From positions 1 to 64,000 of the forward strand of contig NZ_RCOS01000087.1 of NCBI RefSeq assembly GCF_003947435.1: a DNA stretch of 64,000 nucleotides. Reading direction: 5' to 3'. How positions within the stretch are numbered: the first letter of the stretch is position 1; every line of letters starts with the position of its first letter. The position numbers and the translations under genes were made by a program. This document shows positions 1 to 64,000 of this stretch, one piece after another. The notes beneath the pieces are model-generated. The model ran no database searches. It worked only from the letters and a program-made list of their open reading frames with translations, and was not told where the DNA came from. This stretch comes from Candidatus Methanodesulfokora washburnensis. Its GTDB lineage: Archaea > Korarchaeota > Korarchaeia > Korarchaeales > Korarchaeaceae.

Positions 1-1642
1 GTGTGACCACAGTAGCATTCTTCTTCAGTGAGATAGCTCCTCCATATGCATCAGTTACCCACATATCCTCTGTCTTGAAGTATGGGCAGAATATGCCTGA
101 CTCCAGGGTATCTGTCTTGAGCCAGTACACTCCAGCATATGCACCGCATATGTATGTGCAGTAGTATTCAGCCTTTGGAGGTTTCTCTGTGAGCGGGCAT
201 GTAACCTTTCCTACCTCTGTCCTGTTCCCTATTGATGTGAATATGTAATCATAGCATCCTATGTGCTTTGTTACATTGAACTCCCATTTGTCTATCCCAT
301 ATGAGCCATTGAATACGTACATCTGGTTTGGTTTTGCGAAGAAGTACGCGTTCACATTGCCCTTGAACCATGGAAGTGCATCTGCTGACCATATGTACGT
401 CCAGCCATTTGAGTCTCCGGATACGTTGAATATACCCCAGGCTCCTGAAACAGGCGCTATTGTCTTGTTGAATCTGGCAGCAGCTGTCTTAGCGGCATCA
501 GGATAGTGTGCGGATACTCCATTCTTTGCTGTTGGACCCCATAATGCCGTTATAGTGCTATCCGGTATCCCTCCTATCTCCATCGTTGTCGCGTTTGCCG
601 TGAATTTTGTGGAATTAAAGGCTGCAATTATGACGCCAAATCCGGGAAGAGGTTTCCATAATCCGCTATCTATTGCAAAGTATGGAACTCCATAAACACA
701 CTCACTGTATTTAATGCCTCCTACATTCACTGTGCACTTAGTTCCAACATAAATATTGGGATCTCCTATCACTGTGACGTTACCATAGTCTCCATTATAA
801 TCCTCTCCTGTATATTCACTATTTGCTGTAATGTTAAGATATGCGACAACACTACCGCTGCTTGGATCTATCATTGTAAGCAGGGCGTAATTATGACTCT
901 TATCGATCTTTACCATGTTTACATGCAGTTTAAATCCAAGCCAGGGTATGTTTATATCTCCCGTGGTATTTGAGAGCTCAACAGGATAGTACTGCAGGAA
1001 GAATCCTTTTCCAGAAAGTCTGTCTCCTGTCCCAGCATAGAGAGCAAGATCTCTGTGGAGGCTAGTGACATTCTCACCTAGTATATAGTGGAATGAAGCC
1101 GGGTATACCGACATCCAGTCAAGGGGCATTATTACATAATCGTAGCCTGCTTTTCCTACATCAGGGTTGCAGTGTATAACAGTTGTATCCTTTACTATTA
1201 ACCCAGGTCCTGCCCTGAAGAACATGCCTGGTTTAGCATTTACTTTGGATCCTTCCTTCTCCGTTGTTGTATTCCACACAAAAGGCGTTCCATCGGTTGC
1301 ATTAAGGATTAGGAACTTTGACCAAGCTATACTATAGCTGTCCACCTTAAGCCCACCATAGTACAGTGTGATTCCATGTGCTGCAGCATCCTCAACATCC
1401 ACATATGGTGCATTAGTGTAGTACAGATGGGATCCAATCTTCATTGCAAGCATTGCAGCCCCTATCATGTCCACTGAAGCAGCCTTGTCGCCTATTATTA
1501 TTGCCATTGTCGCCTTTCCATCTGCTGTGTATATTGTGCCCGCCTTAACAAAGGGCTCCGGGAACATGGATATCGGAGTTGCGGCAGCTGGCAGAGCCCC
1601 CACAAGAAGGGCCACCAGCAACAACATCGCTGCCTTCCTCAT
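1..1642 (-). CDS. S-layer-like secreted glycoprotein, N-terminal 547 residues (runs off window)
   Basis: The reading frame is open from an ATG at 1642 to the window edge, so the C-terminus is missing. The N-terminus is a clear signal peptide (MRKAAMLLLVALLVGALPAA), followed by a stretch resembling archaeal S-layer openings (ADGKATMAIIIGDKAAS, then an AAMLAMKIGS segment). The ectodomain is rich in Asn-X-Ser/Thr sequons (NTT, NVT, NIT, NFT-like), Tyr and Trp, and carries several cysteines towards the visible end. A TATA-like tttatata lies about 50 bases upstream and aaggtgag is a good ribosome-binding site just before the ATG. The protein is probably exported, glycosylated and part of the cell envelope. 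Length, signal and composition support an S-layer role, but no family was identified by search. Confidence 0.75.
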   Translation of the reverse strand, partial: MRKAAMLLLVALLVGALPAAATPISMFPEPFVKAGTIYTADGKATMAIIIGDKAASVDMIGAAMLAMKIGSHLYYTNAPYVDVEDAAAHGITLYYGGLKVDSYSIAWSKFLILNATDGTPFVWNTTTEKEGSKVNAKPGMFFRAGPGLIVKDTTVIHCNPDVGKAGYDYVIMPLDWMSVYPASFHYILGENVTSLHRDLALYAGTGDRLSGKGFFLQYYPVELSNTTGDINIPWLGFKLHVNMVKIDKSHNYALLTMIDPSSGSVVAYLNITANSEYTGEDYNGDYGNVTVIGDPNIYVGTKCTVNVGGIKYSECVYGVPYFAIDSGLWKPLPGFGVIIAAFNSTKFTANATTMEIGGIPDSTITALWGPTAKNGVSAHYPDAAKTAAARFNKTIAPVSGAWGIFNVSGDSNGWTYIWSADALPWFKGNVNAYFFAKPNQMYVFNGSYGIDKWEFNVTKHIGCYDYIFTSIGNRTEVGKVTCPLTEKPPKAEYYCTYICGAYAGVYWLKTDTLESGIFCPYFKTEDMWVTDAYGGAISLKKNATVVT

Positions 1643-1705
1643 TTTCTCACCTTTTTGAGATGCCCTTTCGGGCACCCGATGCTGGCTGAAACAGTATATA
1701 AATGT
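1643..1705 (-). promoter_or_regulatory. Promoter and 5' leader of the surface glycoprotein gene with GNRA-type hairpin
   Basis: Read on the minus strand, tttatata (about 1692-1700) is a TATA element. Downstream, the leader holds the hairpin TGCCC-GAAA-GGGCA (1661-1674), a perfect 5-bp stem closed by a GAAA (GNRA) loop. The Shine-Dalgarno aaggtgag follows about 6 bases later and the ATG after that. A stable tetraloop directly 5' of the ribosome-binding site suggests an mRNA stabiliser or translation control element. That role is inference. Confidence 0.55.
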
Positions 1706-2019
1706 TGTTGATGAAACGTTTCTGAAACGTTTTCAAGACAAAAGAATGTACTACCTGAATGAATCTAATGCATATATTTAAATTTTTTATATTTTCCTTT
1801 AAATTTATTATTATGATGTTGGATATTATATAATGCTAAAAATATTTATATAGGGCTAAGGGATAGATGATGAATCTACATTAAACGACAGATCCCAAGA
1901 AGAATAGTAACAGCCTTGATCTCAACGGCCCTTGAGTTGAAGGCCTACTCCAAGGATGAGCACTGAGGTATTTGGATAAAAAAAGTAAAACATAGAAAAT
2001 AAAAACTTTTTTATCTAAA
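1706..2019. other. AT-rich intergenic region with decayed coding remnant
   Basis: No intact gene is seen. The left half is very AT-rich and holds divergent TATA-like elements for the flanking genes. Around 1905-1967 the plus strand can be read as a 22-residue tail ending SKDEH and a TGA stop, but an in-frame stop lies shortly upstream and no start is present. It may be the 3' remnant of a lost gene. A short inverted repeat (CTCAA / TTGAG, 1920-1937) lies inside it. Confidence 0.3.
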
Positions 2020-2326
2020 ATGAAAAGCGTTGTTTTCCTGTTGTTGATCCTCCAGCTCTCCTTCCTCAGCCTTTGTACAGATCAGCTCTTCTCCATAAAT
2101 CAGCAGCTCGACAGATCAACCGGAGGGTAATTGGAGGAAAGGAGGTCACTGTCTCAGTGGACTACAGGGTGATAATGGGGGCAAAGAAGACGAAGTACTG
2201 CGGATTGAACAACATACCGCCTCCATTTGACACTGATAACCAGATATCCCAGTGGAGGGCAGGCTTTTCAGTGAACAGGAGATGCCTATATCAATCATAT
2301 AAAGAGCCCTCCGATCCTACATTTAG
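2020..2326 (+). pseudogene. Broken small secreted protein sharing the Cys-containing C-terminal domain of the 2919-3872 gene
   Basis: An ATG at 2020 opens a good signal peptide (MKSVVFLLLILQLSFLSL), but that frame stops at a TAA near 2130. The adjacent frame then continues as a domain that aligns with the C-terminus of the minus-strand protein at 2919-3872: shared pattern RxVIxGKxVxVxVDYRxI, KTxYCGLxNxPPxxxxDxQIxQWxAG, then NR and YKE. The last dozen residues before YKE in the intact copy, with its CWYW, are deleted here. I read this as a duplicate that lost its frame by one indel and part of its 3' end. A short functional secreted product is less likely. Confidence 0.6.
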
Positions 2327-2351
2327 TTCTTCTAAAAGTCCTCTTATGCCT

Positions 2352-2801
2352 CTATCTGAATATCTTGAGGATGGCAACAGCAACAAGGAGGACAATTAGT
2401 AAGGGTATGAAGACAGGAACCTCACTGACCATTTCCCTTGATGTTCCGTTCTCTGATGTCTCATTCGTTGGCTCATTCTCCTCCAATGCCCTGACAGTCC
2501 TGTCAAGCCAAACCTTCTTGACCCATGGATGGCCAGCTATCCTCTCTATCTTCCCAGCTGGGGCTGTTCCGGCAACCGCATTTATTATCTTATAAACATG
2601 TGTCACATTCATCCCATCCCCTTTCAGCACCTCTATCTGCTCATTAGTAGGCCTCTCAAAGAGCTCAACTATTATCCTGACCTCAGATGATGGATTTTCC
2701 CTTATTAAACCAAGAAGGGCTGGATCTATCTTGTCCGACTGGGCTGCCAGGACAGTTAAAGGAATGAGGAGGATAAACAACGATACATACTCAACCTTCA
2801 C
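2352..2801 (-). CDS. Membrane-anchored stand-alone subtilisin-propeptide (inhibitor I9-like) protein
   Basis: This 149-residue protein has a signal peptide (residues 1-19), a compact domain of about 80 residues, a polar Asn/Glu/Thr-rich linker with sequons, and a C-terminal transmembrane helix followed by KIFR. The domain has the I9 propeptide look: EVRIIVELFERP, a central AVAG, and the ending HPWVKKVWLDRTV. The same ending, MEKIWLDRKV, occurs just before the catalytic domain of the large subtilase in this cluster. It lacks any protease domain. It probably tethers a propeptide fold at the outer membrane face as chaperone or inhibitor of the subtilase. The relation rests on residue pattern and neighbourhood, not on a search. 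Confidence 0.65.
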   Translation of the reverse strand: MKVEYVSLFILLIPLTVLAAQSDKIDPALLGLIRENPSSEVRIIVELFERPTNEQIEVLKGDGMNVTHVYKIINAVAGTAPAGKIERIAGHPWVKKVWLDRTVRALEENEPTNETSENGTSREMVSEVPVFIPLLIVLLVAVAILKIFR

Positions 2802-2918
2802 AAGAAAACTTACATTTCAAGTATAAAAAGCTTGTGAAAGATCCTTCATTAGTAAATTTTATCTACTATTAAATCTTAAAGATACAAAACAATAAAAAAG
2901 AGGATTGGGAATTTTAAG

Positions 2919-3872
2919 TCATTCCTTGTATGTTGCAGGGAAGTAAACCCAGTACCAGCAGCCATCAACTCCATAATACATCCTGTTCTTTGAGTATCCT
3001 GCTTTCCACTGCTTTATTTGTTCATCGATGCTGTAGGCAGGGGGCATGTTTTCCAATCCACAGTAGCCAGTCTTCTCATATTTTATTATCGTCCTGTAGT
3101 CCACCACCACCTCAACAGTCTTTCCCTCGATCACCTTCCTGTAGACCACTGTTTTTCCAGTTAAATTGCCAAGATGATCCATGAAATACTGAATTGGAGG
3201 TATTTTTGGAATTACATTCAGAGTGTACACAGCCTCCCTCTTTAACCCTCCCCCTTCTGCCTCTATTTTAATTGTGTATGTCCCTGGTGGAGTAGATTCT
3301 GATGTTGATATCGTGAGTATGCTTGTGAACGTCGGATATCCCGATGAAGGGCTAAATTCCCCACTTGCTCCAGGCGGTATTCCCGTAGCTTTGAGGCTTA
3401 CCAGCTCAGGTGAGCCACTTACAAGGTTTACTGTTATTTTTACCTGCTTGCTCACGCCCTGCTGAGCAGCATCTGATAAAGGGCTTATCTCAAGCGTGAA
3501 GTTGAATGGAGCAGCTGCTGCAGGCACAACAACAACTGCTGGTGATGGTGCACTAAGACGAACATCGACTCTTATTGTCCCCTCTCCTGTTGCTGAGGCA
3601 GTTCCAGAATATCCTCCCTTCGATGCCATCACCGTGACCGTTACAGGAATGCTCGACACTGTGAGGACAACGTGATACTGTCCGCTGCTGTCAGTTGTTG
3701 TGATTGCTGTGTCCCCCCCTCCTGATACTGTCACAGATGCTCCTGCTGCTGGACTTCCATCTGGCATGTACACATATCCATATACTCCAACAGGGATTCC
3801 CTGTGCCGAAGCTGAGACTGCAGAGATCGATAGGAGAAGGATTAAAAAAATTGGGAGAAGTTTTTGTCTCAT
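2919..3872 (-). CDS. Secreted multidomain beta-sandwich protein with Cys-containing C-terminal domain
   Basis: The start is the ATG at 3872, because the stretch that follows is a proper signal peptide (MRQKLLPIFLILLLSISAVS) and ggaggga lies 4-10 bases upstream, just after the subtilase stop codon. Residues about 25-110 form a carboxypeptidase-regulatory-like beta-sandwich (YVYMPDGSPAAGASVTV, then DSSGQYHV). Residues about 120-225 form an Ig-like, NEW3-type repeat (GVSKQVKITVNLVSG, then PPGTYTIKIEAEGG). The C-terminal 80 residues contain VDYRTI, YCGL and GCWYW and recur in the broken gene at 2020. It is co-transcribed with the subtilase upstream and presumably extracellular. Specific function is unknown. 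Confidence 0.6.
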   Translation of the reverse strand: MRQKLLPIFLILLLSISAVSASAQGIPVGVYGYVYMPDGSPAAGASVTVSGGGDTAITTTDSSGQYHVVLTVSSIPVTVTVMASKGGYSGTASATGEGTIRVDVRLSAPSPAVVVVPAAAAPFNFTLEISPLSDAAQQGVSKQVKITVNLVSGSPELVSLKATGIPPGASGEFSPSSGYPTFTSILTISTSESTPPGTYTIKIEAEGGGLKREAVYTLNVIPKIPPIQYFMDHLGNLTGKTVVYRKVIEGKTVEVVVDYRTIIKYEKTGYCGLENMPPAYSIDEQIKQWKAGYSKNRMYYGVDGCWYWVYFPATYKE

Positions 3873-3882
3873 TTTATCCCTC

Positions 3883-6800
3883 CTAGCCCTCGACCTCCAC
3901 ATACCTCTGCGGTGAGGTGAGGTGGATGAAGTAGCCGTAGCCCTGCGAGAACAGGAAGTCCTCCTCAGGCTTGCTCACCCCAGGAATGTACCCGAAGAAC
4001 CTCTGCTTTCCTGTATCCCATCCAGCTATCAGTGTCACGGAGGGGCCTATTGCCCTCGCCACATCGGATGCCCTGTAGCTGGAAGGCACTGGGAGGAATG
4101 GGGCAATCAGATTGTACCTGTTGCTTAAAGTCCTGACGTAGAACCTCTTGTAGACCCATGGGCCTGATCCCGATGAGGTGAACGCCCTTATCCCTATCGT
4201 ATGCATCCCATCGCTGTACGAGGTGCCGTTTATCGCTATCTCCACCGTGGTCGCCGTTACATTCCCAACTGGCACTGCTCCGGTTATGTTCCCATCGACT
4301 GAGTACTGTATCTGTGTTATCGGGGAGGTGCACTCCGCATACACTGCCATCTTTATGACGCCCTTATCGACGTAAGCACCCGCTATCTCCGCCATCGGAA
4401 CTGATGGAAGTGCTGAGCGGATGTAGAACCCTCTCAGCACAGTGAAGCTCGATATCGTCTTGTTGTCGGTGAAGTTCACCCTTATGGAGACGTAGTTGCC
4501 CTCAGAGATGTTCTTCAGCAGGAACTTATAGTCTAATATGGATCCATACAATGTATTTATCCTTATGAGCTGTGTCTGAACTGTGCTCCATGTCTTGCCA
4601 TCATCCAGCGAGTACTCCACCGATTTCACATTGAATGGGTATATGGGCCCTGAAACTAGGTGCCCTGTTACATTGCCCGGAGCATGAGAGTTGTTCATGT
4701 CAAGCCCCTCTATGTAGGGGATTATATCAAGCAATTTCCACCATCCCTCGCCCTTTGATATGTTGAACTTGGTGCTCATGTACGCATATCCAGAGAGCCT
4801 CATAAGACTCTCTCCTCTTAGATCAATCTCTATTTCTGCAGGAGGACTTATGCTAAGAGAAGTCCGTATCAGTCCCCATGTGCTTCTGTTATAGATTACC
4901 GTTCCATTTCTCTTCACGACGAGATTCAGCAGAGCTGACCCTAAGGGCTCATATTTATAGTATATCTCTCCTTTTGATGTATTGAGGTATGGACTCTCAA
5001 ATACCCCAAGTACATCTAAGTAATCTCCGTACACCCCGAGTCGTAGGGCAGGACGCAGAGGATGTGCATTTGATGCTATCGAATATGTTCCCGGAATCGG
5101 GTATCCTTCCTCAGCCCAATAGCTGAAGTAGGGTGTTATAACACCGGGCTGATCGTTTCTCTTGTCATAGCCTGTCCAGTACATTCCGGGTGTGATGTAC
5201 TCAGTCACCTGCCTTGGAGAGCTTATGGCCCATGAGAGGCTCGGCATCCCGAACGGATAGGTCCATCCTGAGCCCTTGTCCGTAAGTATGAGCACATAGT
5301 CCCTGTGCATCAAAGCACCTATCGATGGGGTGAGAGCAGTCCTATATTCCTTGATCACCTTCGCTAGATCCGCCTCATTGTATGTCAGCATCTCGTCTTT
5401 TGTCACATTCGTCTTGGAGAAGGCAATAGCATACAGTTCGGGTGAGATTAAAGTGCTCGGATCCACCACATTGATGTACTTCCTGTCGTAATACTGGTAG
5501 TAGAGGCCTAGCGTGAGATCTGTCTGCGTTACGTATATGTCCGTGACAGAGGGATAGTACCACCAGTTCCAGAATGCATAAGCAATACCCCGCATGCATG
5601 TCCTGTTTACATAGTAATAGAATAGACCATCGGAGAGCGAGGCTATCACATGGCCTGGAGGCGAGTACGACAGTTTATGGGCATTTCTCAGATCCAGTGT
5701 CACGCTCATGTCCCCTGTCACATTGGTCTTGTTGACAGCATAGGCATCGGCATAGTACTGTTTATACCAGTCGGCACCAATGATATAGTATGTGCCGGAC
5801 CAAGGCAGGTTCAAATCTATCGCACCATTTTCATCCGTTATTCCCCATGTCCACCTTGCCGTCCCCCTTTCCATCTCCTCACAGGATGGATACGCCTTGA
5901 ATGCACCGACAAATGCATTACCCAATGGGTTTCCATCGAGGCCGAGGAACCTGACATGCACCACGTTCATCCTCAAGAGGCCGAATATCACATGGACATC
6001 AGAGCCCTCAACCGTGTAGTTAGTCACAACAACACCACTATACAGGCCTGATGGCAAAGATGTTGCATTTATCTCCACATTGACTGCTTTTTGTCCACCT
6101 GCAGGGATATTCAGCTCAGTTGAGTTCAGGGACACCTTATCTGTCATATCATAGCCATAAAAGACCTCCTTTAGGCTTGGGCTCAGTGTTATGTTTATCC
6201 AGCTAGTTCCAGTGTTCCTGAAGGTTATGTTGAAGTTGTATACACCACCTGCAACTCCTCCCAAGCTGAACGTAGCAGGATCAGGTATAAGCTGTGTTTC
6301 CATGGCAGCTGGAACGTTTATCCTCCCTCCTCCCTGTGTGTAAACGTCGTATCCCAGATCCTTCGACGTGCTTATCAGCACGTTCTTCACCGTATTCGGA
6401 TCAAATCCCCTCGCCTGCTTTATAAGTGCAGCCGCCCCAGAGACATGAGGAGTAGCCATGCTCGTCCCGCTGAGCCTTACGTAGTCATAGACTCCATCTC
6501 CATCGACATCTATTGCCGGAATCCGTCCGTTCATTGCCCATTTTTCAATCATCGATCCCCTAGCTAAAGCAGCCCATATTCTGTAGCCTGGAGCCACCAC
6601 ATCGGGCTTTATCCTGAAGTCCCTTGTGGAGCCCCTGCTGCTGAACCCTGCAATTTCATCCTGTTTTGTGCTCGCACCAACTGTTATGGCCTTCTTGGAT
6701 GCAGCAGGAATTCCAACTGTGAAGTATCCAGCAACATTTCCGGCAGCGACAACAACTATCCTTCCAAGATCTACAGCTCTATCGCATGCAAGGGATAGGG

Positions 6801-8793
6801 GATCAGTCCCATCGCTCCAGTAAGATGCACCAAGGCTCATGCTTATTATGTCTGCCTCATCCCCCGTGTTTGCTTTTCCATCAGGACCCAGTGCTGCATA
6901 TTCTATGCCACTAATTACCCAATCTTCATAACCCACCCCGTACCTGTTGAGCACTTTCACGTTCCACAGCGTGGCGCCAGGTGCAACTCCTCTGAATATA
7001 GGGATGGTTAAGAGGAAGATATCATTCTCTAAGTCGGAATTTATCCAGTTTTGAGCTGTTATGCAGAACTTGCCCAGATTTGCCGCATAAACAATAGAGG
7101 GAACAGCCAAATATTTGCCGGGTGTAAGTATCCTTGGCTGTGACCAAGTGTTATTTTGATACACCATGTACCATATGGTGTATGTTATGTTTCTAGCTAG
7201 ATCATCGCCCTCAAACACCAGCATCATTGTGCCATCAGGTAATACAGCTGCTGATGGATTAACAAACCCTGACCCGCTGGCCAAGAGCCCTCCTGACCAT
7301 GTTGTACCCATATCTGTTGAAACGTTGTAATATATTTGAGTAATTCCACCTATGTTGGTGGTGAAGTTAAAATGATATATGTCGTATATAAATGCCCAGA
7401 TCCTTCCATCGGGAGATTGGACAATTGAGCTTGAGTATAACCACATTGTTGAGTTAGCGCTCGTTAGCCTTCTGTTGCTTACCCAGTTTAATGTATTACT
7501 GCTATCAAGATTTAAGATAGCGAACCATACATCCTCATTTGATGAGGCATTAGAGGTATATGTAATGGCTATTGAGCCATTTGACAGCTGAGTAACAGGA
7601 GAATATACATGCCAATCGGGACCTGTTGTCAAATGTTTATCTTGGCTCCACACTCCATTATCGTAGACCTTGTACCAGATTTGGTAATTTCCTGTTCTGT
7701 TTGAGGCCCATAAAACTAATATCCTCCCATCCTTTAGGAATGTGACAAAGGGATATACGTCAAGGTTTCCATCTGTTGTTAGTTGTTGTGGGGATGCCCA
7801 GTTATGCCCATCATACAATGAAAACCAGATATCCCAGTTACCAGAATAATAGGAATACCAAACCATGGCTATGTGTGTTCCATTGGTGGATATTCTAGCA
7901 AACCTGTCATCGTAAGATCTTGATATTGCAGATTGAATTTCTGAAACCATAGGTGTGATGATCGACTTCTCTCCTGTACCGGCAGCTATGCTTGCAACAT
8001 GGGTTCCGTGGCCAAAGTGGTCAAATGTATCGTAATCATCCGTGAAATCCACCTCTACCTTTATTTTGCTCGTCCCGTTCGGGAAGAAGAAGTCCTCATG
8101 GTTCTTGTCTATGCCTGTGTCAAGTATCGCTATCTTAACCCCGCTTCCATTATACAGGCTCCAGACGGATGGGGCACCTATAAGCGGGACGCTTTCATTT
8201 AAATGCACATGAACCTTCCTGTCAAGCCATATCTTCTCCATATATGCATTGGAAACAAGATCCTTTACCACGTCCCTCGCTTTATTCACAGGTATCTTTG
8301 CAGCTGAGGCTGGAACAAGCCTGTAGACAGGGGCTATTTCCCCTCCTCTCTCGGCAATAAGAGAGCTTATAGAGGGATACCCCTCCCTTTTCATCTGTAT
8401 TATCACAGGTATCTCGCTCTGGTTCCAGTATCCCTCCTCCACAAGATATTCCACGTTGAATAGCTCTATGTCGAACTTCCTGAGGTCCACATTGCTTGGT
8501 ATCACGTAAAGACCTTTTCCATCCCTGAATACCCTGAACCCCTTGTTCAGCTCTGTTGGATCTACCGGCATTATTGCAAGGACCTGTAATGTCTTGTTCA
8601 CCAGCCCTACCTTCACAACATCGCCGGTTATGAGCTTCACGTCATATGTCTTCTCTATTGTCCTCTGATTTACTGAGCTTCCCTGAAGTCCCCCTGTTCT
8701 ATCTCCCTGTGTATATAGTGGAGTTGCTGTCTGAAACAGAAGAAGAGAGACCAGGACAAGGATACAGACCTTTCCCACTCCATTTCTGGACAT
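3883..8793 (-). CDS. Giant secreted subtilisin-like serine protease (S8) with propeller-like insert
   Basis: This 1636-residue protein has a signal peptide (1-29), a propeptide region ending near residue 195 (MEKIWLDRKV) and an S8 catalytic domain with Asp225 (AILDTGID), His262 (GHGTHVAS), oxyanion Asn686 (VVAAGN) and Ser778 (SGTSMATPHVSGA). The 420-residue gap between His and Asn is far above normal: residues about 280-600 hold at least five repeats of the type IWYxVYDNGxWSxxxxLTTG, a BNR/sialidase-like beta-propeller pattern. After residue 830 come Fn3/Ig-like beta domains (about 835-1560) and a compact C-terminal domain. All catalytic residues are present, so it should be active outside the cell. 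It is the first gene of a minus-strand cluster with the two secreted proteins at 3872-2352. Confidence 0.9.
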   Translation of the reverse strand: MSRNGVGKVCILVLVSLLLFQTATPLYTQGDRTGGLQGSSVNQRTIEKTYDVKLITGDVVKVGLVNKTLQVLAIMPVDPTELNKGFRVFRDGKGLYVIPSNVDLRKFDIELFNVEYLVEEGYWNQSEIPVIIQMKREGYPSISSLIAERGGEIAPVYRLVPASAAKIPVNKARDVVKDLVSNAYMEKIWLDRKVHVHLNESVPLIGAPSVWSLYNGSGVKIAILDTGIDKNHEDFFFPNGTSKIKVEVDFTDDYDTFDHFGHGTHVASIAAGTGEKSIITPMVSEIQSAISRSYDDRFARISTNGTHIAMVWYSYYSGNWDIWFSLYDGHNWASPQQLTTDGNLDVYPFVTFLKDGRILVLWASNRTGNYQIWYKVYDNGVWSQDKHLTTGPDWHVYSPVTQLSNGSIAITYTSNASSNEDVWFAILNLDSSNTLNWVSNRRLTSANSTMWLYSSSIVQSPDGRIWAFIYDIYHFNFTTNIGGITQIYYNVSTDMGTTWSGGLLASGSGFVNPSAAVLPDGTMMLVFEGDDLARNITYTIWYMVYQNNTWSQPRILTPGKYLAVPSIVYAANLGKFCITAQNWINSDLENDIFLLTIPIFRGVAPGATLWNVKVLNRYGVGYEDWVISGIEYAALGPDGKANTGDEADIISMSLGASYWSDGTDPLSLACDRAVDLGRIVVVAAGNVAGYFTVGIPAASKKAITVGASTKQDEIAGFSSRGSTRDFRIKPDVVAPGYRIWAALARGSMIEKWAMNGRIPAIDVDGDGVYDYVRLSGTSMATPHVSGAAALIKQARGFDPNTVKNVLISTSKDLGYDVYTQGGGRINVPAAMETQLIPDPATFSLGGVAGGVYNFNITFRNTGTSWINITLSPSLKEVFYGYDMTDKVSLNSTELNIPAGGQKAVNVEINATSLPSGLYSGVVVTNYTVEGSDVHVIFGLLRMNVVHVRFLGLDGNPLGNAFVGAFKAYPSCEEMERGTARWTWGITDENGAIDLNLPWSGTYYIIGADWYKQYYADAYAVNKTNVTGDMSVTLDLRNAHKLSYSPPGHVIASLSDGLFYYYVNRTCMRGIAYAFWNWWYYPSVTDIYVTQTDLTLGLYYQYYDRKYINVVDPSTLISPELYAIAFSKTNVTKDEMLTYNEADLAKVIKEYRTALTPSIGALMHRDYVLILTDKGSGWTYPFGMPSLSWAISSPRQVTEYITPGMYWTGYDKRNDQPGVITPYFSYWAEEGYPIPGTYSIASNAHPLRPALRLGVYGDYLDVLGVFESPYLNTSKGEIYYKYEPLGSALLNLVVKRNGTVIYNRSTWGLIRTSLSISPPAEIEIDLRGESLMRLSGYAYMSTKFNISKGEGWWKLLDIIPYIEGLDMNNSHAPGNVTGHLVSGPIYPFNVKSVEYSLDDGKTWSTVQTQLIRINTLYGSILDYKFLLKNISEGNYVSIRVNFTDNKTISSFTVLRGFYIRSALPSVPMAEIAGAYVDKGVIKMAVYAECTSPITQIQYSVDGNITGAVPVGNVTATTVEIAINGTSYSDGMHTIGIRAFTSSGSGPWVYKRFYVRTLSNRYNLIAPFLPVPSSYRASDVARAIGPSVTLIAGWDTGKQRFFGYIPGVSKPEEDFLFSQGYGYFIHLTSPQRYVEVEG

Positions 8794-8800
8794 CGTATCA

Positions 8801-8817
8801 CCGCCCTTTAAGGGCGG
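8801..8817 (-). promoter_or_regulatory. Perfect inverted repeat overlapping the ribosome-binding site of the subtilase gene
   Basis: CCGCCCTTTAAGGGCGG has two 8-bp perfect arms around one base. As mRNA it gives a 6-bp GC stem with a 5-nt loop, and its 3' edge runs into the Shine-Dalgarno (ggtgat) 3 bases before the ATG at 8793. It may occlude or stabilise the initiation region, or be a repressor site. Which applies cannot be told from sequence. Confidence 0.5.
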
Positions 8818-9176
8818 GCAATCAGTTAACTTTTTTTTTTAAAAACTTTTCTGTCAGATAAGAAGCAAATACAGAGATCCTTTTCTTGAAAAAAGATTAA
8901 AAAGCAGGAATAATCTTTTCTCTTCCTCCTTAAAGATGGAAGTAGGCTGGAAACGCCGATATTTTGTAAATAAACCCGGATTTTATCCTATTTTCTTCGT
9001 CTTATGTCGATAAGAAAACCGATTTATAAAGGTTACTACTTTTCTCTTGAGTTTTAAACTTAAAGATTTCCTACATCTTGCACACATGCCGATTATTGGG
9101 ATCAGTACACCGGAGATTATGCCTTTCAGGTCTCCTTGTGGGGTTTCACTCCTCAGCTTCTTGCCACATGCACGCT
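8818..9176. other. Noncoding junction between surface island and integrated element
   Basis: The first 60 bases are an oligo-T/A run that can supply the TATA region of the subtilase gene. The remainder shows no convincing gene. A minus-strand frame of 73 codons (9204-8983) overlaps the end of the HTH gene and has two CxxC-like spots (RACGKK, CARCRK) and a hydrophobic patch. It has no ribosome-binding site and no recognisable fold, so I do not call it. The left boundary of the integrated element probably falls here, but no second copy of the tRNA-Arg sequence is visible. Confidence 0.3.
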
Positions 9177-9551
9177 TTAAAGTTGAGCAAGGGTTTTCCC
9201 ACACTTAGGACATAGAAATCTATCTCCATCTTCAGATGGTACTGGAGCCATCCACTCATAGCAAAAGGGACATAAAACTATCTCATCAGTTCTTAAAAGC
9301 TTGGCAATGGCATAAGCCATGGAGAAGAGGGAAAATCGGAGCTTTCCCATCATCTTGAGGAGATAATCCACCTTTTTGTCAATCTCGCTCTGAAGCTCTG
9401 CCAATTCGCTGAGCTGTTTCTCGATTCCACCGCCTAGGACTTGGGAGATTTCCCTGAATGAGACTCTCAGAGCTTTTGCTATCTCTCTTGTGCTTTTTCC
9501 CTCGGAATAGAGCCTTTTTATCTCCTCTATCTTCTCCTCAGTTAAGGGCAT
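9177..9551 (-). CDS. Helix-turn-helix / zinc-ribbon DNA-binding protein of the integrated element
   Basis: The 124-residue protein starts with a Hin/Trp-repressor-type HTH (residues 5-38: TEEKIEEIKRLYSEGKSTRE, then IAKALRVS), continues with a helical region (about 42-90) and ends in a zinc ribbon with Cys94, Cys97, Cys114 and Cys117 (CPFC and CPKC). This arrangement is common in regulators of archaeal plasmids and viruses. The gene sits at the distal end of the integrated element, directly downstream of the repeat patch at 9601-9671, so it may bind that patch as replication or copy-control factor. That link is inference. Confidence 0.65.
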   Translation of the reverse strand: MPLTEEKIEEIKRLYSEGKSTREIAKALRVSFREISQVLGGGIEKQLSELAELQSEIDKKVDYLLKMMGKLRFSLFSMAYAIAKLLRTDEIVLCPFCYEWMAPVPSEDGDRFLCPKCGKTLAQL

Positions 9552-9600
9552 CGAGGAAAAGAGAGGAAGGAAAATAAAAGCCTTCTCTGTTTTTGTTTTG

Positions 9601-9671
9601 ATCTGATATCATCCTGTTACTAGGTAATGTTGCCCCTGTTATTGCTTGCTTCCCTCTGTTACCATCTGATA
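9601..9671. repeat. Iteron-like repeat patch (candidate origin or operator)
   Basis: Two copies of ATCTGATA (9601-9608 and 9664-9671) bracket three copies of CTGTTA at 9614, 9636 and 9656. The copies are spaced 22 and 20 bases apart, about two helical turns, so bound proteins would sit on one DNA face. The patch lies 50 bases upstream of the HTH/zinc-ribbon gene and inside the only large noncoding segment of the element. Plasmid origins and autoregulated promoters look like this. Confidence 0.4.
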
Positions 9672-10233
9672 CCCTGCTATCAAAGAAAAGGGAGATCCCT
9701 GTAATATATGCTCTATTCCTAATATTCCCCAATATCTCCTGCTTTCCCCCATTACTTCCAAGAGTATTCGGTTGCACGCATAAAGATGCTAGAGCATTAT
9801 TTTTAGCTAGGATGGGTCAAGCTTATGCCTGTATAGATCTCATAGTAACCTGTATCGATCGGATTTGCTTTATTGAACGTGAAGTAGGATGCAGCTAATT
9901 CATATGCACATGCGGATATAGTCAGATCTGCATATAGCTTTTAAGCGCACACAGGGAATGATGAATCCAGACAACCTTTCGCTTCTCAGGTAATCCCTTA
10001 TCTTCCTCAGGTATCTGAGGAGGACAGACCTAAAAGGGATGACCTAGGTCTGACCTTCGGAATCGTCAGCTGACTCCTGCCCTGAGCAGCAAAGATATGG
10101 ATATGTATTTCAAACATAGGACACTACAGAACATGCAGAAGTCAGCCATTATTAACCCTCATAGAAGCCAAAGTTATATAGGAGAAATAATAATAGCCGA
10201 AATCCGTATGTTCCGTAGAGCTATATGTTGACA
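9672..10233. other. Noncoding segment of the integrated element
   Basis: No convincing gene is seen. The frame 9777-9538 on the minus strand is an accident of the repeats. Two direct copies of CCTGTATNGATC stand at about 9829 and 9852, and a 7-bp inverted repeat CAGACCT / AGGTCTG spans 10025-10052. The stretch may hold the replication origin of the element, as nothing else in 9.2-13.6 kb is noncoding over more than 120 bases. Confidence 0.35.
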
Positions 10234-11469
10234 TTACTCTAATCCTGTAAATCCTCTTAGGTGATCAGGTAGCTTATCCCTCAGGATCTTTATCCCCTTA
10301 TAGTATCTCTTACCTCTGTCAGCATAGCTGGTATGTTTTAGCCCAGCCATCCTCTCTGTGAACTTCCTCCTAGAAAGGCTATCGATCTCCTCATTATTAC
10401 AGAACCTCAGATAGAGATCATAAAGGAAAGAAGCCTCTTCTCTGACTCCCTCTTCCTCAGCTAGCCATCCCTCTTCCTTTCCTGTCTCTATAAAGTTGAA
10501 AACCGAGTCGGATCTCCTCATCCACTTCCTCTTAGCATCTTGAGGTGTGTCCTGAAAACTGAATTTTCCCTCGATGTAGGCATTTCTTATTGCTAATAGA
10601 CTAAAGGCTAATAGCTTAGGTGCTTCTTTTGGTAAAAGATCATCAATAATTGCTTTTTTAATCCCCTCATTTCTCTCAAATTTGTTCGGGAATTCCAGAC
10701 AGACAGCCCTAGACCAGAAGGCATTGTCGGCATTCTCCACGATTGGCGGATTATTACACAGAAATATCAGTTTAGCATAGTTGTAGAAGTAGATCGGATC
10801 TCTGAATTTCCTCTCACCTTTAATTAGGCTCTCTCCTGTCATCTCCTTTATCCATCCTGTCTCATGAACAATTTTGTTGGGAAGGTCATCGCATATATTA
10901 GCTAACTTGTGATACAACTCTATTCTGGAAAATCTCATAGAACCTGAAGCTAAATCCTGAATTGGTGTGCTTGCTATGTTATCTTTTCCTAAAAGAGAGA
11001 TTAAAAGCTGAGAAAATGTTGTTTTTCCTGAATCCCTGTCGCCCCAGATCACAAAAAGACTTTTTAACGGGTATTTTCCTGCTAAGAGGGGATATCCTGT
11101 TAATTCAAGGAGAAGCGGATACTTATCTCCTGCCCAATCCTCATAATATTTTGATATAGTGCATTCATTTCTAAAACCTTCTAGGACCTCATCATAGCTC
11201 TTATCACTATAGTTCACCAGAGTTTCCAGATCAATTTTGTGTGGTATTTTGTGGAATACATAGAGATCTGGGGACGGGAAGAAAGCATAGCTACTGAGGG
11301 AATCACTATGATAGAAGAAGGCTTCCCAATCGAGGACCATGTCCTCATAAAGAATAAGCTTCTCATTGAAATCCGCTTCGGTATATGTTGAATCCCTCAG
11401 TATGCTCATAAAGTCCGTTTTATATCCTACATATCTCCTACTTCTGTTCTCCATGCCCAGAAGAAACAT
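10234..11469 (-). CDS. SF3 (D5/P4-type) primase-helicase, C-terminal part of a frameshifted gene
   Basis: The 411-residue frame carries a complete SF3 helicase core: Walker A GDRDSGKT (residues 143-150), Walker B with two acids in NICDDLP (191-197), motif B' TGESLIKGERKF (211-222), sensor 1 FLCNNPP (236-242) and an arginine finger in FWSRAV (Arg254). Such enzymes unwind DNA at the origin of plasmids and viruses, usually fused to a D5_N or primase domain. The first Met (MFLLGMENRS) lies inside the D5_N region. The missing upstream part is found in two other frames at 11470-11758. The gene therefore looks inactivated, or the sequence has two indel errors. The helicase frame itself is intact. 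Confidence 0.75.
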   Translation of the reverse strand: MFLLGMENRSRRYVGYKTDFMSILRDSTYTEADFNEKLILYEDMVLDWEAFFYHSDSLSSYAFFPSPDLYVFHKIPHKIDLETLVNYSDKSYDEVLEGFRNECTISKYYEDWAGDKYPLLLELTGYPLLAGKYPLKSLFVIWGDRDSGKTTFSQLLISLLGKDNIASTPIQDLASGSMRFSRIELYHKLANICDDLPNKIVHETGWIKEMTGESLIKGERKFRDPIYFYNYAKLIFLCNNPPIVENADNAFWSRAVCLEFPNKFERNEGIKKAIIDDLLPKEAPKLLAFSLLAIRNAYIEGKFSFQDTPQDAKRKWMRRSDSVFNFIETGKEEGWLAEEEGVREEASFLYDLYLRFCNNEEIDSLSRRKFTERMAGLKHTSYADRGKRYYKGIKILRDKLPDHLRGFTGLE

Positions 11470-11758
11470 AACCTTAGAGAAAAGCCTCTCTAGATCCTTC
11501 TCTCCCTCTCTGTAAATCCCCCTATCGTAGATAAAAAATCCCTATAACCCTGTCCTTAACGACAAAAGTCCGTATAGGAATGTATTCCTTGAGCTTCTCC
11601 GTTAAGACTCTAGCAAATTTATGAGGGGGAGGTGCTTTATTCTCAGTCAGCTCTTCCATCAGCTCATCTCTCAAATAATAGGCTATCTCCTCAGCTATCT
11701 GATCAAAATCTTTATATTCTTCTTCAGGCTTTTTATTATTGAGTTGTGTGGTCTCCAT
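11470..11758 (-). pseudogene. N-terminal D5_N fragment of the SF3 primase-helicase, separated by two indels
   Basis: A 78-codon frame starts at an ATG (11758) and ends at a TAG (11522) with VVKDRVIGIF just before the break. Skipping one T in the run of six Ts at about 11531-11536 brings the next frame in line as IYDRGIYREGE, the usual D5_N turn. A second compensating slip near 11500 joins EKDLERLFSKV to the helicase frame. Together they give a normal protein of about 500 residues. The 78-codon frame is thus the gene's front end, not a separate protein. The gene is either a recent pseudogene or affected by homopolymer error. Confidence 0.6.
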
Positions 11759-11797
11759 CGGAGATCACCTTACTTTCTTTTTTCCTCTCCCTGATGC

Positions 11798-12220
11798 TCA
11801 CCTCCCCTTCCTTGCAAACCTACTAAGGCTCTCGACAATTTCTTCTTTTCTTCTGTAACACATTTCATTTAAACAACTTATGAGGGAGTTCAAAACGCTC
11901 CTGTATGGCTCTATTGCCCTTGAAACAGCGTAATCGAAGAACTCATGATAAAGAGTTTCAATCGCTTTTTCTTCATCCTCCTCATAGACATAGATTTTCT
12001 TCCCCTTAACCTCACCTGAGAGCTTGTTATCCTGAGGCATCCAAACTACATCAAGCTCAAATCCAAGCCCTGTATCTCTTTTGAGCCTTTCTAGCTCATG
12101 TCTAAGCCTTTCTTCTATGGGAAAATTTGGATATCCTGATCCCTTCTCACTCTGTCTCTCTTTACCCGCATTTTTACTCATACTCTTCCTCTGTAAGCTA
12201 TTTTGATTATCTTCTATCAT
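11798..12220 (-). CDS. Small zincin-like protein of the integrated element
   Basis: This 140-residue protein has a basic/polar N-terminus (1-30) and a conserved-looking core: IYVYEEDEEKAIETLYHEFF, i.e. a strand then a helix with His92-Glu93 and Asp96, which resembles the helix of small zincin metallopeptidases (HExxH with Asp in place of the last His). Proteins with a similar HEFxDY motif accompany integrases in archaeal integrative elements (recollection, unverified). Proteolytic activity is not certain. It lies between the integrase and the primase-helicase in the same orientation. Confidence 0.45.
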   Translation of the reverse strand: MIEDNQNSLQRKSMSKNAGKERQSEKGSGYPNFPIEERLRHELERLKRDTGLGFELDVVWMPQDNKLSGEVKGKKIYVYEEDEEKAIETLYHEFFDYAVSRAIEPYRSVLNSLISCLNEMCYRRKEEIVESLSRFARKGR

Positions 12221-12338
12221 CGGGAAAAATAGGACTTTATGGCTTATAAGCCTTTATTCTTATATTTTAAGGCAAAACTTTTTATTTACAAGCTTAAATA
12301 AAAGTTTTTATTTGAGTTATAATATTTGATATTCAATA

Positions 12339-13586
12339 TTATGCAGTTCTTTTTATCACTATTTTCCCTGATGGAAGTATCGTGTATATGTCCCATCCCT
12401 CCCTCAGGTATTTCTCTAAATCCTCCTCCCTCACTATCTTCTTCGGATCTCCAGATCCCTCCCTAATCTTCTTCATCTCGTTCTCTATAAGCATCAGCTC
12501 TTCCTCCTCCGTTAGCTTTCTACCAAGCTCCCTCTCCTTCTCTATCCTTATTCTCATTGGATCTATTCCCATCATCACTGCAAACCTCCTTATTGCCTCT
12601 ATAACAGCCTCATTCTTTATCTTCTCTGGGCTCTCAGTCTTGTATATCGTTAGGAAAGGTTCAGCTTTCTTCCATTCTTCTATTAGCTCTGGCTCTGATG
12701 GTCTAAAGTAGCTCAGATCAAGTCCTGTAACCTGTCCCATCCAGAGGCTTATCGTTGTCCTTGATACCCCTGCTCTCTCAAGCTGAGTCCTGTAGAACTT
12801 CCTTAAGGAGTGAATATGAAGTTGGTATCCCCCGCTGCTGTCCCTGTAGTCCATTCCAACCTTCTTTATCGCTGAATACCAGTACTGCTGGGCATGGATT
12901 TTCCTGAGAAATTTATCGGGATCTCCCCTCCTAGGCCAGAGCCATTCACTTCTTACACCTTTCCTCTCTCTATCTTTTAGATATTCTTTTAATATCTCCA
13001 CACACTCCTTTGTGAGGTAAACCTTCCTCACAATACCAGTCTTTGCGGTCCTTACGTCCACATATGGGGGATCTGATTCCATGTGGAGATCCGATACCTT
13101 GAGCTGAAGGCATTCAATTAGCCTCATCCCAGTCGATGCTAATGTTAAAAACAACGCCTTATTTCTTAACCCCATGACGCTGAGTATCTTCCTCAGCTCA
13201 TCGACAGTTGGAGCCCTATCTGCTCTGACAGCTTTCGCAGGAGGAAGCATAATTCTATACCTCAGAATATCAGATCTTATCTCTGCACCTGCCATTCTCA
13301 GCATCCTTATTAGAAGGTGAAGGTAGAACTTCAGGGTCTTTGGCGCAAGTTTCTCCTCCTGTATCTTGGCAAGAAAGCTCCTTATTGTCTCATATGCATC
13401 CATCTTCCCCTTTACAATATCCGTTATTGCTTCTTTGTATCCCTTTCCCGTCACATCCTCCAAGATCCTCAGGACCTTCCTAACAGCGTATATCCTCCTG
13501 TCCCCTGTTGAAGCTATCGACTCCACTATCGAGTCAATATTTAAATAGCCTGAGCTCTTCCTCCTGTTGACCCTCCTCCTCGCCAT
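12339..13586 (-). CDS. int: Tyrosine recombinase (integrase) of the integrated element
   Basis: The 415-residue protein has an N-terminal SAM-like core-binding domain (about 15-110) and a catalytic domain with Arg155 (ASTGMRLIE), Lys182 (AKTG), His259 and Arg262 (HSLR) and Tyr293 (LSYFRP). All are intact, so it should be active. A C-terminal extension of about 120 residues beyond Tyr293 is longer than in XerA and resembles plasmid/virus integrases of archaea. The ATG at 13586 (MARRRVNRRK) is preferred: the longer TTG frame begins inside the tRNA gene. The gene reads away from tRNA-Arg, 52 bases from its 5' end. Such enzymes recombine the element's att site with a tRNA gene. Confidence 0.9.
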   Translation of the reverse strand: MARRRVNRRKSSGYLNIDSIVESIASTGDRRIYAVRKVLRILEDVTGKGYKEAITDIVKGKMDAYETIRSFLAKIQEEKLAPKTLKFYLHLLIRMLRMAGAEIRSDILRYRIMLPPAKAVRADRAPTVDELRKILSVMGLRNKALFLTLASTGMRLIECLQLKVSDLHMESDPPYVDVRTAKTGIVRKVYLTKECVEILKEYLKDRERKGVRSEWLWPRRGDPDKFLRKIHAQQYWYSAIKKVGMDYRDSSGGYQLHIHSLRKFYRTQLERAGVSRTTISLWMGQVTGLDLSYFRPSEPELIEEWKKAEPFLTIYKTESPEKIKNEAVIEAIRRFAVMMGIDPMRIRIEKERELGRKLTEEEELMLIENEMKKIREGSGDPKKIVREEDLEKYLREGWDIYTILPSGKIVIKRTA

Positions 13587-13637
13587 ATCTATCCTAGGTA
13601 GTAGGGGAGGAGAGTCAATATAAAGTTGAGCTACGTT

Positions 13638-13712
13638 GGGCCCGTAGCTCAGCAAGGATAGAGCGACGGCCTTCTAAGCCGTAGGTCGCGGGTTCAAGTC
13701 CCGCCGGGCCCG
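13638..13712 (+). tRNA. tRNA-Arg (anticodon TCT)
   Basis: The acceptor stem GGGCCCG pairs with CGGGCCC. The D arm starts TAGCTCAG, the anticodon stem ACGGC / GCCGT encloses the loop CTTCTAA (anticodon TCT), and the T arm is GCGGG-TTCAAGT-CCCGC, with discriminator G. There is no intron. It reads AGA codons, which are abundant here. It is the likely attachment gene of the neighbouring element. Confidence 0.95.
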
Positions 13713-13956
13713 TTTTCTCAAAAACAATGTTAATTTAGGAAAAAATCCAAGATTAATTATTGGGACATAAAACCGGAGATCATAGGTTTTAGAGTTTTCT
13801 AGTGGGAATAGGCATAGAGTAACTGACAATAAGGAGCTATATAATGACGGCATAGTCAGGATAATTAGCTGAATGCTAATCGAAGGAAAAGCAGCGAATA
13901 TAAAAATGCAAAGAGCCTAATTGGAGCCTTAGAGCTAATCAGCGAAAACGCCATTA

Positions 13957-14523
13957 TCAGCGCCTTAGTAGTTTTACTATCTCCGAGGGATCTCCTGTTA
14001 CAGGAACTCTCGCTACTCTTTCCATGCTAAGTTTTCCAAGCCATGGTATGCCGAACTGCTTCCCACTGTTGGGATCAACTATCACAAGATACTCCCTCTT
14101 TGGATCAAGTCCCAAGTTTATGTTCTTCGATAGCTCTAGCAGAAGCCTGTCAACTGCAGCAGCAATACCCTCGGATGAGTTGGCTGATACAACCATTTTT
14201 CTTCCGCTGAACTCCACTTTCTCCTCACCAGAGACAAAAATCAGATATAGATCTGCATTCTCCAGAGTGCTGCTCATGTTGACAACTGTCACATTCCTCA
14301 AATTACCCTTGCTGAGGATCGTAGTCAAATAGATTACCGATGTCTCCCCCTGTATCATGTAGTTTCCCGTGTCAGGCCTGTATAAGTGCTGATCAAATGC
14401 AACACAAAGCAATATCCCCTGCTGTTTGGGGGGATTTGATTGTTTTATAGATATACTGCCAGCTATTATGAGAACCAGCAGAATTACCACAGCAGCCAAA
14501 ATTGCCGGAACATACCTCCTCAA
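13957..14523 (-). CDS. Membrane-anchored extracellular protein of unknown function
   Basis: The 188-residue protein has an N-terminal transmembrane anchor (residues 5-25, AILAAVVILLVLIIAGSISI) and an outward-facing domain of about 160 residues with sequons (NVT, NMS, NSS). Patterns such as ADLYLIFVSGEEKV and EYLVIVDPNSG suggest an alpha/beta fold of unidentified type. It lies 25 bases downstream of the large surface protein at 16836-14548 on the same strand, so the two are probably one operon and may form an envelope complex. No family recognised. Confidence 0.5.
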   Translation of the reverse strand: MRRYVPAILAAVVILLVLIIAGSISIKQSNPPKQQGILLCVAFDQHLYRPDTGNYMIQGETSVIYLTTILSKGNLRNVTVVNMSSTLENADLYLIFVSGEEKVEFSGRKMVVSANSSEGIAAAVDRLLLELSKNINLGLDPKREYLVIVDPNSGKQFGIPWLGKLSMERVARVPVTGDPSEIVKLLRR

Positions 14524-14547
14524 AGGATCACCTCGCAGATTAGATGT

Positions 14548-16836
14548 TTACCTCCTCCTGAACCCCTTCTTCTCGAATTTAAGCTTGGGGATCCTCTCAC
14601 TCCTTATCTTATATGACCTGTAGATCCTGAGCACAGCTATAGCTGCTATTATCAGAACAACAATTGATATTATTATCATTGCAAATGTGGACATTACCAT
14701 GTCTACATAGGTCATTGCTGATAACCTATACTCATCAAGAAATCTCCCCATGTTGTCCTTGTATGAGAGCTCCGACTTCACATAGGTCTTGAGATCTAGT
14801 GATGGATATAAGTCTGAGGCCTTCGCTGCTACATATACTTTTATTGAGTTCATGGGGCTCAGGTTTCCTACGTACAGATGCACTGATCCATCCGGATCAA
14901 CTCTTCCTCCTTTAGCTGAGAGGGAGATCCCCTCACCCGGAACAAACTTTATCTCAATATCCCTTGCCTCTGCATTTCCCGTGTTCTCAATCCTGAACGT
15001 CATGTTTCTCAGGGCACCCCACTCCATCCTCACCTGCTGATCTTCAGGTATGAGCGAGATCAAGGGCCTCGTTATGTTCACCTTTATCTGGGATTCTGTT
15101 GATCCAGTGGAGCCCAGTGCCTTAACATACTCTATTGATGTTGTAGATAGATTATTCACTCCTGGAGGTGGAGATGATGCCTTCACAGTATAAATGAAGG
15201 TAATCCTCTGCCATGGATCCATTTTCTCAAGGAAGTAGAAGCCCTTCTGCTGTGTTTGCACGACTATGGCTGTTCCATTGTCCTTTCCAATGACATCAAA
15301 TCCAGCTCCAAGCCTCTCAGCTATCTTCACCTGAACCGCTGGAATATCTCCCTGGTTCTCAATTGCTAGTACAACTAAAGCAGTGTCCTTCAGGCTCATC
15401 GATTGCCTGTCAACTTTCTTCTGCACTATCGCTATATTTGCATCCCTCAAAACCCTTACTACGATTATTTTTGTGTAGAGGAACTCCTTTGTTAGGGGAT
15501 CTATCAATGTCAGCCTTATCCTTGAGTCCCTAGGCTGCTGGAGCTTTGGAGGTGTCTTAAACTGAAGCTCAACTGAGCTGGATGAGCCGGGATTAATGCT
15601 CATGTCAAGGGATGCCTTACCGGTTATTGGATCTGATGGATCACTTAAAAGTTTCAGCTTCATTTCTCTCTCGAGGTTGTTCTTCACCAGAACCTGCAGT
15701 TTCAGGGTGGAGTTCTCAACTGTTTTATTTTCAGATATGAAGCCTGAGAGAGCTGAGACCATAACAGTTATGGATGAGGATCTAAGCCATGCCTCGAAGA
15801 ACCTAAGCACATCGTAGGTCTCCTGGCATCTAGTCCATATGAATGGGGTATATCCATAAGGGGGAAGCCCATCCTTATTTACAGCTCTCGCTATGCTCAC
15901 AGCTATGCCTGAGAAGCTGCTAAGCACATCCTCTGTATCAAGTATTCCAGCAGATGCCAGCCTGAGAAGGCCTCCAAACACGACTGCATTGTCTATTGTT
16001 GGAGCCGGGTTGCTCGTTATGTGCTGCTTAAGCTCGGATGCCACCTTGGAGAGCAGATTCTGATCAACATCAAAGCCGAGCATCTCAGCCTCTATCAGGG
16101 ATGAGACTATTATCGAATCCTTGACCGGATCCAGCCATCCAGTTGATGAAGCCTTCTGCTCAAGGTAGGTTATCGCACTCCTTATATTATCATCCACATT
16201 TACATCATAGAGCTTTCTTACAGCAATTAAAGCTGATAGAACATATGATGTGGTGAGAGGATCAGGCTCTCTCTGGTAGTAGGACTCGGGCTGTGGGGCC
16301 CATCCTCCGCTTTTATCCTGAAGCTTCACTAAGGAGTATGCAGCGTTTTTTATCTCATTCTCTGCATCTATTATCCCAAGTGCTTGGGCATTTGAAAGGA
16401 GGAGCAGGACATTTGAACTAAATTTAACATCTATATAGTAACCTGATGCCTCGGATGTCCATAAGTTCCTTGTCCTCTTGCTGAGAAAGTAATCAACTAT
16501 TCCCTTTATTTTCGCACTTAAATTTCCCTCATTAAAAGAGACAAATCCCTTGTGAAGGAGAGCTTCCGACATTATCAAGCCGGCATAAAGGTTTGAATAG
16601 TCATCTGGGACCGCTGAAAAGGCATATGGCTGATATGTGAATATTATGCCTCCAACCCATCCGAAGGCCTTGACATCTGCTATGTTGCTGTAAGATGGTA
16701 TTGACAGGAAGTAGTGGGCCGAGAGCCTTATTCCCTCAGCTGAAAGGGCTAATGGATCCTGTTGTGCTAGAGCTGGCTCTAAAGGAAGGAGAAGGAACAT
16801 GAGAGGTATGAGAAACAATCTGAATTTCATTGCCAT
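14548..16836 (-). CDS. Large membrane-anchored surface protein: alpha/alpha toroid plus CARDB-like repeats
   Basis: The start ATG at 16836 gives a proper signal peptide (MAMKFRLFLIPLMFLLLPL). Residues about 25-330 consist of helix pairs with LQDKSGGWAPQ, TSYVLSALIAV and ITYLEQKASSTGWLD, the pattern of an alpha/alpha toroid (prenyltransferase/squalene-cyclase or thioester-protein type). Residues about 340-690 are several Ig-like modules of CARDB/NEW3 type (VLAIENQGDIPAVQVKI, FRIENTGNAEARDIEIKF). A C-terminal transmembrane helix with a basic tail (YRSYKIRSERIPKLKFEKKG) follows. The catalytic DXDD of cyclases is not evident, so a binding or structural role at the cell surface is more likely. Confidence 0.6.
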   Translation of the reverse strand: MAMKFRLFLIPLMFLLLPLEPALAQQDPLALSAEGIRLSAHYFLSIPSYSNIADVKAFGWVGGIIFTYQPYAFSAVPDDYSNLYAGLIMSEALLHKGFVSFNEGNLSAKIKGIVDYFLSKRTRNLWTSEASGYYIDVKFSSNVLLLLSNAQALGIIDAENEIKNAAYSLVKLQDKSGGWAPQPESYYQREPDPLTTSYVLSALIAVRKLYDVNVDDNIRSAITYLEQKASSTGWLDPVKDSIIVSSLIEAEMLGFDVDQNLLSKVASELKQHITSNPAPTIDNAVVFGGLLRLASAGILDTEDVLSSFSGIAVSIARAVNKDGLPPYGYTPFIWTRCQETYDVLRFFEAWLRSSSITVMVSALSGFISENKTVENSTLKLQVLVKNNLEREMKLKLLSDPSDPITGKASLDMSINPGSSSSVELQFKTPPKLQQPRDSRIRLTLIDPLTKEFLYTKIIVVRVLRDANIAIVQKKVDRQSMSLKDTALVVLAIENQGDIPAVQVKIAERLGAGFDVIGKDNGTAIVVQTQQKGFYFLEKMDPWQRITFIYTVKASSPPPGVNNLSTTSIEYVKALGSTGSTESQIKVNITRPLISLIPEDQQVRMEWGALRNMTFRIENTGNAEARDIEIKFVPGEGISLSAKGGRVDPDGSVHLYVGNLSPMNSIKVYVAAKASDLYPSLDLKTYVKSELSYKDNMGRFLDEYRLSAMTYVDMVMSTFAMIIISIVVLIIAAIAVLRIYRSYKIRSERIPKLKFEKKGFRRR

Positions 16837-16915
16837 ATGGGGGATCAGCTGAGAAGCTATAAAAAGCAATCATAGACGATTGCAGAAATTTAAATAAAAA
16901 AGGAAGAAAGGGGGA

Positions 16916-17135
16916 TCAGCCAGCCGCACCGGCTGGTATCGCAACTATCACTGGCATCAGCGCTGCAGGAGCTGTAGATGATACAAGCTTTGTCGGATCT
17001 GCTATGCAATTGATGTTGCCAAGAATCAAGGTATATTATAAGCATCTTTACGAAGCTGACTGCCTCTTCTTCAAGTTTCTGGTTGACACCAGCCGTTGTT
17101 GTTATATCTTTTGCATATGTGACATTTCCACTATC
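16916..17135 (-). pseudogene. Decayed fragment of a surface-protein gene
   Basis: Read on the minus strand, one frame gives DSGNVTYAKDITTTAGVNQK, then LEEEAVSFVKML. After a shift of one base, another frame continues LGNINCIADPTKLVSSTAPA and ends PAGAAG at a TGA (16916-16918). An in-frame TAG precedes the fragment and no start is present. The composition (Thr/Ser/Val/Ala, a sequon) fits the C-terminal part of a secreted surface protein. It is a genuine relic rather than a gene. The rest of the gap to 17191 holds only the gins15 promoter. Confidence 0.45.
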
Positions 17136-17161
17136 CTAGCATAAACCTAGGCTCCTAGGAG

Positions 17162-17176
17162 CTTTAATATTTAAAG
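17162..17176 (+). promoter_or_regulatory. TATA element of the gins15-rpl44e-rps27e-aif2a operon
   Basis: TTTAATATTTAAAG lies about 25 bases upstream of the ATG at 17192, the spacing expected for a leaderless archaeal transcript. It argues for ATG 17192 over the ATG at 17177, which would lie between the TATA box and the transcription start. A palindromic CCTAGG pair precedes it (17147-17159). Confidence 0.45.
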
Positions 17177-17191
17177 ATGCTTGGTATCCCG

Positions 17192-17677
17192 ATGGCACTT
17201 AAACCTCAGGTATCATACAGCAGGCTCGTTGACATTTTCATTTCAGAGATCACATCACCCTACCTTTCAGATATTGAAAACGGGTTCTATGAAGAAGTAA
17301 AACACATGATAGCGAGGATGAGAGAGGGAGCTGATAGAAGCAACGATCTAATGGCTGAGATTTTGAGAAGAGAGGCTGAGATATGTGAGGAACTTCTCTT
17401 AAATATAGCCAGAATAAGGGCCTTGAAGAGAATAGCAGCAGGAACATTTGATGAAGCTCCTTCAGAGGAGAAGAATGCTATAAAGGGAAAAAGAGAGGAG
17501 ATAAAAGTTGAGAGAAGGAGGAACTTTGTTCAGGTAATGTTTATAAAACCAGCTCCTAGCATAGTGGGGGAGGACCTCAGGATATACGGTCCCTTTAAAA
17601 AGGGGGATGTCGCCCTCATACCGAGGGCAAATGCTGAGGCCCTTGAGAAGAAAGGAGTGGTGGAGGTGGTTGAGTGA
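17192..17677 (+). CDS. gins15: GINS complex subunit Gins15 (Gins51, Sld5/Psf1-like)
   Basis: GINS links the MCM helicase to Cdc45/GAN and the rest of the replisome. This protein of about 160 residues has an N-terminal helical A domain (residues 1-105) and a C-terminal small B domain (VQVMFIKPAPSIVGEDLRIY, GPFKKGDVALIPRANAE), the A-then-B order typical of archaeal Gins15. The partner paralog Gins23 lies at 55989 beside mcm. The gene starts an operon: its stop overlaps the GTG of rpl44e. The start at ATG 17192 is chosen from the promoter spacing. Confidence 0.8.
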   Translation: MALKPQVSYSRLVDIFISEITSPYLSDIENGFYEEVKHMIARMREGADRSNDLMAEILRREAEICEELLLNIARIRALKRIAAGTFDEAPSEEKNAIKGKREEIKVERRRNFVQVMFIKPAPSIVGEDLRIYGPFKKGDVALIPRANAEALEKKGVVEVVE

Positions 17678-17955
17678 AGGTTCCTGAGGAGATGAGGACA
17701 TACTGCCCGAAGTGCAACAGGCATACTGTGCACAAGGTCTCAATATACAAGGCAGGGAAGGCAAGAACCTTATCATGGGGGTTGAGGCAGCTTGAGAGAA
17801 AGAGATCTGGTTACGGGGGAGAGCCAAGAGGAAGGCTCAGAAGAAAGGCAAAGCTTACAAAGAAGGTAGTATTAGTGCTGACATGTAAAGATTGCGGGAG
17901 AAAGGTGATGAGAAATCTGGGAAGGCTTTCAAAGGTTGAGATTGCGCAAAGCTAA
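17674..17955 (+). CDS. rpl44e: Ribosomal protein L44e (eL42)
   Basis: The 93-residue basic protein of the large subunit (E-site region) has zinc-binding CPKC (residues 11-14) and CKDCG near the C-terminus, with the family's SWGLRQLERKRSGYGGEPRG segment between. It starts at a GTG that overlaps the gins15 stop (GTGA) behind the ribosome-binding site ggaggtggt. Adjacent to rps27e and aif2a, as in many archaea. Confidence 0.93.
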   Translation: MKVPEEMRTYCPKCNRHTVHKVSIYKAGKARTLSWGLRQLERKRSGYGGEPRGRLRRKAKLTKKVVLVLTCKDCGRKVMRNLGRLSKVEIAQS

Positions 17956-17969
17956 GTGGAGGTGTTTAT

Positions 17970-18146
17970 ATGAGTTGTTTCTACAGGGTTAGGTGCCCTA
18001 GCTGCGGGAATGAGCAGATAATTTACTCACATGCCTCAACTACAGTTAGATGCCAGATATGCGATGAGATACTGGCTGAGCCTAGGGGAGGAAGGGCGAA
18101 AATAAAAGCACAGATAACCTACATCTACGGGAAGAAAACCAGTTAA
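17970..18146 (+). CDS. rps27e: Ribosomal protein S27e (eS27)
   Basis: The 58-residue small-subunit protein has the family signature FYRVRCPSCGNEQIIYSHA, then VRCQIC, a four-Cys zinc ribbon, and the TVRC strand. The ATG at 17970 is preceded by gtggaggtg. It lies between rpl44e (14 bases upstream) and aif2a. Confidence 0.93.
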   Translation: MSCFYRVRCPSCGNEQIIYSHASTTVRCQICDEILAEPRGGRAKIKAQITYIYGKKTS

Positions 18147-18211
18147 AGATACATATAAAATTTAAAAGAAGCCCCTTTTTAAGGTCAGATGCTTTGTTCA
18201 GAGGTGATCAA

Positions 18212-18970
18212 ATGGAGGACTTTCCCAAGAAGAACGACCTTGTCATAGCGACTGTGAAGAGAATAGAGGAACACGGAGTGACAGTGACCTTGGATGAATA
18301 CAACGGGATGGAGGCATATATACCGAGAAGCCATGCTGCCTCAGGAAGGATAAAGGACCTCAGGAGCATAATAAAGGAGGGAATGAAGGTAGTTGGAAGG
18401 GTTTTGAGATCTGACAGAAAGAAGGGGCAGGTTGACCTATCCCTGAGGTATGTATCCGATGAGGAAGCCGAGAGAAAGATGGAGGAATGGAAGAACAGGA
18501 ACAGGGCAATATCCCTCTTAAAGCTCGCTCTCGGAAGCGCTGATGCCGCATATGATGCCTTCAAGAAGCTTGCATTGTACTACAAGGAGCCCCTTGATGC
18601 ACTTGAGGATTGCCTTGAATCAGGCCCACAACCTCTGATAAAAGCTGGAATAGATGAAAGATCTGCTGAAAAAATAGCTGAGGTTGTAAAATCTCAGATA
18701 AGGCCCCCTATTTATGTGAGGAAATCGGTGATGAGGATAGTATCCTACAGGCCTGATGGAGTTGATGTGATAAAATCAATTCTAACTAATATAAATGCAA
18801 ATATTTATACTATTGGAGCACCGAGATATGTAATAGAGGTTTCATCAGAGAACCCCAGATATGTGAAGAGGACATCGGAAAGAATAGTTGAGAGGATAGT
18901 GGAGGAGATAAAGGGAAAGGGAGAGGCCGAGCTCATAGAGGTAATAGAGCAGAGGAAAAGAGTTGAATAA
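18212..18970 (+). CDS. aif2a: Translation initiation factor aIF2 subunit alpha
   Basis: The alpha subunit of the heterotrimeric aIF2 that brings initiator tRNA to the ribosome. The 252-residue protein has an N-terminal S1/OB domain (residues 5-85: GHV-like EEHGVTVTLDEYNGMEAYIP, then RSDRKKGQVDLSLRYVS), a helical middle domain (90-170) and a C-terminal alpha/beta domain (175-252, RPPIYVRKSV, then IYTIGAPRYVIEV). Length matches the family. The ATG at 18212 has aggtgatca upstream. The longer frame from 18194 lacks this. Confidence 0.92.
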   Translation: MEDFPKKNDLVIATVKRIEEHGVTVTLDEYNGMEAYIPRSHAASGRIKDLRSIIKEGMKVVGRVLRSDRKKGQVDLSLRYVSDEEAERKMEEWKNRNRAISLLKLALGSADAAYDAFKKLALYYKEPLDALEDCLESGPQPLIKAGIDERSAEKIAEVVKSQIRPPIYVRKSVMRIVSYRPDGVDVIKSILTNINANIYTIGAPRYVIEVSSENPRYVKRTSERIVERIVEEIKGKGEAELIEVIEQRKRVE

Positions 18971-18973
18971 TTG

Positions 18974-19010
18974 CTCCACGAGAAGTCAGGAGTCTCCTAG
19001 TGTGATTTAA
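18974..19010 (+). repeat. Degenerate copy of the structured repeat found at 44681 and 54854
   Basis: CTCCACG begins 3 bases after the aif2a stop and is followed by a GAAGTC/GGAG half-hairpin and GTCTCCT, as at the two ends of the longer copy at 44681-44887. The internal 150 bases are absent, so this looks like a left end fused to a right end. Confidence 0.35.
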
Positions 19011-19168
19011 ATTAACCTGTTGAATTATGAAAATCTTCTTGCTCTTCTGACAATAAAGCTTTTTCCACCTTTTTGGCTGTGACATTTAGCTTCTTATTGC
19101 TCATAGCTTTTCAATAATTTATTTTTAGGAGCAATTAACTATTTAAATGATAAAAGTGAATTTAGTGG

Positions 19169-19762
19169 ATGAGCTCCCAGCTCAAGCAGAGATTCCTAAA
19201 GCTTCTAAAGGAGGATGAGGAGTTCAGATACGCTGTAGCCGGACTTCTTGGTCTAGAGGAAATTCTGAAAAGGCTTGATAGACATGAGGAGCAGCTTGTC
19301 AAACTTAGGGAAGATATGAACAAGCTTAGAGAGGATATGAATAAGTTAAGAGAGGATATGAACAGGGGATTTGAGCTTATAGAAAGGAGGATATCAGCCT
19401 TAGGGGCGAGATGGGGCCTTCAAACAGAAGAAGCTTTCAGGGAAGGTTTAAAGGGAATACTTGAGAAGGAGTTCGGTGTAAAGGTGGAGAGATGGGTTGA
19501 GAGGGATAAGGAGGGAATGGTTTACGATCATCCAAGTGACATAGAAGTGGATATAGCTGTTAAGGATGGAAAAACTATTTTAATAGAGGTATCCTCCAAT
19601 ATAAAGGCATCTGATATACCAATTTTCAGGAGAAAAGCCGAATTCTACGAGAAAGTAACTGGAGTAAAGGCTGATAGGCTGGTAATTGTCACCCCCTACG
19701 CGGATGATAAAGCCCTTGAGATGGCAAAAAAGTTTGGAATTGAAATATATACAAAGGTATAA
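19169..19762 (+). CDS. DUF3782-like coiled-coil / PD-(D/E)XK-type protein
   Basis: The 197-residue protein has an N-terminal helix, a coiled coil with three near-perfect heptad units KLREDMN (residues about 45-67; DNA repeat unit 21 bases) and a C-terminal restriction-endonuclease-like domain: WGLQTEEAFREGL, then DIEVDIAVKDGKTILIEVSS (Asp and Glu of the PD-(D/E)XK core, but Ser where Lys is usual) and ADRLVIVTPYAD. This architecture is common in thermophilic archaea, where its role is unknown. The lost Lys makes nuclease activity uncertain. It is a monocistron that converges with priS. Confidence 0.7.
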   Translation: MSSQLKQRFLKLLKEDEEFRYAVAGLLGLEEILKRLDRHEEQLVKLREDMNKLREDMNKLREDMNRGFELIERRISALGARWGLQTEEAFREGLKGILEKEFGVKVERWVERDKEGMVYDHPSDIEVDIAVKDGKTILIEVSSNIKASDIPIFRRKAEFYEKVTGVKADRLVIVTPYADDKALEMAKKFGIEIYTKV

Positions 19763-19763
19763 A

Positions 19764-20900
19764 CTAGATCTCCGCTTTTCCTCTCTCCCTGAGCACTATG
19801 AGAGCTGCTGCATATGCAGGAAGCTCCAGAACCTCATCTCTGCTGTATGGGCCAAAGACAAGCCCATTAATTGAGAATCTTGGCACTTTTCTCGTAATTC
19901 TCACCTTAACTGGACTGTCTGAGAGACCAACTGCATCTGTGAATGGATCAAATTCATCAAGCTCATCGTAAGTGAGCGTCATAGCTCTGAGGCCCGTCTT
20001 TCCGTGAAGGCTGTTTGGCACCCTTGTTAACCTCTGTATGTCGAATGTAACAGCTTCATCAACTGTTGCAGCTTCCTCCTTCATCCTGCTTACGGCTTTC
20101 TCCAGAATCCACCTTCTCTTCCTCATGAACCCTCTTTCTATCGTTTTCCCCTCCTCAATATCTCTGGCTATTTCATCCATCTTGTTCTCCCTTAGAACGG
20201 ATATCAATGCCCTGGAGAACCTCCCTCTCCATCCTCCTTCATCAGGCTTTGGAAACTTATAGCCACCAGCTGAGCTGAAGACCTCATAATCAAAGCCCCT
20301 TGCGCTTATGTATCCTGCTATCTCGGCTCTCTCCTCCTTTCCCAGTTTTAAAAACTCCTTTGCCAGTATTCTTACGTGAAAACCCCTGTTTCCAGTGTAT
20401 GAGACAAGAATTCCATCGTTTCCCAGTCCAAAATCCTCCCTGAGAATCTTTAACAGTTTTTTAACCTCAGCCTTGGCTGCTCTTATGCATGCCTCATCGA
20501 GCCAGTCCATCTTCTTTATCCTCTCAGATCCGCAGGATGGGCATCTTTGCATCTCCTTCTGCTGCTCATGTGAACATTCCTCACAGAAGTAGAGATCATA
20601 GGAACAGCCCTCAAGCCCTGTTGCATCTATGTCAAACAGGACCTCAGCTCCTTCAAAACCCCTCTGCTCCATCTTCCTCATCTCAGGCCTTTTATAAAGA
20701 CCAACTGAGTAGTAAGCATGCCTTGGGACAATATCAGCCATGTATGTCCTGAGGGAATCGAGGCTCTTGAAGCTTATGTACCTCCTCACCACATCATCGA
20801 AGCCCATGAACATGAACTCCCTTTTCTCAACTTCAGGGGCGAATATCATCCTAGCCCTATCTCTGTAATAAAGCTGGAACTCCCTAATCAGCCTTTGCAA
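19764..20900 (-). CDS. priS: DNA primase catalytic subunit PriS
   Basis: This enzyme makes RNA/DNA primers for replication with PriL. The 378-residue protein shows the catalytic pair Asp90 and Asp92 (LFDIDAT), a zinc module (Cys106, Cys109, Cys120, Cys123), the SYTGNRGFHV motif, and the third acid region FDIQRLTRVPNSLHGKTG. It overlaps priL by 17 bases at its start and is the last gene of the PolD-OB-PCNA-PriL-PriS operon, so subunits are made in step. The end lies one base from the stop of the convergent gene at 19762. Confidence 0.95.
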   Translation of the reverse strand: MQRLIREFQLYYRDRARMIFAPEVEKREFMFMGFDDVVRRYISFKSLDSLRTYMADIVPRHAYYSVGLYKRPEMRKMEQRGFEGAEVLFDIDATGLEGCSYDLYFCEECSHEQQKEMQRCPSCGSERIKKMDWLDEACIRAAKAEVKKLLKILREDFGLGNDGILVSYTGNRGFHVRILAKEFLKLGKEERAEIAGYISARGFDYEVFSSAGGYKFPKPDEGGWRGRFSRALISVLRENKMDEIARDIEEGKTIERGFMRKRRWILEKAVSRMKEEAATVDEAVTFDIQRLTRVPNSLHGKTGLRAMTLTYDELDEFDPFTDAVGLSDSPVKVRITRKVPRFSINGLVFGPYSRDEVLELPAYAAALIVLRERGKAEI

Positions 20901-21789
20901 CTTTTCTCACCCTGCATTCCCCCGGACAGAGGCCCCAAGATGTCATCTTCCTGCAGCTTGGAGGTCTATACCCTTTTTTCGCTATCTGCTCTATCTGATA
21001 CCTAGCAACCTTCTCCTTGAAATCAGGAGAGTGTCTGAAGACATCCAGAACCTCCTCTGTGCTCCATCCGGCTGCTAAAAGGTGGCTTGCAAGGGCAAAT
21101 CTGGCTACATGAGGCAGATTCTCCCCTCTCATTATCGAGTCAAGAAGGGATTCAACACAGGGCAGAAGCCCTTTCTTTCCCCTTTTTACAGCTTTTCTCG
21201 GTATTTTCAGCCCCTTTAATATCTCTAAAAATGGAGATGGAAGCTCAGGAACATCTATTTTTGAGAGAATTCTCTCCCTGACAGCCTCAGCAAGAAGCCT
21301 CCTTGCCTCATCCCTTGAGAGAAGAACATATCCTCCCTCTATCCTCCTGTTAACAGCTCTCCATTTTGAATCCTTCAGCCTCTTTGAAAGCCTTATGTAA
21401 TCCAGAATCCAGACACGAAACTCCTCCTTGAGCTCCATTTTCACATTTAGATCTGATGCTATCCTGAGCAGGTTCTCATTGCTCTCCTCCTTTGACAAAT
21501 GCATGAACCTCTTGCTCTCATATTCAGCAAGCAAGTTTCTGAGCATCTCATCCTTGGATCCCTCGACTATTATCCTAGCTATTATCAATGAGTATATTTC
21601 ACTTGCGGGATCCAGAAGATCGGGTTGATAGAATGAGGATCTTGATACCGCCCTTTCAAGCCTCTCCTTGGCCATTCTTCTCGCTTTTGATAAAAGAGGA
21701 TCGTATGCAAGCTCCTCTATTGAGAGCCCCTCTCTTTCAACGAGTTTTTTTGCCTCCTCAGAGAAAGGATATTTGGCCAAAAAACTCAA
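20884..21789 (-). CDS. priL: DNA primase large subunit PriL
   Basis: The regulatory subunit of archaeal/eukaryotic primase helps initiate and measure primers. The 301-residue protein keeps the four iron-sulfur cysteines Cys211, Cys279, Cys288 and Cys292 (PPSCRKMTSWGLCPGEC), so a 4Fe-4S cluster is expected. The N-terminal half is helical, as in the family. It lies 5 bases downstream of pcn and overlaps priS. Confidence 0.92.
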   Translation of the reverse strand: MSFLAKYPFSEEAKKLVEREGLSIEELAYDPLLSKARRMAKERLERAVSRSSFYQPDLLDPASEIYSLIIARIIVEGSKDEMLRNLLAEYESKRFMHLSKEESNENLLRIASDLNVKMELKEEFRVWILDYIRLSKRLKDSKWRAVNRRIEGGYVLLSRDEARRLLAEAVRERILSKIDVPELPSPFLEILKGLKIPRKAVKRGKKGLLPCVESLLDSIMRGENLPHVARFALASHLLAAGWSTEEVLDVFRHSPDFKEKVARYQIEQIAKKGYRPPSCRKMTSWGLCPGECRVRKVAKAD

Positions 21790-21794
21790 GGATG

Positions 21795-22544
21795 CTACCT
21801 CACTGATATGTGAGCTAGGTAGTAGGTTATCCCTGCATCAGGTATCCCACCTAGGGGATAGAAGAGCTTCATTGGCTTATCAGTGGCTATCTCCATTCTC
21901 AGCTCGCTCGCTATCTTTGCAGGCTCGGACATCCTATCCAAGTATGATATTGAATATGTGCTCCTGGATGGCTCAGTGCTCCATATGTCCATTACAACTG
22001 GATCATCCCTTGATAGGGTTATCTCAGCCTCCCCCCTATCGCTCTGCACCCTGAACTCCGCTTTCTCCGAGTCTATTGATATCTGAACATCTGTTCCCAT
22101 CAGCTCTATGTCCGATATTATCTCCGGAAATCTCTTGCTCTCCATCCTTATCCCTGCTTTAAAGTCTACCTTTGGACTTTTCACTTCAAAGGGCTCTCCT
22201 GCTAAAAGAGGAAGCTTGAAGCTCTTCTTATATTCTCCCACAGTCCTTATCACAAATCTGCTCTCCTCAAATCTCAGCTCAACACTGCTCTCTCCCTTAA
22301 CTCTCTTCAGAGTTCTCTCAAGCTCCTTGAAGTTTATGGAGTAAAAGCCCTCGTTCTCAACCTCGAATGCGGAGAAAAGATCCCTTGGCAGCATGAGCTG
22401 AACCATTGCTGTCTTTGCAGGCTCAAGAGCTGAAAGAACAAGGCCCTCCTTTGGGCTCAGTTTTATTGTTGCCTCATCAACAATGGCCGATATTGCCGAA
22501 ACTATTCCCTTCAGGGATTTTGCATCATCAAATACTACTCTCAT
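21795..22544 (-). CDS. pcn: DNA polymerase sliding clamp PCNA
   Basis: The 249-residue protein has the normal PCNA length with two pseudo-repeats: VVFDDAKSLKGIVSAI at the N-terminus, FYSINFKELERTLKRVKGES, the linker near LPLLAGEPFEV, and the C-terminal MKLFYPLGG. The ATG at 22544 overlaps the TGA of the OB-fold gene. A GTG one codon upstream is the alternative. One copy is seen here and the trimer may be homomeric. It clamps PolD, whose C-terminal tail carries a PIP-like motif. Confidence 0.95.
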   Translation of the reverse strand: MRVVFDDAKSLKGIVSAISAIVDEATIKLSPKEGLVLSALEPAKTAMVQLMLPRDLFSAFEVENEGFYSINFKELERTLKRVKGESSVELRFEESRFVIRTVGEYKKSFKLPLLAGEPFEVKSPKVDFKAGIRMESKRFPEIISDIELMGTDVQISIDSEKAEFRVQSDRGEAEITLSRDDPVVMDIWSTEPSRSTYSISYLDRMSEPAKIASELRMEIATDKPMKLFYPLGGIPDAGITYYLAHISVR

Positions 22545-22870
22545 CACACATCCCTCCTCATCATCCTTCTCTCAATATCATAAACTTTAGCCATCAGCTC
22601 CCTAACCTCCGACAGATCCTTAAGGCTTATGCCCGATATATCGACAACAGCATCAGCCTCTATCTCCCTCATTCCCTCCTCAGCAGACCTGACTATGCCC
22701 GCTATGAGGACAGGAGTCTTTGGCTCGAATTTAGAGGCCTGATCGGAGTATATTCTAGCTCTTCCGGTTCCATCATCCACTATTATATAATTCTCTAGAG
22801 ATTGCACGACTATGCCAATAAGAAGAGCCCTCTGCCCCGGGTAGATTTCAGAGATCATCGACACCTTCAT
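22544..22870 (-). CDS. Small OB-fold protein of the replication operon (RPA14/Rpa3-like)
   Basis: The 108-residue protein has a single OB fold (residues 10-75: GQRALLIGIVVQSLENYIIV, then DDGTGRARIYSDQ, PVLIAGIVRS) and a C-terminal helix. Size and position suggest a small single-strand-binding subunit like RPA14, placed to feed template to primase and PolD. It starts at ATG 22870 behind gaggtgattgg, 10 bases from... the polD stop (22880), and its stop overlaps the PCNA ATG. Assignment to RPA rather than another OB family is inference. Confidence 0.6.
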   Translation of the reverse strand: MKVSMISEIYPGQRALLIGIVVQSLENYIIVDDGTGRARIYSDQASKFEPKTPVLIAGIVRSAEEGMREIEADAVVDISGISLKDLSEVRELMAKVYDIERRMMRRDV

Positions 22871-22879
22871 CCAATCACC

Positions 22880-25800
22880 TCACAGAAAGCTTGACAATCC
22901 AACTTTTTTCGGCTTCTCAGTCTCAAGAAGCTCAAGCTTTGATTGATTGCTCTTGGAGAACATCTGCTCTGCCTCCTCCTGGAGCAACATCACCCTGTGC
23001 TCAAGGTATCCCTTTATTCCATATTTATTTATTATTTCTGCTGTTGGAATTAGGTATTTCACAGCAGTTCCCCTGTGCACTGTCAAATTGAGCTCCCCTC
23101 CGCACTTCTCACATCTCCCGCTTAGAGGGACTCTTCTGTATTTTGCATTGCATCTCATGCATCTGAACTGCTGTTGTGAGAACTTCCTCAGGTTTCCAGC
23201 TATATCCCTTATGAAGTGATGGGAGAGAGCCCTTGAGAGGGAATCCTCCAGATCCACAGCCCTTATCTTAGCCTCAAGTGCCACATGAGCCTCTAGCTTC
23301 TCCGCCATCGTGTTAAGCTTTCTGTACCTTGATTCCCTAGGTGCCTCAATGCTGATTACAGGTACTGTGAAGGAAATTCTCACCTCCTTTCCCTCCCTGT
23401 AATCCCGGCCGACTGTCCTTAATTTCACATTTGATGGGTCCTCAAACCTCCATGTTGCCTCGAAGAACTCCAGCGGATACCTGTCAACTGTCTCTATGTT
23501 GTAGGTCTCATCATCCACGTACTCCAGATCTATCTGCGTCACCAAGAGCAGGGGTGCATCCTCCCTCCCACCTGGCTTGTTCGGCAGATAGCTTCTGGAG
23601 AAGTTGAGAAGGGCATCTAATCCAAGTATTATCGAGTCCTCATCTCCATCAGCATTTCTCCTCTTTGCAGCATGGATAAATGGATGCGCCATAACAACAG
23701 ATGCATCAGCGAAGCCAATCAACCTGACAGCATTTGCGACAAATGTGTGAGGGGATATAGTGAAGAACACATGTCCTATAAGATCCTCCGGCTTCCTTGC
23801 ATTATAATATGGCCTCAGACCATAAAATCTCTCAAGAAGCTCATCCACAAATCCAGCAACCCTTAGAAAGTGATCTGCTGCCTCCCTCGGAAGGATTATG
23901 TCCTGAACCTTCAGCTCCAGAAGCTGGTCATCGGAGGTCAAAGGTCTTCCATATATGTCATGGGTGTATCCCAGTTCTTTGAGCTTCTCGACCGATGTCC
24001 CTATTTCCTTCGGTTTAAAGTGTGTGAGCACTGTGTTTGTTGAGTCGAATCTTATGGTTCCATCCTTGAAAACACTCAACCCATACTTAGCCCTCAGTAT
24101 CCCCTTCTCCAATGGTTCTGGCACTTTATCCTTGCTCGTAAGCCCTATTACCCCTTTTAAGCCACTTATATCGTATTCCTGTCCTAGGCTCTCAAACGCC
24201 TCCTTTATCAGCTCCCTCATGTCGAGCATTGTCGATCTGTAGCAGACCACTTCTGCATCAGGATGCTGAGTACATCTATCCCTCACCTCCCTCCCGCACT
24301 TGCTGCAGAAGAGAATGGGAACTGTTCTTGATCCACAGCAGAAGTATCTAACCGTCACCTTTCCACAAGATGGACATTTTCTCAGGGCTACTTCCACAGT
24401 AACAGCTCCATTTGCCCTAGAAATCATCCTGCTTCTTCCTCTTAAATTTCCAACTGGAAATAGCAAGTTGACGGGGGGCTTCATTTTCCTCTGTTTCGCT
24501 TTTTCAGGCCTTCCAACTCTCATTCCGATGTAGTAAATGGCCTTTGGCATAATCCTAAATGCCGATATGTCGTTTATCGCTTCCATTGTCGAAAGATTCC
24601 CATACTTCCTCCTGTCAAACTTCTCCATGCCGCTTAAGCTGGCAAGAAGGGCCTTCGCATCATCCCCCTCGACAACAGCCTTTCCATTCTCCACTCTATG
24701 GGGTATGCAGAGCTTCTCCAGTATCTCCTTAACCCCCTCCAAGAATATCCTTCCATCTGAGCTATCAGCTTTCCTTACAGCCTCTATTAGAGAAGAAAGC
24801 TCATCTACTGTTATATCATGCCAGAAGTAGGTCCATCTGGGATGTATAGGCACATCATACTTTATGCTAAGCTTCATCGCCTCATCGAAGCTGTAATCCG
24901 CCCAGGGATCCACATCAACCCCCTTTGCCCTCAGCATCTCAGCCCACCACTCCTCAACCCATGGGGATGGTATCAGCTTGTGATTGTTCTCCAGAAACTC
25001 TCCGAAGCCTATCAGGACATCTCCCAGAAAGAGTATCTTCTCAACCTTATCTGCCAGCTTTTTTGCCTCCTCAGCGCTCTTAACCCTGACAACGCTTCCA
25101 TCCCTCAGCCTGACAACAGGTCCCTCTATTGAATCAACTGGCATGACAACAGCGCTCTTTCCCGGCCTCTCTATCCTGACTTGAGTGCCTACTGCGAGAA
25201 ACTCATCAAGTATTATCATAGTTGCCGGGCTTACTCCAACAGATGCCAATCCTGTGTCCCTTGCATGCCCATATCTTAGCCTGAAGCCTCCAGGCCTCGA
25301 TGGATAGGATAAAATAGGCCTTCCAACAACAGCATCCTCCATGAACTTCTTTGATGGAACAATAACAGGACAGAGATCCTTGATATCCTCCTTTTTCTCC
25401 TCCTTTCTTCCAATGAAGTGAAGCCAGTTCCAGCTTGATGTGTCGAAATCTCCAAGCTTGCTGGATATCTCATCAACTAGTTTTGCCAGCTTTTTGGCCT
25501 TCTGAGCTATGCAATCGTTTATCACAAGGACTGCTCCTCCCCTTATCCTGTTCGTCTCTATTGATGGTATGTCCCTGTTCGATGAAACCTCCTCTTCCTC
25601 AGTTGGAGGACCTGTCACCTCAACCGGAAGGTTCTCAACAACCTTTTTTATCTCCTCTCCTGATGCATTATACTGCAGATGAGCGTATCTTCTGTAAAGC
25701 TCAACTTCCTCCAGATATCTGGAAACTATCTCCTTTCCCGGCTTGAACTCCTGAAGTCCCAGTTTTTGCCTCACATAATCAGCTATTAGAACGCTAATTG

Positions 25801-26224
25801 CTCCTTCAGTCCCTCCGGCAGTTCTTATAGGCCCATTATAGTAGACAGATAGATAGCTTCTGCCTCCTGCTTTTTTCACCACAACCTTGCTTATCCCCTC
25901 TACAGGAGCTGATACAACAGCATCTGTTATTATTGCAAGCCCAACTCTCACAGCAAGCTCAGCTGTCTCATTTATGTCCCTGCCCATCATGTTTGATGCT
26001 ATCTCACCCGCCACCTTGAAGGCTGTTGTGTGCTTGTCCATCCCTTTCTCAAGCCAAAAAGATATCCTTTTTCCTATGTCCTCGTTTCCAAATAGAGCAG
26101 AAACCCTTTCAGAAAGGGAATTTGCCTTTTTTATCTCTACATCCTCCGATACATCCTTCCCTGTTCTTCTAGCAGCTCTTGCTACTTGTATTATCTCCTC
26201 AACTTTATCCTCTATATACATCAT
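22880..26224 (-). CDS. polC: DNA polymerase II (family D) large subunit DP2
   Basis: The catalytic subunit of the archaeal replicative D-family polymerase, 1114 residues. Visible: N-terminal GPIRTAGGTEGAISVLIADY, the central double-psi beta-barrel region with NADGDEDSIILGLDALLNFS (acidic catalytic residues), two zinc modules (CPSCGKVTVRYFCCG and FCSKCG; later CMRCN and CEKCGG) and a C-terminal PIP-like tail VGLSSFL for PCNA. No intein interrupts it. The exonuclease subunit DP1 is not in this window. PolD is absent from Crenarchaeota, which helps to place the organism. It is the first gene of the replication operon. Confidence 0.96.
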   Translation of the reverse strand: MMYIEDKVEEIIQVARAARRTGKDVSEDVEIKKANSLSERVSALFGNEDIGKRISFWLEKGMDKHTTAFKVAGEIASNMMGRDINETAELAVRVGLAIITDAVVSAPVEGISKVVVKKAGGRSYLSVYYNGPIRTAGGTEGAISVLIADYVRQKLGLQEFKPGKEIVSRYLEEVELYRRYAHLQYNASGEEIKKVVENLPVEVTGPPTEEEEVSSNRDIPSIETNRIRGGAVLVINDCIAQKAKKLAKLVDEISSKLGDFDTSSWNWLHFIGRKEEKKEDIKDLCPVIVPSKKFMEDAVVGRPILSYPSRPGGFRLRYGHARDTGLASVGVSPATMIILDEFLAVGTQVRIERPGKSAVVMPVDSIEGPVVRLRDGSVVRVKSAEEAKKLADKVEKILFLGDVLIGFGEFLENNHKLIPSPWVEEWWAEMLRAKGVDVDPWADYSFDEAMKLSIKYDVPIHPRWTYFWHDITVDELSSLIEAVRKADSSDGRIFLEGVKEILEKLCIPHRVENGKAVVEGDDAKALLASLSGMEKFDRRKYGNLSTMEAINDISAFRIMPKAIYYIGMRVGRPEKAKQRKMKPPVNLLFPVGNLRGRSRMISRANGAVTVEVALRKCPSCGKVTVRYFCCGSRTVPILFCSKCGREVRDRCTQHPDAEVVCYRSTMLDMRELIKEAFESLGQEYDISGLKGVIGLTSKDKVPEPLEKGILRAKYGLSVFKDGTIRFDSTNTVLTHFKPKEIGTSVEKLKELGYTHDIYGRPLTSDDQLLELKVQDIILPREAADHFLRVAGFVDELLERFYGLRPYYNARKPEDLIGHVFFTISPHTFVANAVRLIGFADASVVMAHPFIHAAKRRNADGDEDSIILGLDALLNFSRSYLPNKPGGREDAPLLLVTQIDLEYVDDETYNIETVDRYPLEFFEATWRFEDPSNVKLRTVGRDYREGKEVRISFTVPVISIEAPRESRYRKLNTMAEKLEAHVALEAKIRAVDLEDSLSRALSHHFIRDIAGNLRKFSQQQFRCMRCNAKYRRVPLSGRCEKCGGELNLTVHRGTAVKYLIPTAEIINKYGIKGYLEHRVMLLQEEAEQMFSKSNQSKLELLETEKPKKVGLSSFL

Positions 26225-26351
26225 GGTATGTTGAGCGCTGGGTGTATAAAACTGGGAACTCCTCTTTCAGGTCCGGATAGGAAATCATGAGATCTTGATC
26301 AAAAATTTACGGCTTAAATATCCCCTGCTGAGGAAAAACTCATATTGGCTG

Positions 26352-26930
26352 TTATATCCTGGTGAAATCTGCTTCCCAATTCTCTGTATCTATGATGGCA
26401 GCTCTTCCCATGAACGCAGGACCGGGATTCACAACAACAGTATCATTCAGCCTGAATATGGCAGGACTCTCATGTATATGGCCACAAAGGCATGCTTTCG
26501 GCTTTAGCTCATTTATTGCATTCCTGATAATCCTGCTTCCAACATGCCTTCCGCTTGACGCAATATCTGCTTTTGTGTCAAGGGGAGGATAATGAGATAC
26601 CAGAATCCAGTCCCCTTTTACCTCTTTCCTTATCCTGTTGAGATCATGCTCCTCCCTTCTGCCGATTCCTGCCAGAAGGATCCCCTCCACATCTAGGACC
26701 TCCCCGTCTAGCAGCATTCCCAGCTCTCTTGCTGTCTCAACAACAGAAATGCTGTCCATGTTGCCCGATACATAAAAAACTCTTGTCCTTCCTGCTAGAT
26801 CCCTTAATAGACTGGAGCTCTCCGAATCGCCACTTATCACTATGATATCTGCCTTGAGCTCATTAAATGCCCTCAGTATCCTCTCCAAGTCCACTCTTCC
26901 ATGTATATCGGATAGATGGAGCAATCTCAT
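26352..26930 (-). CDS. Calcineurin-like metallophosphoesterase
   Basis: The 192-residue protein has all five motifs of the family: DIHG (residues 8-11), SGDSE, SGNMD, SHYPP and GHIHESP. It should bind two metals and cleave phosphomono- or diesters (YfcE/MJ0936-like). The substrate is unknown. It stands alone upstream of the replication operon on the same strand. Confidence 0.85.
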   Translation of the reverse strand: MRLLHLSDIHGRVDLERILRAFNELKADIIVISGDSESSSLLRDLAGRTRVFYVSGNMDSISVVETARELGMLLDGEVLDVEGILLAGIGRREEHDLNRIRKEVKGDWILVSHYPPLDTKADIASSGRHVGSRIIRNAINELKPKACLCGHIHESPAIFRLNDTVVVNPGPAFMGRAAIIDTENWEADFTRI

Positions 26931-27165
26931 AGAGGATCACCAAACTTTTAGGAAGATCAATAAAAATCTACTTTAAGGATAGTCCATTCAAACTACATTT
27001 AAAGCAGCTCTAGAGTTCAGGACAGACGACAGCCACCTTCTGGTTCTAGAGCAAGCTTCTGGTGCACTTCTTTATCTTTCTGCAGATGCATTCTGCTTTA
27101 TTTTCATCGCTTAACTTAAAGTTTTTACTTACCCTATCTATTTATTATTAGGATTTTATAAAAAG

Positions 27166-27813
27166 CTAGCTTCCCATTAAAGAGCTTCTTAGCGTTTCCT
27201 CTATTGAATCAAGCTTGCACTCCGGACGTATTTTGCGGGAGAAATCCCTCAATATTTTGATCAGATCCTCTAGGAGTTCTTCCTTCTCCCAAGGAGGCAT
27301 CTCCCCTTTTGCCACATCTATCTTCACGCCGTATCCTCTTAGAAGCCTCTCTATGCATTTAAAGTGGAATCTGAAGAGCCTGTCGCTGTAGGCAACCACT
27401 ATTACATCGACCATCCCATTCAGAACCATGTCTATGATCTCTGATATTCCTTTTCTCTCATCATCCAAGCAGGATGATACCTCCTCTATCACCCTCACTA
27501 CTTTATATCCCTTTTTCTCACAATAGTTCTTTAAGAAAGACACTTGTCTATCTACCTCATCCCTAAGATCCCTGAAACATGCTCTTGCATATATGACAGC
27601 CCTGAGCTTTCCCCTTTTACCTCCTTCAAGTATTCTCTCTACCTCGCTTTTTGGTATCCTGTAATGTCCTCCTCTTGTCCTCACAGCCTTTAGATATCCC
27701 GACCTTATCCAACATCTTACAGTTGATTGATGTATTCCCATCATATCAGCTAACTCACTCACTTTTAAATATCCCCTAATGTTGATTTTCTCGATTTCAT
27801 TCATGAATCTCAC
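27166..27813 (-). CDS. Orphan IS607-type serine recombinase with catalytic Ser replaced by Cys
   Basis: The 215-residue protein has an N-terminal MerR-type HTH (residues 14-55: YLKVSELADMMGIHQSTVRC, GGHYRIP) and a resolvase domain (70-215: VIYARACF, DVIVVAYSDRLFRFHF, then a YGVKIDV strand). IS607 TnpA proteins normally read YARVSS here. Position 79, where the catalytic Ser stands, is Cys. No tnpB lies beside it and no ends were found. It is therefore either a dead transposase or a domesticated DNA-binding protein. It is divergent from, and 58 bases from, the Get3-pair locus and could regulate it (inference). Confidence 0.75.
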   Translation of the reverse strand: MRFMNEIEKINIRGYLKVSELADMMGIHQSTVRCWIRSGYLKAVRTRGGHYRIPKSEVERILEGGKRGKLRAVIYARACFRDLRDEVDRQVSFLKNYCEKKGYKVVRVIEEVSSCLDDERKGISEIIDMVLNGMVDVIVVAYSDRLFRFHFKCIERLLRGYGVKIDVAKGEMPPWEKEELLEDLIKILRDFSRKIRPECKLDSIEETLRSSLMGS

Positions 27814-27871
27814 AATTTTTTCAGGAAACCTTTATAATTAAAAGTTTCTCCTAGACAATGGGTGATAGCAG

Positions 27872-28177
27872 ATGTTGAGGAGGAAGGAAAAGAAGGAGGA
27901 GAAGGAAAAGGAGGGAGAAAAGAAATCTAGCGAGGTTAAGGAGGCAGTAGCAGGCCTTATCTATGGAATGTCTGCTCACGCTGTCACAAGACAGATGCTG
28001 AAGACAAGAATGTATCTAGAGCACCTCTTCATGCTGATAACATTAGGAGATATGATGGGGATCCCTATTCTTCCACCGTATTACTCATTAAAGCTCCTTC
28101 CATATGCAGTGCCCAACGTGAAGACATGGAAGAGGAGCATGCTGAAGGAAAGAGATGTCACGGATATGCTGTACTGA
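27872..28177 (+). CDS. Small partner protein A of the Get3-pair locus
   Basis: The 101-residue protein has a highly charged Lys/Glu N-terminus (1-25) and an amphipathic/hydrophobic C-terminal part with MYLEHLFMLITLGDMMGIPI, then LPPYYSLKLLPYAVP. It is clearly paralogous to the protein at 30238: both keep GDxxGxPxxPxYxLxLLPYxxP and a K/W basic tail. The start ATG 27872 has gggtgat upstream. It precedes the first ATPase by 9 bases. The hydrophobic Pro/Tyr/Leu segment may be membrane-associated or a client-binding lid. Family unknown to me. Confidence 0.6.
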   Translation: MLRRKEKKEEKEKEGEKKSSEVKEAVAGLIYGMSAHAVTRQMLKTRMYLEHLFMLITLGDMMGIPILPPYYSLKLLPYAVPNVKTWKRSMLKERDVTDMLY

Positions 28178-28186
28178 GGTGTCCTC

Positions 28187-29188
28187 ATGCTCTCCCTGAA
28201 GGAGTTCTTCGAGAAAAAGCCCAACATAAAGGTCATAGTGAATGCGGGAAAGGGAGGGCTTGGAAAGACTACTTCTAGCGCCGCAATGTCCTACTGGTTT
28301 GCCAAAAATGGGAAGAAACCACTTTGCTTCAGCACAGATCCTCAGGCCTCCCTGAGCGATATATTTGAGATGGATATATTCGGAAAGGGGATCATAGAGA
28401 TCGAGAAAAACCTGTTTGTAGTCGAGATAGATGCAGATAAAAGGATAAAGGAGTTCCAAGAGGAGGTCAGGAACAAGATAAAGACGATGTATGGAATAGA
28501 TGAGATACCTGAGGAGATAGATGAGTACATAGAGACCTCCGCTTATGAGCCGGCAATGCATGAATCAGCTACATACGATGCAATGGCTGATCTCCTGTCA
28601 AAAGGGGAGTTCAATCCATATGTGTTCGACATGCCCCCCTTCGGCCATGGAGTTAGGATGGTGAGCATGGCAAGAATACTCGATGCTTGGATAGACAAGA
28701 TGGAGGAAACTAGGAGAAAAGCAGCTGAGTACGCACAAGCAGCTGCTTATCTGAAGGGAATTAGCTCCAAAACCGAGGAGGATATCCTGAAGGAGCTGAG
28801 AAGCATAAGAGAAAAACTGGATTTCTTCAGGGAAGTTCTCACAGACCCAGATGCCTGTGCATTCTTCATGGTCATAATTCCTGAGAAAATGGCCATATTG
28901 GACACAGAAAGAGCTATAGAAATGTTCAGAAAGCTGGATATAGAGATGGCCGGTGTTATAGTAAATCAGGTGTATCCGAGAGAGCTTCTTGAGAGGCCTG
29001 ATGTGGGGGAGTTCCTGAAGAGGAGGGTTGAGATGCAGCAGGCATATCTTAAGGAGATAAAGGAGAAGTTCGGGGATTATGTGAGAGCAGTTGTTCCAAT
29101 GTTTGATAGAGAGCCAAAGGGAATGGAGATGATAGCCAAGGTAGCTGAACATCTATTTGAGAAACCAGGTTTGGAGGTGTTTGAATGA
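28187..29188 (+). CDS. Get3/ArsA-family ATPase A (catalytic residues conserved)
   Basis: The 333-residue protein carries a deviant Walker A GKGGLGKTT (residues 21-29), the switch I Asp51 in FSTDPQASLSD, and the switch II region DMPPFGHGVR (148-157), i.e. the Get3 residues that activate water and couple hydrolysis to dimer opening. A helical insert (about 85-200) follows the Get3 layout, and the zinc CxxC of Get3 is missing. It probably hydrolyses ATP as a dimer and targets a membrane client. It lies in one operon with a second, degenerate ATPase whose ATG overlaps its stop. An arsenite role is unlikely: no arsB or arsR is nearby. Confidence 0.8.
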   Translation: MLSLKEFFEKKPNIKVIVNAGKGGLGKTTSSAAMSYWFAKNGKKPLCFSTDPQASLSDIFEMDIFGKGIIEIEKNLFVVEIDADKRIKEFQEEVRNKIKTMYGIDEIPEEIDEYIETSAYEPAMHESATYDAMADLLSKGEFNPYVFDMPPFGHGVRMVSMARILDAWIDKMEETRRKAAEYAQAAAYLKGISSKTEEDILKELRSIREKLDFFREVLTDPDACAFFMVIIPEKMAILDTERAIEMFRKLDIEMAGVIVNQVYPRELLERPDVGEFLKRRVEMQQAYLKEIKEKFGDYVRAVVPMFDREPKGMEMIAKVAEHLFEKPGLEVFE

Positions 29189-30225
29189 CAGTTGTTGCGG
29201 AGAAGCCTGTTGGTTTTAGGGAATATGTTGAGAGCCACGAGACCCTGAAGTACTTCTTTACAGGAGGAAAAGGGGGAGTGGGAAAGACTATAGCTGCCGC
29301 CGGGATAGCAGCTTACTTTGCTAACAATGGAAAAAGGGTTCTGCTGGCATCTCTCAACCCTGTTCACTCTCTCTCCAGCTTGTTTGAGCAGGATCTTTCA
29401 GGAGGATTGATAAAACCTGTCAAGGGAATCAGAAATCTTGATGCAGTGGAGGTGGATATAACGGACAAGGTGAACAGCTACAAAAAACAGCTGGCTGACA
29501 GGCTCACTTGGTTCCTGAAGTGGGCTGACATACCAATGAAGGCCTCTGAGTTCATAGATATCGCAGCTACAAACCCGGCATTTGAGGAAAGTGCTATGTT
29601 CGATGCTGTTGTTGATATAATATTACAGCAGAAAGAGAATTATGATAAAATAGTATTTGATTGTGCAGCAGTGGCAAATGCAGTCAGGCTTCTCGGCCTG
29701 AACAAGATTTATGGTCTCTGGCTGAGGAGGATGATAAAGAGCAGGGAGGAGGCTTTGTCACTTAGGGTAAAGCTTTCATTCAGGAAGGAGAAGGCTATGG
29801 AGGAGATAAAGAAGGATCCATTAATGGCAGACTTGATAGCTCTGGAGGGAAAGATAAATAAGGCTAGTGCTATTCTGGGTGATCCAAGCCAGACTGCGTT
29901 CTTCTTTGTCACTCTACCGCTTGCCCTGCCGATATCTGTTGTAGAGAGATTCATAAACATGGTGAGAGGTTTCAACATAGCGATAGGAGGGGTTATAGTG
30001 AATGGAGTTCTTAGAAAGGATCTTGTGGCTGAGGGAGGGACTGAGTACCTGAAGAACAAGTACGAGGAGCAGAAGAGATACCTGAAGATTATAGAGGAGA
30101 AAATGGGGCCTCTTGTGAGGGCTGTGATACCACTTTATGAGACTGAGATTGCAGGAATAGACATGATAATGAGAATATCTGAGGATCTTGCAACATGGAC
30201 TCCTGAGAAAGGACTCCTCCTCTAA
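29185..30225 (+). CDS. Get3/ArsA-family ATPase B (switch residues degenerate)
   Basis: The 346-residue paralog of the preceding gene keeps the Walker A GKGGVGKT (28-35) but has Asn58 (ASLNPVHSLSS) where Get3 proteins have the catalytic Asp (STDPAHxLSD), and the switch II reads FDCAAVANAVR instead of DTAPTGH-like. The Asp-to-Asn change is the one used experimentally to block hydrolysis in yeast Get3 (D57N). It should bind but hardly hydrolyse ATP. Start ATG overlaps the previous stop by 4 bases, so equal synthesis and a heterodimer with ATPase A are likely (inference). Confidence 0.8.
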   Translation: MTVVAEKPVGFREYVESHETLKYFFTGGKGGVGKTIAAAGIAAYFANNGKRVLLASLNPVHSLSSLFEQDLSGGLIKPVKGIRNLDAVEVDITDKVNSYKKQLADRLTWFLKWADIPMKASEFIDIAATNPAFEESAMFDAVVDIILQQKENYDKIVFDCAAVANAVRLLGLNKIYGLWLRRMIKSREEALSLRVKLSFRKEKAMEEIKKDPLMADLIALEGKINKASAILGDPSQTAFFFVTLPLALPISVVERFINMVRGFNIAIGGVIVNGVLRKDLVAEGGTEYLKNKYEEQKRYLKIIEEKMGPLVRAVIPLYETEIAGIDMIMRISEDLATWTPEKGLLL

Positions 30226-30237
30226 TCGGGTGAGCTC

Positions 30238-30477
30238 ACGAGGAGGGTAAGGGAGTTTCTGCATGGCTTTGCTGTGCTGCCTCATATAAAGACCCTTGAG
30301 AAGCTGAAATTTGAGGAGGATCTGAATTTCATGACTCTGACTGTGGGAGATCTGATAGGTCTTCCCACAGTTCCTTTTTACAAACTTGCACTCTTACCTT
30401 ACTGGTTTCCTCTGATAGACAAGTGGAGGGAACATGTCCTATCAGAGAGAGGAGCCTTGGAGAAAATTCAGGAATGA
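30238..30477 (+). CDS. Small partner protein B of the Get3-pair locus (noncanonical start)
   Basis: The paralog of the 27872 protein: VGDLIGLPTVPFYKLALLPY aligns with LGDMMGIPILPPYYSLKLLP, and similarity continues upstream to FLHGF, residues that lie before the only GTG (30274). In-frame upstream codons include ACG at 30238, 4 bases behind ggtgag, and CTG at 30259, but no ATG, GTG or TTG. The real start is thus probably noncanonical; 30238 is my best guess. It closes the set small A - ATPase A - ATPase B - small B. Confidence 0.55.
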   Translation, partial: TRRVREFLHGFAVLPHIKTLEKLKFEEDLNFMTLTVGDLIGLPTVPFYKLALLPYWFPLIDKWREHVLSERGALEKIQE

Positions 30478-30493
30478 TTCTGGGTGAGCTTAG

Positions 30494-30991
30494 GTGGGCA
30501 GAAGAACTGTCAACCTTGAGGCAGGAAACATTTTGATGGGAACCACCTCATTTCTCTCTTTTAACATACCGGAGGACTGGAGAGCATTTCCTATCGGTGT
30601 TGCTGAGGTGGAGAGCTCTAGAAGAACTGGGGATCGCAGTTGGGTGACTAATGGCTACATTATGGTGGGCCTCTCTTCTGAGAGAGGAGAAGAGGTTTTA
30701 ATGACGATCAAAACATCAGAACCCATTAAAAAATTTGATATTGAGAGATGGATTCATGATAAAGCCAGAAAGGGAATGTTGCATGGAGTCATCATGGTCA
30801 ATGGACACAAATGCGGCTATATGATGAACAGAATTGAAAAAGGCATTATCAAAAGGGAAAAACTGATTGAGCTCACTCTCTGCTTTTTCTGTGATATCAC
30901 CAAAAGAAAAATAGAGATAAAACTTACTGGAAGAAAAGAAGAAAATGTTATGCTGTTTAAGGAGCTCATAGTCGATCTTTCCTGTCATTAG
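30494..30991 (+). CDS. Hypothetical protein downstream of the Get3-pair genes
   Basis: The 165-residue soluble protein starts at a GTG (30494) with gggtgag 6 bases upstream, directly after small partner B, so it is probably the last gene of that operon. It has beta-rich patterns: LMGTTSFLSFNIPEDWRAFP, GYIMVGLSSERGEEVLM, GVIMVNGHKCGYMM, then LTLCFFCDITKRKIEIKLTG. It resembles a small lipid-binding or PsbP-like beta sheet only in outline. No family recognised. Its 3' end overlaps the convergent gene by 26 bases. Confidence 0.55.
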   Translation: MGRRTVNLEAGNILMGTTSFLSFNIPEDWRAFPIGVAEVESSRRTGDRSWVTNGYIMVGLSSERGEEVLMTIKTSEPIKKFDIERWIHDKARKGMLHGVIMVNGHKCGYMMNRIEKGIIKREKLIELTLCFFCDITKRKIEIKLTGRKEENVMLFKELIVDLSCH

Positions 30992-31589
30992 GACAGCATG
31001 CTGATGCTATTTTCTCAGCAAGAGGAACTAGAAGCTTGAGAGTATCTTCTTCGACATCGCATCTCATTATCAGATGAGGTTCCTCCTTGGATATAGAGAG
31101 CCCTTTCACCTTTATCCTGTCAAAAAGCTCCTTTATCTCGCTGTTCAGCAGTATTCTTGCAGCTTTCGATGCATCATCCGAGAAGAACCTTAGATCACCT
31201 AAAATGCCCCATTCAAGCGGTTTTAAGCCATCCCCAGTGCTTGAAAGCCTGAAAGATGGATTGCAGGAGAAGGATGCCTTCAGGTATACCTCATCTTTTT
31301 TCCCAGAAGCTTTCTGAAAGATATAGTGGAGGAAATTCTCCCTGTCCATTAGGACAAAGGTCACCTCTACCTTAAAAAGAGGAGATTTCCCATGAAAACT
31401 TATTTGAAATCCGCTAGATCCAAATCTCCTAAATCCAACTTTTCTAGTATATCCTTTTATATATGGGGACAGAGCTCTCCAGAGCTCATTTTGCCTCTTC
31501 AAATTCATCCTTTTTGCTATAGCATACCATATTGTCATAAAAACTGCTAACAGCAATACTACCAGAAATCCTATCTCCATCTTCACCAC
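30966..31589 (-). CDS. Hypothetical membrane-anchored protein
   Basis: The 207-residue protein has one N-terminal transmembrane helix (residues 4-24, MEIGFLVVLLLAVFMTIWYA) and a cytoplasmic-type charged domain with beta-rich segments (FQISFHGKSPLFKVEVTFVL and YLKASFSCNPSF). It has no sequons, and basic residues follow the helix, so the domain probably faces the cytoplasm. No family recognised. The gene converges on and overlaps the gene at 30494. Confidence 0.5.
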   Translation of the reverse strand: MVKMEIGFLVVLLLAVFMTIWYAIAKRMNLKRQNELWRALSPYIKGYTRKVGFRRFGSSGFQISFHGKSPLFKVEVTFVLMDRENFLHYIFQKASGKKDEVYLKASFSCNPSFRLSSTGDGLKPLEWGILGDLRFFSDDASKAARILLNSEIKELFDRIKVKGLSISKEEPHLIMRCDVEEDTLKLLVPLAEKIASACCPNDRKDRL

Positions 31590-31711
31590 TCTTGATTTTA
31601 TCGATTTTAGCCAACTATATCGGTATTTTCTTTAACTAATTAATGGAAAGGTTTTTATCTAATAAGGATGCAGTTGACATGCGCCGATGATGAAAGAGGA
31701 GGTAGTCGAAT

Positions 31712-33418
31712 ATGTATCCCGTCTGGTTCGTGATTCTGGCCATAGTGGCGTACTTGCTAGCATACTATGCCTACGCCAAGTGGTATGACAGGAAGGTCTG
31801 GGAGCCTGATCCAAAGAGGGCAACTCCGGCTCACATGTACATGGATGGAATAACATTCTTCCCTGTGAGCAAATATGTGCTCTATGGGTTTCAATTCAAG
31901 GGAATAGCCGGGTTAGGACCAATATTAGGGCCTTTCGTAGCCCTGTACTATGGATGGATCCCAGCCCTAATATGGATAATCCTTGGTAATTTCTTCATAG
32001 GGTGGATACATGATTACACATCCCTCTTCCTCTCGGTGAGGAATGACGGGAAATCGATGGGTCCGCTCTCATATGAGTTGATAAGCCCAAGAGCTAGAAC
32101 ATCCCTGCTTGGATTCCTGTTCTTCTATCTCATACTGATAGTAGCAGTTTTTGCAGTTCTCTGCAGCACTTTCTTCCTCAAGTTCCCTGAGACAGTCTTG
32201 GCCACAGTATTCCTGTATATAGGAGGGATAGTGAGCGGCCTTCTTTTGTACAAGGCAAAGACCGGTGTTATAACATCGACAGTAGTGGGTCTTATCATAA
32301 CAGCTATCGGAATAGTTGCAGGCATGTACTTCCCACTGCCATATCCGCAGCTTGAGCTCTGGATTGTATTTACTTCAATTCTGCTCTTCATAGGGGCAAC
32401 TATATCCTTGATGTATGTGACACAACCTATCACCTATATTGCATCCTATCCGTGCTTGTTCGGCATAATCCTGTTGATATTGGGTGCTCTGATATCTCCC
32501 ATAACAAATGTCCCGATACAGCAAACCGCCTGGGGAGGATTTCTGGGAACAACAAATGACTTCTGGAGCCCTGGCCCTATATGGCCCATTCTCACAGTTT
32601 CAGTTGCCTGTGGAGCGATATCAGGTTGGCACAGCCTGATAAGCACGTCTGGATCAGCTCCTCAGCTTGATGTTGAGACAGATGCCCTCCCCGTTGCAGC
32701 AGGCTCGATGCTCACGGAAGGCCTTCTGGCACTTGCATCCGTCGCTGCTTACATGGTATTAACTCCTGCTGATCTCAAGACTGCTGGAGGGATAAACTGG
32801 GCTTCTTTAGTTCTCGGAGCTGTGAAGCTTATCTCACCGTACACAGGAGGAGCTGCTGCAGCACCCTGGATAAGAGCCTTCTTCGGGATGTGGCTTGAGA
32901 CATTTGCCATAACAATAGGCTTCTTAGCAGTGAGGTTCTTCTGGCTTGTATGGGCTGATGTAGTTGGCGGAAAGAGCCCACTTCTGGGAAACAAGTACGT
33001 CGGGGCAATAGTAGGGCTTGTGATAGCGGATATATTTGCATACACAGGAGCTTGGCAAAACATATGGCTGCTGTTCGGAGGGTCGAATCAGCTTCTTGCA
33101 GGCCTAGCCCTCACCTTGGTGACGATATACTTAGCTAAGCTGAAGAAACCAACTGCATACACATTCTGGCCAGCAATATTCATGATAATAACCTGCGAAG
33201 CGGCCCTTCTGTTTGAATCAGCTGTTTTCTTCAGAGCAGTAGCCATAGGGAAGCCTCTAGGAGCTGGAATGATGCTGAAGTATCCTGGAATTGCCCTTAC
33301 TCTGAATGCAATATTTGGAATAGTTGGCCTTGTGCTATTTGTGCTGGGGCTTGTAGTGGCTTATGACGGATTGAAGAGGTACTCTGAATACAGGAAGGCT
33401 GCTAGCAAGACCTCTTAG
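31712..33418 (+). CDS. cstA: Carbon starvation protein A family peptide transporter
   Basis: The 568-residue polytopic membrane protein begins WFVILAIVAYLLAYYAYAKW and has about 16 hydrophobic helices. CstA hallmarks are visible: TPAHMYMDGITFFP, HDYTSLFLSVRNDGKSMG, GAISGWHSLISTSGSAPQ and the late GGSNQLLAGLALT. The family imports peptides and pyruvate-like compounds. It is monocistronic, 82 bases upstream of the Elf1 gene. Confidence 0.9.
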   Translation: MYPVWFVILAIVAYLLAYYAYAKWYDRKVWEPDPKRATPAHMYMDGITFFPVSKYVLYGFQFKGIAGLGPILGPFVALYYGWIPALIWIILGNFFIGWIHDYTSLFLSVRNDGKSMGPLSYELISPRARTSLLGFLFFYLILIVAVFAVLCSTFFLKFPETVLATVFLYIGGIVSGLLLYKAKTGVITSTVVGLIITAIGIVAGMYFPLPYPQLELWIVFTSILLFIGATISLMYVTQPITYIASYPCLFGIILLILGALISPITNVPIQQTAWGGFLGTTNDFWSPGPIWPILTVSVACGAISGWHSLISTSGSAPQLDVETDALPVAAGSMLTEGLLALASVAAYMVLTPADLKTAGGINWASLVLGAVKLISPYTGGAAAAPWIRAFFGMWLETFAITIGFLAVRFFWLVWADVVGGKSPLLGNKYVGAIVGLVIADIFAYTGAWQNIWLLFGGSNQLLAGLALTLVTIYLAKLKKPTAYTFWPAIFMIITCEAALLFESAVFFRAVAIGKPLGAGMMLKYPGIALTLNAIFGIVGLVLFVLGLVVAYDGLKRYSEYRKAASKTS

Positions 33419-33500
33419 CTTCCTTTTCTTCTTTTTTATTTTTATAATCTCTAGGGAAGCTTTTTAATGTTCCCTTAGATCCCGTGAAGGAGGTGATAAT

Positions 33501-33740
33501 CTGGGAAGGAAGAAGAGAAGGAGGACCTTTGCTCTCAAAAGGGTTAAGAGACAGTCATCCATGTTCAGATGCCCCTCATGTCAGCACACTTCTATTGTGA
33601 TAGATATCGATAGAAAAGCTGGAATTGCAAGGATAAGCTGCATAAACTGCGGCTTGAAAAGGACGATTGAGGTGGGAGAGGAGGAAGAACAAGTAGATGT
33701 ATACGCTAGGTTCTATGATTCTTTCACAGAGGGAACATGA
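33501..33740 (+). CDS. Elf1-like transcription elongation factor, CTG start
   Basis: The 79-residue protein starts GRKKRRRTFALKRVKR, the basic N-terminal tail of Elf1, and has a zinc ribbon with Cys24, Cys27, Cys47 and Cys50 (CPSC and CINCG). It ends VDVYARFYDSF, like Elf1 VDVYSEWID. There is no ATG, GTG or TTG upstream in frame. CTG at 33501 lies 3 bases behind a full-length Shine-Dalgarno (ggaggtgat), so I take CTG as the start. Elf1 travels with RNA polymerase; the RNAP operon begins 860 bases away. Confidence 0.8.
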   Translation: MGRKKRRRTFALKRVKRQSSMFRCPSCQHTSIVIDIDRKAGIARISCINCGLKRTIEVGEEEEQVDVYARFYDSFTEGT

Positions 33741-33792
33741 AAATAACAAAATTCAAATCATTTTTTACTATTTCTTGTTAAAAAAATAATAA

Positions 33793-34344
33793 TTAAAGTT
33801 CGATTACTTTGGTTTCATTATAAGCTCTTTCAGCCGCATCGATGTTTATCTTGGCTATTCTTGGGCCAAGCACATCCAATATTGCTTTCTTCACATTTTC
33901 AAGGCTTATTAACCCCGTTACTTTGGAAAATGCTCCCACCATAGCTGTGTTAGGCCTAGGTAAGCCCTCTGAAACTAGGCCAAGGTCTAAGGCTATTCTA
34001 GTTGCGTTCACTATTGCTATCTTAGATGGCCTGCCCATTGGCTCCAGCTTCTCCGAGTTTGCCACGACAATACCCCCGTTTTTCAGCCCCTTCCATGAAT
34101 CTTCCGACCTAACAAGAGCTGGATCCATTATCACAATTATATCTGGCTCATATATCTGGCTTCTGAGCTTTATCTCCTCCTTTGATATTCTGGTGAATGC
34201 CGTTACGGGAGCTCCTCTTCTCTCAGCTCCAAAGAATGGAAAGGCTTGGGAGTAATACCCTTCATAAAAAGCAGCTTTTGCAGCTATTCTAGAGGCAACA
34301 ACTCCCCCCTGTCCACCTCTTCCATGCCATCTTATCTCGATCAA
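33793..34344 (-). CDS. porG: Pyruvate/2-oxoacid:ferredoxin oxidoreductase gamma subunit
   Basis: The 183-residue protein has the gamma-domain opening IRWHGRGGQGGVVASRIAAK, AFPFFGAERRGAPVTAF and the late NTAMVGAFSKVTGLIS. The gamma subunit is part of the enzyme that decarboxylates 2-oxoacids to acyl-CoA and reduces ferredoxin. Alpha, beta and delta genes normally follow it directly, but here the gene stands alone between elf1 and rpoH, in opposite orientation to both. The partners must be elsewhere. Confidence 0.88.
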   Translation of the reverse strand: MIEIRWHGRGGQGGVVASRIAAKAAFYEGYYSQAFPFFGAERRGAPVTAFTRISKEEIKLRSQIYEPDIIVIMDPALVRSEDSWKGLKNGGIVVANSEKLEPMGRPSKIAIVNATRIALDLGLVSEGLPRPNTAMVGAFSKVTGLISLENVKKAILDVLGPRIAKINIDAAERAYNETKVIEL

Positions 34345-34550
34345 TATAGCACCCCAGCCCTCTAGCAGGTTTTGGTTAAAAATGTTGATGAAAAATCCGC
34401 ATGATTCATAATTAAATAGTGCAGCGGGGTTATTCGATTAAAATTAGATTAATAGACTTTTAGGTAATTATTTATAAAATTTACGTATGGAAGTTTATAA
34501 ATGATCACCTATATATCAAAGAATAAATTTTAAAGTTACCAGAAAATATC

Positions 34551-34558
34551 TTTATATA
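34551..34558 (+). promoter_or_regulatory. TATA box of the RNA polymerase operon
   Basis: TTTATATA, preceded by purine-rich agaaaatatc, lies about 54 bases upstream of the rpoH TTG. A transcript start near 34582 would leave a leader of about 25 bases with gggtgagggtg as ribosome-binding site. The region 34345-34550 is AT-rich and holds no gene. Confidence 0.5.
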
Positions 34559-34604
34559 GCCCCTAGAAAACTACTCCCATTGAGTGGGTGAGGGTGTCCC
34601 AGGC

Positions 34605-34952
34605 TTGGCCAAGAAATCCACTAAACCCAGGAAAAAGAGGGTTAAGAAGGGAGTTAAAGAAGTTCCGGCTGAAAAGAAGGTTTTAAAGAAGGAAAAAGTT
34701 GTGATTGGGGCTGAGAAGAAGGAGGCCGAAGCGGAAATCGACATATCATCCCACATTCTTGTGCCGAAACATATAAAGCTGAGCGAGGAAGAGGTAAAGG
34801 AGCTGGAGAATAGGATAGGAGATCTCCAGTTGCTGCCCAAGATAAGGATAGATGATCCCGCTATAGCGAAGCTTAAGGCCAAGCCTGGGGATGTGATAAA
34901 GATACTAAGACCTGATGAACCTGTTCCATACTATAGAATAGTTGTTGCCTGA
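34605..34952 (+). CDS. rpoH: DNA-directed RNA polymerase subunit H (Rpo5/RpoH) with Lys-rich N-terminal extension
   Basis: The C-terminal 75 residues are the RPB5-like core (HILVPKHIKLSEEEVKELEN, LPKIRIDDPAIAKLKAKPGD, IKILRP). Ahead of it stands a roughly 40-residue Lys/Ala/Glu-rich tail starting LAKKSTKPRKKRVKKG. Usual archaeal RpoH is only about 80 residues, so the tail is unusual. TTG at 34605 is chosen; a GTG at 34584 would add seven residues. It heads the operon rpoH-rpoB-rpoA. Confidence 0.9.
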   Translation: MAKKSTKPRKKRVKKGVKEVPAEKKVLKKEKVVIGAEKKEAEAEIDISSHILVPKHIKLSEEEVKELENRIGDLQLLPKIRIDDPAIAKLKAKPGDVIKILRPDEPVPYYRIVVA

Positions 34953-34961
34953 GGGAGAGAT

Positions 34962-37900
34962 ATGAGAAAAACTGTTGAGAAATCAGTTGTTGAGGAGGTT
35001 GATTTTTACCCTTTAGTTTTGGCTTTCTTCAGGGAGAGAGGTCTCGTTGATCCCCAGATAGAGAGCTTTAACAGATTTCTGGATAGAGGACTTCAGGAGG
35101 TTATAGAAACTTTCAAGGAGATAGAGCTGATAGAAGGATACAAGCTGGTGCTCAAGGGAATCACAATTGGAAGGCCTGAGATAGATGAATATGATGGAGC
35201 AAAGCTTCCAATACTTCCTGTTGAGGCAAGGCTCAGAAATGCCACATATCAGGCCCCGATGGAGCTAGAGATCTCAGTTTATTCATCTGGAATGGAGCTT
35301 AAGACTGAGAAAATACCGATAGGACATCTCCCTATAATGGTGAAGTCAAAGGCCTGCAGGCTTTATGGCTTGGATTATGAGAAGCTTGAGGAAGTGGGTG
35401 AGGATCCTCTTGATCCAGGCGGCTACTTCATAATAAATGGATCTGAGAGAGTTCTTGTGATAAGGGATGATGTGGCGCCAAATAAGGTGATAGTGGAGGA
35501 GACTAGAGCTGAGAATAAACCCTACTCCCACTCTGCACAAGTAGTCTCGGAGCTTGCTGGATTTAGGAGCAGACTTTTCATGGAGTACTATTTGAGCGAT
35601 GGAACAATAAAGGCATCCGTTGGAGGTCTGAGGAAGATACCCGTTGCAATATTCTTCAAAGCCCTGGGAATGATGAAGGATTCTGATATACTTGCCAGCA
35701 TATCCTCAAATCCTGAGATACAAAACGAGTTCCTATACAGCTTAGAGGATGCTCAAAGAGCTCTTAGATCAGAGGGCACTATTTCAGAAGAGGATGCGCT
35801 TGACTTCATAGGAAGAAGGCTTGTTCAAAGCGCTCCCAAGAGGGATAGGATAAGGATAGCCAAGGACTACCTGAAGAACAGGTTTCTACCTCATATGGGC
35901 ACTAGAGAAGAGGATTTCAAGGCTAAGGCTTATTTTCTAGCTAAAGCAATAGAGAAGCTGATAAGAGTTGTGAGAGGAATGTGTGAACCTGATGATAAAG
36001 ATCACTTCTCCAACAAAAGGCTTAGGCTTGCTGGAAATCTGATGCAGGAGCTCTTCAGAGATGCGTTTTACCAGTACATAACTAGGCTGAAGGAAAAAGC
36101 AGAGGAACAGCTATCCCAAGGAGTGTATGACATAGAGCTAAGGAGAAAGGTCGTGGGAGAGTTATACATAACTAAGAGAATGTTAAGAGCAATGGCAACT
36201 GGGGCATGGCCAAGAGGAGAGCTGGGAATAAGCCAAAATCTTGATAGAACGAATTATATGGCTACTTTACATCATGTGAGGAGGGTGAGCTCCAGCCTTC
36301 CGCCGGGCCTTCCTCTTCATGAGATAAGGCAGATACATGGAACCTCCGTTGGCAGGCTCTGCCCTCTTGAAACCCCAGAGGGGACAAATGTGGGGCTTGT
36401 GAGGAGCTTGGCCCTGATGGCCTCTGTCACATATGGAATCGACATAGAGCCGATAATAAGAAGCCTTAGAGAACATGGGATGAAGCCCATTGAGGAAGCC
36501 ACTCCAGTGGAGGTCGGATCTCTAGTGCCTGTTTACGTCAATGGAAAGTTAGTTGGTCTAACAGATGATCCAGAGGAGCTTGTGAGCTTCATGAAGAAAA
36601 AGAGATTGGAGATAAGCCATGAGATAAATGTAGTCTACATGGCTGAGGAGAATGCAGTTCACATAAATGCTGATTCTGGGAGAGTTCAAAGACCATTGAT
36701 ACCGGTCAACAGGATAAAGGATGCAATATCTCTCTTGGATAAGGTGAAAAGAGGCGATCTGACATTATCTGATCTCTTCAGAATGGGGATAATTGAGTTT
36801 CTAGATCCTGATGAGGAGGAGAATGCCGTTGTTGCCTATGACATAAAGAAGATAGGACCTGAGCACACTCATCTGGACTTCGCACCCTATGCAATGCTCG
36901 GGGCTGCGGCAAATCAAATACCATATGCAGAGCACAATGCTATACCGAGGGACATAATAGGATCCAACATGGTTAGGCAGGGAATTGGTGCTTACGCATC
37001 GAACTGGAGGTTGAGGACTGACAGCAGATCTTACATCCTTTTTTATCCACAGAAACCAATAGTCTACACTAAAGGAGCTGAGATAGTTGGATATCATCTA
37101 AGACCAGCAGGCCAGAATTTAGTAGTTGCTTTGATGCCAATGGACGGTTACAATATGGATGATGCTGTTGTCCTAAACCAAGGAGCAGTTGACAGAGGAA
37201 TGGCAAGAATAGTGGCATTTAGAACGTATGAAGCTATTGCAAAAAGACAGGCTATAATAGAGGGGGATAAGATAGAGAACCCACTTCCATTGAAGAATGT
37301 CACTGGAAAACTGGAGGAGCAGAAGTACCAAAAGCTGGGAGATGATGGAATAGTCGATCTTGAGACTTATGTTGTGGGAGGAGATGTGCTCATAGGAAGG
37401 ACAAGTCCTCCCAGATTTGCTCACAGCTTAATGGGAGTTTCAGGAGGAATGGCCCTTTCCTTCGAGAGAAGGGATACCTCAGTCCTCATGAGGACATGGG
37501 AGGAGGGAATTGTAAACGATGTTCTACTTGTCACAACTCCATCTGGAGAGAGACTTGTGAAGGTAAGAGTCAGGGAGGTAAGGCCTCCGATAATAGGTGA
37601 CAAATTTGCGACTAGGCATGGGCAGAAGGGGGTTGTTGGAATGATATTCAAGGAGGAGGACATGCCCTTCACATCAAGCGGCATAGTGCCTGATATAATA
37701 CTTGATCCTCATGCAATACCATCCAGAATGACAATAGGTCAGCTAATAGAAATACTTGCGGGCAAACTTGGAGCTCTTAAAGGCACCTTCATAGATGGAA
37801 CCCCATTCATGAACGAGAAAGTGGACAACATAATGGAGGGACTGAAGAAGCTGGGCTTTGAATACAGCGGGATGGAGATAATGTATGATGGCAGGACAGG

Positions 37901-38330
37901 CAGGATGATAAAAGCACCTATATTCATAGGGGTGGGATTCTACCAGAGATTGAAACACTTGGTAAGAGATAAGATCCATGCCAGAGCCAGAGGGCAGGTA
38001 CAGCTCTTAACTAGACAGCCCGTTGAGGGAAGAGCAAGAGGGGGAGGTCTAAGGCTTGGAGAAATGGAGGGGGAGGTTCTTATATCCCATGGGGCTGCTG
38101 CTGTTCTATATGACAGGTATGTGGAGAACTCGGACAAAGAAATAGCTTATATCTGTAAGAGGTGTAATTCTCTTGCTTACTTCAATGCGATAACAAACCA
38201 GTTCTACTGTCCTAGATGCAAGGACAATGTAGAGGTTTATCCTGTTGTAACAACACACGCAACTACTCTAATGGTGAAGGAGCTCATGTCAGGACTCATA
38301 GATGTCAGGCTGAGGGTTGAGGAGATATAG
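34962..38330 (+). CDS. rpoB: DNA-directed RNA polymerase subunit B, unsplit
   Basis: The 1122-residue protein covers the whole second-largest subunit. Seen: the N-terminal protrusion/lobe, RLCPLETPEGTNVGL fork region, NGYNMDDA-like DGYNMDDAVVLN, GDKFATRHGQKGVVG hybrid-binding motif, and a C-terminal zinc ribbon (CKRCN and CPRC) before the clamp segment. No split into B' and B'' as in many euryarchaea. It starts 9 bases after rpoH. Confidence 0.97.
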   Translation: MRKTVEKSVVEEVDFYPLVLAFFRERGLVDPQIESFNRFLDRGLQEVIETFKEIELIEGYKLVLKGITIGRPEIDEYDGAKLPILPVEARLRNATYQAPMELEISVYSSGMELKTEKIPIGHLPIMVKSKACRLYGLDYEKLEEVGEDPLDPGGYFIINGSERVLVIRDDVAPNKVIVEETRAENKPYSHSAQVVSELAGFRSRLFMEYYLSDGTIKASVGGLRKIPVAIFFKALGMMKDSDILASISSNPEIQNEFLYSLEDAQRALRSEGTISEEDALDFIGRRLVQSAPKRDRIRIAKDYLKNRFLPHMGTREEDFKAKAYFLAKAIEKLIRVVRGMCEPDDKDHFSNKRLRLAGNLMQELFRDAFYQYITRLKEKAEEQLSQGVYDIELRRKVVGELYITKRMLRAMATGAWPRGELGISQNLDRTNYMATLHHVRRVSSSLPPGLPLHEIRQIHGTSVGRLCPLETPEGTNVGLVRSLALMASVTYGIDIEPIIRSLREHGMKPIEEATPVEVGSLVPVYVNGKLVGLTDDPEELVSFMKKKRLEISHEINVVYMAEENAVHINADSGRVQRPLIPVNRIKDAISLLDKVKRGDLTLSDLFRMGIIEFLDPDEEENAVVAYDIKKIGPEHTHLDFAPYAMLGAAANQIPYAEHNAIPRDIIGSNMVRQGIGAYASNWRLRTDSRSYILFYPQKPIVYTKGAEIVGYHLRPAGQNLVVALMPMDGYNMDDAVVLNQGAVDRGMARIVAFRTYEAIAKRQAIIEGDKIENPLPLKNVTGKLEEQKYQKLGDDGIVDLETYVVGGDVLIGRTSPPRFAHSLMGVSGGMALSFERRDTSVLMRTWEEGIVNDVLLVTTPSGERLVKVRVREVRPPIIGDKFATRHGQKGVVGMIFKEEDMPFTSSGIVPDIILDPHAIPSRMTIGQLIEILAGKLGALKGTFIDGTPFMNEKVDNIMEGLKKLGFEYSGMEIMYDGRTGRMIKAPIFIGVGFYQRLKHLVRDKIHARARGQVQLLTRQPVEGRARGGGLRLGEMEGEVLISHGAAAVLYDRYVENSDKEIAYICKRCNSLAYFNAITNQFYCPRCKDNVEVYPVVTTHATTLMVKELMSGLIDVRLRVEEI

Positions 38331-38340
38331 GGGGGTCATC

Positions 38341-41300
38341 ATGTCGTTCACAGGGCCTATCACAGTTGAGGAGGCTGCCCCTTATAGGATAAAGGAGGTT
38401 ATATTTGGCCTTCTATCTCCCAGCGATATAAGGAGAATAGGGGAGATAGAGATAACAGAGCCAAGCGTTTATGACGAAGGAGGACTTCCCATACAAGGAG
38501 GAGTACTAGATCCAAGACTTGGGTCTATAAATCCAAGACAGAGGTGCCCTGTATGCGGGAATATTGCCCAGAGGTGCCCCGGTCATTTTGGAAGACTCGA
38601 GCTCGCAAAGCCTGTGATACATATAGGATATGTGAGGCACATACACCAGATTCTCAACATGACATGTTCAAGCTGCGGAAAGATCCTAGTTCCTGAAGAG
38701 AAAAGGCAGGCATTGATACAAGAGGCAAGGGAATATTGGGAGAGGAACGATGCTGAGAAGATAGATGATGAGCTTTATAGGAAGGTGAGAAAAGCTGTTA
38801 AGAGCTATTTGAGCAAACATGACACATGTCCTCATTGCGGAGCTCCTGTTCAAAAGGTAGCCCTTACTGAGGTATATAAGTTTATGATAAAGGAGCCGGA
38901 ACCCAGAAAGCTCTGGCCCACTGAGATAAGGGAGTGGCTGGAGAAGATACCGGATGAGGACGTGATGGTTCTGGGATTTAACCCCGAGAGAGCAAGACCC
39001 GAGTGGGCTGTTATGACTGTTATGCTAATTCCCCCGATAACAATAAGGCCATCCATATATCTTGAGGCAGGAGAAAGATCTGAGGACGACTTAACCCACA
39101 TACTAGTTGAGCTGGTAAAAGCCAATCAGAAGCTGAAGGAATCCATAGCCGGAGGCTCACCAAACAGTGTGGTTGAAGGAGAGTGGGAGTTTTTACAGTA
39201 CTGGACCAGCGTGTTCTTCTATAATGCAAAAGCTCAGCTGCCAACTGCAACTCAAAGAGGGACGAGAAGACCATTGAAATCCGTGTTTCAGAGACTTTCA
39301 GGAAAGGAGGGTAGATTTAGGAAGAATCTAATAGGAAAAAGAGTTAATTTCAGCAGTAGAACTGTGATATCCCCAGATCCGATGATAGACATAGATGAAG
39401 TGGGAGTTCCGATAGAGGTTGCCATGACCTTAACAGTGCCTGAGTTCGTCACAGAGCAGAATATAGAGAGGATGAAAGAGCTTGTGATGAGAGGACCTGA
39501 TCAGTATCCAGGAGCAAATTATGTGAGAAAAGGAGGGCAGCACATAAGTCTAAAGGCAATAAGTAGGAAGGGAAGGGAATATCTGAAGCAGATGGCTGAA
39601 AGCTTGGAGCCTGGGGACATAGTAGAAAGACATCTCATGGACGGTGATTATGTCATATTCAACAGACAGCCATCCCTTCACAAGCTCTCTATTCTAGGGC
39701 ACAGAGTAAAGGTTCTCCCCGGATCCACTTTCAGGCTAAATCCAGCTGTCTGCGTTCCTTATAATGCTGATTTTGATGGAGATGAGATGAATCTACATGC
39801 ACTTCAGCTTCTGGAGGCAAGAGTGGAGGCAAAAGAGCTGATGAGCGTGACCAAGAACATGATATCTCCGAGAACTGGAGGTGCTATAGTTGGGGCAAGG
39901 CAGGACATGATAACAAGCCTCTACTATATAACAAAGAAGGACTCTCTTTTCACAAAAGATGAGGCCGCAAGGATGCTCGCAAGAGCGGGTGTCGATCTGC
40001 TGCCGGAGCCTGCAATTATCCATCCAGTTGAGCTTTGGACTGGAAAGCAAATAATATCCCAGCTGCTGCCTAAAGATCTAAACTACACTAATGTGGCAAA
40101 AATGGCGAGCTCAAAGTCAGAATGCAGAGATCCAAGCTGTCCTGAGGATTCTTTTGTCCTTATACTGAATGGAAATCATCTCTCTGGAGTTTTAGATGAT
40201 AATTCCATGGGAACCCTTGTCAAGGGAGGGCTTACGCTAACAGATGTAATCATCAGGGATTACGGTCCAGATGTGGCAGCTGATTTCCTCAGCAGGATAT
40301 TGAAAATGGCAGCTAAGGAGGTGACTCTGCTGGGAATATCATCATCGATGAAGGAGATGCTCCTTCCACCGGAGGCAAAGAAGGAGATGGAGGATAAATT
40401 TGAGAAAGCCTTCAGCTTAGTTACAAAGAGAATAAAGGAATTTGAGAAGTCTGGGGCTAGGAAAAAAGCGGTTCATAGAACGAAGGAGGAGCTTTTGGGG
40501 ACTTTGCTTGAAGAACAAATGCTGGAATTCGAGATAGTGCAGATACTGGATGGAATTAGATCTCAAGTAAGTCCAATAATAAAGAAATATATTGATCCAA
40601 GATCTAATGTTATAATAATGGCTAGAACAGGTGCCAGAGGCTCTATGACCAACTTAGCCCAAGTGGTTGGAACTGTTGGGCAACAAATGGTGAAGAGCAG
40701 ACTTGGCTTTGTCCTAACTAGTGGGAGACCTAGAAAAGGATTCAGAGGAAGGGTCTTGACATACTTTATGAGAGGAGACTTAAGTGCGGAGGCAAGGGGA
40801 TATGTCAAGAGCAGCTATTATGATGGCCTTAATCCAGCAGAGTTTGTCTTTCATGCAATGAGCAGCAGAGAATCCCTGATAGACAAGGGAAGGAGAACTG
40901 AGGACAGCGGATACTTCTACAGAAGAGTGGCAAACTCACTTAAGGACATGTATGTGAGCTATGACGGAACTGTTAGGGATTGGAGCGGTAGAATAATACA
41001 GATGGCTTTTGGAGGGGATGGATACGATCCTGTTAAGCTGTTCAAGGGAGAGCCTGTTAACATAGATGCCTTGATAAGCAGATTTTCTGGATCAAGAGGA
41101 GCTAAAATTTCTGAAAAGGATGCACAGAAGCTTGTTAGCAGTGCTAATCTTCCCTCTTGGGTAGCAGAAAGGATAGCAGGCAAGGTGCCGGTTTCAGCCG
41201 CAAAGGATGTGATTAAGGAGATAAGGGAGGCATTTGACAGGGCAAAGATAGACCCCCTCACCCCAATAGGAATAATATCAGCTCAGAGCATAGCCGAGCC

Positions 41301-42300
41301 AACAACTCAGATGGTGTTGAGGACATTCCATGCCCCAGGAGTTCTGGAGATGGACGTCACATATGGAGTTGAGAGGTTTAAGGAGCTTGTCTTTTACGCA
41401 TCAACAAGCAGACCGTCCATGACGATATACTTGAAGCCAGAGTACTCAAAGGATGAGGAGAAGGTGAGAAAAATAGCTAGCAAGATAAAGGAAGTCAGAA
41501 TAAGGGATCTCTTGAGCGAGTTCTCGGTGGACAACATGAGTTTCTCCTTAACGATGAAGGTCGATAAGGATGCATTAAGAGCGAATGACATGACGCAGGA
41601 GGATCTTGAAAGCGCTATATCTAAAATAATAAAGGCAAAGAAAGGAGATATCACGGTGAAGGGGGATAGCATAACAGTATCTCTGATAGAAGCTGCCTCG
41701 AAGGAGAGGCCTTATCAAGCTCTGAGAACATGGGCTATAAGAATTCTTGAGAGGAGAATAAAGGGGATTAGGGGAATAAGGAAGATAAGAATAGAGAAAG
41801 AAGGGGATGAATTCGTAATAAAGACAACTGGATCAAATCTAGAAGCTGTCCTAAAGATCCCACAGGTAGACATAAGTAGGACAACCACAAATGACTGTAA
41901 GGAGGTTGCAAAAGTGCTTGGAATTGAGGCAGCTAGGGCATGCCTATTCAGAGAGCTCATGAAAGTTCTGGAAGAGCAGGGATTAGAGGTAGATCACAGA
42001 TATGTCAGGCTTATAGCCGATGCAATGACTTATCAGGGCTCTTTAGAAGCGATAAGACTACAGGCCTTGGGAATTCCATCAGGCTTCTTCAGTGAGATGA
42101 AAACTCCTCTCAGCAAGATGGCATTTGAATGGACATATCATGTGGCATTAAATGCAGCTAGAAGAGGGGATAGAAATCCTGTAGAAAGCCCATTGGATGC
42201 CCTTATAATGGGACAGTTGCCCACAACGGGCACAGGTAAGGTAGCTCTTAGGTGGAAGCTTGAAAAACTCATGCCAAGGGGTGTTGCAGATGGAGGATGA
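38341..42300 (+). CDS. rpoA: DNA-directed RNA polymerase subunit A, A' and A'' in one polypeptide
   Basis: The 1319-residue protein joins what most archaea encode as rpoA1 and rpoA2. Seen: N-terminal zinc sites (CPVCGNIAQRCPGHFG; CSSCGK and CPHCG), the active-site NADFDGDEMNLHALQ that binds the catalytic Mg, the bridge helix region around PAEFVFHAMSSRES, and the A'' part with GIISAQSIAEPTTQMVLRTF and the C-terminal PLDALIMGQLPTTGTG. There is no stop or start at the usual A'/A'' junction. The ATG at 38341 (MSFTGP) with gggggtcatc upstream is preferred over 38317. Confidence 0.97.
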   Translation: MSFTGPITVEEAAPYRIKEVIFGLLSPSDIRRIGEIEITEPSVYDEGGLPIQGGVLDPRLGSINPRQRCPVCGNIAQRCPGHFGRLELAKPVIHIGYVRHIHQILNMTCSSCGKILVPEEKRQALIQEAREYWERNDAEKIDDELYRKVRKAVKSYLSKHDTCPHCGAPVQKVALTEVYKFMIKEPEPRKLWPTEIREWLEKIPDEDVMVLGFNPERARPEWAVMTVMLIPPITIRPSIYLEAGERSEDDLTHILVELVKANQKLKESIAGGSPNSVVEGEWEFLQYWTSVFFYNAKAQLPTATQRGTRRPLKSVFQRLSGKEGRFRKNLIGKRVNFSSRTVISPDPMIDIDEVGVPIEVAMTLTVPEFVTEQNIERMKELVMRGPDQYPGANYVRKGGQHISLKAISRKGREYLKQMAESLEPGDIVERHLMDGDYVIFNRQPSLHKLSILGHRVKVLPGSTFRLNPAVCVPYNADFDGDEMNLHALQLLEARVEAKELMSVTKNMISPRTGGAIVGARQDMITSLYYITKKDSLFTKDEAARMLARAGVDLLPEPAIIHPVELWTGKQIISQLLPKDLNYTNVAKMASSKSECRDPSCPEDSFVLILNGNHLSGVLDDNSMGTLVKGGLTLTDVIIRDYGPDVAADFLSRILKMAAKEVTLLGISSSMKEMLLPPEAKKEMEDKFEKAFSLVTKRIKEFEKSGARKKAVHRTKEELLGTLLEEQMLEFEIVQILDGIRSQVSPIIKKYIDPRSNVIIMARTGARGSMTNLAQVVGTVGQQMVKSRLGFVLTSGRPRKGFRGRVLTYFMRGDLSAEARGYVKSSYYDGLNPAEFVFHAMSSRESLIDKGRRTEDSGYFYRRVANSLKDMYVSYDGTVRDWSGRIIQMAFGGDGYDPVKLFKGEPVNIDALISRFSGSRGAKISEKDAQKLVSSANLPSWVAERIAGKVPVSAAKDVIKEIREAFDRAKIDPLTPIGIISAQSIAEPTTQMVLRTFHAPGVLEMDVTYGVERFKELVFYASTSRPSMTIYLKPEYSKDEEKVRKIASKIKEVRIRDLLSEFSVDNMSFSLTMKVDKDALRANDMTQEDLESAISKIIKAKKGDITVKGDSITVSLIEAASKERPYQALRTWAIRILERRIKGIRGIRKIRIEKEGDEFVIKTTGSNLEAVLKIPQVDISRTTTNDCKEVAKVLGIEAARACLFRELMKVLEEQGLEVDHRYVRLIADAMTYQGSLEAIRLQALGIPSGFFSEMKTPLSKMAFEWTYHVALNAARRGDRNPVESPLDALIMGQLPTTGTGKVALRWKLEKLMPRGVADGG

Positions 42301-42601
42301 GGTGAGACTTGCATATTCCTCTGGAAAGGTTATAATAGGATACAGGAAGGCAGTAAAGTACCTTAAGACTGGAAAAGAGAAGCCAAAAGCAATCGTCATA
42401 GCTGAAAATATGCCAAGCCACATGAGGGACATGATACTTTACTTGGCTAAAATGAGCAATGTTCCGGTGATAAAATATCCTGGCAAGTCCATAGATCTAG
42501 GAAGAGCTGTAAGAAAGCCCTTCTTTGTCTCAACAATAGTAATAATAGATCCAGGAGAATCAAGAATACTGGAGTTAGCTGAGCAGAAGGAGGGATCCTG
42601 A
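42290..42601 (+). CDS. rpl30e: Ribosomal protein L30e (eL30)
   Basis: The 103-residue L7Ae-fold protein of the large subunit reads RLAYSSGKVIIGYRKAVKYL, then AIVIAENMP and the late RKPFFVSTIVIIDPGESRIL. It begins at an ATG inside the last codons of rpoA (overlap 11 bases) and its stop TGA overlaps the CTG of nusA. This is the standard archaeal gene order. Confidence 0.93.
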   Translation: MEDEVRLAYSSGKVIIGYRKAVKYLKTGKEKPKAIVIAENMPSHMRDMILYLAKMSNVPVIKYPGKSIDLGRAVRKPFFVSTIVIIDPGESRILELAEQKEGS

Positions 42602-43059
42602 TACCGGATAGGAAGGTCACAATAGATCAGGAGCAGCTTAGATATATGGCCCTCTTCGAGAGCATGCTGGGAGTTCCTGCAATGGATGTAGTTGAGGATG
42701 AGGAAAATGGAAGGCTCATATTTCTAGTTGGGAAGAACATGCTCGGAAGGGCTGTTGGAAGAGGTGGAAGGAAACTTAGGGCTTTTAGAGACATGATACT
42801 TAAGGAAGTGGGAAAGAACGTTGAGGTGGTTGAGTATAACGAGAATCCGGAGATATTTCTCAGGAATTTATTCAGTCCAGCGAGAGTTACCAAAGTTATC
42901 ATAGATGAGAAAGAAAAAGTGAAAACTGCCAATGTTTTTGTGAAAAAAGAGGATAAAAGCATAGCAATAGGACGAAATGGAAGGAGAATAAAAAGAGCCA
43001 GACTGCTTGCAAAGAGGTGGTTGGGGATAGAAAATGTTAAAATAGGGGAGGAGTTATAG
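42598..43059 (+). CDS. nusA: NusA-like transcription factor with two KH domains, CTG start
   Basis: The archaeal NusA homolog (no S1 domain) has KH1 (residues about 20-75: NMLGRAVGRGGRKLRAFRD) and KH2 (about 85-150: SIAIGRNGRRIKRARLLAKR). The family's opening strand and helix (KVTIDQEQLRYMALFES) lie upstream of the first ATG (42646), so the start must be earlier. CTG at 42598, five bases behind ggaggga and overlapping the L30e stop as CTGA, gives 153 residues, the normal length. Confidence 0.88.
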   Translation: MIPDRKVTIDQEQLRYMALFESMLGVPAMDVVEDEENGRLIFLVGKNMLGRAVGRGGRKLRAFRDMILKEVGKNVEVVEYNENPEIFLRNLFSPARVTKVIIDEKEKVKTANVFVKKEDKSIAIGRNGRRIKRARLLAKRWLGIENVKIGEEL

Positions 43060-43077
43060 CAGAGGGGGTAGTGTTAG

Positions 43078-43518
43078 TTGGCCAAGAAATCTCCCATGGG
43101 TCTCTATGCTGCTAGAGTACTTAGAGAGAAGTATGAAGAAAAGAGATGGCATTCTTGGAGATACAAGAGAAGAGTGCTTGATTTGAAAAGGAAATATGAC
43201 CCGCTAGAAGGAGCACCGATGGCTAGAGGAATAGTGCTGGAGAAAATAGGACTTGAGGCAAGACAGCCTCATTCTGGGCTGAGAAAAGCAGTTAAAGTAC
43301 AACTTTCCAAGAACGGGGTTATAGTCACGGCATTTGCCCCAGGAGATGGAGCTCTTAATGTCATAAATGAACATGATGAGGTTATAATAGAGGGGATTGG
43401 GGGATCTAAGGGAAGAAGCACAGGTGATATACCCGGAGTTAGATATAAAGTTATAAAGGTAAATGGAGTCAGCCTTCAGGCCATTCTCTCCGGAAAGAAG
43501 GAGAAACCGACGAGGTGA
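43078..43518 (+). CDS. rps12: Ribosomal protein S12 (uS12)
   Basis: The 146-residue decoding-site protein shows the family core [20 protein letters not shown] and the [15 protein letters not shown] and [12 protein letters not shown] motifs. It starts at a TTG ([15 protein letters not shown]). The order nusA-rps12-rps7 is typical for archaea. Confidence 0.95.
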
Positions 43519-43522
43519 TTAA

Positions 43523-44125
43523 TTGGACATAAAGTTATTCGGAAAGTGGAGTTTTGAAGGTGTTGAGGTAAAGAATCAGGCCCTAAAATCAGTCATATCA
43601 CTAAGACCTGTTTATCTCCCCCATACAGGAGGAAGACATGAGCACAGGAGGTTCTGGAAGCTAGATATTCCAATAGTGGAAAGATTGGCCAACAGGCTCA
43701 TGGGACAGGCTATGAACTATGTTAGAGAAAAGGATAGAACGAACAGCAAGAATGGAGGAAAGAAACTCAGGGCAATGAAAACTGTGAAACTGGCATTTGA
43801 GATAATTGAGTTAAGGACGGGAAGAAATCCAATACAAGTTTTCATTGATGCGATAGAGAACTCAATAGTCAGGGAGGAGGTGACAGCAATAGTGTATGGA
43901 GGAATAAGGTATTTCCATGCTGTTGACACGTCCCCAGCTAGAATGGTGGATCTTGCCATAAGGTTTATAGCAAGCGGCGCTGCTATGAAGGCCTTTGGAA
44001 CAACAAAAAGCTTAGCAGAAGCCCTTGCGGATGAGATAATAGCAGCTGCTGAGGAGGATAGAAACAGGAGTTATGCTATAAGGAGAAAAGAGGAAATAGA
44101 AAGAATAGCAATGAGCAGCAGATGA
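43523..44125 (+). CDS. rps7: Ribosomal protein S7 (uS7)
   Basis: The 200-residue head protein of the small subunit shows [43 protein letters not shown] and [15 protein letters not shown], then the archaeal C-terminal part. TTG start, 4 bases after the rps12 stop. The elongation factor genes that often follow in archaea are absent here. Confidence 0.95.
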
Positions 44126-44233
44126 GAGGTCCTTTTCATGAAGGACAGCTCCACAAAAGCATATATTATGTACTGGAATTTGAAGAGGAGTGATAAACAA
44201 GGTTTAAATATAACCCCTCTTCGAATCTTCGGG

Positions 44234-44440
44234 ATGCTTCCTAGACAAGTGGATGCTGGAATTCCTGCTTCTGAAGAATATTTAAGACCTGCTGAAAATC
44301 ATGTGATTCCGCTGTGTAAAGCTGTTATAACTCCAATTAGCTTTGTAAGAAGTCAGAAATACTGTCATTCTTGGATTTTCACGCAGGAAGATCCCGTTAA
44401 AAGGAGCTATCTGTTCGAATATGCGGAGGGATTTTGTTGA
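44234..44440 (+). CDS. Possible small protein upstream of the Sm gene (uncertain)
   Basis: The 68-codon frame starts at an ATG about 25 bases behind a TATA-like TTTAAATATA (44203-44212), which would suit a leaderless transcript, and ends overlapping the Sm-like gene start. The sequence (MLPRQVDAGIPASEEYLRPA, then ending FEYAEGFC) shows no fold and weak codon bias. It may be a real leader ORF coupled to the Sm gene, or just its transcribed leader. The rest of 44126-44433 holds nothing else. Confidence 0.25.
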   Translation: MLPRQVDAGIPASEEYLRPAENHVIPLCKAVITPISFVRSQKYCHSWIFTQEDPVKRSYLFEYAEGFC

Positions 44441-44676
44441 AAGAGGAGGTGACATCACCCCTTTCCTTTCTTAAGCATGCACATGGAAAGGAGGTAACCG
44501 TCAGGTTGAAGAATGGAGTTGAAGTTGTAGGAAGGCTGACAGTGTACGATGAAATGATGAACTTAGTGCTCACATCAGCAAGAGAGAGGGATCCAGAGTC
44601 AAAACAAATAATAAGAAGTGTTGGAACGCTTTTCATAAGAGGTAATAATGTGCTCTTGGTCACACTAGAGGAGTAA
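44434..44676 (+). CDS. Sm-like archaeal RNA-binding protein (SmAP/LSm)
   Basis: The 80-residue protein has the Sm1 motif (GKEVTVRLKNGVEVVGRLTV, YDEMMNLVL) and the Sm2 motif (GTLFIRGNNVLLV). Such proteins form heptameric rings that bind U-rich RNA. The start is one of two adjacent TTG codons (44434 or 44437) behind ggaggga. The structured repeat begins 4 bases after its stop. Confidence 0.92.
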   Translation: MLKEEVTSPLSFLKHAHGKEVTVRLKNGVEVVGRLTVYDEMMNLVLTSARERDPESKQIIRSVGTLFIRGNNVLLVTLEE

Positions 44677-44680
44677 CCTG

Positions 44681-44887
44681 CTCCACGACTGAAGTCGGGA
44701 GCTTTGTAGGTTCATCCGCAGTCCCCTACGGGCATGGTTACGATGCCCTGCTAGGAGGGACTTGGCCCTCCTAGCTATATCCCTAGGACAGATAGCTTCA
44801 GGGCAACCTGCCCCAGCTTTAGAAGGGAGAAATATTTAAATCTTACTGCGATTCCTCTCCTCGGCTAAAGGTCGGGAGTCTCCTCAC
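44681..44887 (+). repeat. Structured repeat, copy A (IS200/IS605 MITE- or omega-RNA-like)
   Basis: The element opens with CTCC-A-CGAC-TGAA-GTCG-GGAG (44681-44701), a perfect bulged hairpin, and closes with a related hairpin (44857-44878: CTCC-TCGGC-TAAA-GGTCG-GGAG). Between lie further palindromes (GGGCAT/ATGCCC; CTAGGAGGG/CCCTCCTAG) and an AATATTTAA box. Copy B at 54854 has the same layout. Hairpins of this consensus with TAAA loops mark the ends of TnpB-family insertion sequences (recollection), but no tnpA or tnpB is present. It sits between the Sm gene and a convergent gene. Confidence 0.55.
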
Positions 44888-44902
44888 ATTGATCTTGATG
44901 AA

Positions 44903-45184
44903 CTACCTTCTCAAGGAAATTATGGTGTACGTATCAGTTATATACCATCTTATCTGGTCTCTAAACCACTTCCAGAACTCAGCGAAAGCATCCATGCTAT
45001 CTGACTCGAGCATCAGGAATCCATTATAGTTAGTTCCCCATGCATGATCGAATACGCCGAGAAGTCTGACCTTTGCGGGCCATTTTTCTATTATCTCAGT
45101 CCACTGCTTTCTGGCTTTCTCCTCCTCCTCTTCTGTCATATATTTCAACTTATAGAAAACTATATACACGTAAGTTGGCATCAT
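44903..45184 (-). CDS. Hypothetical small protein, possible dimeric alpha/beta-barrel
   Basis: With ATG 45184 (or 45181) behind gaaggtgtc the protein has 93-94 residues. The longer frame would run into tRNA-Val. It reads PTYVYIVFYKLKYMTEEEEE, ARKQWTEIIEKWPAKVRLLG, VFDHAWGTNYNGFLMLESDS and ends DTYTIISLRR: a beta-alpha-beta-beta-alpha-beta order seen in ferredoxin-like dimeric barrels. No catalytic residues can be named. Confidence 0.6.
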   Translation of the reverse strand: MMPTYVYIVFYKLKYMTEEEEEKARKQWTEIIEKWPAKVRLLGVFDHAWGTNYNGFLMLESDSMDAFAEFWKWFRDQIRWYITDTYTIISLRR

Positions 45185-45231
45185 GACACCTTCCCATATG
45201 CCATCAAGGGACTTATTAAACATTCCTCTGA

Positions 45232-45303
45232 TGGGCCGGGTGGGACTCGAACCCACGGCCTCCGCCTCGTAAGGGCGGCGTCATACCACTAGACCACCGG
45301 CCC
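45232..45303 (-). tRNA. tRNA-Val (anticodon TAC)
   Basis: Acceptor GGGCCGG / CCGGCCC, D arm GTCTAGTGGTATGAC, anticodon stem CCGCC / GGCGG with loop CTTACGA (anticodon TAC), T arm GTGGG-TTCGAGT-CCCAC, discriminator A. No intron. Confidence 0.95.
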
Positions 45304-45314
45304 ATTATTTTACA

Positions 45315-45387
45315 AGCCCCGGGCGGGATTTGAACCCGCGACCTGCCGCTTACCAAGCGGCCGCTCTGACCGCTGAGCTACCGGGGC
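45315..45387 (-). tRNA. tRNA-Thr (anticodon GGT)
   Basis: Acceptor GCCCCGG / CCGGGGC, D arm TAGCTCAGCGGTCAGAGC, anticodon stem GCCGC / GCGGC with loop TTGGTAA (anticodon GGT), T arm GCGGG-TTCAAAT-CCCGC. It is nearly identical to tRNA-Thr(CGT) at 46477 except in the anticodon loop. It lies 11 bases upstream of tRNA-Val on the same strand. Confidence 0.95.
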
Positions 45388-45555
45388 ATAACACTCGTTA
45401 CAGGAATTATTATTTAAATCTAATCCTGACTGAGAGCCTGATGTACATAGGCTATCTCTTATGTTATAAAAATGTTTTATGTTATATCTTGATTCATTGC
45501 GATTTCAGTAGGCAAGGTGATCTCTCAATCCTATTTGAGACTAAGCTGAAATGAA

Positions 45556-45652
45556 CGCCGGGGGTGGGATTTGAACCCACGCGGCCCAATGGGCCACTGA
45601 CTCTCCGCATACAATAGCAGGCCAGCCCCCTACCGGGCTAGGGCACCCCGGC
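45556..45652 (-). tRNA. tRNA-Ser (anticodon GCT) with 12-nt intron
   Basis: Acceptor GCCGGGG / CCCCGGC with discriminator G, D arm CCCTAGCCCGGTAGGGG, long variable arm (TGGCCCATTGGGCC), T arm GTGGG-TTCAAAT-CCCAC. The anticodon stem CTGGC / GTCAG is interrupted 3' of position 37 by TTGTATGCGGAG (45603-45614). A central helix CTGC / GCGG with 3-nt bulges TAT and AGA puts both splice sites exactly at the intron ends, a minimal bulge-helix-bulge. After removal the loop is CTGCTAA with anticodon GCT. Confidence 0.9.
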
Positions 45653-45689
45653 TCCCAAGTTAATAATAACAACCTTTTATAAACATTTC

Positions 45690-46229
45690 TCAGAGCTGCT
45701 CTGAGTTTTTTATAAGAGATAGAGCTTCCTTCATCATCTTTATCATGTCCTCGATCGCATACTTCTCGTCTTCTTTGTTCTCCGGCACCAGCATAGCGCC
45801 GCATATCTCGCACACAACCTCTTCGCCGGAGGATATCCTTCTCAGTACCTCATCAAGAGGAAGTCTCATATGAGACGGATCTGAAGCGCAAACATAGTGC
45901 TCGGTGGAATCCTGATCCATTACATGCCTTGAAAGAAGATTCATAGCTTCTTTTATTCTTCTCTCAACATATTCCTTAAAAATACCCCTGTTTAGCTTCC
46001 AGTAAACCCTTCTTATTCCCTCCTCTCTGTTGACTTCTGTTCTAAGCTGAAGAGCTAGGTTTTCTCCCTGTAATATATAGAGAACTTTCCTTAGATCCTG
46101 AGGGCTCATACCAGTGGCTGATATTATATCACCCTCCTCCATCTCCCTTCCATCCATAGCTTCAAGTATCTTTTTTGCTATTCTTCTATCTCCTATTGCC
46201 ATGGTGAGTGCTATCTTTGAGTAGTCCAT
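45690..46229 (-). CDS. tfe: Transcription factor E alpha (TFE)
   Basis: TFE helps open the promoter with TBP, TFB and RNAP. From the ATG at 46229 (behind aaggtgg) the protein has 179 residues, normal for the family: an extended winged helix (residues 10-85: GDRRIAKKILEAMDGREMEE, DLRKVLYILQGENLALQLRT), a linker helix, and a C-terminal ribbon HYVCASDPSHMRLPLDEVLR, then VVCEICGAML. Only three cysteines remain; the second Cys of the first pair is missing, with a His nearby. The 51 extra codons upstream are not credible. Confidence 0.8.
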   Translation of the reverse strand: MDYSKIALTMAIGDRRIAKKILEAMDGREMEEGDIISATGMSPQDLRKVLYILQGENLALQLRTEVNREEGIRRVYWKLNRGIFKEYVERRIKEAMNLLSRHVMDQDSTEHYVCASDPSHMRLPLDEVLRRISSGEEVVCEICGAMLVPENKEDEKYAIEDMIKMMKEALSLIKNSEQL

Positions 46230-46476
46230 AGTCCACCTTAGATTTTTGGTGTTAGGTAAGATATAGAGTTTGCTTTTATAACCTAAATTATATAAGAGGG
46301 AGTTAATATTTTTGATAGAATAGTATGCTTCAGAGTGACCAATGGAGAGGATTTTTCTGTGAATTAAGAGAATCATCGTCATAATTTTCTTAAAAAGATA
46401 ACTTAATTTAAAATTAATATTGAGTTAATGAATTTAGCGGCACCAACTTTATATTAGCTGTTAATCATATCATGGT

Positions 46477-46549
46477 GCCCCGGTAGCTCAGCGGTCAGAG
46501 CGGCCGCCTCGTAAGCGGCAGGTCGCGGGTTCAAATCCCGCCCGGGGCT
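46477..46549 (+). tRNA. tRNA-Thr (anticodon CGT)
   Basis: Acceptor GCCCCGG / CCGGGGC, anticodon stem GCCGC / GCGGC with loop CTCGTAA (anticodon CGT), T arm GCGGG-TTCAAAT-CCCGC, no intron. The body matches tRNA-Thr(GGT) at 45315 in inverted orientation 1.1 kb away. Confidence 0.95.
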
Positions 46550-46899
46550 TGTTTCAATACAAATAGGATTGAAAGATGATTTAAGGGCTCCCATCACACT
46601 GGAATTAGATCTTTTTATCCAGCACAAAGTTTATTAATTGATTAGCTTAATTTCACTAAAGGCTCGGAATAGAAGTGTAGATCCTAGGAAAAATCGGGAA
46701 TATATGGATTCTGTCCATTCTCTATGAGAGGAGAGGCCTAGCATTATTTCAATAATGCTAGGCTAGGAGAATGAGATGTTCCTATGCAAAATGTGAGAAG
46801 GATTTATGGGAGTGGCCAAGAGACAAGTATAAAAATAGATGGATGATGATTTATGCTTAACTAGAATAGCTCTATGTTGTTGGAAAGGAGAGTGATGAT
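46550..46899. other. Intergenic region with long palindrome and possible mini-ORF
   Basis: The perfect inverted repeat CCTAGCATTATT-TC-AATAATGCTAGG occupies 46737-46762. Nine bases later an ATG (46771) behind ggctaggaga opens a 29-codon frame ending at 46860 that has two Cys (MRCSYAKCEKDLWEW). It may be a tiny metal-binding peptide or chance. The last 40 bases carry the proteasome gene's ribosome-binding site (aaaggagagtgat). Nothing else is seen. Confidence 0.4.
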
Positions 46900-47523
46900 A
46901 TGGTTCTTGCCACATCTCTGGGTGTAAAATTCAAGAATGGTGTTGTTTTAGCTGCTGATAGAAGGGTATCCTATGGAGGATTCATACTCAGCAAGGCTGC
47001 TAAGAAAGTGATGAAAATAAATGAGCGTGTTGGTCTATCCATGAGCGGATTACCTGCAGATTTTCAGGAGCTTTCAGAAATTCTCAGCTATAATATAGCT
47101 CTTTATGAAATGGATATAGAGAGAAAAGCAACTCCAACGAATATTGCAAGACTTCTCTCGATAATAATGTATCAGAGGAGGTTTTATGGCCCCTTTTATG
47201 CCGAGATATTGGTTGGAGGATTGGAACAAAATAACATGCCTAAGATAATAGTGCTCGATCCAGCTGGAGGAATGCTGGAGGAGGACTATGCAGCCACTGG
47301 TACAGGAGCTCAGATGGCGACTGGAATATTGGAGAGATATTTTAAAAAGGATCTTGAGAAGGATGAAGCAGTGGAAATAGCCGAGAGGGCGATGAGAGCT
47401 GCTATAGAGAGGGATGCGCTATCAGGAGATGGTATAGATATTCTGATAATATCAGATAGCGGAACAGAGGAGAAGTTCGTTCCCGCTAGGATAGAGTGGA
47501 AGGATGTCGGGAGGAGATCATAA
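46900..47523 (+). CDS. psmB: Proteasome beta subunit lacking the catalytic Thr1
   Basis: The 207-residue beta-ring subunit begins MVLATSLGVKFKNGVVLAAD. Aligned on the invariant Asp17 (LAAD) and GV at positions 5-6, position 1 is Ala and Thr falls at position 2, so no Thr1 nucleophile can be freed. Lys33 (in AAKKVMKI) and the GTGAQMA and SGDGIDILI motifs are kept. It is therefore probably a structural beta subunit that works with an active one elsewhere, as in crenarchaea with two beta genes. It heads an operon with a peptidase and a site-2 protease. Confidence 0.88.
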   Translation: MVLATSLGVKFKNGVVLAADRRVSYGGFILSKAAKKVMKINERVGLSMSGLPADFQELSEILSYNIALYEMDIERKATPTNIARLLSIIMYQRRFYGPFYAEILVGGLEQNNMPKIIVLDPAGGMLEEDYAATGTGAQMATGILERYFKKDLEKDEAVEIAERAMRAAIERDALSGDGIDILIISDSGTEEKFVPARIEWKDVGRRS

Positions 47524-47525
47524 AA

Positions 47526-48626
47526 GTGGATAGGAGTAGCCTCTTGAGCGAGCTTATAAACCTGATCAGAATAAAAAGTTTTTTTAGAAGGGAGTCTGAA
47601 ATAGCTAGCTATCTAATTGACAGACTCTCGAGAATAGCAGATAGAGTTGAGCTTCTACCTGTACCGGAGTGCGGAGGAAATGTCCTAGCGAGTTTTGGAG
47701 GGGAGAGAAGATATCTTCTCCTCACTCACATGGACACCATTGAGCTAATGGGAGAATGGACGAGGAATCCATGGGGACAGATAGATGACAATGCTGTTTA
47801 CGGCTTGGGAGCGCTCGACTCAAAGTCCTCGTTAGCCGCCATGATAGAGGCCATAAGAAATTTGAGGGAGAAACAGCCCCTCGATGGAGTTGTCCTTGCA
47901 GCAGTTTGTGATGGAGAGGGATTTAGCAGAGGGACTTACCATCTTATAAAATCGGGGAAGTTAAACGGCATAAAAGGGGCCATAGTTGGAGAGCCAACTG
48001 GCTTAAAGATAATGAAGGGAGCTTATGGGAGGATAGTTTTAGATGTAGAGGTGAAAAGTCGGCCTGGAGTTGGGGTTGAGCCCTTTACAAATGCCATAGT
48101 TGAGGCATCCAAGATAGTGCTTCATGCAACAAGATATCCGGAGATAAGTCCGGGGACAATAGCTCCTCTCTCCATAAAATCCCCTGAGCTCATAATGGAT
48201 CATCCTGGCATATGTCTGTTGAGAATAGACCACCACTATCCCCCAGGAGAGACCGAGGATGAGGTTAGGAAGAGGCTTATCTCATATCTCCAGAGGACAG
48301 AGGGGCTAAAGGCAGAGGTATCTATAAAGCCGATGAAGAGACCCACTCCCTTCATGGAACCATATTTACTCGATGAGAACTCAGATCTCCTGAGGGTGCT
48401 AAGGGATTCTTTTGCCAGATCCCTCAACAGCGAACCTATTGTTGATGTACACAGATCAGTAAGCGAGGCAAACTACTTGAACAATATAGCCAAGATACCA
48501 TCTGTCATAATAGGACCGGATGGCGGGAACAGACACTCAAGCGATGAATTTGTGTATATAGATTCTGTAGTGAAGCTTACAAATATATTAGAGATGGCCC
48601 TTTCCATTCTTCTCAATAAGAGGTGA
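47526..48626 (+). CDS. M20-family metallohydrolase (ArgE/DapE/LysK-like)
   Basis: The 366-residue protein has YLLLTHMDTIE (metal His and Asp), VYGLGALDSKSSLAAM (bridging Asp), CDGEGFSRGTYHL (catalytic Glu) and a late DGGNRHSSDEFVY (metal His). It cleaves N-acyl bonds of amino acids or LysW-bound lysine/ornithine. No lysW, argC or other pathway genes are near, so the substrate is open. GTG 47526 behind gggaggagatca is preferred to 47496, which overlaps psmB. Confidence 0.82.
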   Translation: MDRSSLLSELINLIRIKSFFRRESEIASYLIDRLSRIADRVELLPVPECGGNVLASFGGERRYLLLTHMDTIELMGEWTRNPWGQIDDNAVYGLGALDSKSSLAAMIEAIRNLREKQPLDGVVLAAVCDGEGFSRGTYHLIKSGKLNGIKGAIVGEPTGLKIMKGAYGRIVLDVEVKSRPGVGVEPFTNAIVEASKIVLHATRYPEISPGTIAPLSIKSPELIMDHPGICLLRIDHHYPPGETEDEVRKRLISYLQRTEGLKAEVSIKPMKRPTPFMEPYLLDENSDLLRVLRDSFARSLNSEPIVDVHRSVSEANYLNNIAKIPSVIIGPDGGNRHSSDEFVYIDSVVKLTNILEMALSILLNKR

Positions 48627-48632
48627 TTTTTC

Positions 48633-49739
48633 CTGAGCCTAGATTTCTTTTTCTACTTAGCTATCTTCTGGATTATCCTCTACGCAGCAGGCAGAATAGT
48701 TAAGCTGAAGAGGATCAAAATATCACCTTTTTATCTCCAAGTGGATCTTCCTGCTGATTTTATAAATAAATTAGATAAAAATAAATTTTCTTGGATGAGA
48801 AAAATTTCCACAGCATCGATCTGGATTTCAATTATAATGGGCTCAATCACGCTGATATATCTATTTATCTCATTTTTCAAAACTCTTTTCCAGAGCAGCC
48901 AAGCATCTATCTCGGTCATCCCTGTTATACCTGGGATCACAGTCAGCTTGACCCCTGCTGTGATAATCTCCATATTCCTGCTGGCAATTGTCCATGAGCT
49001 AGCTCATGGCTACTCATCAGTTGTAGAAGGAATATCGGTGAGAAAGCTTGGCTTTTTCATCCTATTTGTCATACCCGGTGCTTTTACCGAGCCGGATGAT
49101 GCCGAGATGAAGAAAGCTGAGCCGAAAAAAAGAGCCAGAATAGAAGCAGCTGGTTCAGCATCAAATCTAGCACTTGGTTTGCTGTTCTTGATAATAGCAG
49201 TTCTCATATTTCAAGGATTCCCTACATCTCCTCATGGCGTTCTAGTATCAGATGTGATGAAGGATGGACCATCTTACGGCAAGTTAAGGCCAGGAGATGT
49301 GATAATTGGGATCAATGGGACGAGAATCAATAGCATGGATCAGCTTCAGAAGCTGAAGGAAGGAATGAAACCGGGACAGACTGTCGTAATACAGACACTT
49401 GACAGAAATGTATCTATTGTGCTTGGGGCTTCAAACAACTCCACTCAGCCACTAATAGGGGTTCTTCTTTCCCCCCTCCCCTATTATAGGACATTCCTTC
49501 CGATCAATATCGCTATGCCACTTGAAGAGTTTCTCTTCTGGGCCATAATTCTCAATTTAGGGGTGGCTATGTTTAACTCTCTCCCGCTAGTGCCTCTCGA
49601 TGGTGGACTCATAGTAAGAGATCTCTTGGAGATTGTTTATGGGAAAGAGCGGGCTGAGTATCTTATAAAGGCAATATCCCTGATGACAGCTGTTGTACTT
49701 ATCTTCGACATGGCTAGTTCTCTCATAATGTTGAAGTGA
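48633..49739 (+). CDS. Site-2 protease family (M50) intramembrane metalloprotease with PDZ domain, CTG start
   Basis: The protein has an N-terminal transmembrane helix (SLDFFFYLAIFWIILYAA) that lies upstream of the first GTG (48741). The only fitting start is CTG at 48633 behind gaggtgat, giving 368 residues. Core: HELAH with His121, Glu122 and His125, a PDZ domain (about 200-265: PSYGKLRPGDVIIGINGTRI) and the third metal ligand in NSLPLVPLDGG (about 315-325). It cleaves membrane-bound substrates, often regulators. The membrane HTH protein at 50758 is a conceivable neighbour substrate (inference). Confidence 0.87.
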   Translation: MSLDFFFYLAIFWIILYAAGRIVKLKRIKISPFYLQVDLPADFINKLDKNKFSWMRKISTASIWISIIMGSITLIYLFISFFKTLFQSSQASISVIPVIPGITVSLTPAVIISIFLLAIVHELAHGYSSVVEGISVRKLGFFILFVIPGAFTEPDDAEMKKAEPKKRARIEAAGSASNLALGLLFLIIAVLIFQGFPTSPHGVLVSDVMKDGPSYGKLRPGDVIIGINGTRINSMDQLQKLKEGMKPGQTVVIQTLDRNVSIVLGASNNSTQPLIGVLLSPLPYYRTFLPINIAMPLEEFLFWAIILNLGVAMFNSLPLVPLDGGLIVRDLLEIVYGKERAEYLIKAISLMTAVVLIFDMASSLIMLK

Positions 49740-49744
49740 ACAGA

Positions 49745-50746
49745 ATGAATCCATTTGAAAAGATTCTTAGGCCTCCTGAAGTTGAGAGAATTGTCGATAT
49801 TTCAGCAAGAAGAGGAATGAGATCCTCTAGAGGAGGAGTAGGTTTAAGCTCTGCTAGAAGAAGGGAGATAGATAGGGTCAGAAGAATGATGGATACATCA
49901 AGCGCTATTTTAATGTCTGTTGTCAGATCATATCCAAACTTAGACTCTATCGACAGATTCTATCTGGATCTTCTGGATTCCCTCGCGGATAGAAATAAGC
50001 TAAAGCACAGCTTGGGTGCGCTGAGCTGGGCGTCAACAACTATAAGAAAGATAAAGAGGGAGATAATATCCTCCCTAAGGCAGACATCAGATCCGGTGGA
50101 GATGGAAAGGCTGAGAAACATGGCAATAGCTAGAATGAACTCTATTTTGAGGAGGATAGAACCGGAGATAAACTATCTCAGGGATATTTATTCAGAGTTA
50201 AGAAAAATACCTGATATAAGAACTGATATTCCCTGCGTGATACTTAGCGGAATGCCAAACACAGGAAAGAGCAGCATAACACAGAGGATATCTACTGGAA
50301 AACCAGAGGTGGCTCCCTATCCATTCACAACAAAGGGGCTTCTTCTGGGTCACATGGATCTTGGAAACTTCAGAATGGCTCAAGTGATAGATACCCCGGG
50401 ATTGTTGGACAGACCCTTAAACAGGAGAAACAAGCTCGAGCTTCAGGCTATAACAGCACTAAAGAACCTCCCCGGAATAATTCTCTTCGTTTTGGATCCA
50501 ACAGAAACCTGTGGTTATTCTGTTAGAGAGCAGATGAATGTTCTAAGAGATATTTCAAAGACTTTTTCCGAGAAAGGACTGATAGTTGTGCTAAACAAGA
50601 AGGATATATGGGGTGATTTCCCCGATAAAGTGAGGGAGACATTGGCATTTTTAAGTGGATATGAGTACATAGAAGTATCTGCATTAACTGGGGATGGGAT
50701 AGATAATTTAATTGAAAGAATAAGAAATCTCCTCAGATCCTTCTGA
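49745..50746 (+). CDS. nog1: NOG1-type GTPase (ribosome biogenesis)
   Basis: The protein of about 333 residues has the NOG1 N-terminal helical domain (1-165) and a GTPase domain with G1 GMPNTGKSS, G3 DTPGLLD, G4 NKKD and G5 SAL. NOG1 acts in 60S/50S assembly in archaea and eukaryotes. The ATG at 49745 (MNPFEK) is chosen; a GTG at 49736 overlapping the previous stop adds three residues. Fourth gene of the psmB operon. Confidence 0.88.
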   Translation: MNPFEKILRPPEVERIVDISARRGMRSSRGGVGLSSARRREIDRVRRMMDTSSAILMSVVRSYPNLDSIDRFYLDLLDSLADRNKLKHSLGALSWASTTIRKIKREIISSLRQTSDPVEMERLRNMAIARMNSILRRIEPEINYLRDIYSELRKIPDIRTDIPCVILSGMPNTGKSSITQRISTGKPEVAPYPFTTKGLLLGHMDLGNFRMAQVIDTPGLLDRPLNRRNKLELQAITALKNLPGIILFVLDPTETCGYSVREQMNVLRDISKTFSEKGLIVVLNKKDIWGDFPDKVRETLAFLSGYEYIEVSALTGDGIDNLIERIRNLLRSF

Positions 50747-50757
50747 GTTCACATTTC

Positions 50758-51846
50758 TCACTCCTTTTTAACTCTGTTCATCAAGGTTTCCCTTGCCAGT
50801 TCGTTTACTTTTATCACCTTGGTTCTTTTGAGATCCTCTCTTACCACTAGGCCCATGTTATCCAATTTCTTCAGAATTCTGGATACCTTTGCTTTAGAGA
50901 ATCCAACAAGCTCTGAGAGATCCTTTTGCTTCACTCCATTCCTGTTTTCAGCTACCTTCATGAGGACTTTGAGCTCATCTTCATCTAATGAGTTTATCCT
51001 TGCCTCTATTTCTTTTGGATGCGTTATCTCAATCCTTCCCTCTTTCTTCCTTCTTCTAAGTAGAATTAACGCTGAAAGAAGTATTATCAGAGCAGAAAAT
51101 GCACCAATAATCAACGGAAGTATATTTGGCGATGGTTGAGGTGGAGGCTGTATGTTGTTTGATGTCTTCGGCGGCACCCAGACATAATTTATTGTGTACA
51201 CGAATTGTTGATACCCTGCTGCTGTTGGCCATATAAGAGCTGGATCCAAGAACTCCACCAGAACTCCATCCGATGTCTGAGTTGCTGTAAAGGGATTTTT
51301 AACCTCAGACGGTCTTATAAGACTTCCCTGTGGAAGTAATACTGCTGCATTCAGATTTTCTTTTGGAAGCGTAGCATTGGGGGATATGACATAGAACAAC
51401 AGGGTGAAATTCCCTCCTTCCCCTCTTGGTATCACAAAAAGACTCCTGCTTATATTTACCGTGAAACTGAACTTCTCACTGCTTCTTGGTCTGACCGGCT
51501 CCTTAAATGTAACAAGGATGTTCACAGCATAGTATGTTGTGTTAACAATGGCAACATCCACGTTCTCCGAGCGATTTATCACATCGACTCTCCTGACATC
51601 TGGAGATGCCATCCACCTGTTCCACTCCATGAGCGGGAATATAAGAGATCTGACTGCAGTATCTCCAGCGGTCAGCTCACCATAATAGCTAAGCTGGGCA
51701 TAGTTACCAGTGGAAATGGTGAGTTTAACTTTAATTAATCCTGCTCTTGCCCCCTGTTCCCCCATTATTCCAATTATTGGTGGAGAAAGCAGGAGGATCA
51801 GCAGAAGCAATGTTCTGCAGTTCATCATGCGACCACTGGAGGACAT
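50758..51846 (-). CDS. Membrane-spanning winged-helix regulator with extracellular domain
   Basis: The 362-residue protein has a signal/anchor (residues 9-29), an extracellular beta-rich domain of about 205 residues with sequons (NTT, NIS, NFT, NAT), a Pro-rich stalk (PPPQPSPN), one transmembrane helix (about 248-268, LIIGAFSALIILLSALILL) and a cytoplasmic MarR/ArsR-type winged helix (about 290-360: DELKVLMKVAENRNGVKQKD, LSELVGFSKAKVSRILKKLD). It should sense an outside signal and bind DNA directly. Archaea have several such one-component proteins; the ligand is unknown. The gene is transcribed convergently with nog1. Confidence 0.8.
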   Translation of the reverse strand: MSSSGRMMNCRTLLLLILLLSPPIIGIMGEQGARAGLIKVKLTISTGNYAQLSYYGELTAGDTAVRSLIFPLMEWNRWMASPDVRRVDVINRSENVDVAIVNTTYYAVNILVTFKEPVRPRSSEKFSFTVNISRSLFVIPRGEGGNFTLLFYVISPNATLPKENLNAAVLLPQGSLIRPSEVKNPFTATQTSDGVLVEFLDPALIWPTAAGYQQFVYTINYVWVPPKTSNNIQPPPQPSPNILPLIIGAFSALIILLSALILLRRRKKEGRIEITHPKEIEARINSLDEDELKVLMKVAENRNGVKQKDLSELVGFSKAKVSRILKKLDNMGLVVREDLKRTKVIKVNELARETLMNRVKKE

Positions 51847-51891
51847 CTACTTAAATAGTTGCACATCATATATAAGGATGGGATCTACGTA

Positions 51892-52314
51892 ATGAGAAGA
51901 AAACATAAGACTAGAGTCGATGTAATCGAGTGGATATCTGAGATAGAAAATGCATCTAAGGAAGGAGCCATTATAATCGTTGAGGGAAAAAAGGATAGGG
52001 ATTCCCTCAGATCCGCTGGCATCTCGGGGAGGATAGTTTACGTCAAGGACATAGAAGCTCTAGTGAAAAAGGAGGGATTAAGTATTTTCAAAGGAAAGAG
52101 CTTCATAATTTTGACTGATTTTGATCGAGAGGGCTCGGAGATGGCATCCAAGATATCCAGAGAGATAGAAAGCGGAGGAGGAAGAGTAATAAAGTGGATT
52201 AGGTATCAGTACAGGGCTCTGGGTCTCCCGGATAAGGTAGAAGATTTTTATAAGGTGGTTGATGATGATCTATATAGAGGTCTGGACAAGAGCATTTCCT
52301 TCGGAGAGCGCTGA
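51892..52314 (+). CDS. Toprim-domain protein
   Basis: The 140-residue protein contains a single Toprim fold: IIIVEGKKDRDSLRSAG (catalytic Glu) and FIILTDFDREGSEMA (the DxD pair), as in small DnaG-like or RNase M5-like archaeal proteins. It is predicted to bind RNA or DNA through Mg. ATG 51892 is preferred to 51859. Its last 50 bases overlap the next gene, so the two are coupled. Confidence 0.8.
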   Translation: MRRKHKTRVDVIEWISEIENASKEGAIIIVEGKKDRDSLRSAGISGRIVYVKDIEALVKKEGLSIFKGKSFIILTDFDREGSEMASKISREIESGGGRVIKWIRYQYRALGLPDKVEDFYKVVDDDLYRGLDKSISFGER

Positions 52315-52732
52315 AAGAGTCCTTATGGCTGTAAAAAACGTGATTCCATTTGATGAAAGCTTGGATGATGTGGAGATATCAGGGGAATCTGTGAAGGAGA
52401 TAAGAGTTTCATCAAACAGACATGAATGTCTGATTAAGCTGAGGGATAGCTTGAGAAGCAATAAAATCTTGGATACTGCAAGGATGTTGCTTAAATCCAA
52501 TGTTCACGGAGATGAAACAGAAATACTGCTTCATAAACAGGCTGCTTTTAATGGAAGAGTCCATCTTTGTGAGACAGAAGAAGAATCTCCATTAGGTGCA
52601 ATAAAGGTTAGTATAAGAGTTCCTGGTGCAATAAACGCTTTTATAGACTGGCTTGCTCCAAAAACTGAGAAGGGGAGAATAGTTAAGGAGTTAAGCACTG
52701 AGGAGTTTCTTTCCATGATCAAAGATCTATGA
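52262..52732 (+). CDS. COG1325-like RNA-binding protein (DUF54, exosome-associated type)
   Basis: The 156-residue protein reads MIYIEVWTRAFPSESAERVL, then AVKNVIPF and later GAIKVSIRVPGAINAFIDWL, AP: the typical beginning and end of the archaeal COG1325 family, which has been linked to RNA binding and the exosome. It overlaps the upstream Toprim gene and converges with RNase Z, with a 14-base overlap at the 3' end. Context suggests RNA processing. Confidence 0.72.
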   Translation: MMIYIEVWTRAFPSESAERVLMAVKNVIPFDESLDDVEISGESVKEIRVSSNRHECLIKLRDSLRSNKILDTARMLLKSNVHGDETEILLHKQAAFNGRVHLCETEEESPLGAIKVSIRVPGAINAFIDWLAPKTEKGRIVKELSTEEFLSMIKDL

Positions 52733-53624
52733 CCATGAGATCTCTCGCAAAAATCACATTCTCGTATTTCTCCCTGATCTTTGTCTCCATTTTCTCCAAG
52801 TCCTCCTTTTTGTACCTAGCGCTGAAATGAGTTAGCACTATCTTCCTCGCCTTAGAGGCTATTCCAACTTCTATAGCCTCTGATATAGTGCTATGACCTG
52901 TTTTCTCCGCCCTGTCTTTTTTATCATCATCGTATGTGGCCTCATGTATGAGAACATCTGCGTTTTCTGCCTCTTTCAGCAGTGAATCGCATGGACGTGT
53001 ATCAGAGGAGAAAACCACCTTTGCCCCTTTTCTCGGAGGACCCATCACATCCTCTGGTCTTATAACTTTTCCATCTGGCAGCTTTATCGGTATGCCTTTC
53101 TGAAGAACTCCTCTCAGCTCAACTGGCACACCTAGTTTATCTGATTTCTCGGGATCGAATCTCCCCGGTTTATCATCCTCTTTTATCGATATGCCATATG
53201 TCGGCGTGTTCCCATGGCATACAGGAAACATCTTGAGCGTGCAGTTAAGCAGCCTGAATTCATTTTCTCCATTAACCTCTGTAATTCTCACTTCATATGA
53301 GGTAAGAGTTGGTGTTATCTCTTTTAAGGCTTTATATATCGAGCTGAATCCCGCTGGTGCAATTATATCGAGTGGGCTGCTTCTGCGCAGTATGCTCATC
53401 GTCTGAAGTAACGGAAAGATGCCAAAGTAGTGATCACCATGAAGATGAGTTATTATTATCCTGGATAGCTTGCCGAATCCAAGTCCAGTTAGCATTATCT
53501 GCTTCTGAACACCCTCTCCGGCATCTATTAGGATGTATTCCCTGCCCATATCTACTGCTATAGATGAAAGAGACCTATCTACTGTGGGGACAGCCGCGCT
53601 TGTTCCAAGAAATATTATCCTCAT
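52719..53624 (-). CDS. rnz: Ribonuclease Z (tRNA 3' endonuclease)
   Basis: The 301-residue metallo-beta-lactamase nuclease cuts 3' trailers from tRNA precursors. Motifs: FLGTSAAVPT opening, ITHLHGDHYFG (metal ligands), VFSSDTRPC, LIHEATYDDDKKDRAEKTGH (with STISEA following) and LTHFSARYK. Length and all ligands are normal. It shares a short intergenic gap with the Trm11-type gene, i.e. a tRNA-maturation pair, and a tRNA-Leu lies just beyond. Confidence 0.94.
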   Translation of the reverse strand: MRIIFLGTSAAVPTVDRSLSSIAVDMGREYILIDAGEGVQKQIMLTGLGFGKLSRIIITHLHGDHYFGIFPLLQTMSILRRSSPLDIIAPAGFSSIYKALKEITPTLTSYEVRITEVNGENEFRLLNCTLKMFPVCHGNTPTYGISIKEDDKPGRFDPEKSDKLGVPVELRGVLQKGIPIKLPDGKVIRPEDVMGPPRKGAKVVFSSDTRPCDSLLKEAENADVLIHEATYDDDKKDRAEKTGHSTISEAIEVGIASKARKIVLTHFSARYKKEDLEKMETKIREKYENVIFARDLMVIDL

Positions 53625-53628
53625 CTAA

Positions 53629-54657
53629 TCACCTCCTAAGCACGATTATATTCCTAGAAAGACCCCTGTTGATTCTCATTCTGTGCTCCTCTATAAGAGT
53701 TAGATTGTAGTCCCTCATGATATCTCTAGCATCAAGCCAGTGAGGAAGGGATATAACTAGATGTCCCCCTCTCTTCAAGCATGAAAGGATGTTCTCCAGA
53801 ACATCCCTAAGGAGATCCTCTAACCTCTCCCCTCTCAGACTGCTTCCCCTTCCATATGGAGGATCTGTCACTATCGAGTCCAGTTCCTCGTCCAGCTTTA
53901 CAAGTCTAGAGTCTCCGCATATTATCTTGAAGTCCTCCTCGGAGAATCCGTAGGAAAACATGTTTTCTTGAGCCCCTTTAGCAGTCCTCTCATCTATTTC
54001 TATTCCTATAACTCTAATTCCCATCATAAGAGCTTCTAAAGCTATTCCACCAGCCCCTAGGAATGGATCTAGCATTAGATCTCCCTCCTTCACTCTGGAG
54101 AGATTTACCATCGCTCTTGCGAGAACTGGACCCATTGATGATGGGTGCTTAAAGGGTCTAGCAGAAACCTCTCTTATTTTTAGAAGAGACCTATCCACTT
54201 TTTTCAGACTTTTACCCACGACTACCATATCTGATAGGAAAACTAGCACCTCTTCCTCTGGATTGTTTAGATCCACTCTCAAGTTAGGATTCTGTGAGAG
54301 CAAAATTCTTCCCAATTTTCTCTCAACATCACTACAAGATAGATCCCTCATTGAGCCTCCTATCCTTATACATCTCACTCTGAAGCTTTTAGAAAGCCTT
54401 ATTTTTAAGTTCTCCACATCAGAAATTGTTTTTCCAATTCCCTCCACAGAAAATATCTCCTTTGTGTAGGCAGACCTCCTAGATACTATATCAATAGCTC
54501 TCTCATCAGTTCTAATTAGGAGAAGCTGCTTTACTCTGATCTCTTCCTCATATGGAAGACCATAGGTCTCCAATATAGACTTCACCTCGGAAAATGGCAG
54601 GGTATCATGCTCACCTGATAGATAGAAGCCAAGCATATCGCTCAAGTTCTCTACCAA
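53629..54657 (-). CDS. tRNA (guanine-10-N2) methyltransferase, Trm11/TrmG10 type
   Basis: The 342-residue protein has an N-terminal THUMP-type region (1-150, rather divergent) and a Rossmann methyltransferase: PVLARAMVNLSRVKEGDLML, DPFLGAGGIALEALMMG, VIGIEID and the catalytic SIVTDPPYGRG of N2-guanine enzymes. It methylates G10 in tRNA. It lies directly upstream of rnz (4 bases) on the same strand. Confidence 0.88.
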   Translation of the reverse strand: MVENLSDMLGFYLSGEHDTLPFSEVKSILETYGLPYEEEIRVKQLLLIRTDERAIDIVSRRSAYTKEIFSVEGIGKTISDVENLKIRLSKSFRVRCIRIGGSMRDLSCSDVERKLGRILLSQNPNLRVDLNNPEEEVLVFLSDMVVVGKSLKKVDRSLLKIREVSARPFKHPSSMGPVLARAMVNLSRVKEGDLMLDPFLGAGGIALEALMMGIRVIGIEIDERTAKGAQENMFSYGFSEEDFKIICGDSRLVKLDEELDSIVTDPPYGRGSSLRGERLEDLLRDVLENILSCLKRGGHLVISLPHWLDARDIMRDYNLTLIEEHRMRINRGLSRNIIVLRR

Positions 54658-54729
54658 TTTTCTTAAAAATAATTCAGCTCATATCGTCAAACTGGATAAA
54701 GAGAGGAAGGATGGAAAATCCTAAAAGAG

Positions 54730-54814
54730 TGCGGGGGGTGGGATTTGAACCCACGAACCCCTCAGGGAGCGGATCTTGAGTCCGCCGCCGTAGACCTGGC
54801 TTGGCTACCCCCGC
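54730..54814 (-). tRNA. tRNA-Leu (anticodon CAA)
   Basis: Acceptor GCGGGGG / CCCCCGC, D arm TAGCCAAGCCAGGTCTA, anticodon stem GCGGA / TCCGC with loop CTCAAGA (anticodon CAA), long variable arm CTCCCTGAGGGG, T arm GTGGG-TTCAAAT-CCCAC, discriminator A. No intron. It lies beside structured repeat B. Confidence 0.95.
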
Positions 54815-54853
54815 CCTCTTCTATCAGATAGCCAGTTTGCACTCTTTGACATT

Positions 54854-55078
54854 CTCCACGGCTAAAGCCGGGAGATTCCCGGCTTGTCGGCCTGAGGCCT
54901 CATCCTACCGGGTTCAGGGCTGTGTCAAGACCAGGGCATAATGCCCTACCAGCCCCTGCTATGGGCATGTAGCCCATAGCCCGCATGGAGCGACTCGCTT
55001 AACACAACTATCATGAGCTGATATTTAAGCTTATCGACAATTCATCTCACGGTTAAAACCATGGGCTTTCTTGTCGAT
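54854..55078 (+). repeat. Structured repeat, copy B (IS200/IS605 MITE- or omega-RNA-like)
   Basis: Left hairpin CTCC-A-CGGC-TAAA-GCCG-GGAG (54854-54874) differs from copy A by a compensating base pair. Inside follow GC-rich palindromes (GGGCAT/ATGCCC, TGGGCATG/CATAGCCC region), then GATATTTAAGC. The right end is a nested hairpin CACGGTT-AA-AACCATG framed by ATCGACAA / TTGTCGAT (55033-55040 / 55071-55078). No coding frame fits. It fills the gap between tRNA-Leu and nadK. Confidence 0.55.
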
Positions 55079-55088
55079 TTTCTGTAAA

Positions 55089-55904
55089 CTAAAGATTGTG
55101 CAACTCTGCTTTTTTCCTTACTCTATTTATAATCCTCCTGTAAAAGTATCTTGGATCATCGGATAAAGTTGCCAGCATAAATCCCTCACTAGCTAGACTG
55201 AGGATCACTTCTCTAGCCGTTAAACCTCTGTAAACCCCATCGGGCACCACCATCATCTCTGAATCAGAGGATATTGTTATCTCGACACCCTCTGGAACGA
55301 CTATTGGATTCAGAGGTATCTCAGAACTAGGAGGCCAAGGAGCTATATAAGCTAGTATCATGGCATTTACTCTGGGATCCAATATTGGACCATTTAGTGA
55401 TAAAGAGTAAGCCCATGAGCCCATCGGTGTAGCAGCAACAATGCCATCCGCTATAAAGCTGTTTATTCTTTCCCCTTCGACATATAGCTCTACTTTCATT
55501 GATTTCCCTTTCTCCTGATTTGTAAGAAGAATCTCGTTAAATGCTTTCTCTTTTAGATTTTTCGCCTCAACAGATGGAACAATCATAACGAAATATTCTC
55601 CTCTTACAATTCTTCTGAGACCATCTGCTATATTTTCATGGTTCAGCTCCATTAGAGTTCCATAAGTGCCGTTTTTCACCCCTATAACTGGCACATTTCC
55701 ACTAGATTCATGAACTGCTTCCAGAAAGGTTCCATCTCCGCCTATTGCTATTATCACGTCGGCTTCTAAAGGATCTTCAACTATGTGCACATCTGCCTCA
55801 GATAACATCCTTCTTACAGATTCTTCTATCTCATTTAAGCCGGAAAAGTCCGGTCTTATCGTCAAGAAGATATTATTTGCCGGTTTTCCTTTCTCTATCC
55901 TCAT
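55089..55904 (-). CDS. nadK: NAD kinase
   Basis: The 271-residue enzyme phosphorylates NAD to NADP. Seen: VIIAIGGDGTFLEAVHESSG (GGDG nucleotide motif), GTYGTLMELNHENI, and the second NAD site TPMGSWAYSLSLNGPILDPR with PLNPIVVPEGVEI. Length is normal. Divergent from gins23. Confidence 0.92.
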   Translation of the reverse strand: MRIEKGKPANNIFLTIRPDFSGLNEIEESVRRMLSEADVHIVEDPLEADVIIAIGGDGTFLEAVHESSGNVPVIGVKNGTYGTLMELNHENIADGLRRIVRGEYFVMIVPSVEAKNLKEKAFNEILLTNQEKGKSMKVELYVEGERINSFIADGIVAATPMGSWAYSLSLNGPILDPRVNAMILAYIAPWPPSSEIPLNPIVVPEGVEITISSDSEMMVVPDGVYRGLTAREVILSLASEGFMLATLSDDPRYFYRRIINRVRKKAELHNL

Positions 55905-55988
55905 CTGATATCACTCCCAGAGAGGATGTAGTGGAATATGCGCCCACTCAAATTTAAAATCGAGATATCCACCTTTTCATGAGATAAT

Positions 55989-56534
55989 ATGCTCCTGCTT
56001 CCAGTGCTCGATGACAAAGGCATAAAGCTTTTGGAGCTTATAGAGAGAGTAGATGCAATAATTAAGGAAGATATAGGTTCCTCTGACCTGCTGGAATGGA
56101 AGCTCATCAAGGGAAATAGAGTTAAGATTCCTCTTTGGCTTTTTGAAATACTGGAAAGGCGAAATTTGGTTGAAGTTCAGGAGAGGATAGATCTAAGATA
56201 TCTTGACAGCTTGCTCTTAGAAGAGAAGAACTCTCTCAGACCAGTTCAGATAAGTGAACAGTTGTTCAGATGGGTAAGGAATACAATAATTGAGCTTAAA
56301 AAGGATCCTGCGAGAGCAGCTGAGCTTGAAAGAGCAAGAATAGATCTTGATGACATATTAAAAGCCAGATTTGGAAAGTTGGCAAAGTATGTAAACTTCC
56401 AAGGACCGGAAACAAGCTTAGAGAAACTAGTCGAGAAGCTGAATCCGGAGGAAGCTGTGTTATTCCGCTCTATCCTCTCTTTGATGAGGCATTATAGCAG
56501 GGTTTTGAGAGGGGATCCTGATGATAACAGGTGA
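55989..56534 (+). CDS. gins23: GINS complex subunit Gins23 (Psf2/Psf3-like)
   Basis: The 181-residue protein has the small B domain first (residues 30-70: LIKGNRVKIPLWLFEILERR, NLVEVQE) and the helical A domain second (80-181), the order of Gins23. It overlaps mcm by 14 bases, as gins23 and mcm are paired in crenarchaea. With gins15 at 17192 it makes the full archaeal GINS set. Confidence 0.8.
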   Translation: MLLLPVLDDKGIKLLELIERVDAIIKEDIGSSDLLEWKLIKGNRVKIPLWLFEILERRNLVEVQERIDLRYLDSLLLEEKNSLRPVQISEQLFRWVRNTIIELKKDPARAAELERARIDLDDILKARFGKLAKYVNFQGPETSLEKLVEKLNPEEAVLFRSILSLMRHYSRVLRGDPDDNR

Positions 56535-59500
56535 ACCCAAGATAGTGGATGAAGTAAAGCTTAAGGAGAAGTATCTTGAGTTTTTGAAGACTTTTAAGGA
56601 CGAATCCGGATCCCGAAAGTATGAAGACCTGGCCCTAAAGGCGGTAGAGTCGAAAAAGAGATCCCTTGTTATAGATTATGGTGATCTATTTGCAAATATA
56701 GAGACCAGAGATGTGGCATTAGATCTTCTTGAAAGACCTATTACCAACATAAGAGCAGCATCTCAAGCAGTCAAAGAGTTTCTGAGAATGAACGCAGGAC
56801 CTCTCTCTGATGACATTATATACTTCAGTAAGCCCTTTCATGCCAGGTTCTCAAACATTCCAATAAGAGTTGGGATAAGGGAGATACCAAGTTACTCCCT
56901 TGGAAAAATAGTCTCAGTTGAAGGCATAGTTACAAGAGTTTCAGATACCTATGATAAGTTAGCAGAGGCAGTTTACACATGTTCAGGTTGTGGTTACGAG
57001 GTGTCTATGCCAGTTGAGGACGATATAATGCCTAAACCTCCAGCTAGTTGTCCTAACTGCGGTCAAGTCATGAAGTTCAATCAAGAGAGAAGCAGTTTCA
57101 TAAACTGGCAGTACATAAGGATTCAGGAGAGACCTGAGGATCTTCCACCAGGAGGCATGCCAAAGTACATAGATGCGATTCTCCTAGATGATATAGTGGA
57201 TGAAGTGAAGCCTGGAGATAGAATAAAGACCTCTGCAATAATAAATTTGAGAAAGAACAGAAAGAACATCGGAGATGCTCTATTTGGACCTCTTTTCAGG
57301 AGATTTCTTGAGATAAACTTTGTGGAGACATCCAGCAAGGAGTATGAGAGAGTTGTCATAACTCCTGAGGACGAGGACGAGATAAAGAAGTTGTCAAGAG
57401 ATCCACAGCTGGAGGAAAAGATAGTAAAGTCAATAGCTCCGTCAATATATGGACATGAAACGATAAAAAGGGCCATAGCTTTAGCTCTTTTTGGAGGAAA
57501 TGAGAAGATACTCAGGGATGGAACTAAGATAAGAGGTGAGATAAATCTTCTGCTTGTGGGAGATCCTGGAACTGCTAAATGCATAACAGGAGATTCTTAT
57601 GTTCTCTTAGAAGGAGATCTGAAAAAAGTTGAGGAGTTAATTCCGGAATATGAACCTATTCCTGACGGGGGGGACTTCGTATGGAAAAAGGAGATGAAAG
57701 TAGCATCGCTGAACAGAACTATGAAGATCTGCTGGGAAAAATCATCAGCTATAGCAAAGAGGAGACATAAAGGGGAAATAATAACTGTCAGGACTAAAAT
57801 GGGATTTGAAATAAAGGTCACTCCAACACACCCATTTTTGACTATTGTAAATGGAAAAACTGAGTACAGAAGGGCATCTGATCTGCATCCTGGATTTTAC
57901 ATAGCTGTTGCAGGAAAGGTGCCCAAGCTGAACGCAAATAGAGAAGATTATCTTTCTCCGGAGCTCATTGGCATACTATATTATTCGAATATAAAAAGCT
58001 CTGGAAGCGAAGTTAGAGCACAGATCAGGCTGAGGAATCCCAATTTAGTGGGAATAAACGATATTATACCACTTGGAAGTAAATTGGAGTATATAGATGG
58101 GAATGGCAGACTCTCCATCTCCTTAAATGATGTCGATGATTATTTAAAGGTGCCTAGACAGAGGAGAGACTTTCCGAGCCATCTTCTGTTCGATGAAAGA
58201 GAATTTCTGAGCCTGATGAAAGGAATTGTTGCAGCTGCTGGTAGAATAAACAGAGCAAAAGGAACCTTAAGCATACCAGTGTACAGCAAAAAGGTAGCAA
58301 TGGAGATCATGCTTGCCCTTATCTCCATGGGGTATAGGCCTCTTATGAATACAAAAGGAAAAAGACACTGCATAATGATAAAAGGGGAGGATTTATCAGA
58401 TCTGTTCAGGAAAATTGGGGTTAAAGTGGCTATAGCTACTAGAAAAAGAAATGAAGATCGTGTTCCAGGAATAGGTGATGTATTAATTGGTATTTTGAAG
58501 CGAATAAAATCAAAAGAGGCTGTGGATCTTAGAAAAAAGGTCAGAAAGTTTGTTACATCAGGAAGACCTGTACCAATAAGCATCGCTAGAGAGATTGTTG
58601 ATATAGCAAAGAAAAATGGAATCCCTGTTGAAGATGTTGAGATTATAATATCCTCAGATGTAGTTTGGGATGAAGTGAAACAAATCTCAAGAGAGGAATT
58701 TGATGGATGGGTGTATGATATAGAGGTTCCATCCAGCCGAAATTTCATTGCAAATGGTCTTGTTGTTCACAATAGCCAGCTTCTGAAGTATGTCTCAAGA
58801 ATATCCCCGAGAGGCCTCTATACAACAGGCAAAGGCTCAACTGCAGCAGGTCTGACAGCAGCTGTTGTGAGAGATGCAAGCACAGGGGGATGGACCCTTG
58901 AGGCGGGTGCTCTGGTGCTAGCTGATAGAGGAACTGCATGTATAGATGAGTTTGACAAGATGAGCGAGGAGGATAGAAGGGCCATACATGAGGCAATGGA
59001 GCAGCAAACTATAAGCATAGCTAAGGCTGGAATAGTGGCTACATTGAATGCTAGAACAACTATAATAGCTGCAGCAAATCCAAAAAAGGGAAGATATGAT
59101 AAGATGCTCAGCGTGGCTGAGAACATAAACTTGCCCCCTACAATACTGTCGAGATTTGACCTCATCTATGTGATAAAGGATGATCCCTCTGAGGATCTGG
59201 ATAAAAGAATTGCAAGGCACATAACTGAGACAAGAAGAGGCTACAATCCGGAGGCAGAACCCCCCATACCAATAGACCTTCTCAGAAAATACATAGCATA
59301 TGCAAGACAGAACATCAGGCCTGCGCTGACTAAGGAGGCGGGGGAGGAGATAAACAGGTTCTACTTGAGCATGAGGAAGATGAGCAAGGAAAAAGCTGAA
59401 GCCGTTGAGATAATGGAACAAGCCCCCATTCCAATAACTCCAAGGCAGCTTGAGGCTCTTTTTAGGTTGAGTGAGGCAAGAGCAAAGCTGTACCTAAGAG

Positions 59501-59853
59501 AGGAGGTTACAGCTGAGGATGCAAGAGTTGCAATAGAGCTCCTTAAAGCTATGCTTAAGGATGTAGGATACGATGAAGTCACCGGTACATATGATGTCTC
59601 TGGATTCATGCATGAATCATTCCAGAGCTCAAGTTACAGAAGATCGCATATAATGAGGTTGTTAAGCCAGATGGAGAAGCAATATGAGAATGGAGAGGTT
59701 CCAAGAGCTGAACTAGTAGCTCAAGCAGCAAAGGAACTCAATATGGTGGGGAAGGAAGTTATAATAGAGAAGGACATAAGGAGCTTGTATGAATCCGGAA
59801 GGATATACATACCTAGGCCCGGATATATCAAGATAGTCCCTAGAAGAGAGTGA
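56521..59853 (+). CDS. mcm: Replicative helicase MCM with an intein in the Walker A loop
   Basis: The 1110-residue precursor encodes a 712-residue MCM. N-terminal domain with zinc site Cys154, Cys157, Cys177, Cys180; AAA+ core with Walker A GDPGTAK (347-353) continuing after the intein as SQLLKYVSRISPRG, Walker B ACIDEFDKM, sensor 1 IIAAANP, arginine finger SRFDLIYV; C-terminal winged helix. The intein must splice for activity, since it splits the P-loop. It lies between gins23 and hel308, all overlapping. Confidence 0.96.
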   Translation: MITGEPKIVDEVKLKEKYLEFLKTFKDESGSRKYEDLALKAVESKKRSLVIDYGDLFANIETRDVALDLLERPITNIRAASQAVKEFLRMNAGPLSDDIIYFSKPFHARFSNIPIRVGIREIPSYSLGKIVSVEGIVTRVSDTYDKLAEAVYTCSGCGYEVSMPVEDDIMPKPPASCPNCGQVMKFNQERSSFINWQYIRIQERPEDLPPGGMPKYIDAILLDDIVDEVKPGDRIKTSAIINLRKNRKNIGDALFGPLFRRFLEINFVETSSKEYERVVITPEDEDEIKKLSRDPQLEEKIVKSIAPSIYGHETIKRAIALALFGGNEKILRDGTKIRGEINLLLVGDPGTAKCITGDSYVLLEGDLKKVEELIPEYEPIPDGGDFVWKKEMKVASLNRTMKICWEKSSAIAKRRHKGEIITVRTKMGFEIKVTPTHPFLTIVNGKTEYRRASDLHPGFYIAVAGKVPKLNANREDYLSPELIGILYYSNIKSSGSEVRAQIRLRNPNLVGINDIIPLGSKLEYIDGNGRLSISLNDVDDYLKVPRQRRDFPSHLLFDEREFLSLMKGIVAAAGRINRAKGTLSIPVYSKKVAMEIMLALISMGYRPLMNTKGKRHCIMIKGEDLSDLFRKIGVKVAIATRKRNEDRVPGIGDVLIGILKRIKSKEAVDLRKKVRKFVTSGRPVPISIAREIVDIAKKNGIPVEDVEIIISSDVVWDEVKQISREEFDGWVYDIEVPSSRNFIANGLVVHNSQLLKYVSRISPRGLYTTGKGSTAAGLTAAVVRDASTGGWTLEAGALVLADRGTACIDEFDKMSEEDRRAIHEAMEQQTISIAKAGIVATLNARTTIIAAANPKKGRYDKMLSVAENINLPPTILSRFDLIYVIKDDPSEDLDKRIARHITETRRGYNPEAEPPIPIDLLRKYIAYARQNIRPALTKEAGEEINRFYLSMRKMSKEKAEAVEIMEQAPIPITPRQLEALFRLSEARAKLYLREEVTAEDARVAIELLKAMLKDVGYDEVTGTYDVSGFMHESFQSSSYRRSHIMRLLSQMEKQYENGEVPRAELVAQAAKELNMVGKEVIIEKDIRSLYESGRIYIPRPGYIKIVPRRE
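57580..58773 (+). other. Intein in MCM Walker A (398 residues), homing endonuclease decayed
   Basis: It starts at Cys (CITGDSYVLLEG) directly after GDPGTAK and ends NGLVVHN before extein Ser. Splicing blocks are intact: A (N-terminal Cys), B (VTPTHPFLTI, with the TxxH motif), F (VYDIEVPSSRNFIANG) and G (HN). The middle keeps the two-helix layout of a LAGLIDADG endonuclease, but the catalytic stretches read LIGILYYSNI and LMKGIVAAAG, with no acidic residue where Asp is needed. Splicing should work; homing should not. Confidence 0.92.
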
Positions 59854-62021
59854 CGCCATTGATAAGGATAGAGGATCTTCCCTTGGAGGATAATGTGAGA
59901 AGGATAATCTCTTCATGGGGAATAACTGCCTTATACCCTCCTCAGGCGGAGGTGATAAAAAGAGGTCTTCACAGAAGTGGGAACTTCATACTGGCATCTG
60001 CAACAGCATCTGGAAAGACCTTGATAGCTGAGATATCCTCTCTTTACAGTTTATTTAGGGGAGAAAAGGTGCTATATGTTGTTCCACTAAGAGCCCTTGC
60101 ATCTGAAAAGTATTCGGAGATATCAAATCATTTGGAGCCTCTCGGATACAAGCTCAGAATATCTGTCGGGGATTACGATTCATCTGAGGAGCCCCTATCC
60201 TCATATGATGTGATAATAACAACATATGAGAAACTTGACTCCATAATACGCCATTCACCATCTTGGTTAAAAGATGTTGGAGCGGTTGTTTTCGATGAGA
60301 TACACTATGTTGGAACAGTTGGAAGAGGAGCAATAGTTGAAATGACAATAGCAAAGTTCATGGACTCTAATCCAACAGCAAGAAGGATAGCTCTCAGCGC
60401 AACTATAACGAATCTAGAAGAACTAGCAAGATGGCTTGAAGCTGAGCATATCTCCTCTAGCTGGAGGCCAGTTCCGCTCAAAACAGGAGTTTTCAACAAT
60501 GACACAATATTATTCGACAACGGGGATATTATAAAAGTGGATAATAAAGAAGATGATGACCTTATAAACCTGTTGAGATCTGATATTTGCTCCAGCCAAA
60601 CGCTGATATTCTGCGGACAGAGAAAAACTGCTGTAAATCTAGCTGTGAAGCTAGCGAACAAAATAGGAGAAAGAAGCAAGGAGACCGAGGAACTATCTAG
60701 AAGAATAGCAGAGGCTGATCCCTATTCCTCAATGCATAAAGTTCTTTCCGATGTTGTGGCTAAGGGAGTCGCATTTCATCATGCAGGTCTATCTCATGAG
60801 ATTAGGAGCATGGTAGAAGAAGGTTTTAGGGGAAGGGTGATAAGGATTCTCACAGCAACACCAACGCTTGCTGCTGGAGTTAATCTTCCAGCAAGAACGG
60901 TTATTATAAGGGATCATAAGAGATATGATCAGGAGGTTGGTTTTAGCACTGAGATACCTGTTTTTGAGATAAAACAGATGATGGGCAGAGCTGGAAGACC
61001 GTTGTATGATGAAAGGGGATATGGGATAATAATGGCAAAGTCCAAAAGAGAGGCTAAAATTATAATCGATAGATATATAAAAGGAATTCCTGAGCCTATA
61101 GCATCAAGGCTTAATGATATGACACAGCTCAGAGCTCAGATCCTCTCAGTTATAGCAATGAAGGGACAAATAGACATGGATGGTTTGAGAAAATTCCTCA
61201 GCAGGACTCTTTTTTCAGTTCAGATAGGGGTTGATAGAATAAGAAGCGCTATTAAATCTATTGTGGAGTTTTTAGCAAAGAACGGGCTGATAGAAGTGGA
61301 TGATGGAATCATGGTTCCCACTACGCTCGGAAGGAGGACATCCGAGCTCTACATAGATCCTGTGTCAGCTATAATGATGAGGAATTCTGTTAATAGAGCA
61401 TCAAGCCTGCTATCAGCCAAAAAGATTGATGAACTTGAGTCAAGTTTGTTTCAAACTCTGTCATTCCTGCCTGATATGCCCCCCTTAGGGGTGACAAAAG
61501 GAGAAGTAGAGAGTTTCGTGGAGGAAGAGTTTAACACGCTTCTTCCAATCGAAAAGTTGCCCATAGGCTCGTATATTGATGTTGTTAGAGCTGTTAAGTC
61601 CTATTATGTCCTGAAATCATGGATCGAGGAGATGAGAGAGGGAGAAATAGAGAGAAGATTTGGAGTTGAGCCAGGAGATCTTCATAGATTTGTAGAAACA
61701 GCTTCTTGGATGCTTTACTCATTTTCTGAGGTATCAAAGCTGTGTGGAAAGAAGGATCTTGCAAAGTTCCTCCTTGAAGAGTCCATGAGAGTTCAGTATG
61801 GCATAAGAAAGGATCTTATCGAGTTGGTTAAGCTTGAAGGGATAGGAAGAGTAAGGGCTAGGGCACTCTACAGATCTGGTTTTGTTTCAATAAGAGAGAT
61901 AGCAAGAGCAAAGCCAGAAGACCTTATGAAAGTCCCTGGTATAGGGGAGGTTCTTGCCAAAAGAATAATTAATGATGCCAAGAGGAGGATCTCTTATGCC
62001 GATCCATCCAATAGAGAGTAG
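59850..62021 (+). CDS. hel308: Hel308-type superfamily 2 DNA helicase
   Basis: The 723-residue helicase has the Q motif region (LYPPQAEVIKRG), Walker A ASATASGKTLIAE, VVFDEIHYVG (motif II DEIH), ALSATITN (III), AGVNLPARTVIIRDHKRYD (V), QMMGRAGRP (VI), a ratchet domain and a C-terminal HhH (LEGIGRVRARALYRSGF, PGIGEVLAKRI). It acts at stalled forks. GTG 59850 overlaps the mcm stop; a TTG nine bases later is possible. Confidence 0.93.
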   Translation: MTPLIRIEDLPLEDNVRRIISSWGITALYPPQAEVIKRGLHRSGNFILASATASGKTLIAEISSLYSLFRGEKVLYVVPLRALASEKYSEISNHLEPLGYKLRISVGDYDSSEEPLSSYDVIITTYEKLDSIIRHSPSWLKDVGAVVFDEIHYVGTVGRGAIVEMTIAKFMDSNPTARRIALSATITNLEELARWLEAEHISSSWRPVPLKTGVFNNDTILFDNGDIIKVDNKEDDDLINLLRSDICSSQTLIFCGQRKTAVNLAVKLANKIGERSKETEELSRRIAEADPYSSMHKVLSDVVAKGVAFHHAGLSHEIRSMVEEGFRGRVIRILTATPTLAAGVNLPARTVIIRDHKRYDQEVGFSTEIPVFEIKQMMGRAGRPLYDERGYGIIMAKSKREAKIIIDRYIKGIPEPIASRLNDMTQLRAQILSVIAMKGQIDMDGLRKFLSRTLFSVQIGVDRIRSAIKSIVEFLAKNGLIEVDDGIMVPTTLGRRTSELYIDPVSAIMMRNSVNRASSLLSAKKIDELESSLFQTLSFLPDMPPLGVTKGEVESFVEEEFNTLLPIEKLPIGSYIDVVRAVKSYYVLKSWIEEMREGEIERRFGVEPGDLHRFVETASWMLYSFSEVSKLCGKKDLAKFLLEESMRVQYGIRKDLIELVKLEGIGRVRARALYRSGFVSIREIARAKPEDLMKVPGIGEVLAKRIINDAKRRISYADPSNRE

Positions 62022-63345
62022 ATATGGGAGTAAGGAGATGAGAAACATCTTCGAATATGATAACAGGATAAGAATAATGGCCAGAGTTGAGGCCGAACTC
62101 GCCAGAGTTGAGGCTGAGCTTGGGATAATACCAAAGGAGGCTGCTGATGTGATAGGCAAAGCTGCTGAGATGGTGACATCTGATCTTGTAAGGGAAGAGG
62201 AGAGGATAGTAAAACATGAGACTATGGCTCTAGTCCGTGCAATATCTAAGCTTGCAGGGGATTATGGTGAATACGTCCACTATGGGGCGACATCAAATGA
62301 CATATTGGATACTGCAATGGCGATACAACTTAGAGATGCATCAAAAATAATAATTTCAAGGATGCTAGAGCTTACTGAGGCCATTATAAAAAGAGGAAGG
62401 GAGAGCTTAGACTTTATTTCACTTGGAAGAACGCATGGAATGGCTGCAATACCAATGCCATTTGGCTTCAAGTTCGCTCTCTGGGCTTCTATAATGAAAA
62501 GAAATATAGATAGATACGAATTAGCTTGTAGAAGAGCTGTAAAAGGGAAGTTCAGCGGAGCGATTGGAACAATGGCTTCCCTAGGGAGAATAGGGATGGA
62601 GATCCAGAGAAAATTGATGGAAAGGCTTGGATTGGAATCTGAGGAGATAACCACACAGATAGTACCAAGAGATGAGCTCTGCGAGCTTCTGCTTACAATG
62701 GCTCTTATATCTTCCACTCTTGAAATGATGGCTAATGAGATAAGAAATCTCCATCGCTCTGAGATAGCAGAAGTCACGGAGCCCTTTGAAGAAGAACAAG
62801 TTGGATCGAGCACAATGCCCCATAAGGTAAACCCAATAAATAGCGAGAAAGTTTGCGGTCTGGCTAGGGTGATGAGGGGTATTGCAGTAGCTTCTCTGGA
62901 GAATGTAGTAATAGAACATGAAAGAGATCTAACAAACAGCTCTGTCGAGAGGATAATAATTCCTGAAGCCTTTCTGCTGCTTGAAGAGCAGCTTATCACC
63001 CTGAATTATGTTGTTAGGAACATGAAGCTGAACAGTAATGCCATGAAGGAGAACATAGAGAGGACAAAGGGCTTTATAATGGCTGAGAGAGTTATGATGG
63101 AGCTTTCAAAAAGCTTGGGAAGACAAAAATCCCATGAGACCATAAGAAGAATTTCAATGGAAGCTATGAAAAAAGGTATTACATTTGAAGAAGCTCTTTT
63201 AAGAAGCGAAGTGAGTAAATATTTGACTCCGGATGAAATACATGAACTCTTAAAGCCAGAAAATTATCTTGGAATGGGAAAAGAGATAGCAGAAAGTGTA
63301 TTTAACTCTGTGGAGGAATTTATAAGGAAAAAGCGAATACAATAA
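61996..63345 (+). CDS. purB: Adenylosuccinate lyase
   Basis: The 449-residue enzyme of purine synthesis cleaves SAICAR and adenylosuccinate. Seen: PIESRYGSKEMRNIFEYDNR, the histidine region ETMALVRAIS and YVHYGATSNDILDTA, GRTHGMAA, and the fumarase/aspartase signature GSSTMPHKVNPINSEK. ATG 61996 behind gaggatctctt overlaps the hel308 end by 26 bases. Confidence 0.93.
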   Translation: MPIHPIESRYGSKEMRNIFEYDNRIRIMARVEAELARVEAELGIIPKEAADVIGKAAEMVTSDLVREEERIVKHETMALVRAISKLAGDYGEYVHYGATSNDILDTAMAIQLRDASKIIISRMLELTEAIIKRGRESLDFISLGRTHGMAAIPMPFGFKFALWASIMKRNIDRYELACRRAVKGKFSGAIGTMASLGRIGMEIQRKLMERLGLESEEITTQIVPRDELCELLLTMALISSTLEMMANEIRNLHRSEIAEVTEPFEEEQVGSSTMPHKVNPINSEKVCGLARVMRGIAVASLENVVIEHERDLTNSSVERIIIPEAFLLLEEQLITLNYVVRNMKLNSNAMKENIERTKGFIMAERVMMELSKSLGRQKSHETIRRISMEAMKKGITFEEALLRSEVSKYLTPDEIHELLKPENYLGMGKEIAESVFNSVEEFIRKKRIQ

Positions 63346-63357
63346 GGGGTTCCGATT

Positions 63358-64000
63358 TTGAGCATTGCCTTGAGATTTCTTGGAGGGGCAAGGGAGGTAG
63401 GAAGATCATGCATAGAGCTAGAGCTAGGAGAATCGGGCAGAATATTGTTGGATTCCGGCATAAACTTGGGTTCAGGAGATAGAAATCCTATTGAACCATT
63501 TGGAAAAGTTGATGCTCTCCTCCTAACACATGCCCATCTTGATCACTCAGGCTACTCCCCTGAAATCGTGAAATCCCATGACTGCCCTCTTTTCTCCCTT
63601 CCTCCTACAAGAGACCTCTCAGAACTTCTGCTATTGGATCTGCTGAGCCTGACCCCAAAAGAGGAGAGGACTTTTACGCATGAGGATGTTATGTATTTAA
63701 GGAAAAAAGAGAAGCTTGTCAGCTATGAAATTCCATTCACGCTCAGAAATGCAGAAATAATATTCTTTGATGCAGGACATGTCCTAGGAAGTGCGATGAT
63801 CTACATAAAGTTCAACGGGAAGAGAATCCTTTACACAGGAGATATAAATCTCACGAACACAAGAACTGTGAGAGGTGCTCAACTTGATTTACCTGCTGTG
63901 GATTATCTGATAATAGAGTCGACTTATGGAGGGAACTCTGATGTACATCCATCTAGGAAGAAGGTCGAGAGGAAATTTGTAATGGACATAGAGAAAGTAA
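63358..64000 (+). CDS. Beta-CASP metallo-beta-lactamase nuclease (aCPSF2-like), N-terminal part
   Basis: The 214 visible residues start at TTG 63358 (SIALRFLGGAREVGRSCIEL) and run off the window. Motifs: DALLLTHAHLDHSGYSPEIV (metal site), FDAGHVLGSAMIYIKFNGKR, ILYTGDIN, LIIESTYGG. The archaeal aCPSF1 N-terminal KH domains are absent, so an aCPSF2- or RNase J-like RNA nuclease is likely. Confidence 0.85.
   Translation, partial: MSIALRFLGGAREVGRSCIELELGESGRILLDSGINLGSGDRNPIEPFGKVDALLLTHAHLDHSGYSPEIVKSHDCPLFSLPPTRDLSELLLLDLLSLTPKEERTFTHEDVMYLRKKEKLVSYEIPFTLRNAEIIFFDAGHVLGSAMIYIKFNGKRILYTGDINLTNTRTVRGAQLDLPAVDYLIIESTYGGNSDVHPSRKKVERKFVMDIEKV

Follow-up and report, generated by a model that had tools for sequence, protein, structure and literature searches.

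Gene cluster layout

The window, i.e., the whole stretch of 64,000 nucleotides of "Ca. Methanodesulfokora washburnensis" analyzed here, carries a gene cluster with two adjacent and different ATPases of the Get3/ArsA family. The nearly gapless order small A, ATPase A, ATPase B, small B and a hypothetical protein, read at first from the sequence alone, was recovered with all five open reading frames in place. Small A (101 amino acids; positions 27872 to 28177, forward strand) lies immediately 5′ of ATPase A and is a CstX-like protein of the cory-CC-star family, as indicated by its match to NF041419. ATPase A (28187 to 29188, forward) and ATPase B (29185 to 30225, forward) both belong to the ArsA_ATPase/GET3 family (Pfam PF02374, E values of 2.7e-72 and 1.1e-54; TIGR00345, 3.2e-70 and 4.5e-57, respectively), and there is no other full-length ArsA/Get3 in the genome beyond this pair. 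Small B (30238 to 30477, forward), a second CstX-like protein with an uncertain start, is followed by the hypothetical protein of 165 amino acids (30494 to 30991, forward), which recurs in the cluster and has no Pfam match; its alignment reveals an invariant His105, Cys133 and a C-terminal Cys-His. The cluster is wider than positions 27872 to 30991, since two genes located 3′ of the hypothetical one also belong to it. One of them codes for a CstY-like protein of 207 amino acids (30966 to 31589, reverse strand) made up of one N-terminal hydrophobic helix and an alpha/beta domain. The other one (31712 to 33418, forward) codes for CstA, a carbon-starvation family transporter (PF02554, E value of 8.6e-97) that is also linked in relatives and is 30% identical to Escherichia coli CstA over ca. 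360 amino acids.

Asymmetry of the two ATPases

The P-loop and the signature lysine are present in both ATPases, and the rest of the active site sets them apart. ATPase A is a catalytic-type half, with D51, D148 and G153-H154 intact. D51 (codon at 28337 to 28339, forward), within the motif FSTDPQASL, is the equivalent of yeast Get3 Asp57, and switch II reads FDMPPFGHGV (DMPPFGHGV at 28628 to 28654, forward). In the degenerate half, ATPase B, the corresponding motif is ASLNPVHSL with N58 (codon AAC at 29356 to 29358, forward), and switch II has become FDCAAVANAV (DCAAVANAV at 29659 to 29685, forward), with Gly changed to Ala. The contrast between Asp51 and a GHG switch in one half and Asn58 and a degenerate switch II in the other, which the sequence-only reading had pointed out, is therefore borne out.

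The same contrast was found throughout the sample alignment. The position of yeast Asp57 is Asp in all A proteins (41/41) and all single-copy homologues (57/57) and Asn in every B protein (40/40); the comparison of B orthologs suggested by the earlier note thus yielded not one with the normal Asp. The Gly-His of switch II is intact in 41 of 41 A proteins, while in B the Gly is replaced by Ala in 40 of 40 and the His by Asn in 37 of 40, so that these two catalytic features of Get3 are present in A and absent from B. All the A, B and single-copy proteins compared have both lysines, that of the P-loop and the signature one, as well as the Asp of switch II. Proteins were assigned to the A or B type by profile score against the phylum of the window, and gene order led to the same assignment. 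The motifs used in the scan ([TA]TNPAF[QE]E and GGKGGVGK) do not include the Asn position, and thus the Asn of B was not selected for by the scan. With Asn invariant in B, and Asp in A and in the single-copy proteins, the asymmetry is not a matter of chance. Yeast Get3 mutants at Asp57 bind ATP and do not hydrolyze it. Because an Asn replaces the water-activating Asp and switch II is degenerate, ATPase B would be a non-hydrolyzing half. The proposal of an asymmetric pair, one half catalytic and the other non-hydrolyzing, is supported at the sequence level by the universal Asn in B, the A-B order conserved in two domains of life and the linked small proteins.

The small CstX-like proteins

Small A and small B are related to each other, as claimed before, with their mutual homology detected by phmmer. 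Both match the NCBIfam model NF041419 ("cory-CC-star"), small A with an E value of 1.3e-8, under the 80-bit cutoff, and small B with 5.9e-5 when translated from the GTG start. This model was matched by 44 of 46 family members (best E value, 5.8e-37), and the same family includes the small proteins at CstA loci with a single ArsA. In relatives, the orthologue of small A sits upstream of ATPase A. We call these proteins CstX-like since they can be equated, by size and position, with the CstX (ca. 90 amino acids) of Castillo and Saier, who found it duplicated in Thermococcus kodakarensis (PMC2963123). A literature search on "cory-CC-star" found no paper. The tree of the small proteins was poorly resolved, with small B evolving much faster than small A, and the structure model of small A was poor (pTM of 0.38) and was set aside. 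The homology of small B reaches upstream of the listed GTG at 30274, i.e., the mechanical start drops homologous residues, and there is no ATG, GTG or TTG in frame between the stop of ATPase B and 30274. Therefore, it is likely that translation begins at a nonstandard codon (e.g., the ACG at 30238, 5 nt behind a GGTG) or that a base is in error.

Two other identities were considered for the small proteins and rejected. As tail-anchored clients they would need a membrane helix, and small A has no clear one, with a peak hydropathy of 1.46 over 19 residues that include Asp and Gly. E. coli CstA, which imports pyruvate, requires the small partner protein YbdD (PMC5847655), but kinship of small A or small B with YbdD found no support, with no detectable homology (hhalign probability of 1%).

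Distribution and co-occurrence with CstA

In 13 further members of the phylum, the A-B pair is accompanied by the small proteins, the hypothetical protein, the 207-amino-acid CstY-like protein and CstA. A frequent order in these relatives is hypothetical, small B, CstA, small A, ATPase A and ATPase B, and in some metagenome-assembled genomes (MAGs) individual members are located on another contig. Of the 29 genomes of the phylum, 14 contain CstA, and these are precisely the ones with the intact pair, one outcome among 77,558,760 possible choices of 14 from 29 if kinship is ignored; the 15 negatives include several incomplete MAGs. One relative without CstA (G015) retains only a B fragment, decayed and interrupted by two stops, with fragments of the 207-amino-acid protein beside it.

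Beyond the phylum, named genomes were scanned against the B alignment and the best 80 loci were retained, so the spread given here is a lower bound. Among the matches listed, B-type proteins appeared in the archaeal groups Bathyarchaeota, Pyrobaculum and other Thermoproteales, and Methanoperedens, and in the bacterial groups Chloroflexota (Anaerolineae and Thermoflexus), Symbiobacterium, desulfo-/deltaproteobacteria, Acidobacteria, Gemmatimonadetes and one Acetobacteraceae MAG. At the B loci of named genomes among these matches, ATPase A is directly upstream, itself preceded by a CstX, in 26 of 27 cases, and CstA lies within the fetched stretch in 22 of 27, a number limited by contig ends. A B protein without A was almost never seen in the sample, the one case being on a truncated contig. 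The expected conservation of gene order and linkage of the small proteins is thus present in other genomes, across archaea and bacteria. On the other hand, the idea that each ATPase has its own cognate small protein is not supported, since 12 of the 27 fetched loci show one CstX (14 of 27 show two) and CstX is duplicated in T. kodakarensis (PMC2963123). The recurrent neighbors at pair loci were CstA, CstX, CstY and the hypothetical protein, and the CstY-like protein adjoins ArsA and CstX in further archaeal loci too. In Bacillaceae, halophilic archaea, Halomonas, Gemmatimonadales and the f10 archaea, CstA and CstX occur at a second type of locus, which has one ArsA instead of a pair.

Origin of the pair

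In a maximum-likelihood tree of the ATPases (quick search), A proteins formed one clade (support of 99) and B proteins another (100), the two joined at 99. The A and B clades together stand beside the single ArsAs linked to CstA (98), with the classical archaeal Get3 outside, the direction being the one given by midpoint rooting. Within each of the two clades, archaeal and bacterial proteins separate. A single clade (99) likewise unites the CstA of pair loci, apart from the CstA linked to single ArsAs and from that of E. coli. As A and B are sister clades and there is a matching CstA clade, the trees point to a single duplication of a CstA-linked ATPase, after which the genes would have been inherited together, with some transfer from one domain to the other.

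CstY and the fold of CCDC47

The CstY-like protein, with its 207 amino acids and one hydrophobic segment (KD of 2.58), fits CstY (ca. 210 amino acids and a single membrane helix). Its structure model was confident (pLDDT of 94, pTM of 0.87), and the top Foldseek match was chain 7tm3_4 (E value of 6.6e-9, probability of 1.00, TM of 0.72 on the query), followed by 9i78_4 (2.5e-7) and 6w6l_7 (3.8e-4), with the next match already at 0.08. These three are chains of ribosome-translocon structures and the sole matches with E values below 0.001, and chain 9i78_4 is named CCDC47. The best Pfam family for CstY was CCDC47 as well (PF07946, E value of 2.5e-4), at 20.8 bits and thus under the gathering score of 27.7, and weak matches of this kind were found in 9 of 24 CstY members. 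A CstY sequence profile gave nothing significant against the PDB, where CCDC47 (9i78_4) appeared at an E value of 2.1. A CCDC47 search of two Asgard genomes had no match, and neither did the control genomes, so it was uninformative. Judging by its model, CstY folds like CCDC47, a subunit of the eukaryotic translocon. Prokaryotes have been said to lack the components of the PAT complex (PMC9630114, published in 2022), a statement with which the predicted fold of CstY is at odds, and we found no description of a prokaryotic CCDC47 in the open-access literature. This fold would give CCDC47 a possible prokaryotic relative.

Role of the pair

The lopsided pair very probably serves CstA alone, whichever of the two leading readings below holds, and probably makes up a single motor or chaperone in two parts. 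The explanation that we favor, at about even confidence, is that of an obligate A:B heterodimeric ATPase that energizes or gates this transporter. It is favored because the pair and CstA occur in the same 14 of 29 genomes, A precedes B at 26 of 27 loci, the asymmetry is universal, and the sister clades of A and B are matched by one of CstA. Both halves would bind ATP, each donating its signature lysine to the site of the partner, and only A would hydrolyze it. The small helical CstX proteins would dock the dimer on the cytoplasmic face of CstA, CstY would contribute a membrane subunit with one helix, and the ATP cycle would energize or gate CstA as ArsA does for ArsB, with pyruvate or peptides as the probable substrate. 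The sequence-only reading, which had missed CstA, offered either the targeting of a membrane client or a gated membrane device; the latter comes nearer to this picture than targeting of clients in general. Energization of CstA by ArsA, with CstX as a linker, was already proposed by Castillo and Saier (PMC2963123), and this proposal, together with the need of E. coli CstA for YbdD, also speaks in its favor. Several points count against it. Most CstA transporters, including that of E. coli, run without an ATPase, CstX has no detectable homology to YbdD, the model of small A, on which a view of docking would rest, is of low confidence, and the likeness of CstY to a translocon chaperone subunit suits biogenesis better than energization.

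Dedicated biogenesis is the most serious alternative, one that we regard as possible and hold only tentatively. Here, A:B would act as a chaperone in the manner of Get3 and CstY as a membrane chaperone in that of CCDC47; with CstX, they would insert, assemble or stabilize the many-helix CstA, and ATP hydrolysis by A would free the client. Membrane helices are what Get3 itself deals with, and CstA is polytopic; its linkage and co-occurrence with the pair fit this reading equally, and the fold of CstY, together with its weak Pfam matches, adds weight. However, in the sequence comparison, A, B and the CstA-linked single ArsAs lack the Met-rich Leu-Pro-Phe-type (K..LPF) hydrophobic insert that classical archaeal Get3 has (mean Met in the insert, 3.1 there versus 1.3 in A and 1.5 in B), and the CxxC zinc site was found in none of the 81 A and B proteins. 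Both absences argue against tail-anchor chaperoning, even if the zinc site is also absent in some archaeal Get3. Furthermore, CstA homologues elsewhere manage without such helpers, and many of the bacterial pair loci and of the single-ArsA loci, as fetched, lack CstY. We prefer energization over biogenesis because the pair has coevolved with CstA, because ArsA-ArsB offers a precedent, and because the Met-rich insert has been lost and CxxC is absent. A broader view, which we consider rather unlikely, has CCDC47 related to, and perhaps descended from, the prokaryotic CstY, which with CstX and a half-dead Get3 heterodimer would form an apparatus reserved for building or powering one transporter, i.e., a one-client prokaryotic membrane-protein chaperone system.

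It is improbable that each ATPase forms a homodimer with a role of its own, B as a non-hydrolyzing regulator or nucleotide sensor. Single-copy ArsAs at CstA loci do have a complete active site and are presumably homodimeric, and homodimers were suggested by Castillo and Saier (PMC2963123), but the A-B gene order is fixed, B almost never occurs without A in the sample, and the archaeal/bacterial splits match between the two clades. General targeting of tail-anchored proteins (Get3 proper), with CstA as a chance neighbor, is very improbable, since, in spite of the family membership and of the pair being the sole full-length Get3/ArsA of the genome, co-occurrence with CstA is perfect in the phylum, linkage extends across phyla, the CstA proteins encoded beside pairs group together in a single clade, and classical archaeal Get3 falls outside the A/B clade.

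Comparison with known systems

The cluster was initially put forward as a candidate undescribed system, but the system is a known one. ArsA-CstA-CstX operons, with CstY in five archaea, were described by Castillo and Saier in 2010, including adjacent ArsA pairs in two organisms (cluster 15; Par, 31% identity; Sth, 25%), and the D of the SxD motif was reported as replaceable only by N, a change not tied to pairs (PMC2963123). The cluster shares with these operons an ArsA-family ATPase (PF02374) and CstA (PF02554) in one cluster, CstX and, sometimes, CstY. The form with the asymmetric pair, presumably a heterodimer, represents a variant of this known system, its key property unrecognized in the literature searched; what is new here is the universal A/B asymmetry, the single duplication to which the trees point, the matching CstA clade and the predicted CCDC47 fold of CstY. 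A split Get3/ArsA dimer with one site permanently disabled, in archaea and bacteria, would be a natural experiment on the role of each ATP site, and the asymmetry allows point mutants to probe directly the idea, put forward in 2010, of ArsA-type ATPases driving CstA.

Mycobacterial BagA/BagB (Rv3679-Rv3680), which form a heterodimer, also are two adjacent, different Get3/ArsA-type ATPases. A and B are not members of these families, with NF053622/NF053621 scores of 18 to 43 bits versus cutoffs of 400 and 521. With Get3/TRC40, the pair has in common the fold, the P-loop, the signature lysine and, in A, the equivalent of Asp57; it differs in that B lacks the Asp, there is no CxxC, the classical helix insert is not retained, and the pair is linked to one transporter. 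CstY resembles CCDC47, of the PAT complex in the multipass translocon, by the match of its model to 9i78 chain 4 and to translocon chains 7tm3_4 and 6w6l_7, but it is shorter (ca. 200 amino acids) than the eukaryotic protein, its sequence similarity is under the Pfam cutoff, and it is linked to one transporter. The ArsA-ArsB arsenite pump shares two unequal nucleotide sites and an ArsA-family ATPase energizing a secondary carrier, as proposed here for CstA, whereas in our case there are two separate chains, the carrier belongs to another family, and the recurrent neighbors at pair loci do not include arsenic genes (arsB, acr3 or arsR).

The contig looks native to its assembly, since the ATPase A/ATPase B pair that it carries is 81 to 83% identical in sequence to that of G001, a member of a sister genus. 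The assembly itself amounts to 2.94 Mb, with a contamination of 5.5%, and its relatives range from 0.5 to 2.2 Mb. A serine recombinase with a MerR-type helix-turn-helix, IS607-like, adjoins the cluster at 27166-27813 (-), and the same kind of recombinase lies beside the cluster in the sister locus L035 (4154-4813). Elsewhere in the window, a tRNA-like gene, possibly intron-bearing, was found at 45556-45652 (-), its anticodon being given as "???" by ARAGORN.

No standard start codon was found in the start region of small B (30226-30280, +), and conserved residues extend upstream of the first GTG. An ACG at 30238 is preceded, 5 nt earlier, by a ribosome-binding-like GGTG. The 165-aa hypothetical protein of the cluster (30494-30991, +) had no match in Pfam; its His105, its Cys133 and a strictly C-terminal Cys-His are all invariant, a pattern suggestive of a site for metal binding or redox chemistry.

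A decayed remnant of the cluster, i.e., an ATPase B fragment with two stops and a broken CstY, was located in a relative (G015:C18:18883-19500, locus L054) whose genome lacks CstA. In the window, the CstY-like protein (30966-31589, -) has the fold of eukaryotic CCDC47, of the PAT complex, and is possibly a prokaryotic relative of this translocon chaperone subunit.
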